From the NCBI GenBank assembly GCA_944323165.1, contig CALURK010000002.1, forward strand, positions 1 to 64,000: DNA of 64,000 nucleotides, written 5' to 3'. This stretch comes from Candidatus Gastranaerophilales bacterium. Lineage in GTDB: Bacteria > Cyanobacteriota > Vampirovibrionia > Gastranaerophilales > Gastranaerophilaceae. A program made the position numbers and the translations under genes. Below the pieces are notes generated by a model. It was not told the origin of the DNA, searched no databases, and saw only the letters and a program-made list of their open reading frames with translations. This document shows positions 1 through 64,000 of the stretch, in pieces (the stretch's first letter is position 1; every line of letters begins with the position of its first letter).

Positions 1-758
1 GCCGGAACAAATGACGGTTACATAACGAATATTTCAAGTAATGTACAGACAGCTTTAAAATTAAAAGCAGCCGGAAATGGCAATACTTGGACAAGCAGTA
101 GTGAGACAATTATTTCAAATACAGCAGGCACGACTCAAAAGACTTATACGACCGTAACAACAATGAGTACATCTGCAACCTTGGGAAGCTTAGGCTTAAG
201 CGGAAACGGCACGATAGTTGTAAATTATGCAGATAAGTTGCATACAGTAACCTTTAGTGCAACTTCAACAGTCGATGATGTAATAAGCAGCTTGGGCGGT
301 CTTGGAATATCAGGCAGCGTAAATAATGGCAGATTAACCTTACAGGGTACAAATGACGGCTATATAACAAGTATTTCAAGTAATATGCAGAGTGCCTTGA
401 AATTAAAAGCAGCCGGAAACGGTAATACATGGACAACGAGTGTAGAAACCCATTATTACAATACAGATTCCTCATATCAGGATTATTCAACGACAGAAAC
501 TATTAATGCTCATTCAACGTTTGCGCAATTAGGAATGGGTAGTAATGGCACAATAACTGTAAACTATGAAGGCCGCAACCATACAGTAACGGTAAAAACA
601 ACAGATACTGTAGATGATATAGTAACCGCATTAGCAGGCTTGGGAATATCAGGCACCATAACAGGCGGCAAGTTAACCTTGGCCGGAACAAATGACGGTT
701 ACATAACGAATATTTCAAGTAATGTACAGACAGCTTTAAAATTAAAAGCAGCCGGAAA
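1..758 (+). repeat. Near-identical tandem DNA modules inside fliD
   Basis: Bases 1-77 and 682-758 are identical over 77 nt and lie 681 nt apart, two module lengths. A diverged copy of the same block lies at about 342-421. One module is about 340 nt (113 codons), measured between the G-x-x-G/S-N-G-T motifs of successive modules. Modules after about 800 are recognisable only at protein level. The identity suggests recent duplication or gene conversion. Confidence 0.85.
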
Positions 759-3700
759 AGGTGTTACTTATGACACTCATACTGATACAATATTCTCCAA
801 CACAACTTCTGACAATTTGGAATCAGCAAGAGATGATATCTTAATTACTGAGGATACTGTTCTCTCTTCTATAAACGGCTTTAACAACGGTAACGGAAAT
901 CTTATTGTACATCAAACGGATGGAACATTTGTTACTATAAAAGTTGACGCATCATCTACATTGAGTGAATTCTTTACTCAAATTTCAAAATATGGTTTGG
1001 TTGGAAACATTGATTCAGATGGAAAAGTTTCTATCGAAGGAATTGGTAATGTATACTTGCAAGCAGCTTCAGGTGGATCAAATATCTTAACTTCATTAAA
1101 TATGAGTAACGTAATATATAATATTCAGACTGTTACAGTTAATAGAACATCTGATACGTTATCTCAAATTATAACAGTAGCTGCAAGCGGTACTACAGAA
1201 ATCGGTAATATCTTTGACGATGCAGGAAATACGATAGGTTCCGGCAATGGTACAATCGTTCTTTCTACAACTTCAGATGCTGGAAATAGAAATGTAACCT
1301 TGACATTCTCAAGAACGCAAACTCTTCACGATGTGATTGATAAATTGTCAGAATTTGGTATTCTAGCCTCAATCGATTCAGATGGAAGATTTTCTGTATC
1401 AAGTTCTACACTAAAAGATTTTGATATTTCCGGCAATTTGGGAACTCTAATTATGGGACCATATTCTAAAGAATATGGAACAAGTGATACTTATCACATA
1501 TCTACAAATCTTATGCAAACTACGACCGTTCCTATGGATCCGACAACTCCATTGTCGAATTACGGTATAACAAGCGGAAATATCTTGATAACTCAACAGG
1601 GCGTAAACTATACGGTATTTGTAGATACAACTCAAATGCAAACAGTATCAGATTTTATGGATTTTCTTGCCAAATACGGCTTTACTTCCGAAATTGATGC
1701 TGAAGGTCGTCTTGCAGTGACCGGCATAGGAGAAAGCTATTTGTCTTCCTTAAGCGGAGGGTCAAATATTCTGGATAAGTTCGGTTTGACAGACTGGGAT
1801 ATGGGTGCACTTACGCAAACCTCAGACCATCTTACTGATAAAGAAACTATTGTTATAGAAACAACTCTTGATACAAAGTTAAATCAATTAACAGATGCAG
1901 CAGGAAATTCTTTAAATATAACAAGCGGTAATATCTATGTATACCAAGACGGAACAAGATACTTGGTTAACATTGATAATAATGATACCCTGCAAACTCT
2001 TGCAGCTAAACTTTCACAATATGGTATTACCATGGGGCTTTCTACTGACGGCAAATTGTATTTTGATGGAACAAACGACAGTTATATGACTACCGATGGT
2101 ATTTCAACGGGAGCTTCTAACCTTCTTCAAAAAATAAATGTTCTAAACAATTGGTCGGAAAGATATGATTCAACAAGTGATAATTTGTCGTATACAGAAA
2201 ATGTTGATAGAGTAGTTACTGGTTCTACCAAATTAAGTGAACTTCAAGATGCCTCCGGTAAAAATTTGGGTATAACTGAAGGTGCATTTTATATCTACAA
2301 TAATGGTGTAAGAAATACCGAAACAATAACGGCAGATATGACTGTTAATGATTTAAAGGCGTTATTTGCAGAAAATGGACTTATAGTAGATATTTCAGAG
2401 AATGGTCAAATTGCAATAGGAGCCTATGACAATACTTATTTGGCAACTTCAGCAGTAGCTGGTGCAAATTCTAATATTGTAACTACATTATTCTCAGAAT
2501 GGGATTTTGTAAATATATATACTTCAAATAACTTAGAAATTCCAAAAGATATAATAGAGGCAGTCGATAGAGATACAAAACTGTCAGATATCAATGAAGG
2601 TACATACCAAGCCGGCTATATTACTGTAGTAAAAGATGGTGTACAGACTAATATAGAATTAAAAGCCGACGATACAATCGGAACCTTGATGGACGAATTA
2701 GCTCTATATGGTTTTGAATCTGTTATAAATGAAGATGGACAATTGATAATAAAAAATACAGGAGATAGTTTACTTCAAAAATATGTAGGTTCAGGTCAAG
2801 CATCAAATGCCTTGGATTTACTTGGTATTGATTTGAATAATTGGATAAAGACCAATAGTTACGAAAGTGGCAGTCTTGGTGTGATAACAACGTCAACTTT
2901 TGATGCTGCAGCAACTCTTGATACAGAATTGTCATTATTAGGCGTTTCCACTGGTGAATATTATATATACCAAAATGGAGTTAAATACACTGCTTATATT
3001 TCTTCCGGAGAAACGTTAGGTTCATTCTTAGAAACCTTAAAAAGTTTTGGAATAGAATCTTCCTTAGTTAAAAACGGCGATAGTTCTATATTGACAATTA
3101 CCGGTGCAGGAAACTCTTATATTACAAAATCTGACAGTACTAATAATGCTTCTAATGTGGTAGAAAAACTATTTGGTAATTTGAATCTTGATACAAATTA
3201 TACTTATTCAGGTTTGGAAGAAACCTCTGAAATAGTTACAAGCTATGCCGCTGCAACAGAGGAAACTCTATTGAGTTATTATGATAAGCCTTGGGGGACA
3301 ACAACTCTAAAAGCAGAAGGAGCACTGTCTGTAACTGTAAATGATGAAAATGCTGTAATCGAAATTACCGCAGATGAAACCTTTGGTTCTTTGATTGATA
3401 AATTTGAAGCATTAGGTCTGGATGCATCAATGACTTCAGATGGTAAGTTGGTTATACAAAGTGGTTTTGATACCTTTACTATCAATAACAATGGAACAAC
3501 TTCAAGCTTATTGGCAACCATAGGCTTGACTTACAATAAAGATTTAGGCGGGTATGCAGCAAGTTCAAATACAACCAAGGCAACAACAACAAGTATCGAA
3601 GAAAAGACCTTGTCTGTTGCAAATTATGCAGGCTTCAATACCAAAATGGGATTACTAAATATTTCTGATGGAACTCTTACAGTATATAGAAATGGTGAAA

Positions 3701-5001
3701 AAGCTTCAATAGAAGTTAAGAAAGATGAAACATTCTCTAACTTAAGATCAAGAATTTCAGCAGAGTTTTCAGATGTAGATATAATCTTTGAAGATGGATA
3801 TTTGAAGTTCTATTCAAAAGATGGTAATTCTGTAGAAGTCGGTTCTACAACTGATACCTCAAACTTTGCAGCAATAACAGGTATTACCAGTGATGGTAAC
3901 GGAAATGCTGTAAGTGCAAGAGAACTATATAGTGTAAATTCAGGTTCTGTTATAACAAATACAGGTTTGTTCAGAAGAGGTGATGTTACAGAGGGTACAT
4001 TTGTTATAGGTAATGCAACATTTACTATTGATGATAAAACAACACTTTCTGATTTAATAGCACAAATAAATTCTAATGAAGAAGCTAATGCTACTGCATA
4101 CTGGGACAGCATTCAAGGTGAATTTGTTATTTCATCAAGGACAACTGGTTCTGCCTTAATTAACATAGAAGCAGGAACAAGTAACTTTACCGATATAATG
4201 GGTTATACCGATTCAGAGTGGAAAGCTGATGGAAAAGTCGATAACACTAAGATGAATGTAGAAAACCAAGAAGTCGGTAAGAATGCAATGTTTACAATAA
4301 ACGGAACAGCATATACTGCATCTTCAAATACTATCACCAGTGATATATCAAGAATTGAAGGTGTTACACTTAATCTTAAAGGGCTTACAGAAGGAGAATC
4401 AGTTACTGTAACCGTAGAACGAGATAAGGAAACTCTTGCCAATGCTGTATCAGATATCGTAGATGCTTATAATGAATTAATAAAGAATGTCGATGAGGCA
4501 ATCGCAGTCGATGGTGAATTGCATGATGAATCATTGTTAAAACTTGTTAGAAATCAGTTAAGAACAATGATGACATCAACAGATGCCGGAACTACTGTGT
4601 TTAGAAACCTTGATGCTATAGGTATAAAGGCAGATGCTGCAAGTGCAACTAATATCTCTACTGAAGGAATTACCGAACTTACATTTGATAAGGATAAGTT
4701 CTTCCAAGCTTTTGAAGCAGATCAAGATGCTGTAAAAGATTTGCTTATAGGTGGTGAAAATAACACAGGTATATTTACAAAGATAGAAACACTTATAGAA
4801 TCAACTCTAAGATCTGTTTCCGGATATTTTGACTCAGCTGATGATGCATATCAAAGAGAAATTAATGCTCTAGATAATAAAATTGATAAGCAAAAAAGAG
4901 CTTTGGAAAAATATAGAGCACAACTCGAAGCTAAATTTGCATCAATGGACTTACTAATAGCAAATATGCAGCAGCAATACAGCTCATTCCTTGTAACATA
5001 G
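1..5001 (+). CDS. fliD: Giant flagellar filament cap protein FliD (5' end outside window)
   Basis: Flagellar hook-associated protein 2, the cap under which flagellin folds at the filament tip. The frame is open from base 1, so the gene starts left of the window; the first internal ATG (163) is not the start. At least 1666 residues are visible, against roughly 400-700 for typical FliD. About 12 flagellin-IN-like beta modules of about 110 residues follow each other (pattern: T-x-L-S..G..N/Y-G-x-x-x-x-V, then D-T-x-x-x-L, then G-x-L-x-I). The last ~230 residues are the FliD C-terminal domain (NAVSDIVDAYNELI, then LDAIGIKAD) ending in a coiled coil rich in K/R/E/Q. Followed by two small unknown genes on the same strand. 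The C-terminal domain makes the family assignment firm; the role of the expanded middle is inference. Confidence 0.9.
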   Translation, partial: AGTNDGYITNISSNVQTALKLKAAGNGNTWTSSSETIISNTAGTTQKTYTTVTTMSTSATLGSLGLSGNGTIVVNYADKLHTVTFSATSTVDDVISSLGGLGISGSVNNGRLTLQGTNDGYITSISSNMQSALKLKAAGNGNTWTTSVETHYYNTDSSYQDYSTTETINAHSTFAQLGMGSNGTITVNYEGRNHTVTVKTTDTVDDIVTALAGLGISGTITGGKLTLAGTNDGYITNISSNVQTALKLKAAGKGVTYDTHTDTIFSNTTSDNLESARDDILITEDTVLSSINGFNNGNGNLIVHQTDGTFVTIKVDASSTLSEFFTQISKYGLVGNIDSDGKVSIEGIGNVYLQAASGGSNILTSLNMSNVIYNIQTVTVNRTSDTLSQIITVAASGTTEIGNIFDDAGNTIGSGNGTIVLSTTSDAGNRNVTLTFSRTQTLHDVIDKLSEFGILASIDSDGRFSVSSSTLKDFDISGNLGTLIMGPYSKEYGTSDTYHISTNLMQTTTVPMDPTTPLSNYGITSGNILITQQGVNYTVFVDTTQMQTVSDFMDFLAKYGFTSEIDAEGRLAVTGIGESYLSSLSGGSNILDKFGLTDWDMGALTQTSDHLTDKETIVIETTLDTKLNQLTDAAGNSLNITSGNIYVYQDGTRYLVNIDNNDTLQTLAAKLSQYGITMGLSTDGKLYFDGTNDSYMTTDGISTGASNLLQKINVLNNWSERYDSTSDNLSYTENVDRVVTGSTKLSELQDASGKNLGITEGAFYIYNNGVRNTETITADMTVNDLKALFAENGLIVDISENGQIAIGAYDNTYLATSAVAGANSNIVTTLFSEWDFVNIYTSNNLEIPKDIIEAVDRDTKLSDINEGTYQAGYITVVKDGVQTNIELKADDTIGTLMDELALYGFESVINEDGQLIIKNTGDSLLQKYVGSGQASNALDLLGIDLNNWIKTNSYESGSLGVITTSTFDAAATLDTELSLLGVSTGEYYIYQNGVKYTAYISSGETLGSFLETLKSFGIESSLVKNGDSSILTITGAGNSYITKSDSTNNASNVVEKLFGNLNLDTNYTYSGLEETSEIVTSYAAATEETLLSYYDKPWGTTTLKAEGALSVTVNDENAVIEITADETFGSLIDKFEALGLDASMTSDGKLVIQSGFDTFTINNNGTTSSLLATIGLTYNKDLGGYAASSNTTKATTTSIEEKTLSVANYAGFNTKMGLLNISDGTLTVYRNGEKASIEVKKDETFSNLRSRISAEFSDVDIIFEDGYLKFYSKDGNSVEVGSTTDTSNFAAITGITSDGNGNAVSARELYSVNSGSVITNTGLFRRGDVTEGTFVIGNATFTIDDKTTLSDLIAQINSNEEANATAYWDSIQGEFVISSRTTGSALINIEAGTSNFTDIMGYTDSEWKADGKVDNTKMNVENQEVGKNAMFTINGTAYTASSNTITSDISRIEGVTLNLKGLTEGESVTVTVERDKETLANAVSDIVDAYNELIKNVDEAIAVDGELHDESLLKLVRNQLRTMMTSTDAGTTVFRNLDAIGIKADAASATNISTEGITELTFDKDKFFQAFEADQDAVKDLLIGGENNTGIFTKIETLIESTLRSVSGYFDSADDAYQREINALDNKIDKQKRALEKYRAQLEAKFASMDLLIANMQQQYSSFLVT

Positions 5002-5137
5002 CCAAAAGTTAACCACATCTCATACTAAAGTTATAGTTATTTTGCCAAAAATAATCATCCATTCTCATGATTTATTTTCTTTTAAATATTGTTAAGCTAT
5101 AAATGTAAAAGAGTCTGAGAATATAGAAAGGAATAGT

Positions 5138-5782
5138 ATGAGAATTAACAATGTAGGGATTACCCCAAACCAAAAAATTGCTAATCCATTCAAGACATCT
5201 CGCAATTCAACAACAAATCCATTCCAAAACGTAAATTTTGAAGGGAATACTTTGCAATTTGCTGATGTTTTTGAAGGATTTCAACCGCAAAAAACTAGTA
5301 AATTAAAAATGATTACTTCATCAGTAGCTGGAAGTATGACAAAGTTTCGCAACAGCATTACAGAGCCTATCGTAAACTTTGTAAAAAGAATTGGAGAAGG
5401 ACTTTCTAATGCTTGGACTTATGCTAAAAATACTAATGTATCAGATTTAGCTGGTGTAAAGGCTATTAATAATGCCATGAGTACAGATATCGTTGATATA
5501 GGTAAAGGCATTTCAAACTCTATATCCGGCTTTGGAAAAGGTATTTCTGAAAAATTAAATACAGACATCTCTGATATAGGTAAAGGTCTTTCTAAGAAGA
5601 TGGCATTCCTTAATACCGATGTAACTGATATCGGAAAAAGTCTTGGGCTTGCTGAAAAATGGAACTCTTTAATCAGCAAAATTCATAGTGGTAACAAGAT
5701 TACAAAAGATACTTCTGTAGAAGATTTAAAGGCAATGTGGGAAAATGAAATTAAGCTTGCTGAAGAAAGAGAGGCTGCATAA
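5138..5782 (+). CDS. Lineage-type hypothetical protein with T-D-I-x-D-I-G-K repeats
   Basis: No known family recognised (214 aa). It has no signal peptide or membrane segment. The N-terminus is Asn/Thr-rich and contains NVNFEGN, an F-x-G motif like those at the start of other small proteins here. Residues about 110-165 hold three copies of a short motif, T-D-[I/V]-x-D-I-G-K-[G/S], each in an amphipathic helix-like context. The ATG has a good ribosome site (GAAAGGA). It lies 136 nt after fliD and its stop overlaps the next start by one base, so the two small genes are translationally coupled. A flagellar or surface role is only suggested by position. Confidence 0.6.
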   Translation: MRINNVGITPNQKIANPFKTSRNSTTNPFQNVNFEGNTLQFADVFEGFQPQKTSKLKMITSSVAGSMTKFRNSITEPIVNFVKRIGEGLSNAWTYAKNTNVSDLAGVKAINNAMSTDIVDIGKGISNSISGFGKGISEKLNTDISDIGKGLSKKMAFLNTDVTDIGKSLGLAEKWNSLISKIHSGNKITKDTSVEDLKAMWENEIKLAEEREAA

Positions 5783-6138
5783 TGAACAAAAATGTTGCTG
5801 AAATTATTGATGCCTTAGCTGCTCACCAAGATAATGCTTCTATTGAAGTATTGGAAGAATTGGGAACAAATTCTCCTGATAACGAAGTAAGAGAATATAC
5901 ATCCCGTGCACTTGTGAGAAAAAATGTACATGACTCTTTGAAAATTGTTATTGTAAACCAGGGTAAAGGTATTAATGATCTTTCACCTGCGGTTGCAATG
6001 AGTACAATAAACGAAATACTTTCTCTAAAAGATAAATCTGAAGTTATAAAAATCTTAGATGATACAATTAATATGCACTCTGATGAAGCTGTTAGAGAAA
6101 ATGCTCGTTCAGTAAAATCATTATTAGCGTTAAGCTAA
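5782..6138 (+). CDS. Small all-helical, HEAT-repeat-like hypothetical protein
   Basis: 118 residues, apparently all alpha-helical. Two segments resemble HEAT/ARM helices (IEVLEELGTNSPDNEVREYT and, near the end, a similar E-A-V-R-E-N-A-R-S-V-K-S-L helix), suggesting a protein-binding scaffold. There is no signal peptide. The start overlaps the preceding stop (TAATG), so it is almost certainly co-expressed with the T-D-I-repeat protein and may be its partner. A strong terminator follows. Function unknown. Confidence 0.6.
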   Translation: MNKNVAEIIDALAAHQDNASIEVLEELGTNSPDNEVREYTSRALVRKNVHDSLKIVIVNQGKGINDLSPAVAMSTINEILSLKDKSEVIKILDDTINMHSDEAVRENARSVKSLLALS

Positions 6139-6155
6139 TTGAATAAAATAAATAC

Positions 6156-6188
6156 AAAAAAAGAGAGGCTTTTTACCTCTCTTTTTTT
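6156..6188. terminator. Bidirectional intrinsic terminator
   Basis: A perfect 13-bp stem (AAAAAAAGAGAGG / CCTCTCTTTTTTT) with a 7-nt loop. It has an A-run on one side and a T-run on the other, so it can end the small-protein transcript from the left and the autotransporter transcript from the right. Confidence 0.9.
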
Positions 6189-6197
6189 GTGTATTTA

Positions 6198-9100
6198 TTA
6201 CTTCCCTAAAAGAATATTAAATCCCATTTGGAAACCAACACCGGTTCTTCCCACATTTCTTAATACAGCTTGTAAATAGCCGGAGAACCTGTCACCAATT
6301 TTTTTGGTGAAACCAATACCATATTGAATATATCCTCTTTCCATTTCGACTTGAGGCAATCCAACATTTCCGGCGCGTCCGCCTACAGCCCCGTTTAGAT
6401 TATACATGTATTGTAAAGTTCCATATATACTAAAGGTTTCTTTTTCCCATATCAAATTAACTCCCGGAGCAAGGTTAACCCCATTTAGCATGCTTGCCAT
6501 CATACCCATTTGACCATAATCACTATGCCAATTTTGTTGTCCAAAGAAGTTATATGCCGCCATCAAATTAGGTTGTAATACCCAATCTTTATGTAATCTC
6601 CAATTGTAAGCTAATTTTGTAGCTGCGCCGGCAAAATAGTTAAACGCATTATCAGTATGTCCAGCAACATCCATAGAGTTTTCATAAACACCGCCGTATA
6701 CTAAACCTCCGATAATGAAATTATTTTTATACCAAGTACCTAAGAAACCTGCCTGACCACCGTTTTGGAAGGCTCCAACTCCCGGATAAGATTGGTGCGC
6801 ACCGTTATACCCAATATATGCAGTTGGCATGAACTTCCACCCGTGTTTTAATTCTTTTAGCCCGAAATCTGCACCGATTAAAGCACCATAAGCATTGTTA
6901 CCAACTCTTCCAAGTCCGCCTAAATTCATGTTTAAGTTTTCAAATGTTCCGTACATTTTGTACCACAAACCGCCATCTTTTCTGGAATATTGGTATGGAG
7001 CAAATAATGGATTAGTTGAGGCGTACCTGTTTGCCATTATGCCTGAATAAGCAACGCCTCCGTCTTCATCTTTAAAACTTGGAAGAACCATTGAATGAGT
7101 AAATAACATATCATCAATCGCTAATTGGTTCATCCATTGTGCGACAGTTGCAACCTGTCCTCTATAAACTTGTGGATTAAACTTCACCATGTCAAGAGTA
7201 TAATGTAAATCTGCTCCACTGCCTTTTTGGTTTAACTGATACCAGCCGATAGGTGTAAATTGTGTTTTATCAGTTACTTCAATATTTCCTTGAAGAGGAT
7301 TTCCGTTTTTATCAACAAAGATATGATCTAGATTAATATGTCTGTCTATTGGAGCATCCCAACCAAAAATATCTCCGTTTAAGCTCCAATTATCGACTCT
7401 TGCAACGCCATTTCCCGTAATATTCTCAACCAAGAATGTATCGTTACTTGTATAATGATTTCCGCGAGCGTGAATATCTATATTGAAATTTGTCTGTCCA
7501 TTTATTGCTAACTCAGTTATTGTATGTTGAACTCTATCTCCGTTAGCAGTATTTATTAATGATGCTTGCATTATACCATTCGGATTGATTTCTCCGCTTC
7601 CGTTTATTTTATCTAAACTAAAAGTACCTTCTTTTACTATGAAGGCAGAATCTTTATCAATTGTCATATTTCCGTCTGTAATAGTTCCTTTTGCCAAAGT
7701 AAAAGTAGAACCTTCTGTTCCGTTAGTACCTTTGGTTATATTTATTTCACCGCCTTCTATAATGCTATTTTTTCCAAGCGTCAATTTTGCATCATTATAG
7801 ACATTTAATTTTCCGTTATATTGCTCTAAAGACGCTGTATCGGAATTATTTATCAAACCATTTGCATTTATTGTACCAGCTTGATTTATGATTTTACCAT
7901 TCCATTTATCTTGATTGTCCAGATTTAAGGTAGCAGCATCTAGAGATAGTGTCGAATTATCTTGTATATTTAAAGCTACTGCATCTGCTATATTACTACT
8001 TCCTCCAATTGTCAATTTAGATCCGCTCAAAAGATTTAGATTTCCTGACACTGCATCTATCTTAAAATTAGGGTTTTGAGTATTTCTATAATTTAAAGTT
8101 CCTTGATCTTTTAAAGTTATTACAGGAGTAGAGCTCAATGTATCATTATCATCAATACCAACTATACCTTCACCTGTTATATTAATATTTCCGCTAGTTT
8201 TTATTGCAACTGCATTTGCAATATAGCTACCTGTTGTTATATCCAAATTATTAGAACCAACATTTAAAATACCACTATTGCCGTGTAAAGTTCCTAGAGA
8301 ATCAAACCCGCTTACATCAAGAGTAGAAGAATCTCCCGTTGTTCCTTGAGTACCTAAAACAATTGTGCCGCCCCAAGAATCTCCACTATTCAATGTTACA
8401 CTACCACCGTTTTTAATATTTAAGGTTGAAGTGCTGTCTATATTTGTTTTAACATTTCCAGAGATAGTACTGTTATTCCCAATTGTTATATTGCTCTTTT
8501 CAGTTATGTTAAAACTTCCACCAGTTGCATTAAGAGCACCATTCTGTGTAAGTCCCGATGTGGTAACTGTTCCATTTGTTAAACTTAATGTTCCGTTCCA
8601 AGTGTCATTGCTATTTAAAGTAGCATCACCGCCACTAATTTCCAGAGTGCTATTAGTAGAACTTATATTTACGATTGCATCTTTTACAATGCTTCCTCCA
8701 AGAAAATCAAGAGTGGCTGAATTATTTGAATTACCTATAGTCAAGTTTCCAATAAAACTACCTGTTCCAACATTTAGAGAATTACTGTCTCCAATAGCAT
8801 TAATGTTTCCCGCAATATCGCCTCCAGAAACATTAAATTCTGAACTTTCTAAATTTATTGTGCCGTTATTTATTACACTATCAACAGTAATAGAAGAACC
8901 TGCTCCTGATGAAGTCAAAGTTCCATCTTGTTGAATTGTTATTTTATTTTGTTCAATTGTGCCAGTGTTTTCACCTTTTGTTATTACCAAATTCCCAGAA
9001 CCGCCTAAAGCCGCAGAATTATTGAAAGTCGTAGCAGTTATACTGCCATTATTAGTGTAATTTCCGTTTACAGTTACACCATTTTGAGTAATAGTCCCGG

Positions 9101-10337
9101 TCCCGGAATTTGTACCTCCTGTTGAAATTGTTAAATTCCCGTTTTCTCCTGAAACAGTACCGTTATTATTAAAAGTATCAGCTTTAATTGTACTATTATT
9201 GGTCAAGCTTTTATCATCATTATTTGTTATAGTGCTTGCGATAATAGAATTATTGTTTACAATGCTGCTGTTATTGATTATTGAATCGGCGAAGACACTG
9301 CTATTAGTCTTGTTAGTAAAAGTTCCGTTATTGGTTAATGTTCCGACATCAATTGATGCATCTACACTTCCGTCACCATTATTAAAAGTACCACCAGTTT
9401 CAACTTCTATAGCATTTTGGACTATAGAACCTGTATTAGTCCCGTTTGAAGTAATTATACTTCCACCTGTGCCGGAAATAGATCCGGAATTTGTAAATGT
9501 ATTAGCATCTATCACTGCATTATTAGTAAAATTGCCACCAATGGAAACGTTATTTTGGGTTATATTTCCACTACTAGTACCGCCATTTTGTATATTTAAA
9601 CTACCATTATCTCCTGTTATAACGCCTGTATTTGTAAAACTGTCACTGGCGGTTATTGTCCCGGAGTTAGTATAATCACCGTTTATTGTTACATCATCTT
9701 GAGTAATGTTTCCTGTATTTGAACCAGATGAAGCAATAAGAGTACCTTCACCACTTAAGGTTGAAGAATTTGTAAAATTGCTGGTACTAATTGTACCAGC
9801 ATTTGTATATGTTGTTCCCGTGATATTTATTTCATTCTGAGTTATAGAACCACTATTCAAGCCACCGGAAGATATCGTTATATTACCTGTTGAGCCTGAT
9901 ATTGTAGCGCCATTATTTAGTGTGTTCGCAGTTATTGCATTATTATTAGCAAAATTTCCCGCAGTAAAACTTATAATATTTTGTTGTATAGTACCATCAT
10001 TAGTACCGCCGTTTTCTATTGTTAAAGTTGCTGTCCAAGAACCAAAAATAGTAGCATCTGTGTTATTTATAATTGTATCAGTTGTTATAGTTCCATTATT
10101 TTCAATGATATTGTCATTTGTAAGCGTATTGTTGACTGTTAATATACCTAAATGATCTGTCTTTGCACTTCCGCTAGGACTGTTGATTGTTACATTGTCA
10201 TAGGTAACATACTGATTGTCACGAACCCGTAATTCCTCAAAACTGTCTGCAGTGAAATCTGCTGCATAAGACATGTTAATTGTCATAGCTCCCAAAAGTG
10301 CAGTGGCACACATCAATGCCTTAAGGCTGTTTCTCAT
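6198..10337 (-). CDS. Type V autotransporter (surface protein)
   Basis: A secreted adhesin-like surface protein of about 1379 residues. The frame extends to a TTG at 10343, but the ATG at 10337 is the likely start: the ribosome site CTGGAG is 7 nt from it and only 1 nt from the TTG. The signal peptide is a basic start plus hydrophobic core ending SYA-A. The passenger is a Asn/Thr/Gly/Ser-rich beta-helix with degenerate ~46-residue repeats in its first third. The last ~320 residues are an autotransporter beta-barrel of alternating aromatic strands (GGLWYKMYGTFEN; FMPTAYIGYNG; GFQMGFNILLGK). The last residue is Lys rather than the usual Phe/Trp. Its presence shows an outer membrane with a BAM-type machine. 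Cargo function unknown. Confidence 0.88.
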   Translation of the reverse strand: MRNSLKALMCATALLGAMTINMSYAADFTADSFEELRVRDNQYVTYDNVTINSPSGSAKTDHLGILTVNNTLTNDNIIENNGTITTDTIINNTDATIFGSWTATLTIENGGTNDGTIQQNIISFTAGNFANNNAITANTLNNGATISGSTGNITISSGGLNSGSITQNEINITGTTYTNAGTISTSNFTNSSTLSGEGTLIASSGSNTGNITQDDVTINGDYTNSGTITASDSFTNTGVITGDNGSLNIQNGGTSSGNITQNNVSIGGNFTNNAVIDANTFTNSGSISGTGGSIITSNGTNTGSIVQNAIEVETGGTFNNGDGSVDASIDVGTLTNNGTFTNKTNSSVFADSIINNSSIVNNNSIIASTITNNDDKSLTNNSTIKADTFNNNGTVSGENGNLTISTGGTNSGTGTITQNGVTVNGNYTNNGSITATTFNNSAALGGSGNLVITKGENTGTIEQNKITIQQDGTLTSSGAGSSITVDSVINNGTINLESSEFNVSGGDIAGNINAIGDSNSLNVGTGSFIGNLTIGNSNNSATLDFLGGSIVKDAIVNISSTNSTLEISGGDATLNSNDTWNGTLSLTNGTVTTSGLTQNGALNATGGSFNITEKSNITIGNNSTISGNVKTNIDSTSTLNIKNGGSVTLNSGDSWGGTIVLGTQGTTGDSSTLDVSGFDSLGTLHGNSGILNVGSNNLDITTGSYIANAVAIKTSGNINITGEGIVGIDDNDTLSSTPVITLKDQGTLNYRNTQNPNFKIDAVSGNLNLLSGSKLTIGGSSNIADAVALNIQDNSTLSLDAATLNLDNQDKWNGKIINQAGTINANGLINNSDTASLEQYNGKLNVYNDAKLTLGKNSIIEGGEINITKGTNGTEGSTFTLAKGTITDGNMTIDKDSAFIVKEGTFSLDKINGSGEINPNGIMQASLINTANGDRVQHTITELAINGQTNFNIDIHARGNHYTSNDTFLVENITGNGVARVDNWSLNGDIFGWDAPIDRHINLDHIFVDKNGNPLQGNIEVTDKTQFTPIGWYQLNQKGSGADLHYTLDMVKFNPQVYRGQVATVAQWMNQLAIDDMLFTHSMVLPSFKDEDGGVAYSGIMANRYASTNPLFAPYQYSRKDGGLWYKMYGTFENLNMNLGGLGRVGNNAYGALIGADFGLKELKHGWKFMPTAYIGYNGAHQSYPGVGAFQNGGQAGFLGTWYKNNFIIGGLVYGGVYENSMDVAGHTDNAFNYFAGAATKLAYNWRLHKDWVLQPNLMAAYNFFGQQNWHSDYGQMGMMASMLNGVNLAPGVNLIWEKETFSIYGTLQYMYNLNGAVGGRAGNVGLPQVEMERGYIQYGIGFTKKIGDRFSGYLQAVLRNVGRTGVGFQMGFNILLGK
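8900..10100 (-). repeat. Degenerate ~46-residue passenger repeats of the autotransporter
   Basis: Seven copies of a motif of the form G-x-[L/I]-x-[I/T]-x-x-G-x-[N/T]-x-G-x-I-x-Q-[N/D]-x-[I/V] recur about every 46 residues (for example SGNITQNNV, TGSIVQNAI, TGTIEQNKI). They are separated by N-G-x-[Y/F]-T-N-x-[G/A] segments. This is typical beta-helix coil periodicity; the copies differ at DNA level. Confidence 0.75.
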
Positions 10338-10383
10338 ATTCAAACTCCAGTTATTATTAAATTCTAATCGCTGTTATATATCA

Positions 10384-10426
10384 TAACAAAAAAGAAAGCT
10401 TTAGCAGTATATTGTAAAGCTTTCTT
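10384..10426 (-). terminator. Intrinsic terminator of rubrerythrin
   Basis: Perfect 12-bp inverted repeat (AAGAAAGCTTTA / TAAAGCTTTCTT) with an 11-nt loop. On the minus strand it is followed by a run of T. It separates rubrerythrin from the autotransporter start 47 nt further on, so the autotransporter promoter must lie in that short gap or overlap the hairpin. Confidence 0.8.
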
Positions 10427-10445
10427 AATAAAAATTTATCTTTTT

Positions 10446-11018
10446 TTAAAATTTTTCAGAAAATACTTGAAAATACCCTTGAGGGTGTCCGCATACCGGA
10501 CAAATACACGGAGCTTCTTTTCCAATATGAGTATGTCCGCATTTACGGCAAATCCATTGTGTAACTTCTGTCTTTTTGAAAAAAGTTACTTCCTTTAAAA
10601 TATTTGCTAACTCTTCAAAACGGTGAGAATGCCTTTTCTCTATTTCCACTATATTGGAAAAAAGTAATGAGATTTCTTTAAAACCTTCATCTTTAGCTAC
10701 TAAAGCAAAATCTTTATACAAAGTTTCCCACTCTTCTTTTTCTCCTTCTGCAGATGCAACAAGGTTTTCAATTGTATTACCAAAGAAAAATGGGTATGAG
10801 CCTGTCACGCTTAAATGTTTGGTATTAGGAATGTGCTTATAAAACAATTTGGCATGCTCCTCTTCATTTCCTGCAGTTTCAAGAAAAACTGCGCCAATTT
10901 CTTCATAACCCTCTTGTTTCGCAACCTTTGAAAAAAAAGTATATCTGTTTCTTGCTTGTGATTCTCCTGCAAAAGCATTTACCAAACACTGTAATGTCTT
11001 TGAATTCTCCAAATTCAT
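10446..11018 (-). CDS. rbr: Rubrerythrin
   Basis: Non-haem di-iron peroxidase that detoxifies H2O2 in anaerobes, in the cytoplasm. The N-terminal four-helix ferritin-like domain shows E19 in AGESQARNRY, E-x-x-H at 52-55 (GNEEEHAKL) and a second E-K-R-H. The C-terminal rubredoxin domain binds Fe(Cys)4 through C-R-K-C and C-P-V-C. 190 residues is the normal length. The ATG has an ideal AAGGAGG ribosome site. Monocistronic, with its own terminator, and divergent from flagellin across 282 nt. Points to an oxygen-sensitive lifestyle. Confidence 0.95.
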   Translation of the reverse strand: MNLENSKTLQCLVNAFAGESQARNRYTFFSKVAKQEGYEEIGAVFLETAGNEEEHAKLFYKHIPNTKHLSVTGSYPFFFGNTIENLVASAEGEKEEWETLYKDFALVAKDEGFKEISLLFSNIVEIEKRHSHRFEELANILKEVTFFKKTEVTQWICRKCGHTHIGKEAPCICPVCGHPQGYFQVFSEKF

Positions 11019-11227
11019 GTCTGATCCTCCTTATCTGTTAATAAATAAATACTACGTTTTAAAATTCAAAACATTACCTGCATGTATATTCAAAAAGGAT
11101 AGTAAAAACTATAACTAAAGTATGAGAAATTTTTATGTCGCACTATATATTTGTCGGTGTAAACGCTTATAAAATAAAGACTATAGACTCCTTATCCTCC
11201 GTTTGAACGATTCTATAACTAAAGTTG

Positions 11228-11254
11228 TAAAGTTCCAGAATTTATTGCCGTTTA
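11228..11254 (+). promoter_or_regulatory. Sigma-28 (FliA-type) promoter of flagellin
   Basis: TAAAGTTC at 11228-11235, exactly 11 nt, then GCCGTTTA at 11247-11254. The enterobacterial FliA consensus is TAAAGTTT-N11-GCCGATAA, so 13 of 16 positions match with perfect spacing. The start codon lies 46 nt downstream behind GAAAGGA. The cognate sigma factor is at 54019-54834. Confidence 0.85.
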
Positions 11255-11300
11255 TAGATGTTATAAAAAGGCAAAGTAAATTTATTGAAAGGAATTTATT

Positions 11301-12389
11301 ATGGGTGCGACATCAACAATCACAATTAACACGAATTTGGCGTCATTAACCTGTCAAACTTATTTAAGAGATGCGACTAAAGGTATGAATACGGCAATGG
11401 AGAGGTTATCAACAGGTTTTAAGATAAACTCTGCCGCAGATGACGCAGCAGGATACGCTGTATCCGCAGGCATGGAAGCTAAAATCAATGGTTATGATAT
11501 CATTGAAACAAATGCTCAAATGGGTTTGGATATGCTTACAACCCAAGAAGGTATTCTTGATATCATTAATGATTATTTACAAAGAATTAGAGATTTGACC
11601 ATGCAGGCAGCAAACGGTACTTATGGTTCAGCTTCATTAGACGCTATCGCAACAGAAGTTGTTCAAAGAATGGATGAAATAAACCGTTTGTGCCAAATAA
11701 CAGATTTCAATGATACGTATCTTTTGGACGGTTCAAGAACAACTGATATAAATCTTCAGGTAGGTTTGTATTCAGATGCAAGATGCGTTATAAAATTGGA
11801 TGCATTCTTATTTGCAAGTGCAGAATCAACATCTTTGATGGGATTTAATTCAACTACTAATGGCGGTTATATTAACCTTACATCGAGCACAGCGGATGAT
11901 ACTTATGAATACAGAGCAAGGCAGATAGATTCAGAAGGAAAACCTGTAACAGATGCAGCAGGTAATATTCAGTACTTAGCAGGTTCGTATGAATCAGCTT
12001 TAGCAGCAGCTTTAGCAGAAAATGGAGTTATTACTGCAGCAAATGGCGATGCAACTATTAATGGACAATTTACAATAACAGCTATGTGTGCTGCTATTTA
12101 TAGAAACGATAGTTCTGCACGTGAATTTATCGATTTTATAGATTACGCAATTGACAATGTTTCATTAAGATCTACTAAAATAGGTGCTTACATGAACAGA
12201 TTAGATTCTGCAATTGAGTCAACCGATGTTCAGAGAGAAAACTTAACTGAAGCTAATTCTACTATTAAGGATGCTGACGTTGCGACTGAATCTTCAAATT
12301 ATATTAAATATCAAATTTTACAACAGTCAACTGCAACTTTGTTGGCAACAGCTAACCAAATGCCATCAATAGCACTTAACTTAATTTAG
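11301..12389 (+). CDS. Flagellin
   Basis: Structural subunit of the flagellar filament, exported through the flagellar type III apparatus. 362 residues with the usual plan: conserved N-terminal D0/D1 helices (INTNLASL, ERLSTGFKINSAADDAAGYAVS), a short variable middle (about 165-260) and conserved C-terminal D1/D0 helices (IKDADVATESSNYIKYQIL, ending IALNLI). There is no signal peptide, as expected. Unusually it has four cysteines (C18 and in RLCQI, ARCVI, AMCAAI); flagellins normally have few or none. Transcribed from the sigma-28 promoter just upstream and ended by the hairpin after the stop. Confidence 0.96.
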   Translation: MGATSTITINTNLASLTCQTYLRDATKGMNTAMERLSTGFKINSAADDAAGYAVSAGMEAKINGYDIIETNAQMGLDMLTTQEGILDIINDYLQRIRDLTMQAANGTYGSASLDAIATEVVQRMDEINRLCQITDFNDTYLLDGSRTTDINLQVGLYSDARCVIKLDAFLFASAESTSLMGFNSTTNGGYINLTSSTADDTYEYRARQIDSEGKPVTDAAGNIQYLAGSYESALAAALAENGVITAANGDATINGQFTITAMCAAIYRNDSSAREFIDFIDYAIDNVSLRSTKIGAYMNRLDSAIESTDVQRENLTEANSTIKDADVATESSNYIKYQILQQSTATLLATANQMPSIALNLI

Positions 12390-12439
12390 AATTTAAATAA
12401 ATAAAGATAATAATAGAGATAATAAAGGTCCTTTCAATG

Positions 12440-12476
12440 ACCCTCAAAGTTCTGCGCTTTGAGGGTTTGCCTTTTG
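12440..12476. terminator. Terminator between flagellin and glutaredoxin
   Basis: Perfect 10-bp stem ACCCTCAAAG / CTTTGAGGGT with a 7-nt loop, followed by TTGCCTTTTG. It lies between convergent genes and mainly serves flagellin; the tract on the glutaredoxin side is weak. Confidence 0.8.
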
Positions 12477-12480
12477 TAAG

Positions 12481-12711
12481 TTATATTATTGTTTTTAAAT
12501 ACTCAATAATATCATTAGATTCATACATTTGTATATTTCGATCTTTATCTATTAGGAAAGGAACTTGACGTTTGCCGCCGATTTGAATAAGGGCTTCTTC
12601 TGATGTTTTATTTTTTATATCAATTTTATTGTACTTTATTCCGTGTTCGTCTAAAAAAGACATAACTTTTTTGCAATAAGGACAACTTTCTAAAATAAAT
12701 AAGTCTAACAT
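12481..12711 (-). CDS. Glutaredoxin-like thiol-disulfide oxidoreductase
   Basis: Small cytoplasmic dithiol redox protein, 76 residues. The active site C10-P-Y-C13 sits near the N-terminus (LESCPYCKKV). A cis-Pro segment (RQVPFLI) and a C-terminal Y-E-S-N-D-I-I-E-Y-L helix match the glutaredoxin/NrdH fold. The ribosome site AAGGAGG is ideal. It is divergent from panD. Whether it uses glutathione or thioredoxin reductase cannot be told here. Confidence 0.9.
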   Translation of the reverse strand: MLDLFILESCPYCKKVMSFLDEHGIKYNKIDIKNKTSEEALIQIGGKRQVPFLIDKDRNIQMYESNDIIEYLKTII

Positions 12712-12807
12712 TTTTACCTCCTTTATTCTGTATTTTTAATAAATTTTTAATAAAAAACATTCTCCAAAAGATTTTTTTCGTGCTAATATAAAATTTGCGA
12801 GGTAGAT

Positions 12808-13161
12808 ATGTTAAGACAGTTTTTACATTCAAAAATTCATAGGGCAACGGTAACGGATGCAAATTTAAACTATGTAGGTTCTATAACCATAGATGAAGAA
12901 TTCCTAGAATTAGCTAATATATTAGAATGGGAAAAGGTAGAAATTTTAAATATAAATAATGGGGAGAGATTCCAAACTTATGCAATAAAAGGACCACGTG
13001 GTTCAAAATGTTTTTGTCTGAATGGTGCTGCCGCCAGAAAAGCGCAGCCCGGTGATAAGATAATTATAGTAACTTATGCAGATCTTACTCCTGAAGAAAT
13101 TAAAAATCACAAACCGACTATAGTTCAAGTAGGGGATGGAAATATTATTGTCAGGCACTAG
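12808..13161 (+). CDS. panD: Aspartate 1-decarboxylase
   Basis: Makes beta-alanine from L-aspartate for pantothenate and CoA. It is a pyruvoyl enzyme made as a proenzyme that cleaves itself at Gly24-Ser25 (YVGSITID); Ser25 becomes the pyruvoyl group. Other conserved parts are K9 ([10 protein letters not shown]) and NGAAARK. 117 residues is the usual length. The ribosome site is GAGGT. No other pan genes are nearby. Confidence 0.96.
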
Positions 13162-13303
13162 TTATAAGAGATCTGCTAACTTAAAAAAGAAAAAAAAGAA
13201 GAAATTTCTCATAGACATTAACAAAATGGGCGTCAATATTGACAAAAATGAGTATTATGAAATAAAGTTGTCAAATTCGGCTTATCCTGAACGCGGTTTG
13301 TAG
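13136..13303 (+). CDS. Possible small Lys-rich protein overlapping the end of panD
   Basis: A 55-codon frame in another phase overlaps the last 26 nt of panD and stops 2 nt before the convergent gene. It encodes a Lys run followed by [20 protein letters not shown] and ends AYPERGL. ATG at 13136 sits directly against AGGGG; TTG at 13148 would have better spacing. It fills the gap exactly and the C-terminal half is not low-complexity, which argues for a real gene. No family recognised. Confidence 0.3.
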
Positions 13304-13305
13304 AT

Positions 13306-13980
13306 TTAATCAAGGATTTGTACAGCACAGTTAGAGCCTGTACCGTGGTTTTGGACGAATGATCCTCCGCCAAAAGGTCTGGAGAAAGTTGTGGCAGATT
13401 GCGTACCGTAATTAGTTGGATAAGGGTTTTGGTTAAAGAATGAGTCCGCAAAAAACGGATCGTTGTCAAAAGAAGGCGTGAAGCCTGTCATTTGTCCCCC
13501 AAAGAAATTACCAATAGTTCTTACGAGGGAATTTTTTACTCTGGTCGGCTGTGGTCTGGAAAGTATTGCTGTTCTTACATTATCGTATCTGGTATTTATA
13601 TCACCGCTTTGTATTGCTCCGAAAGCTTCCATTTCAAGCCTTTCAAGCCGTTCCAAGTCGCTTTCTCTATTATAGTTTCTATTTAGAGTGTAATTTTCAA
13701 GCATACCAATGTCAGAAAAAGAAGTCGTAAAACCCGGAGAATTATAGTAACGCCTATTGTTATTAAAGAAAGATCTATTCCTGTTATTTATAACTCTCCT
13801 ATGAGGTTTTCTATAATAGTTGTTATAGTTGTTGTAACCCCTATTGTATTTATTATGGTGAAAAGCTCTGCTATGTTGATTGTAAAAAGGTTTTCTTGTT
13901 CTAAAAGTTTGAGCCTCAGTAGGACAAGTTAAAGAAGTAAGAAATAAAAAAACAATAAAATAAATTAAAGCGCGATACAT
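13306..13980 (-). CDS. Secreted Asn/Arg/Tyr-rich hypothetical protein
   Basis: 224 residues. An N-terminal signal peptide (hydrophobic IYFIVFLFLTSL, cleavage near EAQ) sends it to the envelope. Residues about 25-85 are low-complexity Asn/Tyr/Arg. A central segment, IGMLENYTLNRNY then LERLERLEMEAFGAI and TRYDNVRTAI, is of the L-E..R-L-x-R-L-E..F-G..R type that I associate with cyanobacterial-lineage secreted proteins. The C-terminus is Phe/Gly/Asn-rich. No catalytic motif seen. Function unknown. Confidence 0.7.
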   Translation of the reverse strand: MYRALIYFIVFLFLTSLTCPTEAQTFRTRKPFYNQHSRAFHHNKYNRGYNNYNNYYRKPHRRVINNRNRSFFNNNRRYYNSPGFTTSFSDIGMLENYTLNRNYNRESDLERLERLEMEAFGAIQSGDINTRYDNVRTAILSRPQPTRVKNSLVRTIGNFFGGQMTGFTPSFDNDPFFADSFFNQNPYPTNYGTQSATTFSRPFGGGSFVQNHGTGSNCAVQILD

Positions 13981-14085
13981 AAAAAAAATCCTCCAGAAAT
14001 ATGATAAGCTTGGTCAGAAGATTTATAAATTCTCTTGTGAGGCAAAATAAAATCGCCAATAGGATAATAAAAACTAAATTAGTCC

Positions 14086-14114
14086 TTGCAAAAAAGTTAA
14101 AATTCTATTAAGAT
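14086..14114 (+). promoter_or_regulatory. Predicted housekeeping promoter of rpaB
   Basis: TTGCAA (14086-14091), 17 nt, TAAGAT (14109-14114), about 58 nt before the rpaB start. Good match to the sigma-70 pattern with ideal spacing. Confidence 0.55.
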
Positions 14115-14172
14115 ATATGTATTAATATTAAGAATTTCAAATTTTTGTAAATACAAGGTAAAAGGTGAACAA

Positions 14173-14961
14173 ATGGCAGAAAATGAAGAATTGCAAGAAA
14201 CCGGAACAGAAGGAGAAGCACGTCAGAAGATATTAGTAGCTGATGACGAAGCAAGTATCAGAAGAATTCTAGAAACGCGTCTTAAAATGGTTGGATACGA
14301 TGTTGTAACAGCAGAAGACGGTGAAGAAGCTGTAGAAGTATTCAATAAAACTAATCCTGATTTGGTAGTATTGGATGTAATGATGCCAAAGATGGATGGC
14401 TATGGTGTTACTCGCGAAATCCGCAGAACTTCAGATGTTCCGATAATAATTTTGACAGCATTAGGTGATGTTTCAGAAAGAATTACCGGTTTGGAGTTGG
14501 GTGCAGATGATTATGTTATAAAGCCATTTAGCCCTAAAGAGTTGGAAGCTCGTGTAAAAGCCGTTTTGAGAAGAACGATAAATAAAGATGTTATTATACC
14601 TGCATCATCTTCTGCCGCAGGAACTTCTGCTGGTGGTAAAAATAACAAGAACATTATTACAACCGGTTCAATCAAGATTGATACTGCAAGACGCCAGGTG
14701 TATAAAAAAGGTGAACGTATACGTTTGACTGGTATGGAATTTAGTTTGCTGGAATTATTGGTAAATAATTCAGGTCAAGCGTATTCAAGAAATGAAATTC
14801 TTCAACACGTATGGTCTTATCCTGCAGATCACAGAATTGATACAAGGGTTGTAGACGTTCATATCTCAAGATTGCGTTCAAAATTAGAAACAGATCCGAC
14901 AAATCCTGAGTTGATATTAACAGCTCGTGGTATCGGGTATATGTTCCAGAGAATAAATTAA
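14173..14961 (+). CDS. rpaB: OmpR-family response regulator of the RpaB type
   Basis: DNA-binding two-component regulator, 262 residues. The receiver domain (19-135) has the acidic pair D24/D25, phospho-acceptor D68, T95 and K117. An Ala/Ser/Gly-rich linker leads to a winged-helix domain (RIRLTGMEFSLLELLV; TRVVDVHISRLRSKLE). The run I-R-R-I-L-E-T-R-L..GYDVVTA, ITGLELGADDYV and ILTARGIGYMFQRI are those I know from cyanobacterial RpaB. In Cyanobacteria RpaB responds to light and redox stress; here the input must differ. No histidine kinase is adjacent. Confidence 0.85.
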   Translation: MAENEELQETGTEGEARQKILVADDEASIRRILETRLKMVGYDVVTAEDGEEAVEVFNKTNPDLVVLDVMMPKMDGYGVTREIRRTSDVPIIILTALGDVSERITGLELGADDYVIKPFSPKELEARVKAVLRRTINKDVIIPASSSAAGTSAGGKNNKNIITTGSIKIDTARRQVYKKGERIRLTGMEFSLLELLVNNSGQAYSRNEILQHVWSYPADHRIDTRVVDVHISRLRSKLETDPTNPELILTARGIGYMFQRIN

Positions 14962-14986
14962 CAGATATAAAGTTGAAAATGAAAAG

Positions 14987-15011
14987 AGTCGCCGGTAGAG
15001 GCGGCTTTTTT
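14987..15011 (+). terminator. Terminator of rpaB
   Basis: Stem AGTCGCC / GGCGGCT (7 bp, one G-T pair) with a 6-nt loop and a TTTTTT tail. Confidence 0.8.
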
Positions 15012-15021
15012 CATTATGTAC

Positions 15022-15049
15022 TTGCTAAAAATTTTTGATTTGGTATACT
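15022..15049 (+). promoter_or_regulatory. Promoter of tRNA-His
   Basis: TTGCTA (15022-15027), 16 nt, TATACT (15044-15049), ending 17 nt before the tRNA. Confidence 0.6.
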
Positions 15050-15066
15050 AAAGAAGTTGAGAATAT

Positions 15067-15143
15067 GGCGGATATCGTCAAGTGGTTAAGACCTCGGATT
15101 GTGGTTCCGATATACGTGGGTTCGAATCCCACTATCCGCCCCA
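15067..15143 (+). tRNA. tRNA-His (GTG)
   Basis: Complete cloverleaf. The acceptor stem is GCGGATA / TATCCGC, with an extra G at position -1 (15067) facing C73 (15140), the hallmark of tRNA-His. CCA is encoded (15141-15143). The anticodon stem TCGGA / TCCGA encloses loop TTGTGGT, anticodon GTG. A 17-bp copy of its 3' end recurs at 15971. Confidence 0.97.
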
Positions 15144-15145
15144 TT
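15129..15145 (+). repeat. Left copy of a direct repeat at the tRNA-His 3' end
   Basis: CCACTATCCGCCCCATT, the last bases of tRNA-His plus two. It recurs with one mismatch at 15971-15987, 842 nt downstream, and the pair brackets the toxin-antitoxin module. This is the arrangement left when an element integrates into a tRNA 3' end. Confidence 0.75.
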
Positions 15146-15149
15146 AAAT

Positions 15150-15178
15150 CTAAAACCCTCTCATAGAGAGGGTTTTAG
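15150..15178. terminator. Terminator shared by tRNA-His and the toxin-antitoxin operon
   Basis: Perfect 13-bp stem CTAAAACCCTCTC / GAGAGGGTTTTAG with a 3-nt loop (ATA). It lies between the tRNA and the end of the minus-strand antitoxin gene. Confidence 0.8.
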
Positions 15179-15196
15179 CCTATCTATTTGAATTAA

Positions 15197-15511
15197 TTAT
15201 GCAACCTGTAATGTATAACCAAGTTCTTTTAATAACTTTCCGATTGTATCTAATCTTGGCACACGTTCACCTTTAAACATTTCGTATAATGCAGCTCTTG
15301 TTATACCTGTTTTTTGTGAAAATTCACTTATGCTCATACGTGCTTTTATTACTTGTTCCAAAGATTGAAAGAACAAATCATAATCACCATCTGTAATAAA
15401 TTCTTGTATTGCAGCATTTAAATACATTTTTTGATACTCTTCATCCATAAGAACATTATTCAGATGTTCTTCATGTGTAATATTTTCAGATTTTATTTTA
15501 TCAATATCCAT
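15197..15511 (-). CDS. HigA-like antitoxin (HTH, addiction module antidote)
   Basis: Antitoxin that neutralises the upstream toxin and represses the operon. The frame extends upstream to 15589, but the ATG at 15511 follows the toxin stop by one base and has AAAGAAAGG 10 nt before it; this gives 104 residues. The C-terminal helix-turn-helix (MSISEFSQKTGITRAALYEMF, then LLKELGYTL) matches antidotes of the HI1420 type. The N-terminus is acidic. Toxin-first order is normal for this family. Confidence 0.88.
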   Translation of the reverse strand: MDIDKIKSENITHEEHLNNVLMDEEYQKMYLNAAIQEFITDGDYDLFFQSLEQVIKARMSISEFSQKTGITRAALYEMFKGERVPRLDTIGKLLKELGYTLQVA

Positions 15512-15512
15512 T

Positions 15513-15830
15513 TTATTTATACCTTTCTTTAAATTCTTGTAAATATGTCTTTGCCAGATTGATATCTTTCGATTGCTTTGATTTATCACCTGCAGATAAT
15601 AAAACTATTATTACATCATCAAATTCATAAGCATATATTCTATAACCTGCACCTTCTGTGAATTTTATCTCTGTTAAATTATCAAATTTACGATATTTAC
15701 CTAAATTTCCAAGTTTTATACGGTCAAGCCTTCTATCAATAATCAACCTAACACTTTTATCTAAGGAATTATACCACTCAAGATAAGGACACTTCCCATT
15801 GATTGTTTTGTAATAAATTATTTCTTTCAT
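15513..15830 (-). CDS. HigB/RelE-type toxin (Gp49-like addiction module killer)
   Basis: Predicted ribosome-dependent mRNA endonuclease, 105 residues. Conserved features of the family are Y-x-E-W-Y near the N-terminus, RIKLGNLGKYRKF, a G-x-G-Y-R-I-Y strand, and LLSAGDKSKQSKDI near the end. The ATG at 15830 has no ribosome site and lies only 6 nt after a strong -10 element, so the mRNA is probably leaderless. The gene pair sits between two copies of the tRNA-His 3' end. Confidence 0.9.
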   Translation of the reverse strand: MKEIIYYKTINGKCPYLEWYNSLDKSVRLIIDRRLDRIKLGNLGKYRKFDNLTEIKFTEGAGYRIYAYEFDDVIIVLLSAGDKSKQSKDINLAKTYLQEFKERYK

Positions 15831-15836
15831 ATTAAT

Positions 15837-15865
15837 ATTGTATCGAAAAAGATACAGCGAGTCAA
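15837..15865 (-). promoter_or_regulatory. Promoter and operator of the toxin-antitoxin operon
   Basis: On the minus strand TTGACT, 17 nt, TACAAT: a near-consensus promoter. The inverted repeat TGTATC-N6-GATACA (15839-15856) overlaps the -10 and the spacer, a fitting site for the HTH antitoxin to repress its own operon. Confidence 0.8.
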
Positions 15866-15870
15866 GTGGT

Positions 15871-15890
15871 AAATTATAACGTTATAATTT
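15871..15890. promoter_or_regulatory. Perfect 20-bp palindrome upstream of the toxin
   Basis: AAATTATAACGTTATAATTT, a perfect palindrome just upstream of the toxin -35 element. It could be a second operator for the antitoxin or an UP-like element. Its sequence differs from the TGTATC operator. Confidence 0.5.
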
Positions 15891-15970
15891 TTACAATTTT
15901 TTCTGTTAATTGTATCGTTTCTTCTGTCTCAAGTATTTGCAATATATTTATTTCGGGTTCGGAAATAGTA

Positions 15971-15987
15971 CCATTATCCGCCCCATT
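15971..15987 (+). repeat. Right copy of the tRNA-His 3' end direct repeat
   Basis: CCATTATCCGCCCCATT, 16 of 17 bases equal to the tRNA-His 3' end at 15129. A GGGTTCG like that of the tRNA T-arm lies a few bases upstream (about 15955-15961), so the displaced copy may include degenerate T-arm sequence. A tRNA-type terminator follows directly. The stretch 15891-15970 holds no gene. Confidence 0.7.
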
Positions 15988-15990
15988 TAC

Positions 15991-16030
15991 AAAAGACCTT
16001 ACGATTTTGGCAGTAAGGTCTTTTATTTTG
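15991..16030 (+). terminator. Terminator after the displaced tRNA-His 3' end
   Basis: Perfect 12-bp stem AAAAGACCTTAC / GTAAGGTCTTTT with a 10-nt loop and T-rich tail. Probably the original terminator of tRNA-His before the insertion. Confidence 0.85.
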
Positions 16031-16096
16031 TCTTTATATCGCTTTTGTTGTAATATTAGGTGAATTGTTCGAGTTTGTGGCTAGAGGTGTTATTAT

Positions 16097-16633
16097 TTGA
16101 TACTAAGTAATTGTTCTAAAAAAATACCTGAATACTTATTTTACAGCCCAACTCTTAATAAAGAAAAGAGCATAGAATCTCATAGGATGATTAACTCAAA
16201 AACAGGAAAGTACTTAGGAGAGATAATTACTTATCCTCAAGATTTTTATTATTTTAATTTAGAAGTTCCTGGATTACGCTCTTTATATATAGATCGACTT
16301 AGTGTATTTAATCGAAATAAAGGTTTTGGTACGAAATTTTTAAATTTTGCGAGGGTTGTTAGCAAACAAAAAGGGTGTAATGGACGATTACATCTTATTT
16401 CCTCTGACTGTTATGATAAAGAAAAACCACCGCATATTTTTTACAGAAAATATGGGTTTGATTCTCGTGATTTAAAAAAACTAGAAGAGGTAGATGATGC
16501 TATTTCTCAACCAAACAAGAAATTTACTTTTAATAGTATTGCAATGTTTTTTCCTCCAAAACCACAAGTTGAGGGAATAAAATCTTCTTCAAAAAGTTTA
16601 TGGACAAAACTGAAACAGTTTTTTAGAAAATAA
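16097..16633 (+). CDS. GNAT-like N-acetyltransferase-fold protein
   Basis: 178 residues. Strand-helix IDRLSVFNRNKGFGTKFLNF carries the R/N-x-x-G-x-G acetyl-CoA pyrophosphate loop of GNAT enzymes. A later HIFYRKYGF matches the usual F-Y-x-x-x-G-F motif B. The C-terminus is Lys-rich. The start is TTG (16097) with GAGGTG 7 nt upstream; the next Met is well inside. Substrate unknown; it stands alone. Confidence 0.65.
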   Translation: MILSNCSKKIPEYLFYSPTLNKEKSIESHRMINSKTGKYLGEIITYPQDFYYFNLEVPGLRSLYIDRLSVFNRNKGFGTKFLNFARVVSKQKGCNGRLHLISSDCYDKEKPPHIFYRKYGFDSRDLKKLEEVDDAISQPNKKFTFNSIAMFFPPKPQVEGIKSSSKSLWTKLKQFFRK

Positions 16634-16669
16634 AGTTTTAAAATTATTCAAAAAATATAAAAATTGAGT

Positions 16670-16999
16670 TTAAATAAGATCTTTTTCTTGAAGTTTAAGC
16701 TTAGCATCTTTTAAATTAAGCTTTTGTGGTTTTTTATCAAAAATTTTCTCTATATTTAGTCTTAAATCCAAAAAGGAAGTACCTTTTTCTATCAAGTCTA
16801 TAAATTTATCCAAATCCTTATCACTAAAGATATATAAATAAGCCTTTGACTTAGATTTATTTTTAATAAAAGAAACCGAATCCTGTGACTCGTTGTTAAG
16901 CTTGTGCCGAAATTGCTTCAACTTATTTTTATTCCCAGAAATTCTGATAAACTTACCAAAGTTTGGCTCATTGTTTTTTTCTATGGAAATTATTTTCAT
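16670..16999 (-). CDS. Small basic hypothetical protein
   Basis: 109 residues, Lys/Asn/Asp-rich, no signal peptide or membrane segment, no known family. The N-terminus (NEPNFGKFIRISGNK) contains an N-F-G motif that loosely resembles other small proteins here. The ATG lies 2 nt after the stop of the TPR gene, so it is co-translated with it. Confidence 0.5.
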   Translation of the reverse strand: MKIISIEKNNEPNFGKFIRISGNKNKLKQFRHKLNNESQDSVSFIKNKSKSKAYLYIFSDKDLDKFIDLIEKGTSFLDLRLNIEKIFDKKPQKLNLKDAKLKLQEKDLI

Positions 17000-17001
17000 A
17001 T

Positions 17002-18435
17002 TTAACCGTTAATTAATGATAAACAATTTGAGTCATTAAATGCTTGTAGTGATGGATTTATTTGAATAGCAGTCGCGTAATCTTTTCTAAATCCTTCGTT
17101 ATCACCAAGTTCTTTTCTGATAGCAGCTCTATAGTAGTATGCATCTGCATATTTAGAATTATTTTCAATAGCTTTATTCAAATCTGCTATAGCTCCCTGC
17201 AAATCTCTAAGTACGCATTTCTGAAGCCCTCGTATATAGTAGCTTTCTGCAAGCTTGATATTTGTTGTAGGATTTTGTTTTACAGCAGTTGTTGTTATTA
17301 CAGGAGAGCTTGGAGCTTTAACCGTTGCAACTCCTGCGCTAATAGTGTTATGTGCAATTGTTTCATTTTTTTCTTCAATAACTTTAGGCTTTACAACTGT
17401 AGTTACCTTAGTCTGTTGTTTTGTTTGTGTTTGAGGTATTACATTTACTTGTTTTTGAACCTGATTATAAGCAATTTCTTTGTTTGATTGCTGTTTTACT
17501 GTAGAACGAACTTGCGCTTGCTGCGTAGCAGGTTTGATAGGGTTGGCATTTTGGATTTCAGCACTTGCAACTTGAACAGTTTCAGATTTTATTGCCGGCT
17601 GTTGTGTAAAGCTCGGGACAACGCCTCTTACGGTAGGAATTGCTACTATATAGCTTTCATTAGATAATAAAGGTTTTACGTTTTTGATGAAAGTCTGTGT
17701 TTCTGCAAGTGCAATAGCTTGGTCTAGGTCGATTGCTGCACCTTCATTATCAAAGTACAGTTTTTTTAAACGTCCTCTGTTTGCGTAAGCAATACTGTCT
17801 TTAGGGTTTAGTGCTATAGCTTGCGAATAATCACTTAGGGCTCCTACGTTAAAGTTCATTCTTTTTTTTACAACGCCTCTGTTATTAAAAGCTTCAGCAT
17901 CTTTTGGATTTAGTTCAATAGCGATATTGTAATCCTCTAACGCACCTTTGTTGTCATCTAACATGTATTTTAAATTAGCTCTGTTGTAATAAACATCAGA
18001 ATAATTTTTGTTTATGGAAAGAGCTTTAGCATAGTCTTCCATCGCACCATTAATATCATTTAACGCTACTTTTAGGACGCCTCTGTTGTTGTAAGCGTAT
18101 GCAAAGTTTCCATTAATAGATATAGCCTTATTATAATCAGCCATGGCGCCATCAGTGTCATTAATTAATTGTTTAATATACCCTCTGTTCAGATAAAGTT
18201 CAGGGTTATTAGGGTTAAGCTCAATTGCTTTGTTAAAGTCTTGTATTGCCCCTTGAATATCTTGTTTCAAGAATCTCATAGAAGCTCTATTTGAATAAGC
18301 AAGAGAGGCATTCGGATTTTCTTGAATTTGTTTAGTATAATTTTCAATCGATTTGTCGAGAGGAGTTTCAGCAAAAACAGTGCTGTTAAAGCTTAACAGT
18401 ACTATGGCTGCAAGTATCAATCCTATTTTTTTCAC
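17002..18435 (-). CDS. Secreted tetratricopeptide-repeat protein
   Basis: 477 residues. The GTG start has AAGGAG 9 nt upstream. The signal peptide ends VFA-E. About seven TPRs follow (pattern N-R-G/A..L-x-D..G-A-x-x-D-Y/F-N-K-A-I-x-L-N-P; residues about 35-275). A Gln/Thr/Val/Lys-rich linker of about 110 residues comes next, then two more TPRs at the end (YYIRGLQKCVLRDLQGAI). TPRs are protein-docking surfaces, so this is probably a periplasmic scaffold. Partner unknown. Confidence 0.85.
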   Translation of the reverse strand: MKKIGLILAAIVLLSFNSTVFAETPLDKSIENYTKQIQENPNASLAYSNRASMRFLKQDIQGAIQDFNKAIELNPNNPELYLNRGYIKQLINDTDGAMADYNKAISINGNFAYAYNNRGVLKVALNDINGAMEDYAKALSINKNYSDVYYNRANLKYMLDDNKGALEDYNIAIELNPKDAEAFNNRGVVKKRMNFNVGALSDYSQAIALNPKDSIAYANRGRLKKLYFDNEGAAIDLDQAIALAETQTFIKNVKPLLSNESYIVAIPTVRGVVPSFTQQPAIKSETVQVASAEIQNANPIKPATQQAQVRSTVKQQSNKEIAYNQVQKQVNVIPQTQTKQQTKVTTVVKPKVIEEKNETIAHNTISAGVATVKAPSSPVITTTAVKQNPTTNIKLAESYYIRGLQKCVLRDLQGAIADLNKAIENNSKYADAYYYRAAIRKELGDNEGFRKDYATAIQINPSLQAFNDSNCLSLING

Positions 18436-18552
18436 GATACGTACTCCTTCATCAAGTTGGGCTAGGTTAATATTAACACATAATAATTTTATATCAACAT
18501 AATGTAAATAAATATATACACTCAGGTATTAGTAAAAAATGTAGATAAAAAA

Positions 18553-18581
18553 CTGATTAAAAAGAAAATTTGTGTTATACT
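18553..18581 (+). promoter_or_regulatory. Promoter of tRNA-Thr
   Basis: CTGATT, 17 nt, TATACT, ending 14 nt before the tRNA. The -35 is weak, the -10 and spacing good. Confidence 0.5.
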
Positions 18582-18595
18582 GGTCTAGAAAATAT

Positions 18596-18668
18596 GCCGA
18601 TGTGGCTCAGGTGGTAGAGCAATTGATTCGTAATCAATAGGTCGGGAGTTCGAGTCTCCCCATCGGCA
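18596..18668 (+). tRNA. tRNA-Thr (CGT)
   Basis: 73-nt cloverleaf. Acceptor stem GCCGATG / CATCGGC, D-stem GCTC / GAGC, anticodon stem ATTGA / TCAAT with loop TTCGTAA (anticodon CGT), T-stem GGGAG / CTCCC, discriminator A. CCA is not encoded, unlike tRNA-His. Its 3' half is duplicated 169 nt downstream. Confidence 0.97.
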
Positions 18669-18681
18669 TTTTTCGAAGAAA
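18653..18681 (+). repeat. Left copy of a 29-bp repeat at the tRNA-Thr 3' end
   Basis: Runs from the T-arm through the acceptor strand and 13 nt past the tRNA, and is identical to 18822-18850. The 169-nt period looks like an insertion that restored the tRNA 3' end. Confidence 0.9.
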
Positions 18682-18699
18682 AATGAATGGTAGAGATGA

Positions 18700-18799
18700 G
18701 AACTCCAAATGCGCAAGCATTAAAAAGAGTTCGAGCGCGAACGAGCAGAGGCTGAAAGGTTTTGCGAGGGGCAAAGCGCAGAAGCAAAACCAAGAAGCC
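18700..18799 (+). other. GC-rich structured insert between tRNA-Thr 3'-end copies
   Basis: The 140 nt between the repeats contain 68 G/C (about 49%), far above the flanking DNA. It folds well. GAACTC (18700-18705) pairs with GAGTTC (18727-18732) around AATGC-GCAA-GCATT, a 5-bp stem capped by a GNRA-type loop. GGCT..GGTTTTGC (18750-18765) pairs with GCAAAACC..AGCC (18784-18799). No credible ORF: the minus-strand frame through it is an antisense tRNA artefact. It may be co-transcribed with tRNA-Thr, as no terminator lies between. Confidence 0.6.
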
Positions 18800-18821
18800 G
18801 TTTAACGCGAGTGAGCAAGAC

Positions 18822-18850
18822 AGTCTCCCCATCGGCATTTTTCGAAGAAA
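18822..18850 (+). repeat. Right copy of the 29-bp tRNA-Thr 3'-end repeat
   Basis: Perfect copy of 18653-18681, including CCCCATCGGCA of the tRNA acceptor end and the flank TTTTTCGAAGAAA. Confidence 0.9.
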
Positions 18851-18898
18851 CTAAGTTAAATGCATTTTGATTAAATAAAGTCGGTCTTGGAGGCTTTT

Positions 18899-19525
18899 AT
18901 GAAAGTTTTATTATTAAACGGAAGTTCAAATAAAAATGGCTGTACTTTTACTGCACTTAGTGAAGTAGCAAAAGCTCTTAATAATGAAGGTATTGAAACA
19001 GAGATTTTTCAGTTAGGCAATTGTGAAATCCGTGACTGCTGTGGTTGCGGAGCTTGTAAAAAAGGCCTTGGTAAGTGTGTTTTTGAAGATGGCTTGGTAA
19101 ATGAATTTATAGAAAAAGCAAAATCTTCTGATGGTTTTGTATTTGGAACTCCTGTTTATTATGCTCACCCATCAGGAAGAATACTTTCTTTTCTTGATAG
19201 GGCTTTTTATGCAGGCAAAAGTGCTTTTGAATTCAAGCCAGGAGCAGCCATAGCTTCAGCAAGACGTTCAGGCACAACTGCCAGTTTTGATGTTTTAAAT
19301 AAGTACTTTACAATAAACAATATGCCTGTTATATCATCAGGGTATTGGAATAATATTCACGGTCATGTTGCAGAAGATGCTTTAAAAGACTTAGAAGGTT
19401 TACAAGTTATGAGAACTTTAGGACGCAATATGGCTTGGATTTTAAAATGTGTAGAACATGGAAGGCAAAATGGTATTACAAGGCCGGAGAAAGAAGAGCA
19501 AATATATACCAGTTTTATAAAGTAG
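18899..19525 (+). CDS. NADPH-dependent FMN reductase / iron-sulfur flavoprotein family
   Basis: Flavodoxin-fold oxidoreductase, 208 residues. A TTG frame start at 18887 is rejected: GGAGG (18889-18893) sits 5 nt before the ATG at 18899. The N-terminal phosphate loop is LNGSSNKNGCT. A cysteine cluster (DCCGCGACKKGLGKC, residues about 46-60) recalls iron-sulfur flavoproteins. FGTPVYYAHPSG is the second flavin loop. Seven nt before the Lrp gene, so it heads that operon. The electron acceptor is unknown. Confidence 0.85.
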   Translation: MKVLLLNGSSNKNGCTFTALSEVAKALNNEGIETEIFQLGNCEIRDCCGCGACKKGLGKCVFEDGLVNEFIEKAKSSDGFVFGTPVYYAHPSGRILSFLDRAFYAGKSAFEFKPGAAIASARRSGTTASFDVLNKYFTINNMPVISSGYWNNIHGHVAEDALKDLEGLQVMRTLGRNMAWILKCVEHGRQNGITRPEKEEQIYTSFIK

Positions 19526-19532
19526 GAGTGCT

Positions 19533-20015
19533 ATGAGAGAAGAATTGTTATCAATAATTGAGAAAAACAGCCGAATAGATTTAAAAGAGCTTGCAATTCT
19601 ATTAGGTGTGGAGGAAATTGATGTCGCAAATGAAATCCAAAAATTAGAAGAAGAGGGTATAATTTGCGGGTATCATACGCTGATTAATTGGGATAAGACT
19701 TCCATTGACAAGGTTTCAGCTCTTATAGAAGTCAAGGTTACACCGCAGAGAGGTCAAGGTTTTGATAAAATTGCTGAGAGAATTTATAATTACCCTGAAG
19801 TTAGAGCTGTTTACTTGATTTCAGGCGGATACGATTTATTGGTAACTTTAGAGGAAAAAACTTTAAGAGAGATTGCTAATTTTGTATCTGATAAACTTTC
19901 TACACTTGATAGTGTGCTGAGTACGGCAACGCATTTTGTATTAAAGAAATACAAGGATCATGGGACAGTTTTTGATAAAAAACATAGGGATGAAAGGGAG
20001 ATAATTACACCATGA
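19533..20015 (+). CDS. Lrp/AsnC-family transcriptional regulator
   Basis: 160 residues. N-terminal winged HTH (IDLKELAILLGVEEIDVANEI, then LEEEGII) and C-terminal RAM ligand-binding domain (ALIEVKVTPQ, RAVYLISGGYDLLV). The family senses amino acids. Its stop overlaps the aminotransferase start by 4 nt (ATGA), so it probably regulates that enzyme in response to an amino acid. Confidence 0.92.
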   Translation: MREELLSIIEKNSRIDLKELAILLGVEEIDVANEIQKLEEEGIICGYHTLINWDKTSIDKVSALIEVKVTPQRGQGFDKIAERIYNYPEVRAVYLISGGYDLLVTLEEKTLREIANFVSDKLSTLDSVLSTATHFVLKKYKDHGTVFDKKHRDEREIITP

Positions 20016-21175
20016 CAAAACCTCTTTCAAAAGCTGTTTTGGGTTTAAAACCTTCTGGTATAAGAAAATTCTTTGATATAGTAAGTGAAATGAAAGACGC
20101 CATTTCTTTAGGTGTTGGGGAACCGGATTTTGACACTCCTTGGCATATAAGGGATGAAGGTATTTATGCGCTTGAAAAAGGTAAGACTTTTTATACTTCT
20201 AATTCAGGGTTAAAAGAATTAAGAGAGGAAATTTGTAATTATTTGAAGCGTAAACAAAATATAGCTTATGACCCGATGAGTGAAGTTGTTGTGACGGTTG
20301 GGGGCTCTGAGGCTATCGATATCGGTTTGCGTGCTTTGATAAATCCTGGGGATGAAGTGATTATTCCGCAACCATCTTATGTTTCGTATGAGCCGTGTGC
20401 AATTTTAGCAGGAGCAAAGCCTGTTGTTATTAATCTTAAGGCGGAAAATGAATTTCGTTTAACAGCAGAAGAATTAAAGTCTGCTATTACAGAGAATACA
20501 AAGGTTCTGATACTTCCATTCCCTAATAATCCAACCGGTGCGATCATGGAACGAGGGGATTTGGAAGAAATTGCTAAAGTTGTTAAAGAAAACGATATTT
20601 ATGTAATGTCGGATGAAATTTATTCAGAGCTTACATACAAGGGAGAACATGTTTCCATAGCATCAATTGATGGAATGAAAGAGCGTACAATATTAATAAA
20701 CGGTTTTTCCAAGGCTTATGCTATGACAGGCTGGAGATTGGGTTATGCTTGCGCTCCTAAAGAAATTGTTAAACAAATGACAAAAATTCACCAATTTGCG
20801 ATAATGTGTGCGCCTACTACAAGCCAGTACGCAGCGGTAGAAGCCTTAAAAAACGGGGATGAAGACGTAAAAACTATGCGTGATGAATATAATAGACGCA
20901 GAAGATTCCTTATGAATGCCTTTAAGGAAATGGGGTTAGATTGTTTTGAACCTTATGGTGCTTTTTATGTCTTTCCTTGTATAAAGGAATTTGGAATGAC
21001 AAGCGAAGAGTTTGCAACGAGATTTCTTGAGGAAGAACGAGTTGCAGCAATTCCTGGTAACGCCTTTGGAGATAGCGGAGAAGGTTATTTAAGAATATCT
21101 TATGCCTATTCTTTGGATAATCTAAAAATCGCAATGGAGAGATTAAAACATTTTGTTGAAAAACTTAGAAATTAA
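20012..21175 (+). CDS. PLP-dependent class I aminotransferase (AspC/PatA-like)
   Basis: 387 residues, fold type I. Substrate motifs are SLGVGEPDFDTP, the N-N-P-T-G of PFPNNPTGA, SDEIYSELTY, and NGFSKAYAMTGWRLGY with the Schiff-base Lys in SKAYAMTGWR. A C-terminal LRISYA carries the carboxylate-binding Arg. The Lrp regulator in front suggests aspartate/aromatic or branched amino acid use. Its last 4 nt overlap the convergent dehydrogenase gene, leaving no room for a separate terminator. Confidence 0.92.
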   Translation: MTKPLSKAVLGLKPSGIRKFFDIVSEMKDAISLGVGEPDFDTPWHIRDEGIYALEKGKTFYTSNSGLKELREEICNYLKRKQNIAYDPMSEVVVTVGGSEAIDIGLRALINPGDEVIIPQPSYVSYEPCAILAGAKPVVINLKAENEFRLTAEELKSAITENTKVLILPFPNNPTGAIMERGDLEEIAKVVKENDIYVMSDEIYSELTYKGEHVSIASIDGMKERTILINGFSKAYAMTGWRLGYACAPKEIVKQMTKIHQFAIMCAPTTSQYAAVEALKNGDEDVKTMRDEYNRRRRFLMNAFKEMGLDCFEPYGAFYVFPCIKEFGMTSEEFATRFLEEERVAAIPGNAFGDSGEGYLRISYAYSLDNLKIAMERLKHFVEKLRN

Positions 21176-22182
21176 CATTTAGCAAGTACTTTTAATCTTT
21201 CAATTATAGCTTGGGTAAATTCGCTGCATTTTGAATTTCCACTAAGGTCAAATGTTTTTATATTAGCATTAAGAGTTTCAAATAGAGCAAGTTTAATTCG
21301 GCTTGCAGCGTCAGTTTCTCCGATATAATTTAGCATTTCAATACCAGACATAAGCATAGCTGTAGGATTAGCAAGGTCTTTCCCTGCAATATCAGGCGCG
21401 GAGCCGTGAACAGGCTCAAAAACCGCATAATCTTTTCCGATATTTGCACCTTGCGCAATCCCAAGTCCGCCAACAAGTCCCGCACAAAGATCAGATACAA
21501 TATCGCCGTACAGATTTGGAAGCAATAAAACGTCAAATTGATTTGGATTTTGAACAAGCTGCATACAGCAATTGTCTACAAGAATTTCTCTGAATTTTAT
21601 CTGCGGATAATTTTTTGAAATTTCTCTTGCGCATTCCAAAAACAAGCCGTCAGAGAGCTTGCAGATATTAGCTTTAGTGACAACACAAACTTCTTTTCTA
21701 TTGTTTTTTACTGCGTAATCAAACGCAAATTTTGCAATACGTTCAGATGCTTGTCTTGTAATAAATTTTATACTCTCTGCCGTGTTTTCGTCAACTTGAC
21801 GTTCTATTCCCGCGTACAAGTCTTCAGTATTTTCTCTAACTACAACAATATCAACTTTATCATATCTGGTTTTAACATTCGGTAAGTTATAGCAAGGTCT
21901 TAAATTTGCATACAAATCAAGTTCTTTTCTCAATTGAACATTAACAGATCTAAAACCTTTTCCAATTGGAGTTGTTACAGGAGATTTTAATGCAATTTTA
22001 TTCTTTTTAACGGATTCAATAACTCTATTTGGAAGTGGTGAGCCTTCTTTTTCTATAACATCAGCACCTGCAGTTTGAACATCCCAATTGATATCAACAC
22101 CTGCAGCTTTTATTATCTGAACCACAGCATCAGTAATTTCAGGTCCTATTCCGTCCCCTTTAATTAAAGTTATATTATGCAT
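21172..22182 (-). CDS. NAD-type isocitrate dehydrogenase (isopropylmalate dehydrogenase superfamily)
   Basis: 336 residues. N-terminal ITLIKGDGIGPEI; substrate loop SVNVQLRKELDLYANLRP, where Ser and Asn before LR-x-E-L favour isocitrate over isopropylmalate; VVRENTEDLYAGIE; a Lys in TKANICKLSDG; LLPNLYGDIVSD with the metal Asp; and EPVHGSAPDIAGK. No leu genes are adjacent, which also argues for isocitrate. It converts isocitrate to 2-oxoglutarate. Isopropylmalate or tartrate specificity remains possible. Confidence 0.82.
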   Translation of the reverse strand: MHNITLIKGDGIGPEITDAVVQIIKAAGVDINWDVQTAGADVIEKEGSPLPNRVIESVKKNKIALKSPVTTPIGKGFRSVNVQLRKELDLYANLRPCYNLPNVKTRYDKVDIVVVRENTEDLYAGIERQVDENTAESIKFITRQASERIAKFAFDYAVKNNRKEVCVVTKANICKLSDGLFLECAREISKNYPQIKFREILVDNCCMQLVQNPNQFDVLLLPNLYGDIVSDLCAGLVGGLGIAQGANIGKDYAVFEPVHGSAPDIAGKDLANPTAMLMSGIEMLNYIGETDAASRIKLALFETLNANIKTFDLSGNSKCSEFTQAIIERLKVLAKC

Positions 22183-22200
22183 TATAATCTCCTCAAATTC

Positions 22201-22509
22201 TTAACCGGCAGTAACTCCTGATTTTGCTTCAATATAAGCTTGAATACCTTTTGTAAGTTGGTCAGGACAACTGGTTGGTCTAGCTCCGCAAGGAATACCA
22301 CTAAGTTTTGGTACGATATCGTGAATATTCATTCCTTTTACAAGAACTCCTATTCCGCTAAGATTACCATTACAGCCTCCTACGAATTCAACGTCTTGTA
22401 TAATATCGTCTTTTATTCTCATTTGCATAAGTTTGCAACAAACACCTTTTGGCTGATATCTTACTATATCAACTCCATTTGAATTTTTTATTTCTATATT
22501 ATCGCTCAT
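22201..22509 (-). CDS. TSCPD-domain protein (TIGR03905-like)
   Basis: 102 residues from the ATG at 22509, preceded by GAGGAG at 6 nt; the longer frame to 22620 is not needed and would run into the divergent gene. The protein has GGCNGNLSGIGVLV and the diagnostic C-G-A-R-P-T-S-C-P-D-Q-L near the C-terminus. The TSCPD domain is known as a C-terminal cysteine module in B12-dependent ribonucleotide reductases; the stand-alone form has no established function. It lies 18 nt upstream of the isocitrate dehydrogenase and is probably co-transcribed. Confidence 0.85.
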   Translation of the reverse strand: MSDNIEIKNSNGVDIVRYQPKGVCCKLMQMRIKDDIIQDVEFVGGCNGNLSGIGVLVKGMNIHDIVPKLSGIPCGARPTSCPDQLTKGIQAYIEAKSGVTAG

Positions 22510-22604
22510 ATCATACTCCTCATTTATAAATGTCTTGCCTACACTCATTATATCATTTTGTTTTATCATAATCAAATTTCTCCTGTTTATTGTAATATAA
22601 GAAT

Positions 22605-23375
22605 ATGGAAAGTATAACAAAAATTGGTTTCTGGGGGTATCCCGACCCTGATATAGTAAATAAAGTTAAGCAAGATTACCCAAACGCCGAATGGATTGAT
22701 TTGGATATTGATTTTTATTATCCAAAAACTAATATTCTGCCTGAATCATATTGCAAAATTATTAGAAATATTATTGATAATACTGTTTATCTAAAACCGG
22801 ATTTAATCGTTGCACCAATTGGCAAAGATAAATGTGACAGCGGTTGGTTCGCATCCAAAATACTCTCTGATATGGGGTTTAATGTTATTCAGACAATTTA
22901 TGAAAAATTGGAACCAAAAAGAGAGATTGTAATTTGTGACAGCAATATGCCTCTTTATGACAAAATAACAACAATTACTGCAGGTATAATAGACTCAACA
23001 ATTTTAGACAAAGCTTGCAACCTTATAAAATCAAGTGGGGAGTTTCAAAACCAATCAAATTCATTTACCCCTACCCCTACACCTGGATTTTGGGGGGTTC
23101 CGCCGAATGATTTGGAAATATTAAAACTCTTCCCTGATACAACCCGTGTTTTTGGCTGGACAAGATGCGTAGAAGCCGGCACTCCTGCAGATTTGGAGCT
23201 GGAAATGTATGTTGATGATAATGTTCCTACTGTATTTTATGCACAGGCATTTTGTGCTAAATCACAACTCGCAAAGTATCTGGCTGACAAATACAACGGA
23301 CTTTATATCGACATTGATGATTATGCAACCAATTCAATAAAAGCTAAAGTGGAAGCTTTCTTAAGATTGAGTTGA
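22605..23375 (+). CDS. Two-copy 'GFWG' hypothetical protein
   Basis: 256 residues, not recognised. It has two similar halves, each starting G-F-W-G-x-P ([15 protein letters not shown] near residue 8; [13 protein letters not shown] near 163). They are joined by a Thr-Pro linker (TPTPTP). The second half has [19 protein letters not shown] and ends with an acidic [10 protein letters not shown]. Conserved Cys, Trp and acidic residues suggest a metal- or cofactor-binding domain. There is no clear ribosome site. The 3' end overlaps pyrG by 15 nt on the opposite strand. Confidence 0.6.
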
Positions 23376-24974
23376 TTTTTGCTTAATAACTGCATCTATA
23401 AGCCCTTTGAATAATGGATGCGGCCTTTCAGGACGTGATTTGAACTCAGGATGGAACTGGCATGCTACAAACCAATCCAAGTCAGGTAATTCGACTATCT
23501 CTGAAAGCATTCCGTCAGGTGACATGCCTGAAAATACCAAGCCTGCTTTTTTAAGTTGTTCAATATAGTCAGTATTAACTTCATATCTGTGGCGGTGGCG
23601 TTCTGAAATCTTGTTTGCATTATAAACTTCGTGAGCCTTTGTTCCTTTTTTAATGTGGCAGTCATAAGCACCTAATCTCATTGTTCCGCCATAACCCTTA
23701 ACATTTTTCTGCTCAACCATTAAATCTATAACAGGGATTGAAGCGTTTTCATCGAATTCTGTAGAATTTGCACCCTTCAAACCTGCAACGTGTCTTGCAT
23801 ACTCTATTACAGCACATTGCATACCAAGGCAAATTCCTAAAAACGGTAAGTTATTTTCTCTTGCATATCTGATAACATTTAACTTCCCTTCAATACCTCT
23901 TACTCCAAAACCGCCGGGAACTATTACTCCGTCTACATCTGCTAATAATTCTTTGCATTTTGCATTATCCAAACATTCTTCAGAATTTATCCATTTGATT
24001 TCTGTTTTGACGTTATCTGCGTAACCTGCGTGTTTAATTGACTCTACAACGGAAATATAAGCGTCAGAAAGTTTTGTGTATTTCCCTGCAATACCGATTT
24101 TTATAGTTCCTGTCGGATGATTTATTTTATCTACAAGTTCTCTCCATTTTGCTAAATCAGCTTTTCTGTCAGGAACTTGGAGTAATTTTAATACTACTTC
24201 CGCAAATTTTTGATCTTCTAAGGCAAGAGGAACTTCATAAATACTTTTCATATCTCTGCATTCAATAACAGCTTCTTTTGATACAGAACAGAACAGAGCC
24301 AGCTTATCCTTTTCAGTTTTAGGAATAGCTTTTGAAGTTCTGCATACAAGAATTTCAGGCTGAAGTCCGTAACTTCTTAAAACTGTAACACTGTGTTGAG
24401 AAGGCTTTGTTTTCAATTCTCCAGATGTCGGAAGGTACGGAAGCAATGTACAGTGAATATTGATGGCATTTCCGATACCGACTTCTGATTTGAATTGTCT
24501 TATAGATTCAATAAACGGCAAGCTTTCAATATCACCTATTGTTCCGCCGATTTCGATTATTTGAAAATCAGGTTTAAAAAATTTCTGAGCTTTAACAATT
24601 CTCGATTTAATTTCATTTGTAATATGCGGGATTACTTGAACAGTTGCGCCAAGATAATTGCCTCTACGCTCTTTTTGTATAACTGTTTGGTATACGCTGC
24701 CGGAAGTTACGTTGCTTATTTGAGAAAAATTGGTATCAATAAACCTTTCGTAATGTCCCAAGTCCAAATCTGTTTCTGCACCGTCATCAGTTACAAAAAC
24801 TTCTCCGTGTTGGAAAGGACTCATAGTTCCGGGATCGACATTTATATAAGGGTCAAATTTCTGGATAGCAACAGAAAAACCTCTTGCTCTTAAAAGTTTA
24901 CCGAGTGAAGCTCCTATAATGCCTTTACCTAAAGAGCTTACAACACCACCTGTTATAAAAATATATTTTGTCAT
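23361..24974 (-). CDS. pyrG: CTP synthase
   Basis: Makes CTP from UTP, ATP and glutamine. 537 residues, the usual length. The synthetase domain has [14 protein letters not shown] (P-loop) and [27 protein letters not shown]-type residues follow. The class I glutaminase domain has [10 protein letters not shown] with the catalytic Cys and CQFHPEF with the His, then Glu. The start has AGGG 9 nt upstream. The leader can form a pseudoknot (24992-25044). Confidence 0.97.
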
Positions 24975-24991
24975 CTTTTAACCCTTTTTTT

Positions 24992-25044
24992 AGAACACAT
25001 TTTGTTACACAAACTTACTAATATTTCAGGTGTTCTTCTGAAAT
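24992..25044 (-). promoter_or_regulatory. Candidate H-type pseudoknot in the pyrG leader
   Basis: On the transcript, ATTTCAG pairs with CTGAAAT (7 bp) around an 8-nt loop AAGAACAC. Seven loop bases (AGAACAC) are complementary to GTGTTCT 24 nt downstream, immediately before the A-run and GGG that form the pyrG ribosome site. The nested pairings make a classic H-type pseudoknot. No described riboswitch was recognised. Confidence 0.4.
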
Positions 25045-25076
25045 CAATTTACCATATTATCTTATTTATAGTTATT

Positions 25077-25103
25077 AAAAAAGAGGGCAAGAAACCCTCT
25101 TTT
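25077..25103 (-). terminator. Terminator of gatC
   Basis: 9-bp stem AAAAGAGGG / CCCTCTTTT with a 7-nt loop, followed on the minus strand by TTTTTTAA. It separates gatC from pyrG. Confidence 0.85.
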
Positions 25104-25106
25104 GTT

Positions 25107-25388
25107 TTAGTTGATTTTTGGAACTCTGAAAAATCCGTTTTCTTCATCCGGAGCATTCTTCATAAGTTCTTCTTTTGTTTGTTCGTAATAGACTTCATCG
25201 TCTCTCATAACGTTTACAAAATCAATCGCGTGTGCCATCGGTTCAACGTTTGAAGTATCAACTTCATTCATTGCATCAACGTGTTTAAGTACATCGCCCA
25301 GTTGCTTTGTAAACTTTTCTTTTTCTTCTTCCGTTAATTCCAAACGAGCCAATTTTGCTACGTGTTCTACGTCTTTTATTGTAATCAT
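25107..25388 (-). CDS. gatC: Asp-tRNA(Asn)/Glu-tRNA(Gln) amidotransferase subunit C
   Basis: Small subunit of the GatCAB transamidase that makes Gln-tRNA(Gln) and/or Asn-tRNA(Asn). 93 residues with the family pattern: ITIKDVEHVAKLARLELTEEE at the start, a central NVEPMAHA and M-R-D-D, and a C-terminal FFRVPKI. gatA and gatB are not adjacent. Confidence 0.95.
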   Translation of the reverse strand: MITIKDVEHVAKLARLELTEEEKEKFTKQLGDVLKHVDAMNEVDTSNVEPMAHAIDFVNVMRDDEVYYEQTKEELMKNAPDEENGFFRVPKIN

Positions 25389-25452
25389 AATCTTCCCACT
25401 CCAATATATATTTATAATAGCATAAAAAATGTAAAAATTTGTAAATATTGTT

Positions 25453-25479
25453 TAAAGTTTTCTTATAATTAGCCGTTAT
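25453..25479 (+). promoter_or_regulatory. Sigma-28-like promoter of the EF-hand subtilase
   Basis: TAAAGTTT (25453-25460) is identical to the FliA -35 consensus; after exactly 11 nt comes GCCGTTAT (25472-25479; consensus GCCGATAA). It ends 7 nt before the start codon, and no ribosome site is present, so the mRNA would be leaderless or nearly so. Same architecture as the flagellin promoter. Confidence 0.75.
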
Positions 25480-25486
25480 TAGTATT

Positions 25487-26857
25487 ATGAATATTAATGA
25501 TTTAAAATCATATTTTATTGGTATAGATACATCCCAAAACGGAAGATTGGATAAAAAAGAAGTTGAAAATGCAAAAAAAGATTTTTCAATATTTAGCTCT
25601 ATAATCGAAGAAGATATAGATTGTAAGACTTATGTCAGTAAATTTGTTTATGCAAATAGAGAAAATTTTTCTAAAGAGGATGTAAAATCTTTTCCAAATC
25701 TTCCATACAGGTTTGAGTCAACTCCAAAGCCACAGCATCAAGTTTGGTCAAAATTGGATAATATTTATACGAAGGATTATGTTAATAGTGATCCGTATAA
25801 TATTAAAACTGCTGAGGGTGTAGCCGTTTCATCTGAGTTAAATTTTAATACAGAGGATGGAGAGTATATGCTAAAGCATTTATCATTTGACTCTGAAACA
25901 TTCAAGGATACTCCTAAAAACAATTTACCGGAAGGTTTTATTCCAGAAGAAATAATAGAAAAAGGCAAAAATCCCGGATTAAAAATAAAAGAAATGCATA
26001 AGATGGGGTATACAGGTAAAAATGTTGTAGTTGCTTGTATTGATACACCGATATTAACGGAACATGAAAGTATAAAGTCTAATATCGTTGGATATGAAGT
26101 AATGAACGGCTCGTTAATACAGGATGAAGCATATTTCCATGGACAAGCTGTTGCAGATCTCTTGTCAGGAAAAGAAACAGGTGCTGCGCCTGATTCCAAA
26201 TTAGTGTACTTTGCAGAAAGTGGGACCAATGAAGATAGATTGCAGGCTTTGCAAAGAATTGTAGAAATCAATAAAAATTCAAAGGATGAAGATAAAATAA
26301 AGGTTTTATCGATAAGTTGGGATGTAGATGAGGGAGAAGAATGTTATTCTGAGTATAAAGCTCTGATTCAAGAATTGGTTAGTCAAGATGTTTTTGTTGT
26401 AACAGCCGGATTTAGCATGGTTGACGGTACTTTAGGGGGAGTAGTATTTGAAAAGGGTTGCTTAGAAAAAGTAGATCAAAATGGTGAACCAGATGATTTT
26501 AATAATTACATAGGGGCTAGCGATTATGGCGGAATTAATCCAAATGAAACTATTTTAGTTCCGTCTGGGGATAGGACAGTGGCAAGTGCTATGGGTGAAA
26601 ATAAGTACAGGCATGATTCAAAATTCTCTACAAGTTGGTCTGTCCCAGCCTTAGCCGGTGTATATGCTAGCTTATTGCAATGTGCAGAAGAAAATGGCGT
26701 AAAATTGACTCCTGCAAAATTTAAAGAGTGGGCTCTTGAAACAGGCGTTGCAATAAAAGACAAAGACGGAAATCTCGGAGGGTATGCAATTAATGCAGAA
26801 GCTTTGTGTAATAAAATAATAGAGGTTGGAGCAAAAGAGCATTCTTTTGGTATATAG
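25487..26857 (+). CDS. EF-hand-containing, diverged subtilisin-like (S8) peptidase
   Basis: 456 residues. The N-terminus has a textbook EF-hand Ca2+ loop at 14-25 (D14, S16, N18, G19, L21, E25). The subtilase domain starts near 165: D186 in VACIDTPI, H218 in FHGQAVADLL and S383 in STSWSVPALAG correspond to the D-H-S triad. The oxyanion-hole Asn of the usual A-A-G-N is replaced by Phe (TAGFS, F309), and G-T-S-M-A is S-T-S-W-S, so activity may be weak or altered. There is no signal peptide. Its promoter looks sigma-28-dependent, linking it to flagellation. Its end abuts the convergent mtaB. Confidence 0.8.
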   Translation: MNINDLKSYFIGIDTSQNGRLDKKEVENAKKDFSIFSSIIEEDIDCKTYVSKFVYANRENFSKEDVKSFPNLPYRFESTPKPQHQVWSKLDNIYTKDYVNSDPYNIKTAEGVAVSSELNFNTEDGEYMLKHLSFDSETFKDTPKNNLPEGFIPEEIIEKGKNPGLKIKEMHKMGYTGKNVVVACIDTPILTEHESIKSNIVGYEVMNGSLIQDEAYFHGQAVADLLSGKETGAAPDSKLVYFAESGTNEDRLQALQRIVEINKNSKDEDKIKVLSISWDVDEGEECYSEYKALIQELVSQDVFVVTAGFSMVDGTLGGVVFEKGCLEKVDQNGEPDDFNNYIGASDYGGINPNETILVPSGDRTVASAMGENKYRHDSKFSTSWSVPALAGVYASLLQCAEENGVKLTPAKFKEWALETGVAIKDKDGNLGGYAINAEALCNKIIEVGAKEHSFGI

Positions 26858-28099
26858 CTAAAACATGTTTTTTTGAACAATAACTTTTTTTAAGGTGTTA
26901 AAATTTCCTTTATCAAGTTTTAATGTTATATAATTTCTTGTAACCCCTTTAAATTTACCATTCTTATCTGGACGTTTTTCTATTAGAACTTCTTGTTCAG
27001 AGCCTATGTTTGAGTCTAAAAACGCTTGATACTTCTCTTTAGAAATCTCTTTTATAATTCCAGCACGCTCTTCTTTGACTTTTTCAGGCAAATGACCTTC
27101 CATTTTTTCTGCAATTGTACCTTTTCTGATTGAATACGGAAATGTGTGTATTTGGCTGAGTTTTGATTTTTTTAGATTTTCAACTGTTATATTAAAATCC
27201 TCTTCTGTTTCACCTACAAAGCCTGCAATTATGTCGCTTCCTAAAAACGGTTTATTAAAACGGGATACGATATCTTCTATCTGGTTTAAATAATATTCTA
27301 CCGAATAGTGTCTGTTCATCCTTTTTAGAGTTCTGTTACAAGCCGACTGCAATGATAAATGAAAATGAGGACAGAATTTTTCACTATTTTCTAAAAAATC
27401 CAACATTTCTCCCGTGATTTCCAAAGGATTAAGAGAACCTAATCTATATCTTGGAATTGTGGTTTTTTCTTCAATATCTCTTAATAAATCTAAGAGTTCT
27501 TTGTTAAAATCTTTTCCCCAAAGTCCTATATGTATACCTGTTAAAACAACTTCTTTGTAGTCTAAACAGGAGTATCTGTTAATCTCATTTATTATAAAAT
27601 CAGAGTCTGCGCTTCTTGATTTTCCTCTACCGTAAGGAATTATGCAGTAAGAACATCTATTGTCGCAACCATCTTGTATTTTCAAGCTTATTCTTGTTTT
27701 TGTGGTGTCATTTAATGTAACTTTGCAGAAATCGCTTGATTTCATTAGATCTTTTACTGCAAAATGTTCATCTTGTTCAAGAAGTTTCGGCAAATCAAAT
27801 TTGTCTTCGTTTCCAAAAACATAATCAATAAATGGCTCTGAAATAAGTTTCTCTTTTTCAATTTGGGCGATACATCCGGTTAAAACGGTAGTTAAACCAA
27901 TATGATGAGCGTGTCTTAAAAGATACATAGCTTCGTTATCGCTGGTTTGGGTAACAGAACAAGAATTTAGGATATAAAATTGAGCATCTTCCAATTTCTT
28001 AACCTGTTCATAACCTGCTTCAACCAATTTTTGAGCGACTATCTGCCCTTCAAACTGGTTTGACTTACATCCCATTGATTTAAGATAAAATTTTTTCAT
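26858..28099 (-). CDS. mtaB: tRNA t6A37 methylthiotransferase MtaB
   Basis: Radical SAM enzyme that converts t6A37 to ms2t6A in tRNAs. 413 residues. The N-terminal methylthiotransferase domain has three cluster cysteines (SMGCKSN, NSCSVT, TGCIAQ). The radical SAM triad is C-x3-C-x2-C in IQDGCDNRCSYCIIP. A C-terminal TRAM-like segment follows. It lies 23 nt downstream of manC on the same strand. Confidence 0.93.
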   Translation of the reverse strand: MKKFYLKSMGCKSNQFEGQIVAQKLVEAGYEQVKKLEDAQFYILNSCSVTQTSDNEAMYLLRHAHHIGLTTVLTGCIAQIEKEKLISEPFIDYVFGNEDKFDLPKLLEQDEHFAVKDLMKSSDFCKVTLNDTTKTRISLKIQDGCDNRCSYCIIPYGRGKSRSADSDFIINEINRYSCLDYKEVVLTGIHIGLWGKDFNKELLDLLRDIEEKTTIPRYRLGSLNPLEITGEMLDFLENSEKFCPHFHLSLQSACNRTLKRMNRHYSVEYYLNQIEDIVSRFNKPFLGSDIIAGFVGETEEDFNITVENLKKSKLSQIHTFPYSIRKGTIAEKMEGHLPEKVKEERAGIIKEISKEKYQAFLDSNIGSEQEVLIEKRPDKNGKFKGVTRNYITLKLDKGNFNTLKKVIVQKNMF

Positions 28100-28122
28100 A
28101 ATGTCTAAATTTTATCATAAAA

Positions 28123-29517
28123 TTAGACTCTACCGTACATATCTTCGTATCTTATAATATCTTCTTCTATAAGCGGGTTGCCCTTTTGAACTTCTATAAC
28201 TTTAACATTTTCACTGTAAGGGTTTTGCAAAGAATGTATTGCTTTAAGAGGTATATCAATACTGTGCCCTGGGCTCAGAATAAGTTCTTTTCCTTCTAAA
28301 ACAACTTTTGCGGTTCCTTCAAGTACCACCCAGTGTTCACTTCTGAAATTGTGAGATTGAACAGAAAGTTTTTGCCCGGGATTAACCTGAATCATTTTTG
28401 TTAAGAAGCCGTTCCCTTCTGCCAATACTGTATAAAATCCCCACGGTCTGTAAACTGTTTTGTGTACCAAATGGGTATTATCATTTTGTTTCTTTAACGT
28501 TTCAAAAACTTTTTTTACATCTTGAGTCTTATCAGCTCTGCAAGCTAAAATTGCATCTTCTGTTTCCACTACTACAATGTTTTCTAATCCGATTGTTGCA
28601 ACGAGTTTTGAAGAAGAATACATAAGAGAGTTTTTAGAACCTTCATCAAGAACATGCCCAATTTTAACGTTTCCGTCTTTGTCTTTTTCGCTGACATCAT
28701 AAATAGATTTCCAGCTTCCTAAATCATTCCATCCGCCGTCAAATTTGATTAATGCTATTTTGTCAGATTTTTCCATAACAGCATAGTCAATTGAAATAGA
28801 TGGCATTTTGTCATATATGGTAAAAGGAATTTCATCGGATTTAGAAAAATCAAATTCCTCCAAAACTTTTGAGATTTCAGGAGAATATTTCTTCACTTCT
28901 TCTAAAAGTGTAGAAGCTTTAAACATGAAAATTCCGCTGTTCCAATAATAATTTCCGTCAGCAATATATTTTTTTGCTAATTCTTCGTTAGGTTTTTCTA
29001 CAAATTGATTTACCTTAACTCCATCAAGAATACTTTCAGAAGTTACATTTATGTAACCATAACCTGTTTCAGGGTATGTAGGTTTAATTCCAAATGTTAC
29101 AATATAACCTTTTTCTGCAATTTTTTCACCTTCTTTTACTGTTTTTACAAAACTTTCGTTGTCTGAAATTAAGTGGTCAGAAGGAACTACTAAAATTACA
29201 GGATCAACTTTATATTTATCTAAGACGTATTTTGCAGCTAAAGCAATAGCAGGAGCTGTATTTTTGGAAATAGGTTCTGACAGTACAACTGTGTTTTTTG
29301 CAAGAGATGAAAGCTGGTATTTAACATTAGAAAGGTGTTTAACCCCTGTCATGCTAATTATGTTTTCTTCAGGTATGCATTTTGCAATTCTTTCAAAAGT
29401 TGCTTGTAGTAAACTCTCCTTGTCCTGAAGATTGATAAGCTGTTTAGGATACAACTCTCTAGATAAAGGCCATAATCTGCTACCTGAACCACCGGCTAAA
29501 ATTAATCCATACATCAT
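28123..29517 (-). CDS. manC: Mannose-1-phosphate guanylyltransferase / mannose-6-phosphate isomerase
   Basis: Makes GDP-mannose, the donor for surface polysaccharides. 464 residues. The nucleotidyltransferase domain has GGSGSRLWPLSRELYPKQ and a FVEKP motif; NSGIFMF and WNDLGSW lie further on. The C-terminal cupin (type II phosphomannose isomerase) has PWGFYTVL, PGQKLSVQSHNFRSEHW and the binding HxxxxEH residues. Heads a two-gene operon with mtaB. Confidence 0.93.
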   Translation of the reverse strand: MMYGLILAGGSGSRLWPLSRELYPKQLINLQDKESLLQATFERIAKCIPEENIISMTGVKHLSNVKYQLSSLAKNTVVLSEPISKNTAPAIALAAKYVLDKYKVDPVILVVPSDHLISDNESFVKTVKEGEKIAEKGYIVTFGIKPTYPETGYGYINVTSESILDGVKVNQFVEKPNEELAKKYIADGNYYWNSGIFMFKASTLLEEVKKYSPEISKVLEEFDFSKSDEIPFTIYDKMPSISIDYAVMEKSDKIALIKFDGGWNDLGSWKSIYDVSEKDKDGNVKIGHVLDEGSKNSLMYSSSKLVATIGLENIVVVETEDAILACRADKTQDVKKVFETLKKQNDNTHLVHKTVYRPWGFYTVLAEGNGFLTKMIQVNPGQKLSVQSHNFRSEHWVVLEGTAKVVLEGKELILSPGHSIDIPLKAIHSLQNPYSENVKVIEVQKGNPLIEEDIIRYEDMYGRV

Positions 29518-29572
29518 CTCTAAATTCCCTCTTATAACTCCTTGCTAAATTTTAGCATAAATATAAAAATAA

Positions 29573-29602
29573 TTGTAAAATATTTTAAATGTGTGGTAAA
29601 AT
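29573..29602 (+). promoter_or_regulatory. Predicted promoter of the mla operon
   Basis: TTGTAA, 18 nt, TAAAAT, ending 24 nt before mlaE. A 15-nt palindrome TGCTAAA-T-TTTAGCA lies just upstream near 29543-29557. Confidence 0.45.
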
Positions 29603-29626
29603 ACAACACAGGGCATTAAAGTTTAT

Positions 29627-30427
29627 ATGAAAGTATATTACAAGGCAACTTATACATATAAAATCTTAAGAATGTTCTTTCAGGAACTAAACAGCTTTAT
29701 TACAACTTTGGGTAATATAGCACTTTTGGGCTTGGAATTTTTTAAAGGTTTACGCCTGTTTCCGACATCTTTCAAGTCAATAATGGAGCAAGCTTCAAGG
29801 TTTGGAGTATCCTCACTTCCGATAACTCTTTCAATTGTCGGAATGACTTCTGTAATTATAGCCATGCAGGTGGCAGGTGAGATGGTAAAACAAGGAGCCG
29901 GTAATTATGTAGGAATGTTGGTTGCAATCCTTATGGTAAGAGAAGAAGGGGTTATAATGGCAGGCTTTGCAATAATTTCTATGATAGGTTCTTCTCTGGC
30001 TTCTGAAATTGCAACTATGAAGGTTACTGAACAAATTGATGCAATAAGAGTTTTGAAGGTAAACCCTGTACATTATTTATTTACACCAAGGATTATAGCT
30101 GGAACTCTTATGATGCCTGTAGTGGTAATTGTAGCATCAGTTTTTGGTGTAGTAGGTGGTGCTGTTGCTTCAAATTTAACATCAGGTCTTACTTACAAAG
30201 CATATTTTGACTCCGTGTGGTTTGGATTGAATATGCATGATTTAAATGTTTGTATTTTGAAATCTTTGTCTTTCGGTTTTGCGATATCTCTCATAAGTTG
30301 TTCATGCGGAATGGATGCAAAGGATGGCGCAAAAGGTGTTGGTATTGCAACTACTAAGGCCGTTGTTTGGTCTTTTGTTTCGATTGTAATCTTGGATTTA
30401 TTATTTGCGGCAGTATTCTTTTATTAA
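29627..30427 (+). CDS. mlaE: MlaE-family ABC permease (lipid transport)
   Basis: Inner-membrane permease of an MCE lipid transporter that moves phospholipids between membranes. 266 residues with about five hydrophobic segments. The family motifs are VSSLPITLSIVGM, REEGVIMAGF..SMIGSSLASEIATMKVTEQIDAI and a C-terminal GVGIATTKAVV. It begins the mlaE-F-D operon; plant chloroplast TGD1 derives from the cyanobacterial version. Confidence 0.92.
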   Translation: MKVYYKATYTYKILRMFFQELNSFITTLGNIALLGLEFFKGLRLFPTSFKSIMEQASRFGVSSLPITLSIVGMTSVIIAMQVAGEMVKQGAGNYVGMLVAILMVREEGVIMAGFAIISMIGSSLASEIATMKVTEQIDAIRVLKVNPVHYLFTPRIIAGTLMMPVVVIVASVFGVVGGAVASNLTSGLTYKAYFDSVWFGLNMHDLNVCILKSLSFGFAISLISCSCGMDAKDGAKGVGIATTKAVVWSFVSIVILDLLFAAVFFY

Positions 30428-30496
30428 ACAATGTCAGCAAGTATAAAATAATTTAGTAATAAGGCGGAATTCACTCCGCTCAAAGGATTAAATAAA

Positions 30497-31216
30497 ATGG
30501 GTATAGAAGTTAAAAATTTAGTAAAATCATTTGATAAAAAAGTTATACTGGATAATTTGTCTTTCCATGTAGATGATGGAAAAATATTATCAATAGTTGG
30601 CTTTAGCGGCTCAGGTAAGAGCACTGTTTTAAAGCTTATAAGCGGTCTTATAGAAAAGGATTCAGGAGAAATTATAACATCCGGTGGCGATATTGCGATG
30701 GTTTTCCAATACTCGGCATTGTTTGATTCTCTCAATGTATTTGATAATATCTCTTTTGCCCTTCAGGAAAGAAAGGATTTAAGAGGGAAATATACAAGAA
30801 AAGAATTGGAAAAAATTGTTGCGGAAAAGTTGGATTTGGTTGGTTTATCAGGTATAGAGGATAAATATCCTTCTGAACTTTCCGGCGGTATGCAAAAGCG
30901 TGTAAGCTTTGCAAGAGCGATTGTTACGGAACCTAAAATTATACTATATGACGAACCTACAGCAGGTTTGGATCCAATATCTTCAACGCTTATCGAGGAT
31001 TATATTGTTAGGTTGAAAAACGAAACAAATGCCGCATCAATTGTAGTTACTCACCAGATGTCGACTATACGTAGGACAGCAGATTCTGTTTTAATGTTGT
31101 ATAATGGACATGCAGTTTTTGAAGGAACACCTGATGAACTTATGGAACAAAAAACTCCTTATACAAAGCAGTTTGTAACAGCTTCCATAGAAGGTCCTAT
31201 GAATATGAAGGGCTAA
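30497..31216 (+). CDS. mlaF: MlaF-family ABC transporter ATPase
   Basis: ATPase driving the MCE lipid transporter. 239 residues. Walker A GFSGSGKST, Q-loop VFQYSALFDSL, signature LSGGMQKRVSFARAI, Walker B IILYDEPTAGLDP, and the switch His in VVTHQM. It lies 69 nt after mlaE; the gap may hold a weak hairpin but no clear terminator. Confidence 0.93.
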   Translation: MGIEVKNLVKSFDKKVILDNLSFHVDDGKILSIVGFSGSGKSTVLKLISGLIEKDSGEIITSGGDIAMVFQYSALFDSLNVFDNISFALQERKDLRGKYTRKELEKIVAEKLDLVGLSGIEDKYPSELSGGMQKRVSFARAIVTEPKIILYDEPTAGLDPISSTLIEDYIVRLKNETNAASIVVTHQMSTIRRTADSVLMLYNGHAVFEGTPDELMEQKTPYTKQFVTASIEGPMNMKG

Positions 31217-31260
31217 TAACAAAATTTAATTTAAAATTAAACAAAGAGGATTTATAAAAA

Positions 31261-32616
31261 ATGAAATTGTCACCATCATTTAAAGTAGGCATATTAACAC
31301 TGATAGCACTTGTAATTTTACTTTTTACAGTGTTATGGATTAAAGGTCGTTCTTTTTCATCAGCAGAAAGAATAGAAGTTCATTTTAAAGATGTAAACGG
31401 AATGCGACCTGGATCCGGTGTGCAGATGATGGGGTTGAGAGTCGGTCAGGTAGAAGAAATTGTCCCTGTTGTTGATGGTGAATCCAGTTATGTAAAAATG
31501 AAATTTGTTATTACAGAGCCTGGTATTACAATTCCAAAAGCTTCAATGCTTTCAATTCAACAATCAGGTCTAATTGGTGAACAATTCTTGGAAATAACTC
31601 CTCCGAGAGTTCGCTCTGTATATATACCTGTTACAAATAAGGATTTGTTATCTAATGATGCTCCTGTTGAAATAAAATTGGATGACAAATATTATGATGT
31701 CGGTGTGGTAAAGAAATCACAGATAATGACTTCAAAGTTGGTTCCTGATGAATTAAAGGATTTTGTAAATACGGCTTACGCATATAAAGTTGATTATGTT
31801 GTAAACCTTCCTGGGCTTATATTGCCGCATTTTATGACAGGAAAAATCGTTAAAGAAAACGGTGTAAAAAAATTGAGAATTGCACCTTTGGATAATACAG
31901 CATTACCTTATCCAAATCAAACATCACCATACACAATAGTAGAACCGATGAGAATTGCTGATTTTATGGACTTGCAATACAAAGCAGCAGAATCCTTAAC
32001 TGAAACTAACAGAATAGTAAACGAACTTCTTAATGACAGTATGATAGCAGAACTTCGTCAATCAGTTACAAACTTCAAGGAATTGACTGCTCAAGCAACA
32101 TCTACATTAGAAAAAACAGAAAAACTAGTAGAAACTTCTCGTAATGATATAGATGCGATTTTATGGATGTTAAGTGATGTTTCCAATAACTTCAATAAAC
32201 TTGCGACAAATATTAACGGTATAATCGGCGATGAAAAATTTAAGCCGATGATGTATGACACGGCGGATGCTATTGCAAACTTGTCAAAACAGTTAACTCC
32301 TATATTAGGCTCAATAGAGGCAGAAGAATTCGGAGAAGATTTGAATGCTGTAATGAAGAACTTAAACGAGATTTCAACTTCTGTTAACGATATGACAAAG
32401 GATGAGAACTTGAAAACGAAGATAGAAACTTCAATAGATAATTTAAATGTAACAATGTGCGAAGTATCTAGCGCATTAGAAACAATAAACGGAGAAGGCG
32501 GTGACAAAGAAGGTTTGAAACAAATTGTGGAAGACACTTCTGAAACAGTTGCAAACCTCAAGAAATTCTCTGAAAAATTGAATAAACGTTTCTTGTTATT
32601 CAGGTTGATGTTCTAA
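31261..32616 (+). CDS. mlaD: MCE-domain (MlaD-like) lipid-binding protein
   Basis: Membrane-anchored MCE protein of the same transporter, 451 residues. One N-terminal transmembrane helix (GILTLIALVILLFTVLWI) precedes the MCE domain (about 37-130: HFKDVNGMRPGSGVQMMGLRVGQV). A long helical, coiled-coil-rich C-terminus (about 245-445) is probably a periplasmic tunnel or tether. It is longer than E. coli MlaD and closer to cyanobacterial/TGD2 forms. Confidence 0.9.
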   Translation: MKLSPSFKVGILTLIALVILLFTVLWIKGRSFSSAERIEVHFKDVNGMRPGSGVQMMGLRVGQVEEIVPVVDGESSYVKMKFVITEPGITIPKASMLSIQQSGLIGEQFLEITPPRVRSVYIPVTNKDLLSNDAPVEIKLDDKYYDVGVVKKSQIMTSKLVPDELKDFVNTAYAYKVDYVVNLPGLILPHFMTGKIVKENGVKKLRIAPLDNTALPYPNQTSPYTIVEPMRIADFMDLQYKAAESLTETNRIVNELLNDSMIAELRQSVTNFKELTAQATSTLEKTEKLVETSRNDIDAILWMLSDVSNNFNKLATNINGIIGDEKFKPMMYDTADAIANLSKQLTPILGSIEAEEFGEDLNAVMKNLNEISTSVNDMTKDENLKTKIETSIDNLNVTMCEVSSALETINGEGGDKEGLKQIVEDTSETVANLKKFSEKLNKRFLLFRLMF

Positions 32617-32647
32617 AAAATAAACAAATGTAACAAAATAGCAATTC

Positions 32648-32683
32648 CCTATCTTTGATAAACTTTATATAATTAAAGATAGG
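32648..32683. promoter_or_regulatory. Inverted repeat around promoter or ribosome site of the next gene
   Basis: CCTATCTTT (32648-32656) and AAAGATAGG (32675-32683) are perfect 9-bp arms, 18 nt apart. TATATAAT lies between them, and the right arm contains the AGG of the ribosome site. It can be an operator around the -10 or, if transcription starts upstream, a hairpin hiding the ribosome site. Confidence 0.5.
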
Positions 32684-32691
32684 AAATATTT

Positions 32692-33012
32692 ATGACAGAT
32701 ACTTGTAGAGTTTTTTCATATTCACCGAATAATCCTAAGGCTAATGAATACTATCATGCGTGTAAAAAGTTTGATAATATACGTGATAAGGTAATCTCTT
32801 ATGAGCAAAGAACCTCTGATAGAGAAAGTCCTGAATATATGTCAATGATGAAGGAGTTTGAATATTGGGACAGTAAGGTTCCTGAAACATCTAATATTGC
32901 TGGTGAATATGAAGATAAGCTTATACAAAAGCAAGAATTAGCTAAGAGCCAAGACTCTGAAAAAGAGACAAATTCTCATAGAAACGAACATCATATAGAT
33001 TTGATTGCATAG
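32692..33012 (+). CDS. Small hydrophilic hypothetical protein
   Basis: 106 residues, highly charged, no signal peptide. The first part (TDTCRVFSYSPNNPKANEYYHAC) is followed by helical, Glu/Lys/Ser-rich sequence that is probably partly disordered. No family recognised. Good AGGA ribosome site, own upstream inverted repeat and own terminator: a single-gene unit. Confidence 0.55.
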   Translation: MTDTCRVFSYSPNNPKANEYYHACKKFDNIRDKVISYEQRTSDRESPEYMSMMKEFEYWDSKVPETSNIAGEYEDKLIQKQELAKSQDSEKETNSHRNEHHIDLIA

Positions 33013-33032
33013 TATAAATCATTTAGTTTTGT

Positions 33033-33070
33033 AAAAATCCCTGTACAATTCCTGTACAGGGGTTTTGTTT
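33033..33070 (+). terminator. Terminator after the small hydrophilic protein
   Basis: Stem AAAATCCCTGTACA / TGTACAGGGGTTTT (14 bp, one G-T) with a 5-nt loop and T-rich tail. The next gene's promoter must overlap or follow it. Confidence 0.88.
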
Positions 33071-33103
33071 GTTGTAAAATACTTTTTGGGAGATTTTAGT
33101 GTT

Positions 33104-33907
33104 ATGGTTAATTATGCAGTAGAGTTTATAAAGGAAAAGATTGGTAATTTTAAACCGGAAATTGGTATCATTTTGGGTTCAGGACTTGGCGAATTGGCAG
33201 ATGAGTATTGTAAAATTGCGATACCTTATTCAGAAATCCCTGGATTTGAAGCTTCTACGGTTTCGGGGCACAAAAGCAGATTGGTTTTTGCAGAAATTAG
33301 TGGCAAGAAAATTGTTATGATGCAGGGAAGATTTCATTTCTACGAAGGTCATCCTATACAAAAGGTCGTTTTTCCTGTAAAAGTTATGAAACTATTGGGG
33401 GTTAAAACTCTTATCGTAACAAACGCTGCAGGCGGAGTTAACCCTAAATTTAAGCCTGCAGATTTAATGATAATAACAGATCATATTAATCATATGGGAG
33501 TAAATCCTTTGATTGGACCTAACGACGATAATATGGGCGAAAGATTCCCTGATATGAGTAATATTTATACTAAGGAGTATGTAGATTTAGCAAAAAAAAT
33601 ATCGAAGAATATTGGTATTGACTTGCAAGAGGGTGTTTATATGGCATTTACCGGTCCATCTTACGAAACCCCGGCTGAAGTTAGGATGGCAAGAACTCTC
33701 GGTGCAGATGCCGTCGGTATGTCTACTGTTCCTGAGGCTGTTGTAGCTTCTTGGGCAAAAATGAAAGTTATCGGCTTAAGTTGTATTTGCAATTCCGCAG
33801 CGGGAGTAAGTACTGTAGGGCTTTCTCATGCTGATGTTATTAAGGCTGCAAATGATGCTAAGGATAAATTCAAAAAACTTGTAAAAGAGATTATAAAAGA
33901 GATATGA
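33104..33907 (+). CDS. Purine nucleoside phosphorylase
   Basis: Cleaves purine nucleosides with phosphate for salvage. 267 residues from the ATG at 33104 (GGGAG about 11 nt upstream); an in-frame TTG at 33065 lies inside the terminator and is rejected. Motifs of the trimeric PNP family: ILGSGLGELAD, SGHKSRLVF, MQGRFHFYEGH, TNAAGG, GPSYETPAEVRM and a late CNSAAGV. Its stop overlaps the S4 protein start by 4 nt. Confidence 0.92.
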   Translation: MVNYAVEFIKEKIGNFKPEIGIILGSGLGELADEYCKIAIPYSEIPGFEASTVSGHKSRLVFAEISGKKIVMMQGRFHFYEGHPIQKVVFPVKVMKLLGVKTLIVTNAAGGVNPKFKPADLMIITDHINHMGVNPLIGPNDDNMGERFPDMSNIYTKEYVDLAKKISKNIGIDLQEGVYMAFTGPSYETPAEVRMARTLGADAVGMSTVPEAVVASWAKMKVIGLSCICNSAAGVSTVGLSHADVIKAANDAKDKFKKLVKEIIKEI

Positions 33908-34152
33908 GATTAGATAAATTTTTAAAGGTATCAAGATTAATAAAGCGCAGAACAGTTGCAAATACTGTTTCTGAAATGGGAAGGGTTCTGGTTAACGGAA
34001 ATAGTGCAAAACCTGCAAAACAATTAAAAGTCGGAGATATTATTGAAATAGAATATTCTAACAGAGTCGAAAAAGTTGAAGTTTTGGTAATTCCAACAGG
34101 AAATGTAAGCGTTCAGGATGCATCAAGCTTATATAGAGTTATTGAGGAGTAG
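33904..34152 (+). CDS. S4-domain RNA-binding protein (RqcP/HslR-like)
   Basis: 82 residues, almost entirely an S4 domain: MRLDKFLKVSRLIKRRTVAN, then G-R-V-L-V-N-G and LKVGDIIEIEY. The family includes RqcP and Hsp15, which bind 50S subunits carrying stalled peptidyl-tRNA. Overlaps PNP by 4 nt; 5 nt before YjbQ. Confidence 0.85.
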   Translation: MRLDKFLKVSRLIKRRTVANTVSEMGRVLVNGNSAKPAKQLKVGDIIEIEYSNRVEKVEVLVIPTGNVSVQDASSLYRVIEE

Positions 34153-34157
34153 TAAAA

Positions 34158-34574
34158 ATGCCTGTAGTTAATGAACATTTTACGATTAATACACGCGGAA
34201 ACAACGATATTATAAATATAACAAAGCACGTTCAAAACTGTGTTTACCAGCACGAATTAAAAGATGGTTTGGTATGTGTTTCTATTCAAGGAAGTACTTC
34301 TGCAGTTACAACAATAGAATATGAAGAGGGGCTAATAAAAGACTTAAAAGAGGCTTTGGAAAGAATTGCCCCAACAGGAATTGAATACCATCACGATGAA
34401 ATATGGCATGACGGAAACGGGTATGCACATGTTAGAGCGGCGATAGTCGGAAGCTCTGTAAATATAGCATTAAAAGATGGTTTGCTAAATCTTGGCACTT
34501 GGCAGCAAGTTGTGCTTTTGGATTTTGATAACAAACAGCGCTCAAGAAATATTACTGTACAGATAGTGTATTGA
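34158..34574 (+). CDS. YjbQ/UPF0047 family protein
   Basis: 138 residues. Conserved metal-site residues of the family are visible: H-x-x-E/D in IEYHHDEIWHDGNGYAHVRAAIVG, and GTWQQVVLLDFD near the end. The family has been reported to have weak thiamine-phosphate synthase activity, but its true role is unsettled. Part of the PNP to rsmD run. Confidence 0.88.
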   Translation: MPVVNEHFTINTRGNNDIINITKHVQNCVYQHELKDGLVCVSIQGSTSAVTTIEYEEGLIKDLKEALERIAPTGIEYHHDEIWHDGNGYAHVRAAIVGSSVNIALKDGLLNLGTWQQVVLLDFDNKQRSRNITVQIVY

Positions 34575-34591
34575 TGTGATAATATGGGTTT

Positions 34592-35305
34592 ATGCTAAAT
34601 CTATACATCACATCATCAAATCGCAGAGAGGGTAAGACTTTTCTAACTGCAGGTCTTGCTGCTACTATGCAGAGTTTAGGGTATGCAACGTGTGTTTATA
34701 AACCAATTCAAACTAACGGTATTGAGCGCAATGGTTTTATGCAATCTCCGGATTTAACTTATGTAAAAACGGTTGATCCATACATAAAAACTCATTTTTC
34801 ATACTTGTATAAATCAGATATGGAACCGTTGATAGCATCAGAGGCGGAAAATGAACCGATTGATATCGAGCTTATACAAAGAGAATATCTAAGAATAACT
34901 TCTACTTCTGATTGTACAATTATAGACGGTGATAGCGGCTTATTAAGCCCTATAGCTCCTTGTGTTCAAACAGTAGATTTAGTAAGAAAACTTCAAACCC
35001 CAGTTGTTTTTGTTGTAACTCCAAGAGAAGATTCTATAAACGACACCTTGCTTTCTATTTATACGGCGCAGGAAAAAGGTCTTGAGATAAGGGGAGTGGT
35101 AATCAACAATATTAAGGAAGATTGTCCTAAAAATTTATTGAATGCAATTCCAAGAGTTATTGAAGAATACACAAATGTTAAGATTTTGGGGTTAATATCT
35201 CATATAGAAGGGAAACTTTCTCCTGAGGATTTAATAACAAGTATCTTAAATGGTGTCGATATAGAAAGTATTTTTAATGTAAAAATCGAGAAGCTGGAAT
35301 TATGA
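34592..35305 (+). CDS. bioD: BioD-like dethiobiotin synthetase / P-loop ATPase
   Basis: 237 residues. P-loop ITSSNRREGKTFLTAGLA (BioD usually has G-T-D-T-x-V-G-K-T), then KPIQTNG with the carbamate-forming Lys, IDGDSGLLSPI and VVFVVTPREDSIN, then VVINNI. These are the BioD/AAA_26 landmarks. The degenerate P-loop and lack of other bio genes leave open a related phosphotransacetylase-type ATPase. Overlaps rsmD by 4 nt. Confidence 0.68.
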   Translation: MLNLYITSSNRREGKTFLTAGLAATMQSLGYATCVYKPIQTNGIERNGFMQSPDLTYVKTVDPYIKTHFSYLYKSDMEPLIASEAENEPIDIELIQREYLRITSTSDCTIIDGDSGLLSPIAPCVQTVDLVRKLQTPVVFVVTPREDSINDTLLSIYTAQEKGLEIRGVVINNIKEDCPKNLLNAIPRVIEEYTNVKILGLISHIEGKLSPEDLITSILNGVDIESIFNVKIEKLEL

Positions 35306-35820
35306 TAATAACTGCAGGTATTTATAAAGGTAGAAAGCTTTTAGTGCCAGATGAGAGTATAACTCGCCCGACTTTATCGAAAGTCAGAATGGGAGTTTTT
35401 AATACCCTATATTCTCTAATCGGAGATTTTGAAGGAAAAAGCTTCCTTGATGTCTTTGGTGGCTCAGGCGTAATGGGCTTGGAAGCTCTTTCCAGAGGTT
35501 TTTCTAAGGTAAAGGTTTTTGAAAAAAACATAAAAGCTGCAAGTATTATCAAGAAAAACTATGAAACTATAGGGCTTAAACCGGATTTGCAAATTGGGGA
35601 CAGCGCAAAACTCATCAAAAAATTGGAAGAAGTTTTTGATGTTGTGTATGTTGATCCACCGTATAAAAGTAATTTGTATGAAGTAATATTAAAAAATCCA
35701 AAAGGAAAAATAATAGTGACTGAAGGGGTTAATAAGCTTGAAATAGAAGGCTTAGAACTTCTTAAAACAAAGAACTACGGCGGTAAGTTGGTGAGCTTTT
35801 TCAATCAAAAACAGGCGTGA
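35302..35820 (+). CDS. rsmD: 16S rRNA (guanine966-N2)-methyltransferase RsmD
   Basis: 172 residues. N-terminal ITAGIYKGRKLLVP and RPTLSKVRMGVFNTL, SAM-binding FLDVFGGSGVMGLEALSRG, and catalytic Y-V-D-P-P-Y. Modifies the small ribosomal subunit. Last gene of the operon beginning at PNP; no strong terminator seen. Confidence 0.94.
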   Translation: MIITAGIYKGRKLLVPDESITRPTLSKVRMGVFNTLYSLIGDFEGKSFLDVFGGSGVMGLEALSRGFSKVKVFEKNIKAASIIKKNYETIGLKPDLQIGDSAKLIKKLEEVFDVVYVDPPYKSNLYEVILKNPKGKIIVTEGVNKLEIEGLELLKTKNYGGKLVSFFNQKQA

Positions 35821-35831
35821 AGGGGAAAGGC

Positions 35832-35860
35832 TTGCAAAAAAAACAAAATTATATTATAAT
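35832..35860 (+). promoter_or_regulatory. Strong promoter of the zinc-ribbon/rimM/trmD operon, with long leader
   Basis: TTGCAA (35832-35837), 17 nt, TATAAT (35855-35860). The start codon is 120 nt downstream, leaving a leader of about 110 nt. That leader has the near-perfect palindrome GAGTTGAAATTTCGACTC at 35870-35887, close to the expected transcript start. Confidence 0.7.
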
Positions 35861-35980
35861 ACATGCAGAGAGTTGAAATTTCGACTCGATATTTTTTGAT
35901 TGAATCTCATATTATTTGAATTGATAGGATTATTATTAAGTAGTGAAATTTTTTTAGAATTTGGTTAAGAGGCTTTTATT

Positions 35981-36922
35981 ATGTATGTAAACAAGTGCAT
36001 TAAGTGTGGTGCGGAATTTGAAACAAAGAACCCCAAAAGAGTGATATGTCCTAATTGCTTATATGCAGACAAGGGAAGTGAATCGTCAGACGAAAAACCT
36101 ATGCAGAGTTATAGCTCATATAGCTCTTATTCAACGGAGTCTCGACCAAGAAGTTATGATCGACCTCAACAAGGCGGTTATAGAACCAATAATTATCAAA
36201 GACGTGATAACAGGGATAATAGAGGTGGTTTCCAAAGACGCGATAATAACAATCGCCCACAAAGACGTCCTGACAACAATAGAAGTGGCGGTTATCGCAA
36301 TAATTATGCGAGTGCAAGACCACAACAGCGTCGTCCGATGAAAAAACAGGCAAAACCGGCAAGACCTTTGCTTATTAGTAAGGAACAATTGGAACAGATT
36401 GAAGTTTTGTATAAAGCGATGTTACCGTTACCAAACCCTGATTGTCATGAAGTAATCGGAGCAAAACTTGGTATAGAACCGCAAAAAGTATTTTTCGGTA
36501 TAAATTTAGTTCGTCAAAAAATGATGTTACCTAAATTACCTTTCCCAAAACGTAAATTGGCAATATCTCCGGATCAGATGATGGCTATAAAGGCTTTGTA
36601 TGAGCCGTTGTTACCGTTACCTCCAATTGGGTGCCATAAGATTATCGCAGCTCAATTAAAAATGGATGAATGGAGAGTTCACGTAGGTATAAAACTTATC
36701 CGTGCTCAGTTAGGTTTGGATAGATGGAATGAAGACAGGGCTGATAAGCCTGCTGATTATATGGTTGCAAAACATACGAAACCAACTGCTGAAGAAAAAG
36801 TTCCTGTGGCAGTAGAGGCAACAACTCCGGCAGATGCTCCGGCAGAACCTGCAGAAGCTCCTGCGGAGCCTGAAAAACCAAAAAGAGGAAGAAAACCTAA
36901 GAAGAAAGACGATGAAGAATAA
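35981..36922 (+). CDS. Zinc-ribbon protein with Arg/Gly-rich linker, duplicated domain and AT-hook-like tail
   Basis: 313 residues, no known full-length family. Residues 6-25 form a Zn ribbon (CIKCG..CPNC). Residues about 40-125 are Arg/Asn/Gly/Gln-rich, like RNA-binding RGG/RXX regions. Two ~60-residue copies of a helical domain follow, starting I-S-K-E-Q-L-E-Q-I and I-S-P-D-Q-M-M-A-I; each has L-P-L-P..CH and a V-G/F-x-G-I-x-L-I/V-R helix. A Pro/Ala linker leads to KRGRKPKKK, an AT-hook-like tail. Heading a rimM-trmD operon suggests a nucleic-acid or ribosome-linked role (inference). Confidence 0.7.
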   Translation: MYVNKCIKCGAEFETKNPKRVICPNCLYADKGSESSDEKPMQSYSSYSSYSTESRPRSYDRPQQGGYRTNNYQRRDNRDNRGGFQRRDNNNRPQRRPDNNRSGGYRNNYASARPQQRRPMKKQAKPARPLLISKEQLEQIEVLYKAMLPLPNPDCHEVIGAKLGIEPQKVFFGINLVRQKMMLPKLPFPKRKLAISPDQMMAIKALYEPLLPLPPIGCHKIIAAQLKMDEWRVHVGIKLIRAQLGLDRWNEDRADKPADYMVAKHTKPTAEEKVPVAVEATTPADAPAEPAEAPAEPEKPKRGRKPKKKDDEE

Positions 36923-37424
36923 TTTTGTCTCGGTAGGTAAAATTCTAAATTTTCATGGTGTTCAAGGAGAAGCCAAGCTTGGGTATTCTAAAAACAGAGA
37001 GGATTTTCTTGCTCAGATTAAAGAAGTTTACGTCCAATTTGATAATGAGTACAAAAAACTGGAAGTATCAAGGATACGATTTACTCCAAAATGCGGAATT
37101 ATAAAGTTTAAGGGTATAGATACCTTAAATGATATTCTTGAATACAAAAATAAATTAATATTCGTGACGGAAGAAACTGCAAGAAGCTTTCTAGAGGAAG
37201 ACGAGTATTTGATAGATGAACTTGTCGGACTTGATGTTTATGACGGAGATAAAAAGGTTGGTGCTGTGGTTGGTGTATCTAATAATGGCGCAAGTGACTT
37301 GTTATCTGTAAAGAATTTGGATAAAAAGATTTGCTTAGTACCTTTTGTAAAAGCAATAGTTCTTTCCGTAGATATCAAGAATAGAAAAATCCAGATAAAT
37401 AATCTTGAAGGTCTACTCTCATGA
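36912..37424 (+). CDS. rimM: Ribosome maturation factor RimM
   Basis: Assists 30S head assembly with S19. 170 residues from the ATG at 36912, which overlaps the zinc-ribbon gene by 11 nt; the longer frame start at 36834 lies in that gene. N-terminal FVSVGKILNFHGVQGEAKL, then the PRC-barrel (LIDELVGLDVYDGDKKVG; LVPFVKAIV). Overlaps trmD by 4 nt, the usual pairing. Confidence 0.93.
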   Translation: MKNNFVSVGKILNFHGVQGEAKLGYSKNREDFLAQIKEVYVQFDNEYKKLEVSRIRFTPKCGIIKFKGIDTLNDILEYKNKLIFVTEETARSFLEEDEYLIDELVGLDVYDGDKKVGAVVGVSNNGASDLLSVKNLDKKICLVPFVKAIVLSVDIKNRKIQINNLEGLLS

Positions 37425-38110
37425 AGTTTGATGTTTTAACTTTATTTCCGGAATTAATCCAATCTCATATGGATTTCAGTATTATGAAACGAGCGTCTGA
37501 TGAAGGAATTATTTCCGTAAACACGATTAACCCCAGAGATTTTACCTTGGATAAACATAAAAAAGTAGATGATACTCCTTATGGTGGCGGTGCAGGAATG
37601 GTTTTGATGCCTCAGCCTTATGTTGATGCTTATAATTCTGTATGTAAATTGGAAAAAAGTATTACATTAATGATGACACCTCAGGGAGAGCCTTTCTCTG
37701 ATAAAATTTCAAATGAACTTGCAGAGTATGAGCAAATTATAATACTATGTGGGCATTATGAAGGATTTGACGAGCGGATTAGAGAAATAATAAAGCCGAG
37801 AGAAATTTCAATCGGCGACTTTGTTTTGACTGGCGGTGAGCTTCCGGCATTATGTATAATAGATAGTGTTTCTAGAAAAATTGATGGAACTTTAGGTAAA
37901 ATTGAATCGGCTCATGATGACAGTTTTTCAGACGGACTGCTTGAATATCCGCAGTATACAAAGCCTAGAGAATATATGGGGTATAAAGTTCCTGAAGTTC
38001 TTTTAAATGGTAATCATAAACTTATAGAAGAATTTCGAATGGAACAGAAGATTTTGCGAACCCAAAAAAAACGCCCAGATTTGTATGAAAAATGGCGCAA
38101 AACTAAATAA
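37421..38110 (+). CDS. trmD: tRNA (guanine37-N1)-methyltransferase TrmD
   Basis: Makes m1G37, needed to prevent frameshifting. 229 residues. FDVLTLFPELI at the start; the knot regions DDTPYGGGAGMV, LCGHYEGFDERI and SIGDFVLTGGELPAL bind SAM; a C-terminal PREYMGYKVPEVLL and KKRPDLYEKW follow. Convergent with the uridine-kinase-like gene 15 nt away. Confidence 0.97.
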   Translation: MKFDVLTLFPELIQSHMDFSIMKRASDEGIISVNTINPRDFTLDKHKKVDDTPYGGGAGMVLMPQPYVDAYNSVCKLEKSITLMMTPQGEPFSDKISNELAEYEQIIILCGHYEGFDERIREIIKPREISIGDFVLTGGELPALCIIDSVSRKIDGTLGKIESAHDDSFSDGLLEYPQYTKPREYMGYKVPEVLLNGNHKLIEEFRMEQKILRTQKKRPDLYEKWRKTK

Positions 38111-38125
38111 AATAAACTCCTAATG

Positions 38126-38968
38126 TTAATCTTCCTGATAATATAATTCTTGAATTACAGATATAATTTTGTTCAAGAAATTTTTATATTTAATTCTGTC
38201 TGCAGAGCCCGAAAGAACAATATCAGCTTGCCTCTTGCATGGTTTAATATACACATCAGCCTTTTCATTGGCGTTTTTGTATATAATATCAGCAGAATCG
38301 CCAAGATCTCTTTCTTTTGCGCGGACATAAAATCTTTCTTTTTTGATATTTTCGTCAATTTCAACATAAATTTTGAAATCAAAAGCATCCTTAACTTTTT
38401 CCGTAAGTGTAAATAAACCTTCTGAAATAATAATTTTAGAAGGTTTAGCTAATATATAATTATCATGTCTAATAGCAGTTCCGCTCATGTCATATTTAGG
38501 AAGATAAGTTTCTTTGCCTGAAAGTAGTTCCTTAATATGCTTGTGCATTAATTCCAATTCCAATGCTTGAGGAACGTCCAAATCATAATTCTTTGCAAAT
38601 TCAGAAAAACTACCCGCAGCCTTTACCATTTCTGAACGGTCATAATAATAATCATCTGTATTAACTCTCGTTATAGCGTTATCAATATTAAATTCAGTAG
38701 CAAAAGATTCAATAGTATCAATTAAATCCATTGTAATCGTAGATTTTCCGCTTGCAGTTTCGCCTGCAATACCAATGGAAGCAGGCATTTTAATTCTTCC
38801 GGACAAATATGCTGCAATCTTTTTTATAACAAAAGGTGTATAACTTACGAGAATAGAGCCTTTTGCGTTCAGTTCTTTTTCAAAAATTTCATGTAAATAT
38901 TGCTCTATCTTTTCGTTTAAACTTGTTGGTTTTGTTGTAATTTTTGATATTGTGATATCTTGTAACAT
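38126..38968 (-). CDS. Uridine kinase / phosphoribulokinase family P-loop kinase
   Basis: 280 residues from the ATG at 38968 (an AGAAAG tract is upstream); the frame extends to 39001 without a better site. P-loop GIAGETASGKST, then NTDDYYYDR, YDLDVPQALELEL, YDMSGTAIR and ISEGLFTL match uridine kinases. The N-terminal ~70 residues are extra. It may phosphorylate uridine/cytidine or another alcohol substrate. Last gene of a three-gene minus-strand set. Confidence 0.8.
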   Translation of the reverse strand: MLQDITISKITTKPTSLNEKIEQYLHEIFEKELNAKGSILVSYTPFVIKKIAAYLSGRIKMPASIGIAGETASGKSTITMDLIDTIESFATEFNIDNAITRVNTDDYYYDRSEMVKAAGSFSEFAKNYDLDVPQALELELMHKHIKELLSGKETYLPKYDMSGTAIRHDNYILAKPSKIIISEGLFTLTEKVKDAFDFKIYVEIDENIKKERFYVRAKERDLGDSADIIYKNANEKADVYIKPCKRQADIVLSGSADRIKYKNFLNKIISVIQELYYQED

Positions 38969-39070
38969 AAATCTTTTTTCTTTCTTTGTTCTATTATACA
39001 CGAATTAAAACAAAAGAAAAGTATTTATTGCGTAAAAAATTAAGATTTTTTACAAATTTTAACACCTAAA

Positions 39071-40300
39071 TTATTCATATCTAAGAGCATCAATAGGGTT
39101 TAAAAGAGAAGCTTTGTAAGCCGGATAGTAACCAAAACCGACACCAACCAGTCCTGAAAATCCAAGTGCAAGAACAATTGAAAATAATGAAATAGAAATG
39201 GTCATAGAAGGTGCGAAAACCGTAATTAGGAAGGACCCCACTACACCTACAACTACGCCTATTAAACCTCCTATCATAGAAAGTAAAAATGATTCAATAA
39301 GAAACTGCCACCTAATATCGCTTACCTGTGCACCAATTGCCATTCTAATCCCAATTTCTTTTGTTCTTTCGGTAACCGACACAAGCATAATATTCATAAT
39401 ACCAATACCACCGACTAAAAGCGAAACTGATGCAATCGAGGCAAGTAAAATTGCAAAAGTTTGAACGGTAGATTTCATTCTTTCTTGAAATTCAGCAGAA
39501 TTTCTAATCTCAAAATCTTTTTCCTGATTTTTACCGATATTATGTCTTGCGGTCAAAATCTCATCAATATCTTCAATTGTTTCATTTAGAGTATCAGGAT
39601 TTTGACCTTTTATAATAATTTGGCTTACAGTGCCCGGAAAATCAGTCCCAAAAACTCGTTTTTGAGCTGTTGTTATAGGTATAAATATTAAATCATCCTG
39701 ATCCATAGGTCCTGTCTGTCCTTTTGACTTTAAAAGTCCTACGACTTTAAACGGGATATTACCTACTCTTATGACTTTGTTAATTGGATCAACATCTCCA
39801 AATAATTCTGTTGCAACGGTCGATCCCAGAAGTGCAACTTTAGCACTGTTTTGCATATCTTCGGGAATGAAGCCTCTGCCTAAATCTACTTCATAATTTT
39901 TTATAAAAAGATACGCAGGTTGAACTCCATACACTGTAGTAGACCAGTTCTGGTTTCCATAAGTAAGTTGTTGAGTTTGAGAAGACATAGTAGAAATTGA
40001 TAAAATTCCCCTTGCCATCTTTTTTATAGCTTCAGCATCTTTAGATGTAAGAGTAGGTTTAGTTCCGATTCCCATGTGAACACCGCCGGATTTTGCGGAA
40101 GCTGAGCGAATAGTTAAGATATTCGTCCCCATTGCTTCCATATTCTCCGTAACCTTTTTGCTGGCCCCGGTTCCTACTGCAAGCATTATAATTACTGCAC
40201 TTACACCAATAATTACACCCAAGCTTGTTAAAGCAGAGCGCAACATATTCACTCTAAGCGAGTTTATTGCCATTTTTAAGGTTGATTTAAAATCTAACAT
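39071..40300 (-). CDS. MacB/FtsX-type ABC transporter permease
   Basis: 409 residues. N-terminal transmembrane helix (SALTSLGVIIGVSAVIIML), a ~220-residue periplasmic MacB-PCD-like domain, and three C-terminal helices including VGGIGIMNIMLVSVTERTKEIG, the hallmark of the family. These permeases extrude lipoproteins, peptides or toxins by mechanotransmission. No ATPase subunit is adjacent. Five nt downstream of the DUF2229 gene. Confidence 0.9.
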   Translation of the reverse strand: MLDFKSTLKMAINSLRVNMLRSALTSLGVIIGVSAVIIMLAVGTGASKKVTENMEAMGTNILTIRSASAKSGGVHMGIGTKPTLTSKDAEAIKKMARGILSISTMSSQTQQLTYGNQNWSTTVYGVQPAYLFIKNYEVDLGRGFIPEDMQNSAKVALLGSTVATELFGDVDPINKVIRVGNIPFKVVGLLKSKGQTGPMDQDDLIFIPITTAQKRVFGTDFPGTVSQIIIKGQNPDTLNETIEDIDEILTARHNIGKNQEKDFEIRNSAEFQERMKSTVQTFAILLASIASVSLLVGGIGIMNIMLVSVTERTKEIGIRMAIGAQVSDIRWQFLIESFLLSMIGGLIGVVVGVVGSFLITVFAPSMTISISLFSIVLALGFSGLVGVGFGYYPAYKASLLNPIDALRYE

Positions 40301-40305
40301 CTATA

Positions 40306-41382
40306 TTACTTTTTTTCTGCAAAATTTAAAGAATCACAAATATTTGTCTGAGGAACATAATCATATTCAGGCATAGTGATTTTATTAATAATTTTAGAAC
40401 GTTTTTTACGATACAACATATCAATAAACGCTTCTAAACGAGTAATAAAACCGGCTTCTCCAGTATGCTCATCAATCGTTAATGAAAGAATTGGTTTTCC
40501 AAACTCTTTGGCTTTTCTTGTAATTCTTTCAATCATCAAAGAATCAGGACCACATCCGAACGCATTAAGAGTAACTATTCCGTCAATCTTGTTATCTTTC
40601 AAATAATGTCCTGCAGTACCGGTCATTTCGTATTCATTAGCCCAGTATCTTTTTTGACCAAAAGATGCAATCCCTTCTTCCATCTGTTCATCAGTAAGTT
40701 GAAGAGATGTGAAGACTTTTACATCCATTTTTTCTAATTTTTCGAAAATTTTCATACAAGCCCTGTCGTCATAAATGTTGTATCCGTGAGAAACCAGAGC
40801 AACATTTATAGGAGCTGATGTTGTTGAATTTTCAATAAAGACTTTTCCCTGCAAAGCGTAATTCATAGCTTTTTTGTAACTCATGCCGGAACGTGCCATT
40901 ACAAGAAAGTTATTATAAACTTTCCAACCTTGCTTGGAGGCTTTCTTTATTTCGTCAAAATTTGTTATACCAAAAGGTTTTACAGATTCCTCTAAAAACT
41001 TATACAAACCTTGGTGCTTTTGTGATTTATCTAAAGTCGGCTCTATTATGTTGATGTCTGCCTTTATGACATTTCTAACCAAATCAGGAAGACCTCTGAT
41101 TTTAGAGCAGTTGTAAATCTTTGGTGCAATCGACTGAAGTGATGGTACAAAGATATTTTTTACCCCTTTAGAAATTAAATTTAGTATATGTCCCAAATAA
41201 ATTTTTATAGGTAAACAAGTTTCCGTAACAACAAGGGCTGAGCCGTCTGACATTGTTTGCTTTGTTGTCGGATCTGATAAAATAATTTTTATCCCTAAGC
41301 TTGTAAAAAAACCGTACCAAAACGGATAATTGTTGTAAAATGACATTCCTCTCGGAATACCTATGACCATTTCTTTTTCCAT
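40306..41382 (-). CDS. Acyl-CoA dehydratase activase-related protein (DUF2229)
   Basis: 358 residues. N-terminal VIGIPRGMSFYNNYPFWYGFF is diagnostic of DUF2229. Cys residues in TETCLPIK and NAFGCGPDS are candidate cluster ligands, and LTIDEHTGEAGFITRLEAF is the conserved C-terminal motif. The family is related to ATP-dependent activators and subunits of 2-hydroxyacyl-CoA dehydratases and benzoyl-CoA reductases; stand-alone members have no proven role. Ribosome site AAAGG. Confidence 0.85.
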   Translation of the reverse strand: MEKEMVIGIPRGMSFYNNYPFWYGFFTSLGIKIILSDPTTKQTMSDGSALVVTETCLPIKIYLGHILNLISKGVKNIFVPSLQSIAPKIYNCSKIRGLPDLVRNVIKADINIIEPTLDKSQKHQGLYKFLEESVKPFGITNFDEIKKASKQGWKVYNNFLVMARSGMSYKKAMNYALQGKVFIENSTTSAPINVALVSHGYNIYDDRACMKIFEKLEKMDVKVFTSLQLTDEQMEEGIASFGQKRYWANEYEMTGTAGHYLKDNKIDGIVTLNAFGCGPDSLMIERITRKAKEFGKPILSLTIDEHTGEAGFITRLEAFIDMLYRKKRSKIINKITMPEYDYVPQTNICDSLNFAEKK

Positions 41383-41447
41383 GATAAACCTTTTCTTTTT
41401 TATATCACATTTATGATATCGCGAAAAGAAACTTTTGTCACGATTAT

Positions 41448-41476
41448 TTGCGGAAATGTTAAGTTACTGTTATAAT
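41448..41476 (+). promoter_or_regulatory. Promoter of ruvC
   Basis: TTGCGG (41448-41453), 17 nt, TATAAT (41471-41476). The ATG starts 7 nt after the -10, with no ribosome site, so the transcript is probably leaderless. Confidence 0.75.
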
Positions 41477-41483
41477 TATCGTT

Positions 41484-41957
41484 ATGAAAATTTTGGGAAT
41501 AGATCCCGGTATGGCAATTGTCGGGTACGGGCTTATAGAAGTAGAAAATAGCGAAATTACACTGCTGACGTCAGGTTCTATACAAACTGATAAGAAGCTT
41601 TCTGATTCTAAAAGGCTTCTGGAAATTTATAATGATTTAACGACTATTGTAGAAAAATATAAGCCTGATTGTGCTTCTGTCGAAGAACTTTTCTTTTTCA
41701 AAAACCAAAAAACTGTTATTCCAGTGGCAGAAGCAAGAGGAGTTATAATAACTGTTCTTGAAAAATTTAATGTTCCAATTTACAGCTATACTCCAATGGA
41801 AGTTAAACAGGTTCTTACAGGGTATGGTAGAGCTGAAAAAAAAGAGGTTGAGCAGATGGTAAAAATAACTCTAAATTCTGATAACCTTCCGAAATTAGAT
41901 GATACTGTTGACGCTATTGCAATTGCCATTTGTCATTCCAGGAGTTCGGTTAACTAA
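41484..41957 (+). CDS. ruvC: Holliday junction resolvase RuvC
   Basis: Cuts Holliday junctions symmetrically. 157 residues. Catalytic acidic residues are visible in GIDPGMAIVGYG (D7), SVEELFF (Glu) and DDTVDAIAIAICH (Asp pair). Length is normal. Its stop overlaps the next start by one base. ruvA/ruvB are not in the window. Confidence 0.96.
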   Translation: MKILGIDPGMAIVGYGLIEVENSEITLLTSGSIQTDKKLSDSKRLLEIYNDLTTIVEKYKPDCASVEELFFFKNQKTVIPVAEARGVIITVLEKFNVPIYSYTPMEVKQVLTGYGRAEKKEVEQMVKITLNSDNLPKLDDTVDAIAIAICHSRSSVN

Positions 41958-42595
41958 TGAATAATTTTGATTTTTTAAAGAAGATTGATAATAACTTGTA
42001 CGATATAATTACTGAGGCTGAAAAATTATATACAGCAGAATTTTTTGAGCAATGTATGGGCCAGACGAGAAGATTTGGCGAGCAGATGTGTAAAAATATT
42101 CTCGCTCAAAAACGTCAGTATGACGGAAGTTTTGACGAAATGCTTGCAACTTTGAAAGACAACGCTCTTTCAATTCCTGAAAAAGAATTTATTGATGATT
42201 TATATTTTTTGAAAAAACAAGGTAATATTTCAGTTCACTCTTCAACTGTTAAACGTGACGGAATTTTAGCATTTGAATGCTTACAAAGAGCTTTTGAAGC
42301 TTCTATTAATTATGCTGTTTTATATAAAAAAGGTAGTAAAACAATTTTAAAAAGGCAATATGACGTAAATCTTCTGATGACAGGAAAACCTTCGTTGAAG
42401 GAAGAGTTTGAGGAAAGATGCGAAGAAATTAAAAAGAAAAAGCCTTCCACTAAATCTAAAAAGCCTGCTCAGCAGCAAGTTTATTCAATGAAAACTTCAA
42501 ACAAAAACAGAAAACCCATATTCTGGATTTTTGTGGGAATTTCTTCCATTATATCTGCTATAATGTTGCTTGTTATGTTTCTTTTAAATCTTTAA
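41957..42595 (+). CDS. DUF4145-like protein with C-terminal membrane anchor
   Basis: 212 residues. The N-terminal ~140 residues are helical and resemble DUF4145-type domains found near restriction and defence proteins (AEKLYTAEFFEQCMGQTRRFGEQMCKNIL; a later ISVHSSTVKRDGILAF). A Lys/Pro/Ser linker and one C-terminal helix (IFWIFVGISSIISAIMLLVM) anchor it with the bulk in the cytoplasm. Translationally coupled to ruvC (TAATG). Function unknown; the domain call is tentative. Confidence 0.6.
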   Translation: MNNFDFLKKIDNNLYDIITEAEKLYTAEFFEQCMGQTRRFGEQMCKNILAQKRQYDGSFDEMLATLKDNALSIPEKEFIDDLYFLKKQGNISVHSSTVKRDGILAFECLQRAFEASINYAVLYKKGSKTILKRQYDVNLLMTGKPSLKEEFEERCEEIKKKKPSTKSKKPAQQQVYSMKTSNKNRKPIFWIFVGISSIISAIMLLVMFLLNL

Positions 42596-42597
42596 TT

Positions 42598-43584
42598 TTA
42601 CGGAAAACATTCAAATCTTTTTCTTTCGGAGGAAATTTTATCTGCTTCTTTTCGGTAATAACGAGCTTTTTTATTATCCCCCAGTCCCCTGTAGCAATCG
42701 GAAAGATCTGTATAATATACAAATTTGTTAACAACACGGGAATCTATTTCATAAGCTTTATTATAATTCTCTAAAGCCCTGTCATATTTTTTTAATTTAT
42801 TATAAGCAATCCCCCTCCCGTAATATGCAATAGCATTTTGGGAATCGATTTTTATTGCTTTTGAAAATGATTCTATTGCAAGATTATTCCTGTTCATCCC
42901 GTAATAAGCAGTACCCTGGGCTATGTAATTATAAGGGTTCTCGGGAGCTAATTTTATTGCTTTATTTGCATCATTTAATGCTTTTGTATATTCATTTTTT
43001 GAAGAATAGCATAAAGAACGGTACCGGTACAATTCTGCATTTTCCGGGTTACTTTTTATAGCTTTACTATAGTAAGAAATTCCGCTTTCTGTCATATCAA
43101 ATCTTGCGTGTTCTTTTGCATAAATCATCATAGAATCTATGTTTAAAATTCTGTTACTGAAAGCTTTTTCACTATTATTTAATTTATTTAGACTTTTATC
43201 AAAACTAAATTTAATATCTATGCTTGTTCCGCTGAATTTTTCCGGCAAAGGTTCAAACGGAGCAGCTTTTTTTAGCGTGTCTATTGCAGAGTTATCAAAC
43301 TCCTCTGAGCCGGAGGAGACTATAGTTCTTATATTTGAGATATTTCCCTGTTTATCAATAGAAAATAATAAAATAGTTTGAGAATTAAGATGTCCTGCAG
43401 GTGCTTTCCAGAGACTTAAAATTTCTTTTGTTATACCTGCAATATAATTGCTGAAATCAACATTTTCTGTTTGTTGTTTTGGTGAAAAGCTGCCGCTATT
43501 TGTGCTCTCTTCATTTGCATATATATTGTTGACACCGGTTCCCAAAAGCAATGCAATTAATGATAACAACAAAATCTTTTTCAT
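42598..43584 (-). CDS. Secreted TonB C-terminal-domain plus TPR protein
   Basis: 328 residues. The signal peptide ends IYA-N. Residues about 45-125 resemble a TonB-family C-terminal domain (ITKEILSLWKAPAGHL, QTILLFSIDKQGNISNIRTIVSSGSEEFDNSAI, PFEPLP). Residues about 150-320 contain four to five TPRs (YYSKAIKSNPENAELYRYRS and similar). TonB-C/TPR fusions are typical of cyanobacterial-lineage periplasmic proteins. Partner unknown. Head-to-head terminus with the DUF4145-like gene. Confidence 0.78.
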   Translation of the reverse strand: MKKILLLSLIALLLGTGVNNIYANEESTNSGSFSPKQQTENVDFSNYIAGITKEILSLWKAPAGHLNSQTILLFSIDKQGNISNIRTIVSSGSEEFDNSAIDTLKKAAPFEPLPEKFSGTSIDIKFSFDKSLNKLNNSEKAFSNRILNIDSMMIYAKEHARFDMTESGISYYSKAIKSNPENAELYRYRSLCYSSKNEYTKALNDANKAIKLAPENPYNYIAQGTAYYGMNRNNLAIESFSKAIKIDSQNAIAYYGRGIAYNKLKKYDRALENYNKAYEIDSRVVNKFVYYTDLSDCYRGLGDNKKARYYRKEADKISSERKRFECFP

Positions 43585-43626
43585 TTGTGTATCATAGCAA
43601 TTTGCAGCAGGTATGTCAATTGTTTA

Positions 43627-46600
43627 CTAATCAACAGAGAAGATATCTTTCAAATCTTCCATTGTCAGAGACTTGGTAATATTTCTGTCAATAGAAACTA
43701 CGCTGTCAACGAGGTCACGTTTGCGTCCTTTAATCTTCTGAATTTTTTCTTCAACCGTATTTTTAGTAATAAGTCTGTAAACAAATACTTTCTTAGTTTG
43801 TCCGATACGGTAAGCTCTGTCTGTAGCCTGATCTTCAACAGCTGGGTTCCACCAAGGATCATAATGAATTACATAATCTGCACCCGTTAAGTTCAAACCT
43901 GTACCGCCGGCTTTCAAACTAATTAAGAATATCGGTATATTCGGGTTGTTGTTAAAGTTTTCAACGGCAGCTTGTCTGTCTTTCGTTTTACCTGTCAAGT
44001 ATTCGTAAGGAATACCTTCCCTTTCCAACCAACCTTTTATAATATCAAGCATGTCAACAAATTGGCTGAATAAAAGCACTCTGTGTTTTTCTTGAATAAT
44101 TTGTTCCAACATACCCTTCAAATATTCAAATTTACCTGATTTTATGACGCCTTTAACATGTTCTTTGTCATAAAGTTTAGGGTGACAGCAGATTTGACGG
44201 AGTCTAAGAAGGGCAGAGAAGATTGACATTCTACTCTTTTCAAGTCCGTTAAGTTCAATACTCTTGAATAATTCTTCTTTAGTACTGTCAAGAACTTCAA
44301 GATAAAAGTCTCTTTGCTCGTCTGTAAGTTCACAATATGCCATATTCTCAACTTTATCAGGAAGATCTTTCGCAACATCTCGTTTCATACGTCTAAGAAT
44401 GAATGGGAAGATTTGAAGTTTTAGACGTTTTTCAACTGTCTTATCTTGTCTTTCCATAATAGGAGTTACGTATCTGTAATTAAATTCCGCAACATTGAAC
44501 AAGAAGCCCGGCATAAGAAAATCAAATACTGACCACAATTCTTCCAGTTTATTTTCGATAGGAGTACCGGAAAGTGCCAATTTATGGTCTGACTGAAGCT
44601 CTTTTACCGCTTGTGCTGTTTGTGAAATCGCATTTTTAATATTTTGCGATTCATCAAGAATTATATATCTGAAATTATATTTCTTTAATTTTGCAATATC
44701 CCTTCTTACAAGAGCGTAACTTGTAATTACGATATCATACTCAGGAATGTGTTTAAACCACTCTTTTCTGTCTGCTCCCGTAAGTTTAAGGCAACTAAGT
44801 CCCGGTGTAAATTTCTGAATTTCAGCTTCCCAGTTAAATACAACCGTAGTTGGTGCGATAACAAGTGTAGGCTGTGCTCCGTCAACTTCTTTAGCTTTTT
44901 GAAGTAAACTCAATGCCTGCAAAGTTTTACCTAAACCCATATCATCAGCCAAAATCCCGTTCAAGCCGTATTGATATAAGAACCACAACCAGTGGAAGCC
45001 TTTCAATTGATATTCACGAAATTCTGCGTTAACTCCCTCAGGTAATGTTACACCGTCTGAAGTTGTTGAGAAGGTTGAAATTTGTTCCCAGAATTTTTGG
45101 AATTTTTCGCTCATCACAAGTTCAAAACCTTGGTTTTGAAGCTCTGTAATCAAACCTACACGATAAGTTTTTACCAAAAACTTGTTTTCGTTATTTCTAT
45201 AAGCATCAAAAGAGTTAAATGAACGCATAATTTGATAAATATTTTGAGCCGGGTATTCAACAAACCCCAGACTTCTTACACGAGCGTATTTTTCACCGCT
45301 TTGAATTGTTTCGTAAATATCATCAAAGTTTATAATCTCATCTCCGACTTGACCGTATATTTGAATCTCCATACTATCAATAGATTCTTCTGAAAAGTCA
45401 ATTTTCGCGCACATTTTGAAAGGTTCTTCCAAAAGTTTAAAGAAACTCATATCATCGTGCTCTTCAAATTTCCAGTCATCGCCTGCTTGCTTGATGTAGT
45501 AATTATAAAAATCAATAGCGTTTTCTTTTTCCAAAGCCAGGTTATTTGTCTGCATTGGTACAAATTTGCAAGCTAAAAGCATATTATAAGCTAATTGTTC
45601 ATGTTCATAATCTCTTTTTATCCAATAAACAAGCCCATCCTCTTCGTGACTTTTTACCGAAATATACGGAGATTTATCCTTGCTCTTAGAATAAGGAACT
45701 CTTACTCCAGAATAATCAAATTCCAGTGATGCCTTTAATGATTGGTCGTAGTCTATACCTAATGTAACCACATTTATAGGCGGTTTATGCTCAAGTAACA
45801 GCTTGCTTATATTTTCAGCTATTGTTACATTCATTATCTCCTGAAGATGCGGCAGATCTTCGTATACAAACTTTCCGCCATCAGCTTCTTTTAAATCAGT
45901 AAAGGTTGATTTTATTATACTTTGAGGAAGCTCATTCATGGCAATATTGATAGGGAATATAATGTTCTTATACCTTCCCCATTTTATCTGTCTTGAAAAA
46001 TAATTAACTTCTTCAAACGGATAAATTCCTTCTTTATCAGGGCGTGTCCAAAAGAGCTCTAAAACAATATTTGTAGCACCATTAATGCTTGTTGTAGATA
46101 CATCCAGATTTAAACTCCAAACATTGTTGGTAAATTGTATGCGCTCTTTCGTTTTCTCGTCCAAAACTTCTTCTAATTCTGCCATCAAAGGAAATACAGG
46201 CGCAAATTTCGTTATCGGAATATCATACCAACCTGCTTTTTTATCCTGCTTTGAAATCTTTAATAAAGTCTGAAATAATGCTAATTCTGACTTTTGAGCA
46301 TCATTTAATTCAAAATTAGGATCACTCTTTTGCACTTCTATTAAAGCTCGTAAAATATTTTCTAATGATCTTACAATTTTATTTGTAGATCTATCTCTTA
46401 CCAAAATTGAAAAGAAATTTTGGCGTCTTTTCGGATTAAAGTGGAATATATAATTTCCCTTAGGAGCTTCTTTTAATTCTGTATCCACATCCGATCTATC
46501 AGGTTCTACACCGTATTTTTCGAACATCCAATTGTCATAAGCTCCTGTTTCTATTGCCTTTAATGCTATGGATACAGAATGCTTACACCATTCTTCTTTT

Positions 46601-46818
46601 AATGGACAATTACATCTTGCTTCTACTTTGTTCTTTTTGAAAATTAAATCGGTTAGATAAAAGTCTTGATAATTACCCTTAACTTTTCCCTTAAAGAAAT
46701 TCTTCTCAGGATAAGCTTCCATTATCATATCCTTTTGATAATATTCATATCCGCGTCTCCAGCTTCCGGGAGTTGCATTTTTCTTCAAAAAATCATAATT
46801 AAACTTAAATTCACCCAT
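43627..46818 (-). CDS. SWIM-domain SNF2-family ATPase/helicase
   Basis: 1063 residues. An N-terminal SWIM zinc finger (ARCNCPLKEEWCKH, near 68-82) precedes a ~500-residue bacterial SNF2-associated region. The SNF2 ATPase follows: Walker A in DDMGLGKTLQALSLL, DEAH-equivalent DESQNIKN, SGTPIENKLEELWSVFDF, then helicase C with LLFSQFVDMLDII, SLKAGGTGLNL and DRAYRIGQTKKVFVYRL. It probably remodels protein-DNA complexes or RNA polymerase (as RapA does). The 186 nt upstream hold no supported gene; a short remnant-like frame there has no start. Confidence 0.92.
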   Translation of the reverse strand: MGEFKFNYDFLKKNATPGSWRRGYEYYQKDMIMEAYPEKNFFKGKVKGNYQDFYLTDLIFKKNKVEARCNCPLKEEWCKHSVSIALKAIETGAYDNWMFEKYGVEPDRSDVDTELKEAPKGNYIFHFNPKRRQNFFSILVRDRSTNKIVRSLENILRALIEVQKSDPNFELNDAQKSELALFQTLLKISKQDKKAGWYDIPITKFAPVFPLMAELEEVLDEKTKERIQFTNNVWSLNLDVSTTSINGATNIVLELFWTRPDKEGIYPFEEVNYFSRQIKWGRYKNIIFPINIAMNELPQSIIKSTFTDLKEADGGKFVYEDLPHLQEIMNVTIAENISKLLLEHKPPINVVTLGIDYDQSLKASLEFDYSGVRVPYSKSKDKSPYISVKSHEEDGLVYWIKRDYEHEQLAYNMLLACKFVPMQTNNLALEKENAIDFYNYYIKQAGDDWKFEEHDDMSFFKLLEEPFKMCAKIDFSEESIDSMEIQIYGQVGDEIINFDDIYETIQSGEKYARVRSLGFVEYPAQNIYQIMRSFNSFDAYRNNENKFLVKTYRVGLITELQNQGFELVMSEKFQKFWEQISTFSTTSDGVTLPEGVNAEFREYQLKGFHWLWFLYQYGLNGILADDMGLGKTLQALSLLQKAKEVDGAQPTLVIAPTTVVFNWEAEIQKFTPGLSCLKLTGADRKEWFKHIPEYDIVITSYALVRRDIAKLKKYNFRYIILDESQNIKNAISQTAQAVKELQSDHKLALSGTPIENKLEELWSVFDFLMPGFLFNVAEFNYRYVTPIMERQDKTVEKRLKLQIFPFILRRMKRDVAKDLPDKVENMAYCELTDEQRDFYLEVLDSTKEELFKSIELNGLEKSRMSIFSALLRLRQICCHPKLYDKEHVKGVIKSGKFEYLKGMLEQIIQEKHRVLLFSQFVDMLDIIKGWLEREGIPYEYLTGKTKDRQAAVENFNNNPNIPIFLISLKAGGTGLNLTGADYVIHYDPWWNPAVEDQATDRAYRIGQTKKVFVYRLITKNTVEEKIQKIKGRKRDLVDSVVSIDRNITKSLTMEDLKDIFSVD

Positions 46819-47004
46819 GAATGTGAGGTACTCATCCTTTTTTACTTACGGCTCAGTTGGTCTTAAATTTCCACTAAACACCAAGAACATCAGCGGATTT
46901 CAGATACAACAAAAGAACTTGGTATATAAACCACATTCTTTCACTATAGGCTCCCAACCTTCTTTGATTATGACACAGTTTATTATTTTATGCAACAAGT
47001 ATTT

Positions 47005-47901
47005 TTATTTTGTTAAGGCATTTATTACTTTTTTTAACTTGTCATCCTCAGGAATTTCAAGTGAAATTATTTCGCCGTCAAAAGGTCTTGGAAACATTAG
47101 TTTGTAAGATTCAAGAACTTGCTCCTCTGTTTTTATTTTCATTTTCCCAAAGCCATAAAGTGTGTCATTATAAACAGGATGACCGATACTTGATAAATGA
47201 ACCCTGATTTGATGTGTTCTTCCTGTTATCAAATGAACTTCTATTAAAGTTGCGTCTTCAAATCTTTTTAAAACTTTAATTTTAGATATACTTTCTTTTC
47301 CACCTTCTCCAACCATCATTTTATGCGGTTGTTTCGGGTTCCTTTTTAAGGGTTTATTTATTGTAAATTCATCCTCTGATATAATTCCTTTTACAATTGC
47401 AAGGTATTTCTTTGTAATTTTACCCGACTTCATGGCGTTTACCAGATACTCATGCGCTTTATTATTTTTCGCTATCATTAATAGCCCGGAAGTGTTTCTG
47501 TCTAGTCTATGTAAGATTCCACGTCTGAATTCACCATTTATATCCGAGAGATTTTCTCCATATTTATACAACAATGCGTTAACCAGAGTCCCTGTTGTTT
47601 CTATTGTAGTAGGATGAGTCAACATGCCGGAAGGCTTATTTACAACAAGCATATTTTCATCTTCCCAAACTATATCTAAGGGTATGTCTTCGGGAAGTAT
47701 TTGAATAGGGTTTGACGGAGTAAAGTCAATAATATCACCATCTTTTAATGAGTACGATGGTTTTGCTTGTCTGTAATTTACTTGAACCAAGCCTTCTTTT
47801 ATTTCTGATTGAATTTTTGAGCGTGAATAATCCTTTAAATAGTCAGCTAAAAAAACGTCCAGTCTTGTGTCTGAATTTAATTCATCAATTATTATTTTCA
47901 T
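47005..47901 (-). CDS. rluD: RluA/RluD-family 23S rRNA pseudouridine synthase
   Basis: 298 residues. N-terminal S4 domain (TRLDVFLADYLKDYSRSKIQSEI..G-L-V-Q-V-N), catalytic GILHRLDRNTSGLLMIAK with the essential Asp, and GRTHQIRVHLSSIGHPV. It makes pseudouridine in 23S rRNA (RluD class by S4 domain and length; the exact position is uncertain). Overlaps lspA by 17 nt. Confidence 0.92.
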   Translation of the reverse strand: MKIIIDELNSDTRLDVFLADYLKDYSRSKIQSEIKEGLVQVNYRQAKPSYSLKDGDIIDFTPSNPIQILPEDIPLDIVWEDENMLVVNKPSGMLTHPTTIETTGTLVNALLYKYGENLSDINGEFRRGILHRLDRNTSGLLMIAKNNKAHEYLVNAMKSGKITKKYLAIVKGIISEDEFTINKPLKRNPKQPHKMMVGEGGKESISKIKVLKRFEDATLIEVHLITGRTHQIRVHLSSIGHPVYNDTLYGFGKMKIKTEEQVLESYKLMFPRPFDGEIISLEIPEDDKLKKVINALTK

Positions 47902-48361
47902 TATTTTTCTTGAAGTTATGTTTTATAATAATTATAACTATAGCAAAAACACTAAGGTTAATAAAAATATCAGAAATATTAAAAACAGGGAAATTTATAA
48001 AATTAAGCTTGAAGAAATCCCTTACAAAGCCTAAAACAATTCTTTCATACATATTGCAGAATATTCCGGATATAAGCATTGATACCCAAAATAAGGCAAT
48101 TGTAGAAGCTTTTTCAAGATGCTTTATTGTGTATGTAATAATTAATAAAATGGCAATAGCAGAAAAACTAATTAAGAACACTCTGGCATCCTGTAATATA
48201 CTGAAAGCTGCACCAGTGTTCTTTACATAGACTAAATCTAATATAGGATTTTGTGGTAGTTCGGCAAGACTTCTCAATGTTTCGTTTGACAAAACTAAAT
48301 CAAATATAACAAAAAACACGACAGATATTAGAAAATATATAATTTTACCTGTCTTTGACAT
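47885..48361 (-). CDS. lspA: Lipoprotein signal peptidase II (with Glu in place of a catalytic Asp)
   Basis: Cleaves lipoprotein signal peptides in the inner membrane. 158 residues with four hydrophobic helices. Family motifs are VKNTGAAFSIL and FPVFNISD with D131 as one catalytic Asp. The other, normally in N-x-x-D-R, reads N103-M-Y-E106-R107, so Asp is replaced by Glu. The usual N-terminal D-Q-x-x-K is also absent. Lies between rluD and a secreted protein gene. Confidence 0.85.
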   Translation of the reverse strand: MSKTGKIIYFLISVVFFVIFDLVLSNETLRSLAELPQNPILDLVYVKNTGAAFSILQDARVFLISFSAIAILLIITYTIKHLEKASTIALFWVSMLISGIFCNMYERIVLGFVRDFFKLNFINFPVFNISDIFINLSVFAIVIIIIKHNFKKNNENNN

Positions 48362-49211
48362 CTACATCCTCACCTTTTTTCGGAATCACATTTACGCGAA
48401 CTATTTTATATCCAAATCCTGTTAGGCTTAACTTTATACTCAAATCATTTATATCAGCTTTAGTTAAACCAATGGAGGCAACAACGTATTCGTTTGCATT
48501 ATCGGAATTTGAAACAAAAATTCGCTCTAAAATATTATCGTCAGGAAACTTTCTGTATACTTCTTTTGCTTGTTTTTGAGGATATTCAACCTTGTCACTG
48601 GCGATAGAAGCAATAGCTATAACGTCAGCCGGTGGAGTGAATTCCAACGAAGCTGTGTATTCTTTTCCAGCTTGAATTTCCTGCGGAGCAGTTAATTTTA
48701 TGTCCAGATTTTTAGCATCACCATATAAAAGTGATGTTGTTTCAGTTAAGACTTTATCTGATGCAACTTTCCAATCTCCGTTAGTTTTTTTGAGGAAATA
48801 AACGCTGTTTGCTTCACTTTTTAGTATTCCGTCTAAATTTGCAGGAGCCGGAATCTCTGCAAAAGATGTTTCTGTGACATTTACAGTTGCTTCATCATCT
48901 TTTACGGCAATTCCATTTATCTTAATACCATATTCGATGTTGTCGTATGTATTCCACAAATCTTTTACAAGCTGAGAGTAAGATTCTAAATTCAAACCAT
49001 CCGAATTCTTGTAATCATCCGTGTACGTTGCAATAAATTTGTTGAAATTAGTTCTATTTGCGTATTTTACTTGGGAATATAACAATGACTTTATTTCCCT
49101 TGTGTCATTATTAAAAATCCTCAATTTAAAAATGTTAAAATTATCTTCTGCAAAAGCACAAGGCGTTATCAATATAAAAAATAAAAAAATACTTAAAAAT
49201 CTTTTCTTCAT
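48345..49211 (-). CDS. Secreted NTF2-like hypothetical protein
   Basis: 288 residues. Signal peptide ending AFA-E; the preceding ITPC is not a lipobox. Residues about 35-155 look like an NTF2/SnoaL-type cone domain (YTDDYKNSDGLNLESYSQLVKDLWNTYDNIEYGI.. D-W-K-V-A-S). The remainder (about 165-285) is a beta-rich domain. No catalytic motif. The 3' end overlaps lspA by 17 nt. Periplasmic; function unknown. Confidence 0.7.
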   Translation of the reverse strand: MKKRFLSIFLFFILITPCAFAEDNFNIFKLRIFNNDTREIKSLLYSQVKYANRTNFNKFIATYTDDYKNSDGLNLESYSQLVKDLWNTYDNIEYGIKINGIAVKDDEATVNVTETSFAEIPAPANLDGILKSEANSVYFLKKTNGDWKVASDKVLTETTSLLYGDAKNLDIKLTAPQEIQAGKEYTASLEFTPPADVIAIASIASDKVEYPQKQAKEVYRKFPDDNILERIFVSNSDNANEYVVASIGLTKADINDLSIKLSLTGFGYKIVRVNVIPKKGEDVDVKDR

Positions 49212-49322
49212 AAAATAAATTATACTCTAAAATTGTAAAAACTTGAATAATGCAAACATACGACTTACCTTTTTATAAAATATATGATATTATAAATTCA
49301 GATATGATTAGTAGGAGAAAGT

Positions 49323-49940
49323 ATGCCAAACATAGACTTAGATAATGAGTTTTTAGAATTATTTTATAATATAACAAATTCTAAGCCTCCAAAAGATTTA
49401 AAGCTTTTAGATTTAAAAAACCAACTAATTAATATTGTAGATACGTTAAGAGAATTAAACGCAAATGCAAAGTCCCCGATATATAGTAGAGCTATAAACC
49501 CGGTCCCTCCTGATGATGATGCTGAAAAGAAGGGACCTGCTATATTGGTTGTAGATGATTTGGGTGTGATAACATATCAACTAAAAATTTTATTATCTCA
49601 GTTTGACTATGATGTAGACTGTTCGCAAGAAATTTATGATGCTGTAAACAAATATAAAAAAAGAAAATATGCATATATAGTTATGGATTTATTCATCCCA
49701 ACAGAACGTGAAGGTTTTATATTGCTTGCGGAATTAAAAAAGCTGGCAGCAGCTGCAGGAGTAAAGACAGTTGTCGGTATTATAACAGCATCCCCAAGAA
49801 AGGAAACAGAAGCGCAATGCAAAGCAAGAGGTGCGGACTTTTTCTTAGAAAAAAATAGCGATTGGCAAAATGCTCTTGTTGGAATTATGAAGAAATATAT
49901 TGACGCAGAAAAAGGTGTGGATCAGGAGGAAGATTACTAA
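49323..49940 (+). CDS. Single-domain response regulator receiver
   Basis: 205 residues. A ~70-residue helical N-terminus leads to one receiver domain. The acidic pair is in LVVDDLG, the phospho-acceptor Asp in YIVMDLFIPTEREG, Thr in GIITASP and Lys in FFLEKNSDW. There is no output domain, so it probably acts by protein contact (chemotaxis- or motility-like). GGAG ribosome site; 3 nt before the serine dehydratase genes. Confidence 0.85.
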   Translation: MPNIDLDNEFLELFYNITNSKPPKDLKLLDLKNQLINIVDTLRELNANAKSPIYSRAINPVPPDDDAEKKGPAILVVDDLGVITYQLKILLSQFDYDVDCSQEIYDAVNKYKKRKYAYIVMDLFIPTEREGFILLAELKKLAAAAGVKTVVGIITASPRKETEAQCKARGADFFLEKNSDWQNALVGIMKKYIDAEKGVDQEEDY

Positions 49941-49943
49941 ATA

Positions 49944-50597
49944 ATGGAACAAAAGTCATTATTTTCTGTAATATCTCCAATAATGGTGGGCCCATCAAGC
50001 TCGCATACTGCAGGTGCAGTAAGATTAGGGCTAATGGCAAGGAATATTTATAAGAACGATTTTAAGAATGTAAAATTCATTCTTTATAATTCTTTTGCAA
50101 CTACAGGCTTTGGACACGGCACAGATAAAGGACTATTAGCCGGGGTGCTTGGCTATAGTGTTGACGATCCAATAATAAAAGAAATATTTGACAGAGTTAG
50201 TGATGTCACTTATTCTTATGATTATGTAGAGGATATCTCTCGTCATCCTAATTCTGTAGATATAACTTTTGATAACAAAATGACTATTTCCGGAGATTCT
50301 GTTGGTGCGGGAGAAATTAGAATAAATTGTATAAATGGTTTTTCTGTAAATATTGACGGATCCTATGATACTTTACTTTTGATGTATAAAGATCGTCCCG
50401 GAATGATATCTACTGTTAGTGATATTATTCAAAAACAAAAGGTTAATATAGCATCTCTACATTGTGATAGAAGTTCAAAAGGCGGAGTTGCATCTATGTA
50501 TTTAGCCTTAGACATTCCGGTTGGAGATGACGTTGTAGAAAAAGTTAAACAAATTAAAGATGTATTTTTTGTAACTAATATCAGGAAACTTAAGTAA
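49944..50597 (+). CDS. sdaAB: L-serine dehydratase, beta subunit (iron-sulfur type)
   Basis: 217 residues. VISPIMVGPSSSHTAGAVRLG and GFGHGTDKGLLAG match the family's first domain, and a C-terminal ACT domain (KDRPGMISTVSDIIQK..NIASLHCDR) probably senses serine. Overlaps the alpha subunit start by one base. With it, converts serine to pyruvate and ammonia. Confidence 0.94.
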   Translation: MEQKSLFSVISPIMVGPSSSHTAGAVRLGLMARNIYKNDFKNVKFILYNSFATTGFGHGTDKGLLAGVLGYSVDDPIIKEIFDRVSDVTYSYDYVEDISRHPNSVDITFDNKMTISGDSVGAGEIRINCINGFSVNIDGSYDTLLLMYKDRPGMISTVSDIIQKQKVNIASLHCDRSSKGGVASMYLALDIPVGDDVVEKVKQIKDVFFVTNIRKLK

Positions 50598-51475
50598 TGA
50601 CGATATTATCCTTTTTAGAATTAGAGAACAGATGTGAAACTGAAAAAAAATCAATATATGAGGTTGCTCAAGACGAAGAGGCTTCTCTTTCTGGCGACAT
50701 TGTGGATGTCATAAGACTAAGAGTTTTAGAAGATCTGCTTGCGATGAAAGATGCAATCAAAAACGGATTAGCTTCTAAGGAAAAATCAATTAGTGGTTGG
50801 TGCGGAGATGATTGCGCAAAACTGGTAAAGAAATATTCTAGTAAACCGGCTTTATTTGGTAGGATTTTTGAGAAAATAACAACTTATGCTCTAGCGACTG
50901 TAGAGGAGAATTTAAGGATGGGCAGAATTGTTGCTTGTCCGACTGCCGGTTCTTGCGGAATTGTTCCGTCCGTTATCGTTGCTGTGTCAGAAGAGTTGAA
51001 CGTTCCAGAAAACCAGCAGATAAATGGGCTTCTTACAGCAGGTTTGGTAGGCTTAATTGTTTCTAACAAAGTTCAATTGGCGGGAGCTGTTGCAGGTTGT
51101 CAAGCAGAATGCGGCGTTGCGTCTGCGATGGCAGCGGCAGCTTTGGTCCAAATGCTCGGTGGAGATACTTCTCAAATCTTAAATGCTGCTGCTCTTGCTC
51201 TAAAAAATATTCTTGGATTAACTTGTGATCCAGTATGCGGGTTGGTAGAAGTTCCTTGTGTAAAGAGAAATCCTTTTTTAGCAGTGTATTCTGTTACCGC
51301 AGCAGAGCTTGCTATGTGCGGTGTAGAAAGTAAAATTCCTATCGATGAAATTGTTGATACACTTAAAATAACCGGTCAATTAATGTCACCGCTTTTAAAG
51401 GAAACTTCTCTCGGCGGTTTAGCAAAAACCAAGACTGCACTTGAACTTGAAAAAAAGCTTTTTAAAAAGAAATAG
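50597..51475 (+). CDS. sdaAA: L-serine dehydratase, alpha subunit (iron-sulfur type)
   Basis: 292 residues. It carries the catalytic [4Fe-4S] cluster through cysteines in CPTAGSCGIVP, GCQAECGVASAM and CDPVCGLVEVPCVKRN. Oxygen-sensitive, as expected of an anaerobe using serine. The 3' end overlaps the convergent secreted-protein gene by 14 nt. Confidence 0.95.
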   Translation: MTILSFLELENRCETEKKSIYEVAQDEEASLSGDIVDVIRLRVLEDLLAMKDAIKNGLASKEKSISGWCGDDCAKLVKKYSSKPALFGRIFEKITTYALATVEENLRMGRIVACPTAGSCGIVPSVIVAVSEELNVPENQQINGLLTAGLVGLIVSNKVQLAGAVAGCQAECGVASAMAAAALVQMLGGDTSQILNAAALALKNILGLTCDPVCGLVEVPCVKRNPFLAVYSVTAAELAMCGVESKIPIDEIVDTLKITGQLMSPLLKETSLGGLAKTKTALELEKKLFKKK

Positions 51476-52166
51476 TGTAAATTTCTTTTGGTTTAATTTT
51501 AGCATGTCCGCCTCTTACAAACATTAGAAGTATTCCTGGAACTCCAAAAATTCCTACTGCAAAGGAAAGCGGTTTTAGCCACAGCATTCTGTCCGCTCCG
51601 GTTTTAGAGATTTCTCCGTACAATGGAATCCCTTGCAGGTCAAAGCTTCCGATAACAACATTTGCAGGATCTCCATTCATTGCATTTTGTGAAACTGTTT
51701 CTATTCGTCCTTTAACAACAGTTCCTGCTGGATAGACTTTTCCATTATACTTAATATCTTTGACTGTGACAAATTCTAAATAGGAACCTTCTTGCGGATT
51801 TGCTTTTGTTGTAAAAGGTTTTACAATTCTTATAGGGAGTGTAGGACGAAAATCCTCTGTAATTATATACTTTCTTTTCTCATAAGGTTTTATTACTGTT
51901 GGCAAAATCTCTTTTGGAATCTCAGATTTCTGAATGGGAGGGTTTTTATTTGTATTAGCTTCTGCAAAATTATCTATTATTAATTTGCTTTCGTGTTTTT
52001 GTATTTTTAAATTCTTATCAAGAGTTGTTTCAACAAAACTGTCCACTATAGTTGCTGTAGAAGGACTAATTGTTATTGAAAAGAAAAGAATAAAAGCTAA
52101 TATTTTTCTATAAATAATGAACTTTTTTGGTAGATTTAGTTTTAACTTTTTCTTGGAATTTTTCAC
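51462..52166 (-). CDS. Membrane-anchored or secreted hypothetical protein
   Basis: 234 residues from a GTG at 52166, which overlaps the M48 gene by 59 nt; no better start is seen and the N-terminal helix (ILAFILFFSITISPS) would be lost otherwise. The middle is Lys/Pro/Ile-rich. A C-terminal beta domain (YLEFVTVKDIKYNGKVYPAGTVVKGRIE) resembles TrbI/VirB10-like 'pore' sheets or SH3-like barrels, and a hydrophobic LSFAVGIFGVPGILLMFV follows. Function unknown. Confidence 0.6.
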   Translation of the reverse strand: MKNSKKKLKLNLPKKFIIYRKILAFILFFSITISPSTATIVDSFVETTLDKNLKIQKHESKLIIDNFAEANTNKNPPIQKSEIPKEILPTVIKPYEKRKYIITEDFRPTLPIRIVKPFTTKANPQEGSYLEFVTVKDIKYNGKVYPAGTVVKGRIETVSQNAMNGDPANVVIGSFDLQGIPLYGEISKTGADRMLWLKPLSFAVGIFGVPGILLMFVRGGHAKIKPKEIYTISF

Positions 52167-52809
52167 GATTTTCTCTTGAAGTTAATAAAAAGTTTTGGTA
52201 ATAAATATTGTTCTTATATTTATTGTTGGCAAGGTATTCAGGATATTTTGTGTAAATATATTCATATACTTGCATCAATCTTCTGCTTGTTAGAGGGTAT
52301 GTAAACCACCAATCATACCTGTACTGACTTGCAACTTTATTTAAAATTATAATCATTGCTACAGGATTGTACCCGGCATTTACCATATAATCTACGGCTC
52401 TCTTATCAGCCTTATATTCGTATTTTCTCGGTGTAAAGAAATATCTGCAACCGGAAAATAAACCTTTAAAAATACCATCGTAGCTGTCTACACCGTGAGA
52501 AATTTCATGAGCCATTACTGCTGCCAGCTCATTATCATCCTCCATAAAATTATATATACCTCTGTATACTACTATTGTTCGACTAACACTTGATGTCCCG
52601 GCATTTATAATCTTATTAGAATTATCAAATATAAATACCATTCTTTTTTCTATACCGTTAGAATTAAGAATGTTGTACCCAATTTCACCAATATGTTTCT
52701 GTATTGCTTCTAATTCTTTTGAGGATACTAGGATCGATTCAGAAGCAGCAAACACTGTCGATAAACTTGTTATCAACAGTGCAAAAAATAATACTAAAAT
52801 CTTTTTCAT
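52108..52809 (-). CDS. Secreted M48-family zinc metallopeptidase
   Basis: 233 residues from the second of two nearby ATGs (52809), because AGGA lies 6 nt from it and directly against the first. Signal peptide ending VFA-A. The catalytic H-E-I-S-H is in AAVMAHEISHGVD; the third ligand Glu is in YEYKADKRAVDYMV. It resembles BepA/LoiP-like envelope proteases. Translated with the overlapping downstream gene. Confidence 0.9.
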   Translation of the reverse strand: MKKILVLFFALLITSLSTVFAASESILVSSKELEAIQKHIGEIGYNILNSNGIEKRMVFIFDNSNKIINAGTSSVSRTIVVYRGIYNFMEDDNELAAVMAHEISHGVDSYDGIFKGLFSGCRYFFTPRKYEYKADKRAVDYMVNAGYNPVAMIIILNKVASQYRYDWWFTYPLTSRRLMQVYEYIYTKYPEYLANNKYKNNIYYQNFLLTSRENREKFQEKVKTKSTKKVHYL

Positions 52810-52823
52810 ACTCATTCCTGATA

Positions 52824-53858
52824 TTAAAATTGTTCTAAAAATCTCTTATCATCGTTAAAGAATAATCTGATATCGTCAATAGCGTACTTAAGCATAGCAA
52901 GTCTTTCAACTCCCATACCAAAAGCGAAACCTGAATAAACTTCAGGATTAATTCCAACGCCTTTTAAGACGTTAACATCGACCATACCGCATCCAAGAAC
53001 TTCTAACCAGCCTGTTCCGCTACAAGTTTTACATCCTTCTCCGTGGCACATAATACATTGAACGTCAACTTCGGCAGAAGGCTCCGTAAACGGGAAAAAG
53101 CTGCTTCTAAAACGCGTAGGTCTTGATGCTCCGAAATAAAGTCTTATAAATTCGTTTAATACACCTTTTAAGTCACCGAAAGTAATATCTTTATCTATAT
53201 AAAGACCTTCTATTTGGTGGAAGAAATTATTTTTTCTGGCATTAATATTCTCATTTCTGTAAACTCTACCAGGAGATATAACCTTTATAGGAGGTTTTTG
53301 ATTTTCCATAACGTGGATTTGTGCTCCGGAAGTTTGGCTTCTTAGAACAACACCATCCATGTCTTTTACGTAAAATGTATCCTGAACATCTCTTGCAGGG
53401 TGATCTTTTGGAACATTTAGCATGTCAAAGTTGTAATATTCCGTTTCAACTTCTGGTGATAAATCTGGCGTAACTACTGAAAATCCAAGATTTTGGAATA
53501 TAGATACAATTTCGTTGGTAGTTATCGTAAGAGGGTGAACTTTACCTTGAGGTATATATTTCCCGCTTAATGTAATATCAATTTTATCTTTTTGAAGTTT
53601 TTCGTTTAACTCTTTTTGGTAGAATAGATCGTGTTTTTCCTTCAACATAGACTCAAGATCTTGTGTGATTTGGTTAGCAAAAGCTCCTACAACACGCTTG
53701 TCTTCATCAGATAAGTCTTTTAATCCTTTTTTTATAGAATTAAATTCACCTTTTCTGCTTAAATACTTTAAACGAATTTCATCAATCTCGCTCATTGTCT
53801 GAGCCTTTTCGATATCACTTTTTGCTGAATTATAAATATTTTCCAATTGTTCTTTCAT
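52824..53858 (-). CDS. pheS: Phenylalanine-tRNA ligase alpha subunit
   Basis: 344 residues. N-terminal coiled coil (1-90), then class II catalytic domain with HPARDVQDTFYV, LRSQTSGAQIHVM, a Cys-rich CIMCHGEGCKTCSGTGWLEVLGCGMV and motif 3 FAFGMGVERLAML. pheT is not in the window. 14 nt upstream of the M48 gene. Confidence 0.96.
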   Translation of the reverse strand: MKEQLENIYNSAKSDIEKAQTMSEIDEIRLKYLSRKGEFNSIKKGLKDLSDEDKRVVGAFANQITQDLESMLKEKHDLFYQKELNEKLQKDKIDITLSGKYIPQGKVHPLTITTNEIVSIFQNLGFSVVTPDLSPEVETEYYNFDMLNVPKDHPARDVQDTFYVKDMDGVVLRSQTSGAQIHVMENQKPPIKVISPGRVYRNENINARKNNFFHQIEGLYIDKDITFGDLKGVLNEFIRLYFGASRPTRFRSSFFPFTEPSAEVDVQCIMCHGEGCKTCSGTGWLEVLGCGMVDVNVLKGVGINPEVYSGFAFGMGVERLAMLKYAIDDIRLFFNDDKRFLEQF

Positions 53859-54018
53859 AATTTTCTCCCTTAAAGTTATGATACCGCACCTGAATATAAA
53901 TGTAAATACCAGTTTTAATACGTTCTTTAATCTAAAATTAAATAATTCATCTATATATATGATAACGATTTCTTAACAAAACGTTACAATATTAATGACG
54001 TGTTTTTAGGACAGAGGG

Positions 54019-54834
54019 ATGGAACAAGACATTTCTTACAACAAAATAAAGAGAGCGACAAATGAAGAGCTGGCAGAAATGTGGGCTCGATATTTTGATG
54101 ACCACGATAATAAAGAATTAAGAGATGCTCTTATACTTCAATACATATATCTTACAAGGTATGTTGTTGGTCGTGTTAAAGTTGCTTTGCCTCCTACATT
54201 TTCTTATGAAGATATTGCAAGTTATGGTGTAGAAGGACTTATTGATGCGGTAGAAAAATTTACTCCAAAAATGGGTGCTAGATTTGAAACTTATGCTCTT
54301 GTAAGAATTAGAGGAAATATCATTGATAAAATTCGTTCTCAAGATTTTCTTCCAAGAAGTGTAAGAAGAAAAATTAAAGACGTAAAAGAAGCTCAAGAAG
54401 TTTTAAAAAAACAATTCGGGCGTGCTGCCACAAACACTGAAGTTGCAAATTTTTTAGGTATAGAGAGGGAAAAAGTCGAACAGCTTCTTTCCGATGATAC
54501 AACTATTACATCAATATATGACAAGAAAGGTTCTTCTGATAGTGATTTGGAGATAATCGATACTATTCAGGATTCGCATAATTTATCTCCTCATGAACAA
54601 TTGGAAGAAAAAGATGTAAAGAAAGAATTGGAGAATGCTTTGAAAAGACTGCCGGAAAGAGAAAGAACTATAATGGTTCTTTATTACCATGAAAACATGA
54701 CCCTGAAAGAAATTGGAGAAGCTATTAATGTTTCAGAATCCCGAATTTCTCAACTTCATGCTCAAGCGATTATGAAACTTAAGAATTTACTGAGCGAAAA
54801 CCGTTCTGAAAGATTGAAAAGAAGCATTATATAA
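54019..54834 (+). CDS. fliA: FliA/WhiG-type sigma-28 factor
   Basis: 271 residues. Region 2 has GVEGLIDAVEKFTPKMGARFETYALVRIRGNIIDKIRSQDFLPRSVRR, the FliA/WhiG signature (quoted in parts: RFETYALVRIRG, DKIRSQDFLPRS). Region 3 follows, and region 4 ends LPERERTIMVLYYHENMTLKEIGEAINVSESRISQLHAQA, read as L-P-E-R-E-R and VSESRISQLH. It should drive late flagellar genes; matching promoters precede flagellin and the subtilase here. No anti-sigma FlgM seen nearby. Confidence 0.9.
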   Translation: MEQDISYNKIKRATNEELAEMWARYFDDHDNKELRDALILQYIYLTRYVVGRVKVALPPTFSYEDIASYGVEGLIDAVEKFTPKMGARFETYALVRIRGNIIDKIRSQDFLPRSVRRKIKDVKEAQEVLKKQFGRAATNTEVANFLGIEREKVEQLLSDDTTITSIYDKKGSSDSDLEIIDTIQDSHNLSPHEQLEEKDVKKELENALKRLPERERTIMVLYYHENMTLKEIGEAINVSESRISQLHAQAIMKLKNLLSENRSERLKRSII

Positions 54835-54849
54835 TTTGGAAAGGTTTTG

Positions 54850-55455
54850 ATGGTTTTAGAAAACAGATTAGGTATTAAGGACTCCTCTGAGCTTGCACGG
54901 GTAGAGGAAAGGATTAGCAAGAAAAAAGCTTTGGAATTGTTTGAAAATAATATTCTTGATTCCTTTGAAGCTGGTACTTTTGAATCTTTAGCTAAAATCC
55001 ATGAATATTTATTTAGCGAAATCTATGATTTTGCCGGAAAAATCAGAAATGTAAATATTGCAAAGGGAAATTTTAGGTTTGCTCCTGTTATGTATTTGGA
55101 ACAAGCTTTGCAGACTATTGATAAAATGCCTCAATCTTCTTTTGAAGAAATTATTGCCAAATACGTAGAAATGAACGTAGCACATCCTTTTAGAGAAGGT
55201 AACGGACGCAGTATGAGAATTTGGCTTGATTTAATTCTAAAAAAGGAATTAGGAAAGGTTGTGGATTGGAATTCTGTTGATAAAAATGATTATTTAATGG
55301 CAATGGAGAGAAGTCCAATTAAGGATGTTGAAATTAGAGAACTCTTAAGAAATGCTCTGACTCAAGATGTAAACAATCGAGAAGTTTACATGAAAGGGAT
55401 TGATGCTAGCTATAATTATGAAGGGTATTTTACATATAGAACGAAGGATTTATAA
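54850..55455 (+). CDS. Fic-domain protein (AMP transferase family)
   Basis: 201 residues from the ATG at 54850 (AAAGG 5 nt upstream; a TTG directly before is rejected). The Fic core motif is [10 protein letters not shown] in [16 protein letters not shown]. The N-terminus has MVLENRLGI and [14 protein letters not shown]; a beta flap ([13 protein letters not shown]) lies before the motif. I see no [S/T]-x-x-x-E-[G/N] inhibitory motif and no adjacent antitoxin. The gene is 15 nt after the sigma factor and probably co-transcribed. Confidence 0.9.
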
Positions 55456-55459
55456 CTAT

Positions 55460-56593
55460 CTAATCTAAGAAATCTGATAGTATAACATTGCTCACTAAGA
55501 CACCCTTTAGGTTAAGCGTATATCCTTGTTGAGTCTTTTCTATAAAATCAGAGTACTTGTCAAGAATATTTTTGTATCTAACCTCAAAATCAATTCCGAA
55601 TTTCTCTTTGATTTTATTAATATTTACCCCTTCACGTTTTCTGAAGCCCAAGAAAATTTCTTCTTCTAATTTTTCTTGTTCTGTAAGAGTTTTACCGTAT
55701 TTGTGAGTAGAAGGAGTTAGCATGTATTCTTCTAAAGTTTCATAATTATAGTATCTGATACCGTCTATATATCCGTGTGCTGCTGTACCAAATCCATAAT
55801 ACTCTTCATTGTTCCAATAATTCAGATTATGCCTTGATTCATACCCGTCTTTTGCAAAGTTACTTATCTCATAACGATGAAAACCATTCGCTTCAAGAAT
55901 ACCATTTACCTCTTCATACATATCCGCCTGTTTATCTTCATCAGGCGTAAAATATACTTTATCGTTATCAGGCAGTACCAACTGATTGTTTTCTTTATTA
56001 TAAAACCTCCCCCAATAGGAATTCTCTTCTATTTTTAAGCCGTAAGTAGAGATATGCTGAATGTTAAGTTCTAAAAATTTGTCTAAATCTTTTTTTATCC
56101 CTTCAAGAGTCTGTGTAGGAAGTCCATATATCAAATCAACGCTTATATTTTCAAAACCTGCTTTTTTTGCAAGTTCTACTGTTTTTAAAATATCATCCGA
56201 GTTATGCCTTCTTCCGATAAGTTTTAAAATATCATCATCGAACGTTTGCGTTCCGATACTTAAACGATTTATACCAAGAGATAGGAGTTGTTCAAAATAT
56301 TCTATTCCTCCTTTTACACAATCGTCAGGATTAATCTCAAGAGTTAATTCATAATCTTTTTCAAAATTAAATTTCCTAATAACTTTTTCTAAAAGCTCTG
56401 GGGAAATTAATGAAGGTGTTCCACCGCCAAAGTATAAAGTCTTTAATCCTTCTCCCTTATAATTATCCGAAACATCTTTTAAAAGAGAGTAAATATATCC
56501 CGTAATCAGATCTGTTTTAGTAAAAGATACGAACGAGCAATATTTGCACTTAGACTTGCAAAATGGAATATGAATATAAGCACTTTTAACCAT
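55460..56593 (-). CDS. hemW: Heme chaperone HemW-like radical SAM protein
   Basis: 377 residues. Radical SAM triad C-x3-C-x2-C at about 12-19 (FCKSKCKYCSF), YFGGGTPSL, EINPDD, G-I-N-R-L-S-I-G-T-Q-T-F-D, and a C-terminal HemN-like domain (HNLNYWNNEEYYGFGTAAHGY). The family is often misnamed coproporphyrinogen oxidase. Last gene of the murC operon, 5 nt after ftsQ. Confidence 0.92.
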   Translation of the reverse strand: MVKSAYIHIPFCKSKCKYCSFVSFTKTDLITGYIYSLLKDVSDNYKGEGLKTLYFGGGTPSLISPELLEKVIRKFNFEKDYELTLEINPDDCVKGGIEYFEQLLSLGINRLSIGTQTFDDDILKLIGRRHNSDDILKTVELAKKAGFENISVDLIYGLPTQTLEGIKKDLDKFLELNIQHISTYGLKIEENSYWGRFYNKENNQLVLPDNDKVYFTPDEDKQADMYEEVNGILEANGFHRYEISNFAKDGYESRHNLNYWNNEEYYGFGTAAHGYIDGIRYYNYETLEEYMLTPSTHKYGKTLTEQEKLEEEIFLGFRKREGVNINKIKEKFGIDFEVRYKNILDKYSDFIEKTQQGYTLNLKGVLVSNVILSDFLD

Positions 56594-56598
56594 TTTAC

Positions 56599-57450
56599 TT
56601 ACTCATCCAATTTAATATAATTTGTATCCCAGCGTAAATCTATGTACTTAACTTTTTTATTAAGCATTTTAACTTGAGGCAGAAGTGACGGTATCCTGTG
56701 GATTTTATCGAATGTTCCGGCATTAAAGCTTCCAAGCCTAATATTAACGGTCGGAATTTTTACATATACATCTTTAGGGTTTCTATAATCAATATATTCA
56801 ACCGTTTCACCTGAATCCATCTCAACAGTTGCAGCTAATCTTTTGAAATTATTAACTTTGGTTTTGTCCCAATTTCTATAATCGTCGCCGCTTCCGTATG
56901 TAATTACTCTTACTGTTTTGAAATCAGGACTAAGAGGCATATAATCTCTTCCTATAAGTTTTCCGTCAGAAGAGAAGAATGCAATAGGCGGAACATCAAT
57001 GTCTGGCGAAATTGTAATAGCAGGTGTTCTTTCTATTATTATAATTTGTAACCTTGCAGGGAACCAAAATCTTCTTATATATACGTCCCTTACAGGTTCA
57101 AGCTGTAGAATACTTTTTTTTAAATTATCAGTTTTTACAAGAAATATGGGTTTAGTACAAACTTGGTTTCTTCTAAGCGCGGATAATATTTTTTGCGAAG
57201 GAACTATTCTGTTATTAACAATTTCTAAAACGGGGCTGTTAAGACTATCAAAAGCATTTTTGTGTAATCTCCATTGAGGCATTTTTAGAATAGCAATACC
57301 AAGAGCAACCAAAAACACAATAATAAAGAGTCTCCACAATGCGCGTAACTGATTAAGTCGCCTTTGCGACCTCCTTACTTGACGTTGCATTCTTGCTTGT
57401 TGCAACCTTCGATTTTGATGATATCTTGGACGCTGTTCTTCGTTCGACAT
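56599..57450 (-). CDS. ftsQ: FtsQ-like cell division protein with POTRA domain
   Basis: 283 residues. Strongly basic cytoplasmic tail (RRSQRRLNQLRALWR), one transmembrane helix (LFIIVFLVALGIAIL), POTRA segment (LNSPVLEIVNNRIVPSQKIL..PVRDVYIRRFWFPARLQIIIIER) and the FtsQ beta domain. It follows murC-murB-ddl as in dcw clusters. Overlaps ddl by one base. Confidence 0.85.
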   Translation of the reverse strand: MSNEEQRPRYHQNRRLQQARMQRQVRRSQRRLNQLRALWRLFIIVFLVALGIAILKMPQWRLHKNAFDSLNSPVLEIVNNRIVPSQKILSALRRNQVCTKPIFLVKTDNLKKSILQLEPVRDVYIRRFWFPARLQIIIIERTPAITISPDIDVPPIAFFSSDGKLIGRDYMPLSPDFKTVRVITYGSGDDYRNWDKTKVNNFKRLAATVEMDSGETVEYIDYRNPKDVYVKIPTVNIRLGSFNAGTFDKIHRIPSLLPQVKMLNKKVKYIDLRWDTNYIKLDE

Positions 57451-58391
57451 TATTTATTCAAGCCCACACTGTTTAGTATCATTAATACCAAATTGTCATA
57501 ATCAATTCCACAAGCTTTTGCCTGAGCCGGAAGATCACTTACATCTGTCATGCCAGGATTTGTGTTGATTTCCAAGAAATAAGGTTTATCATCTTTAATC
57601 ATAAAATCGACTCTTGAAACCCCTGAACAACCGGCAAGCTCATGTGCTCTCACTGCAATTTTCTTAGTTAATTCAGTAGCCTCTTTTGATAGACCTGTAG
57701 CCGGAACGATAAATTCTGAAAGACCTGCTGTATACTTGGCATCTAAATCGTACCACTCTGTTTTAGTTCTTATTTCAAGAATTTCTGTTGCAAAAGCTTT
57801 ATTTTCTTTTTCTAAAACTCCTACAGTTACGAAGAATCCGTCAATATATTCTTCAATTAAAACTTCATCATTATATTTGCGAGCTTCCTTTACTGCATCA
57901 TATAATTCGCCGTCGCAATTAACTTTACTCATACCAAAGCTTGAACCCTCTGATACAGGTTTTACCATCAATGGATATTCAAGAGTGTCCATAACTTTCC
58001 TCACAGGATCTTCGCCAGGAAGAAGGTATACTGATTTGATTAAAGGTACTTCCGAATTTTTTAGGATACGTTTTGTGTATTCTTTATTCATACATATTGC
58101 ACTTGCCATAACGCCGCAACCTGTATAAGGAATTTTTAGAATTTCTAAAACACCTTGTATGCAACCATCTTCGCCATATTTGCCGTGTAAAGTGTTGTAT
58201 GCAAATTCAAAGCCCTTCAAATCTTCCATAACATTAGGACTTACATCAACAATTTCAGCATTTTTATATCCCAAACGGTGAAGTGCTGCTAAAATATTTT
58301 TCCCAGAGCGTAATGAAACTTCTCTTTCTGATGACATTCCACCGCAAAGTACAGCTATCTTAGCGTTTTTGTCCTGTATAGTATATTGCAT
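57450..58391 (-). CDS. ddl: D-alanine--D-alanine ligase
   Basis: 313 residues, ATP-grasp. VLCGGMSSEREVSLRSG at the start, HGKYGEDGCIQG, KPVSEGSSFGM, EEYIDGFFVTVGVL and the C-terminal FLEINTNPGMTDVSDLP with metal-binding Glu and Asn. The start (AGAGGA upstream) overlaps murB by 37 nt. Confidence 0.96.
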   Translation of the reverse strand: MQYTIQDKNAKIAVLCGGMSSEREVSLRSGKNILAALHRLGYKNAEIVDVSPNVMEDLKGFEFAYNTLHGKYGEDGCIQGVLEILKIPYTGCGVMASAICMNKEYTKRILKNSEVPLIKSVYLLPGEDPVRKVMDTLEYPLMVKPVSEGSSFGMSKVNCDGELYDAVKEARKYNDEVLIEEYIDGFFVTVGVLEKENKAFATEILEIRTKTEWYDLDAKYTAGLSEFIVPATGLSKEATELTKKIAVRAHELAGCSGVSRVDFMIKDDKPYFLEINTNPGMTDVSDLPAQAKACGIDYDNLVLMILNSVGLNK

Positions 58392-59266
58392 AATTCTTCC
58401 TCTTTTTCTGTCTTATCCCCTATGTATATTTGTTCAGGGGTTAATTCTATTGTATACATATCTTTTACTGCGTTAAACATTTTTACCATAAGCTCAAGCA
58501 CATCTTCTGAAGTTGCATTTCCTTTATTTACAATGAAGTTTGCGTGCTTGTCCCAGACTTTAACATTATCTAAATCAAAAGACTTTGCTCCGGCTTTGTC
58601 CAAAAGCCTTCCAGCCGAATCATTTTCAGGGTTTTTAAATACACTTCCGGCATTAGGATTCGCTAAAGACGGCTGAATAGTTTTTCTAAAGTTTAAATTC
58701 CTATCCATAAGTTCTTTTATAACTTCATTAGGCGCTTTTTTTAATTCAAACTCTGCTGACAAAACAACATATCTTCCGCTATCTAAAACCGAATGTCTGT
58801 ATGAAAATTCCATATCTTGTTTTTGTTTAAAAACAATCTCTTTTGTTTCTCTATCAAAAAGGCAGCATGAAACCAAAACATCCGCAATACATTGTCCGTG
58901 AGCTCCTGCATTCATATAAACAGCTCCACCGATTGTTCCCGGAAGTCCTATAAGAAATTCCAAACCACTCAAAGATTGTTCACTAACTTTTTGGGAAATT
59001 AGAGGATCTTTGACCCCGCAATCTGCGTAAACGCGTGTCCCTTTTATTTCAAAATTTTTCATCTCTGTTGTAAGAATTATATTCCCGCTATAACCGTTTG
59101 ACGAAAATATAACATTAGAGCAACTTCCAAGAACGATATAGTTATCAAGTTTTCTAAGAAGTGTTGTAAATTCTTCCAGATTTTCAGGAAAATAAATGCA
59201 TTTAACTTTTCCGCCAATTTTGTATGTCGTAAGAGGTTTTACCTCAAAATTTTCTTTAATTTGCAA
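58355..59266 (-). CDS. murB: UDP-N-acetylenolpyruvoylglucosamine reductase
   Basis: 303 residues. Flavin-binding LTTYKIGGKV and VLGSCSNVIFS; GLPGTIGGAVYMNAGAHG; catalytic NAGSVFKNP with Ser; and a late Glu. Reduces enolpyruvate to UDP-MurNAc. Overlaps murC by 11 nt. Confidence 0.96.
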   Translation of the reverse strand: MQIKENFEVKPLTTYKIGGKVKCIYFPENLEEFTTLLRKLDNYIVLGSCSNVIFSSNGYSGNIILTTEMKNFEIKGTRVYADCGVKDPLISQKVSEQSLSGLEFLIGLPGTIGGAVYMNAGAHGQCIADVLVSCCLFDRETKEIVFKQKQDMEFSYRHSVLDSGRYVVLSAEFELKKAPNEVIKELMDRNLNFRKTIQPSLANPNAGSVFKNPENDSAGRLLDKAGAKSFDLDNVKVWDKHANFIVNKGNATSEDVLELMVKMFNAVKDMYTIELTPEQIYIGDKTEKEEELCNILYRTKTLR

Positions 59267-60647
59267 CGCAACCTGCTTTCTCTAAATTTTTTCCTAAATT
59301 AGTAATAGTTCCTGCCCCCAGTCCTATTACTATATTACCTTTTTTTAATGTTGGCAAGAGCTTTTCTGCAACCTGTTCCATGTTTCCTGAAAGATATTCG
59401 CTTCCCTCAAGCTCCTCAGCAAAAGCTTCACCGTTAATTCCCTCAATAGGATCCTCAGATGCAGCATAAACATCAGTTACAATAACTCTTCCTGCATTCG
59501 AAAAAGCTCCCTTAAATTCATTCCACAATGACTGGAGTCTTGTATACCTGTGTGGTTGAAAAACGGCTACAATGTTTTCTTTTCCGAACTTAGAAGCTGC
59601 TGCCTCTAAAGTTGCTTTAATTTCTGTCGGATGGTGTGCGTAATCGTCATAAACTTGGATCTCGCATACCTCGCAAACTTTCTGGAAGCGTCTGCCCATA
59701 CCCGTAAAAGAGTAAAAATACTTGGAGATATTCCCTATATTTACCCCAGCTTCATTCAATGCTGCTATAACAGCAAGTGTGTTATAAATATTATGAACTC
59801 CGGCAAGCTGTATTTTAACTGATGTTAGAAGTTTATTGTGATAAAAAATTTCAATAGTCTCATTATCAACTTTTTGTGCAGTATAATCAGCATCTTTAAG
59901 ACCAAAGGTTATAAAGTTACCGCTTAATTTTCTTGTTCCTTCATTATCGTTGTTAATCAAAACTTTTTTTGCTTGAGAAATTGCTTTGTTAAAAGTTTTA
60001 ATCAAATCAGACATTCCGTTTTTGTAAAAATCAATATGATCCTCTTCCAAGTTATTAATAACAAGGATATCCGGATAATATTTGACAATGGTTCCATCGC
60101 TTTCATCTAACTCTGCAATAAAATATTTTCCCGTTTCTTCAGGATGTTCAGTTTGTAGATTCAATGATTGTTCGATACATTTACCCCTATGTTGGGCGTT
60201 AGTGTGAATTTCAGGAATAATTCCTCCAACAACAAAAGAAGGTTCTAAGTCTGCTTTTTCTAAAACAAAGGATGCTAAACCACTTGTTGTAGTTTTGCCG
60301 TGTGTTCCTGAAAAACCAATAAAACACTTTCCGTTATCTTGTGCAGATTTAGCAATTTCCTCCAGTAAATCTGATCTGTGATAAATCGGAATACCGAGTC
60401 TTTTTGCCTTTATTAATTCCGGATTATTATCACGTATTGCGCTGCTTTTAATTACAACATCCGTATCATCAGGTAAATTGTCCTCTGAATGTCCAATGTG
60501 AACAACAGCGCCTAAATCTTTCAACTTTGCTATATACTTAGAATCGGCAATATCAGAACCGGTAACGGTATGACCATCTTCTAATAAGTACTTGGCTAAA
60601 CCGCTCATCCCTATTCCGCCGATTGCTATAAAATGATACTTACTCAC
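59256..60647 (-). CDS. murC: UDP-N-acetylmuramate--L-alanine ligase
   Basis: 463 residues. Rossmann start HFIAIGGIGMSGLAKYLLEDG, ATP-binding GTHGKTTTSGLA, NLEEDHIDFY, DDYAHHPTEIKAT and FQPHRYTRL. First gene of the murC-murB-ddl-ftsQ-hemW operon. 73 nt separate it from the downstream-strand neighbour at 60721. Confidence 0.97.
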   Translation of the reverse strand: MSKYHFIAIGGIGMSGLAKYLLEDGHTVTGSDIADSKYIAKLKDLGAVVHIGHSEDNLPDDTDVVIKSSAIRDNNPELIKAKRLGIPIYHRSDLLEEIAKSAQDNGKCFIGFSGTHGKTTTSGLASFVLEKADLEPSFVVGGIIPEIHTNAQHRGKCIEQSLNLQTEHPEETGKYFIAELDESDGTIVKYYPDILVINNLEEDHIDFYKNGMSDLIKTFNKAISQAKKVLINNDNEGTRKLSGNFITFGLKDADYTAQKVDNETIEIFYHNKLLTSVKIQLAGVHNIYNTLAVIAALNEAGVNIGNISKYFYSFTGMGRRFQKVCEVCEIQVYDDYAHHPTEIKATLEAAASKFGKENIVAVFQPHRYTRLQSLWNEFKGAFSNAGRVIVTDVYAASEDPIEGINGEAFAEELEGSEYLSGNMEQVAEKLLPTLKKGNIVIGLGAGTITNLGKNLEKAGCVAN

Positions 60648-60720
60648 TTTAAACCTCTCAAATTCCAGTCTTAATTATATTATAAAGGCAAGTAAATATA
60701 CAATATTAAAAATTTATTTT

Positions 60721-61446
60721 TTAAGCGTGTTTTCTTGCATCCTTGTTAGTGTTAGAATCCGCAATCTTACCCATTATGAATCCGCCAATTGCAAAGGTTA
60801 TAGCATTAGTAATATATTCTTTTTTTCTTAGCATTGCAGTATGTAATAAACCACAAACAGCTCCTAATAAAGCTCCATATTTTGTACCAACATTGGATTC
60901 ATAATATGCTCTACCTTTGTTTGATAAAGCAATATCATCGTTTTCTATAACAGCTTTTTTTACTCCGACTTGTTTTACGAAATCGGCTTTTTCTTTTGCT
61001 TTTTTATTCCTCAAATGATCAATCAACATCCCACAACCGATAGATATACCGGTTGCTATGATTAAGAATGGTACTGCGAGAGCTTTTTGTCTCTTGTTCC
61101 TTGCAACAGCTTCTTTTAAATTTCGTAAATCTTTTTGAGCCTCCTCGGTAAATCCTTTATTCATTCCGCTCCTGAATGCCTGAGTAAGTCCTTCTTTTGG
61201 ATTTATGTTCGAACTGCGTTTTATTTGTTCTTCTGCTATTTTTTTTACTGCTTCTTCACTAGTAGGAAGTTTCGTGTTTGGAAGCCAAACAAAAGCTGCA
61301 GGTATTGCCATTACGCCGCCTGCAACCGTGCCTGAATTTGTTTTGTAATAAGGATTTCCTTGATCTGTTTTACTCCATTTGCCTTTAAAAGTTGGCTTTG
61401 TTGTTTCTATAGTTGCAGGTTGAACACTATTAATTGATACAGACAT
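60721..61446 (-). CDS. Lineage-type membrane-associated hypothetical protein
   Basis: 241 residues, not recognised. The N-terminus has no signal peptide but the short motif TKPTFKGKW, like other small proteins in this genome type. Hydrophobic segments are at about 42-58 (VAGGVMAIPAAFVWL), 124-140 (ALAVPFLIIATGISIGCGML), and 190-230 (ALLGAVCGLLH and ITFAIGGFIMG). These glycine-rich helices may form a small membrane protein. It follows a region of hairpins and is in front of murC. Confidence 0.6.
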   Translation of the reverse strand: MSVSINSVQPATIETTKPTFKGKWSKTDQGNPYYKTNSGTVAGGVMAIPAAFVWLPNTKLPTSEEAVKKIAEEQIKRSSNINPKEGLTQAFRSGMNKGFTEEAQKDLRNLKEAVARNKRQKALAVPFLIIATGISIGCGMLIDHLRNKKAKEKADFVKQVGVKKAVIENDDIALSNKGRAYYESNVGTKYGALLGAVCGLLHTAMLRKKEYITNAITFAIGGFIMGKIADSNTNKDARKHA

Positions 61447-61521
61447 ATACTAAATCCTTTCACTTTACACATTTATATAAAGTCTTGTACATTATATTTT
61501 TTGATATTTTATACATGATTT

Positions 61522-61536
61522 GTTACAAAGTGTAAC
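61522..61536. promoter_or_regulatory. Palindrome upstream of the membrane-associated gene
   Basis: GTTACA-AAG-TGTAAC, 6-bp arms with 3-nt centre, about 76 nt upstream of the start at 61446. Operator-like; no binding protein can be named. Confidence 0.4.
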
Positions 61537-61554
61537 GAATTATTTTTTTATTGA

Positions 61555-61587
61555 GTTTGCGGAAAAATTGACATTTTTCTCGCAAAC
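61555..61587. repeat. Strong hairpin downstream of cysE
   Basis: 14-bp stem GTTTGCGGAAAAAT / ATTTTTCTCGCAAAC with a single bulged T and the loop TGAC. It is not followed by a T-run, so it is not a standard terminator. GCGGAAAAA recurs inverted at the end of cysE (61695-61703). Confidence 0.7.
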
Positions 61588-61603
61588 TGCCGGGAACGGT
61601 TTC

Positions 61604-61641
61604 GCATCAGGTTGTGTACTATCCCCCACACGACCTGATGC
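61604..61641. repeat. Second, GC-richer hairpin downstream of cysE
   Basis: 14-bp stem GCATCAGGTTGTGT / ACACGACCTGATGC (one G-T pair) with a 10-nt loop holding CCCCC. Its composition differs from the AT-rich flanks. Together with 61555-61587 it looks like a repeat-element (REP/MITE-like) insertion or a stable 3' structure of the cysE mRNA. Confidence 0.65.
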
Positions 61642-61682
61642 TCACACACCTAAGGCCGGATTTGAAAAATCTCAAAAATTTG

Positions 61683-62345
61683 TCAATTTTTGGATTTTTC
61701 CGCATCCTCAATTTCTAATTGTTCTTTTAGAGCTTGAACTTCATATTTTAAACGATTTAATTCACATTTAACAGGATCAGGGATTCTGTTATGCATCAAA
61801 ATACCATCTTGGTTAAAGAATTTTTGTTGTACAACTCTTCCGGGGACACCGACTACTGTACAATGTTCAGGAACATCATCCACAACAACGGAACCTGCTC
61901 CAACTCTGGTATTATCTCCGATTTTGATGTTTCCTAAAATCTTTGCACCGGCACCAATAATTACATTATTCCCGATTGTTGGGTGGCGTTTGCCGTGTTC
62001 GTTTCCTGTTCCGCCTAGCGTTACTTGCTGGTAAATTAAAACATCATCACCTATAATAGTAGTTTCACCGATTACAACGCCTTCACCGTGGTCTATAAAA
62101 AATCTGTTACCGATCTGTGCCTTGGGATGAATTTCTATTCCTGTAAAAATTCTTGTCCAATAGGAAATTAATCTTGGAATAAAAGGTATTCCCCAATAAG
62201 CAAGCTTATGTGCAATTCTATGAGATATAAGGGCTTGTAGCCCCGGATAACAGAATAAAACCTCTACAATATTTGTAGCGGCAGGATCCTTTTCGTAAAT
62301 TACTTTTATATCTTCTTTTATTTTTTTTATTGCTCGTATTAGCAT
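61683..62345 (-). CDS. cysE: Serine O-acetyltransferase
   Basis: 220 residues from the ATG at 62345 (AGAAGG 6 nt upstream); the frame upstream to 62396 would overlap cysK. Left-handed beta-helix with hexapeptide repeats (IHPKAQIGNRFFIDHGEGVVIGETTIIGDD in parts: HPKAQIG, IDHGEGVVIGET), catalytic His in DHGEG, and GTGNEHGKRHPTIGN. It makes O-acetylserine for CysK. Short N-terminal domain typical of the epsilon/cyanobacterial type. Confidence 0.94.
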   Translation of the reverse strand: MLIRAIKKIKEDIKVIYEKDPAATNIVEVLFCYPGLQALISHRIAHKLAYWGIPFIPRLISYWTRIFTGIEIHPKAQIGNRFFIDHGEGVVIGETTIIGDDVLIYQQVTLGGTGNEHGKRHPTIGNNVIIGAGAKILGNIKIGDNTRVGAGSVVVDDVPEHCTVVGVPGRVVQQKFFNQDGILMHNRIPDPVKCELNRLKYEVQALKEQLEIEDAEKSKN

Positions 62346-62367
62346 TATATACCTTCTTTTTACAAAT

Positions 62368-63234
62368 TTACCATACCGATAAATAGCGTTCGCCATTGTC
62401 AGGAATTATTGCAACTATATTTTTTCCGGGGTATTTTTCTGCAAGCTCTTTTGCTGCACAAACATTAGCTCCTGCAGATATTCCGCAGAAAATACCGTGT
62501 TTTTTCGCTAAATTTACTGCTTCTTCTATTGCTTTATCTCCTTCAATTGTCAAAATTCCGTCCAAATGAGCAAATTCTGAAATTTCAGGAATAAAATTCG
62601 CGCCTATACCTTGTATTTTATGTGGACCAGCCTTTCCTTTCGTAAACAAAGGGCTTTCTGCCGGCTCTACTCCAAATACCATTGCGTTTGGTAAATATTT
62701 CTTCAAACCAAAAGCTGTTCCTCCAGTTCCAATACCGGCAACAATAATATCAACAGAGTTATTTGTATCATCCATAATCTCTTTTGCGGTTTGCTCGTGG
62801 GCTTTTGCATTATCCAAATTTGAAAACTGCATAGGAATCCAACTTTTGGGGTAAATATTTTTAAGCTCTTCAGCTTTATCCACAGCCCCTTGCATGCCGG
62901 ATTCTGCGGAAGTTAACACAAGTTCTGCTCCGTATGCGGCGATATTTTTTTGCCTTTCAACAGACATATTTTCCGGCATGCATATAATAAGTTTTAACCC
63001 TAAAACCGCACAACACATTGCAAGCCCAATTCCTGTATTACCGCTTGTTGGCTCTATAATAACCGTGTCTTGATTTATTTCGCCCCTCGTCATTGCCTCT
63101 TTTATCATAGAATAAGAAGCTCTGTCTTTAATGGAGCTTGAAGGATTGAAATATTCAAGTTTCAGGCAAATATTGTCTTTATATTTTACAAGAGGAGTAT
63201 TGCCGATAAGTTCCAAGACATTGTTATAAATCAT
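62368..63234 (-). CDS. cysK: Cysteine synthase (O-acetylserine sulfhydrylase)
   Basis: PLP enzyme, 288 residues. LIGNTPLVKY, Schiff-base Lys in SSSIKDRASYSM, PTSGNTGIGLA, IGTGGTAFGLKKYL, and GISAGANV. It is about 20 residues shorter than E. coli CysK and lacks the C-terminal extension. 22 nt upstream of cysE, so the two form a cysteine biosynthesis operon. Confidence 0.94.
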   Translation of the reverse strand: MIYNNVLELIGNTPLVKYKDNICLKLEYFNPSSSIKDRASYSMIKEAMTRGEINQDTVIIEPTSGNTGIGLAMCCAVLGLKLIICMPENMSVERQKNIAAYGAELVLTSAESGMQGAVDKAEELKNIYPKSWIPMQFSNLDNAKAHEQTAKEIMDDTNNSVDIIVAGIGTGGTAFGLKKYLPNAMVFGVEPAESPLFTKGKAGPHKIQGIGANFIPEISEFAHLDGILTIEGDKAIEEAVNLAKKHGIFCGISAGANVCAAKELAEKYPGKNIVAIIPDNGERYLSVW

Positions 63235-63322
63235 ACGGAAAACCTTTCTTTACAGTTGCCAAGCAGATAAAAATATCCTCACCCGAATTTCTAAATTCGC
63301 AAATGCTCATTAAGAAATTCTA

Positions 63323-63358
63323 CCCTCTCCGCCTTTCGCTTACGCTTTCCGGAGAGGG
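63323..63358. repeat. GC-rich hairpin between tyrS and cysK
   Basis: CCCTCTCCG / CGGAGAGGG (9 bp) enclosing an 18-nt loop. It may end tyrS transcription, but no T-run follows on the minus strand. A CGAATTT-CT-AAATTCG palindrome lies at about 63282-63297. The mixture looks like a short dispersed intergenic repeat. Confidence 0.55.
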
Positions 63359-63364
63359 GTAATA

Positions 63365-64000
63365 TTATACTAATTTCGCAAACTTTCTTTTGCCTGCCTG
63401 TAATACCACATCCATATTCGGTTTAATCGTATAAGCCATATCTGAAAGTTTTTCGCCATCAAGTTTGACACCCCCGCCCTGTATCAGACGTTTAGCTTCA
63501 CCTTTGCTTTGTACGAAAGAAAGTTTTACTAATAAGTCTAATATGTTTATTTCAGACTCTATTTTAACACTTTCTATATCTTCAGGTATTCCCTTATTGG
63601 ATACTACATTTATAAACTCTTCTTGAGCCTTATCTGCGGCTTCTTTTCCGTGATATTCTTCAGTAATCATATGTGCTAATTTCATTTTTATATCTCGAGG
63701 ATTTATTGAACCTGATTCAATTTCTTTATCCATTTTTACAAGCTCTGACTGATCCACATCTGTTAAAAGTGAATAGTAGCGGGTAATTAAAGTATCAGGA
63801 ATACTCATAAGTTTACCAAACATATCTTTTGCACTATCAGTTAGAGAAATACAGTGTTCAGGATAACTTTTTGACATCTTAACAACACCGTCAGTACCTT
63901 CCAGTAGAGGCAATAGCATTACTAACTGCGGGTATTTTTCCCCGTAAGCAGTTTGAATATCACGCCCTAAAAGAGTGTTAAATCTCTGATCAGTACCTCC
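63365..64000 (-). CDS. tyrS: Tyrosine--tRNA ligase (5' part outside window)
   Basis: The frame is open to base 64000, so the N-terminus is missing; 211 residues are visible. It starts within GGTDQRFNTLLGRDIQ, then LPLLEGTDGVVKMSKS (class I KMSKS signature), and ends in a C-terminal S4 domain (INILDLLVKL..S-K-G-E-A-K-R-L-I-Q-G-G-G-V-K-L). GGTDQRFN with PLLEGTDG fits TyrS rather than TrpS. Confidence 0.94.
   Translation of the reverse strand, partial: GGTDQRFNTLLGRDIQTAYGEKYPQLVMLLPLLEGTDGVVKMSKSYPEHCISLTDSAKDMFGKLMSIPDTLITRYYSLLTDVDQSELVKMDKEIESGSINPRDIKMKLAHMITEEYHGKEAADKAQEEFINVVSNKGIPEDIESVKIESEINILDLLVKLSFVQSKGEAKRLIQGGGVKLDGEKLSDMAYTIKPNMDVVLQAGKRKFAKLV

Follow-up and report, generated by a model that had tools for sequence, protein, structure and literature searches.

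A putative family of tiny, order-wide tRNA-integrating elements with target-matched arms in Gastranaerophilales

Bacterial mobile DNA classically docks at transfer RNA genes, as a rule with one integrase per tRNA. In the tRNA-integrating islands and ICEs of tyrosine integrases, as the Islander definition describes them (PMC4383910), integration takes place inside the tRNA gene, the element's own 3′ part restores the gene, the displaced fragment forms a direct repeat, and integration can occur in tandem. Integron cassettes form tandem arrays with attC sites, imperfect hairpins whose structure is kept more than their sequence (PMC3053210), and in IS110 a bridge RNA carries target guides that pair with opposite strands (PMC11208160). 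Rickettsia palindromic elements (RPEs) and other MITEs include palindromic repeats of about 100-150 bp that also occur as in-frame insertions in genes (PMC10969869), and the REP/BIME sequences associated with RAYT are dispersed hairpins. The element described here can be likened in part to each of these systems, and our comparisons indicate that it probably represents a new family of tiny tRNA-integrating elements, distributed across an order and carrying arms matched to their targets. The family is apparently undescribed in the open literature searched.

The analysis started from a stretch of 64,000 nucleotides (hereafter the window) of a Gastranaerophilales genome, the host being a gut bacterium. 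An original prediction for the window had described a 29-nt repeat around a 140-nt structured, non-coding insert behind tRNA-Thr, with no terminator in between. A repeat search recovered this perfect direct repeat as the sole direct-repeat family within 18300-19200, a length judged to be far beyond chance. Within the T-loop of tRNA-Thr(CGT), A58 is the first base of copy 1 (Table 1). Homologous copies of the insert (18682-18821) were found across the genome. The insert folds better than shuffled sequences (z of -2.4 alone and -4.9 with the tRNA), and the predicted fold includes the GCAA-capped small hairpin of the prediction (18708-18721) and a long imperfect hairpin; compensatory changes in the core and the arms confirm that the insert is structured. 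When the window sequence is folded alone, P2 and E appear and P1 is weak, and the arm-containing fold of this single copy is modestly better than shuffles (z about -1.5). The only ORF over the insert (87 aa) lies on the minus strand, antisense to the tRNA, and a scan of the tRNA strand from tRNA-Thr to the second repeat found no terminator. The observation behind the prediction is thereby confirmed. The other tRNA gene of the window, tRNA-His (15068-15143), has no E element. Directly 3′ of it, at 15197-15830 on the minus strand, lies a toxin-antitoxin-like pair, consisting of an antidote protein (PF21716) with an HTH and a small partner without a Pfam match.

Table 1. Predicted and annotated features of the element behind tRNA-Thr(CGT) in the window.
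Feature	Position	Strand	Basis
tRNA-Thr(CGT), target	18595..18669	+	ARAGORN; Rfam RF00005, 73 bits; sequence
T-arm of tRNA-Thr, GGGAG TTCGAGT CTCCC	18644-18660	+	sequence
Insertion point, A58/N59 of tRNA-Thr	18653/18654	+	sequence
Direct repeat copy 1: tRNA 3′ part from A58 plus 12-13 nt; completes a working tRNA	18653..18681	+	repeat search; empty/filled comparison
Spacer from tRNA end to guide; no terminator	18682..18692	+	sequence; terminator scan
Inverted T-arm "guide", GAGAT-GA-GAACTCC	18693..18706	+	sequence; covariation over 49 units
P1, possible pairing of guide with T3 side	18693-18697 with 18823-18827		sequence; covariation
P2, possible pairing of guide with T5	18700-18705 with 18727-18732		sequence; covariation; also in fold predictions
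Small stem-loop, AATGC-GCAA-GCATT	18708..18721	+	folds
T5, copy of T-arm 5′ strand, GAGTTCGA	18727..18734	+	sequence; own-tRNA matching across loci
Mobile core E, GCGCGAACGAGC...GTTTAACGCGAGTGAGCAAGAC, imperfect hairpin with GA/GA steps	18735..18821	+	covariance model; covariation
Direct repeat copy 2: displaced original tRNA 3′ end	18822..18850	+	repeat search; filled/empty pairs

The core of the insert, E, is a folded sequence of about 90 nt with strong covariation. A covariance model of E was built on 24 sequences with 21 pairs, and its covariation score of 0.363 compares with 0.134 in shuffles (0 of 500 as high) and also lies above slid controls; the match of covariance model R1 to the window copy extends over 18728-18828 (96 bits). 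In Rfam searches only the tRNA itself reached a family's threshold, and relaxing the threshold added one weak chance match. By BLAST the insert matched its own genome six times, counting itself, and relatives turned up in 22 of the 57 genomes queried, all of the same genus. The covariance model detected 17 copies in that genome (E-value ≤ 0.1, the last one weak) and found E in 57 of 58 congeneric genomes and in 202 of the 241 genomes of the order Gastranaerophilales, where the copy numbers per genome from the large searches are to be read as "at least". The absence of other copies or homologues, which the original prediction had named as the outcome that would count against it, is thus clearly contradicted, both within the genome and across the order. 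Other classes of the phylum gave no match in a sample of 292 phylum genomes, and neither did viral contigs in a pattern search nor phage and plasmid records in BLAST. An exact 23-nt pattern of E retrieved 109 stretches from 84,980 species, with titles naming Gastranaerophilales, Melainabacteria or unnamed bacteria. Two further loci, labelled "Fusobacterium" (L160) and "Acinetobacter" (L165), were discounted as occurrences elsewhere: they are likely mislabelled Gastranaerophilales MAGs, because their flanking proteins match Gastranaerophilales loci (best hits at 88-94% and at about 71-75% identity).

The retrieved loci contain 184 E copies, of which 117 lie no more than 1.5 kb 3′ of a tRNA on the same strand, 20 are cut off at the edge of a contig or locus, and 47 have no tRNA; only 3 lie near a tRNA on the opposite strand. 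The tRNAs behind which E occurs comprise 31 anticodon types, and the distance from the tRNA to the start of the first unit is 56-98 nt in nearly all cases. The sequence after E shares at least 7 of 16 nt with the 3′ end of its own tRNA in 80% of cases, against 4% when compared with other tRNAs.

Thirty congeners were compared at the orthologous tRNA-Thr locus; E is present in 12 of the alleles, 4 are relics and 14 are empty. Exactly one unit, with its 15-nt repeat, separates filled from empty alleles both in the comparison of G078 (L331) with G077, G019 and G059 and in that of G027 (L341) with G003 and G012. The units are gene-free and measure about 159-198 bp. They start with the tRNA 3′ end (15 nt, running from N59 to the final base), which is followed by spacer, guide, stem-loop, T5 and E. 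The unit of G078 has a length of 159 bp and has left the former terminator on the far side of the displaced tRNA end. In these comparisons the unit is shown to insert between A58 and N59, to rebuild the tRNA from the 3′ end that it brings along and to leave the displaced end at its far side, so that the tRNA stays whole through duplication of its last 15 nt. Mobility at the DNA level, as read from the empty sites in genome assemblies, is well supported. Together with the 17 copies in its own genome and the 31 tRNA types, these filled and empty sites bear out the first of the two original suggestions, a non-autonomous mobile element at tRNA 3′ ends, the second having been a new structured RNA. 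The units resemble islands and ICEs in that the target is regenerated, the displaced fragment lies at the far end, integration can be tandem and empty sites exist, but they have no integrase of their own, are only about 160 bp long and gene-free, use one core for 31 tRNA types, and contain the T-arm in an inverted copy, with which both sides of the core pair.

This inverted copy, the guide, is present in each unit, corresponds to the T-arm of the unit's own tRNA and covaries with it. Over 49 units, which were picked by a regular expression for the guide motif and in which decayed guides are therefore under-represented, the guide pairs with T5 and with T3 after E by standard pairs in 84% of cells. 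The covariation of the arm pairing was 0.350, compared with 0.176 in shuffles (0 of 500 as high) and at most 0.111 when slid, and in part follows from the self-complementarity of T-stems. No such constraint from the T-stem applies to the pairing of the guide with loop base N59, which is C-G in 25 and U-A in 20 of the 49 units. The arms are imperfect, the outermost pairs often failing. At its centre the guide duplex contains a G-A/G-A step (positions 57-58), and the A58/N59 boundary is precisely where E enters. Pairing of the guide with T5 and T3 would, in our model, generate a three-way junction in which E forms the third arm at the insertion point.

Where no tRNA is present, E follows a rho-independent terminator, forms part of an E-F-E hairpin array, or lies at a stop codon or within a gene. 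At six loci (L190, L206, L389, L393, L404 and L405), E starts exactly at the stop codon of a protein gene (..TAG|CGCGAGC..), and other tRNA-less copies directly follow the T-tract of a terminator. In G037, from another family of the order, E lies in frame in four prepilin genes (L394, L398, L399 and L401), next to or between FTLAE motifs (GFTLAEADCEQRLKLAGSG...NQEKRKAFTLAET); three of the four are between two such motifs in the stretch read. In the arrays of L126, L165 and L208, E alternates with a second type of hairpin module, F (GCGGATTTTGGCAAGAGTGAGCG...CGCCAATAATCC). In palindromic form, size and in-frame insertion, the last so far in G037 alone, E resembles RPEs and other MITEs; it differs from them in that its main targets are tRNA T-loops, its arms match the target and the target end is restored.

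Between or after E copies, various cargo was found. L137 has a gene for a ParE toxin together with that of its partner, and L152 has a GIY-YIG protein; in G082, two E copies of the tRNA-Ile type enclose a 13.5-kb island in which HipA and type I restriction-modification genes lie (L313:4427-18086). Some cargo sits in E hairpins that are cut at varying points and has a common right end (TTCTTTTACA), a pattern suggestive of a second mobile element that lands in E. Another element end that recurs, the second of its kind (AATCAAACCATGTGTTCTTTTACA), is joined to E or to the guide, the point of junction again being variable (L199:1049-6422, L202:1329-5528, L176, L217 and L016), and the cargo there includes MatE transporters and toxin-antitoxin genes. 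An autonomous version with genes inside E was considered and rejected: E halves split by cargo exist, but their breakpoints vary, so that they have the appearance of later insertions or deletions in E. At L295 (reverse strand, about 4636-4900), tandem damaged 5′ parts of tRNA-Ile with an inserted hairpin were observed upstream of the intact gene.

The reading that we favour, with slightly better than even confidence, is that of a non-autonomous, gene-free integrative element whose folded, target-matched recombination site is served in trans. E would move as other tRNA-integrating elements do, but by way of a folded site: a recombinase supplied in trans would recognise the constant E branch, and the pairing arms would rebuild a T-arm-like duplex to be exchanged with the tRNA gene. 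This duplex would thus take the place of the T-arm of the tRNA, in the manner of the folded attC sites on which integron integrases act. After a move to another tRNA, the arms would be rewritten from the new target, and the folded strand could be DNA, as for attC, or RNA. Like attC, E is an imperfect hairpin, predicted by folding and by covariation, that is kept more in structure than in sequence, and the likeness to integron cassettes extends to the tandem, cassette-like arrays and to the toxin-antitoxin cargo between some E copies; in contrast to attC, the partner of E is a tRNA T-arm, the third arm is large and the arms match each tRNA. Tyrosine recombinases were searched for at the level of the general family PF00589, and among five E-rich and five E-poor genomes none tracked E copy number. 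XerC/XerD-like and other tyrosine recombinases are present in all compared genomes irrespective of E number, and a host Xer enzyme is therefore a possible recombinase for E.

A stronger form of this reading, to which we give tentative credence as a minority view, is a self-retargeting nucleic-acid-guided element, in which the constant core would gain a guide copied from the target T-arm, and this guide, as folded DNA or RNA, would direct recombination through a trans-acting enzyme. Target choice by short guide pairing, as with the IS110 bridge RNA, is conceivable for E. However, both halves of the E guide are complementary to the same contiguous strand, in contrast to the opposite-strand pairing of bridge-RNA target guides, and an IS110 (DEDD) recombinase was found in 0 of 10 copy-rich genomes in searches that detected the positive controls.

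The main rival, which we regard as unlikely though deserving serious weight, is that the elements are old vertical residents whose arms co-evolve with the tRNA, while E is homogenised by RecA-type gene conversion without insertion. E is 99% identical behind tRNA-Arg(ACG) and tRNA-Ser(GCT) in one MAG and behind Gln(TTG) and Thr(CGT) in two genomes, 95% identical behind Ser and Lys in one MAG, and 94% identical behind Gly and Tyr in G223. In these near-identical pairs the spacer, guide, stem-loop and T5/T3 differ, each fitting the local tRNA, which identifies E as the common part and the arms as local. We count these pairs as evidence for movement of E between tRNAs, although conversion of resident copies could give a similar pattern. 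Conversion would account for this restriction of the shared sequence to E and is in keeping with the repetitiveness of E within genomes and with the frequency of tandem units. For 18 of 102 copies, the E most similar to it in another genome belongs to the same tRNA, against 3.5 expected (maximum 16 in 2000 permutations), a result that also favours conversion and lends weak support to tRNA-specific E lineages; the E cores do not sort cleanly by tRNA. On the other hand, clean empty sites lie beside filled ones in congeners and about half of the alleles are empty, so that whole units must come or go, and the first arrival in 31 tRNA types is left unexplained by conversion.

It is improbable, in our assessment, that E is att-site debris, namely the attachment-region arm of tyrosine-integrase islands, with the small units as deletion leftovers. 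Integrase fragments and islands of 5-14 kb do lie between E copies at tRNA-Ile, and the use of the T-loop and the restored tRNA end are alike. At every other tRNA looked at, however, no intact integrase lies beside E, and genomes rich and poor in E are alike in their integrase genes; a single E core for 31 tRNA types would be unexpected from independent integrases, and E also occurs outside tRNAs.

A functional tRNA-linked RNA, made from the tRNA promoter and either regulating tRNA maturation or acting as a small RNA, with mobility secondary, seems to us quite improbable. Such an RNA would fit the strong base-pair conservation, the sense orientation and the lack of a terminator before the element in the window and at some tRNA-Thr loci. 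Against it stand the patchy occurrence within one genus at one locus (12 filled, 14 empty) and the copies at stop codons and in coding frames. Moreover, at many other tRNAs a terminator intervenes before the element or its guide, so that co-transcription with the tRNA is not a rule of the family and an RNA form is not assured.

Finally, we rejected a REP-like hairpin moved by a RAYT (TnpA_REP) transposase as barely credible. E does resemble REP/BIME in its dispersed hairpins and occasional E-F-E arrays after terminators, and RAYT genes occur in 79 of the 241 genomes of the order and lie just 3′ of four tRNA-E arrays. However, E lacks the GTAG motif, PF01797 has no match in G000 and G005, both of which are rich in E, the RAYT genes beside the arrays have GTAG-type hairpins of their own on their flanks (REP-like hairpins being in view at three of the four), and Y1 transposition is not known to give 15-nt repeats. 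The four loci with RAYT genes 3′ of the arrays (L293, L294, L295 and L136) have the character of a hot spot.

With a recombination site served in trans as the favoured reading, the family presents, throughout an order of gut bacteria, one gene-free core in 31 tRNA types, with arms that mostly suit the tRNA at each site. Either the guide is written by the target, or the match of the arms is maintained by conversion together with selection. The E loci gather toxin-antitoxin genes and a type I restriction system, and through this gathering of cargo they may be a main route of accessory-gene turnover in Gastranaerophilales.
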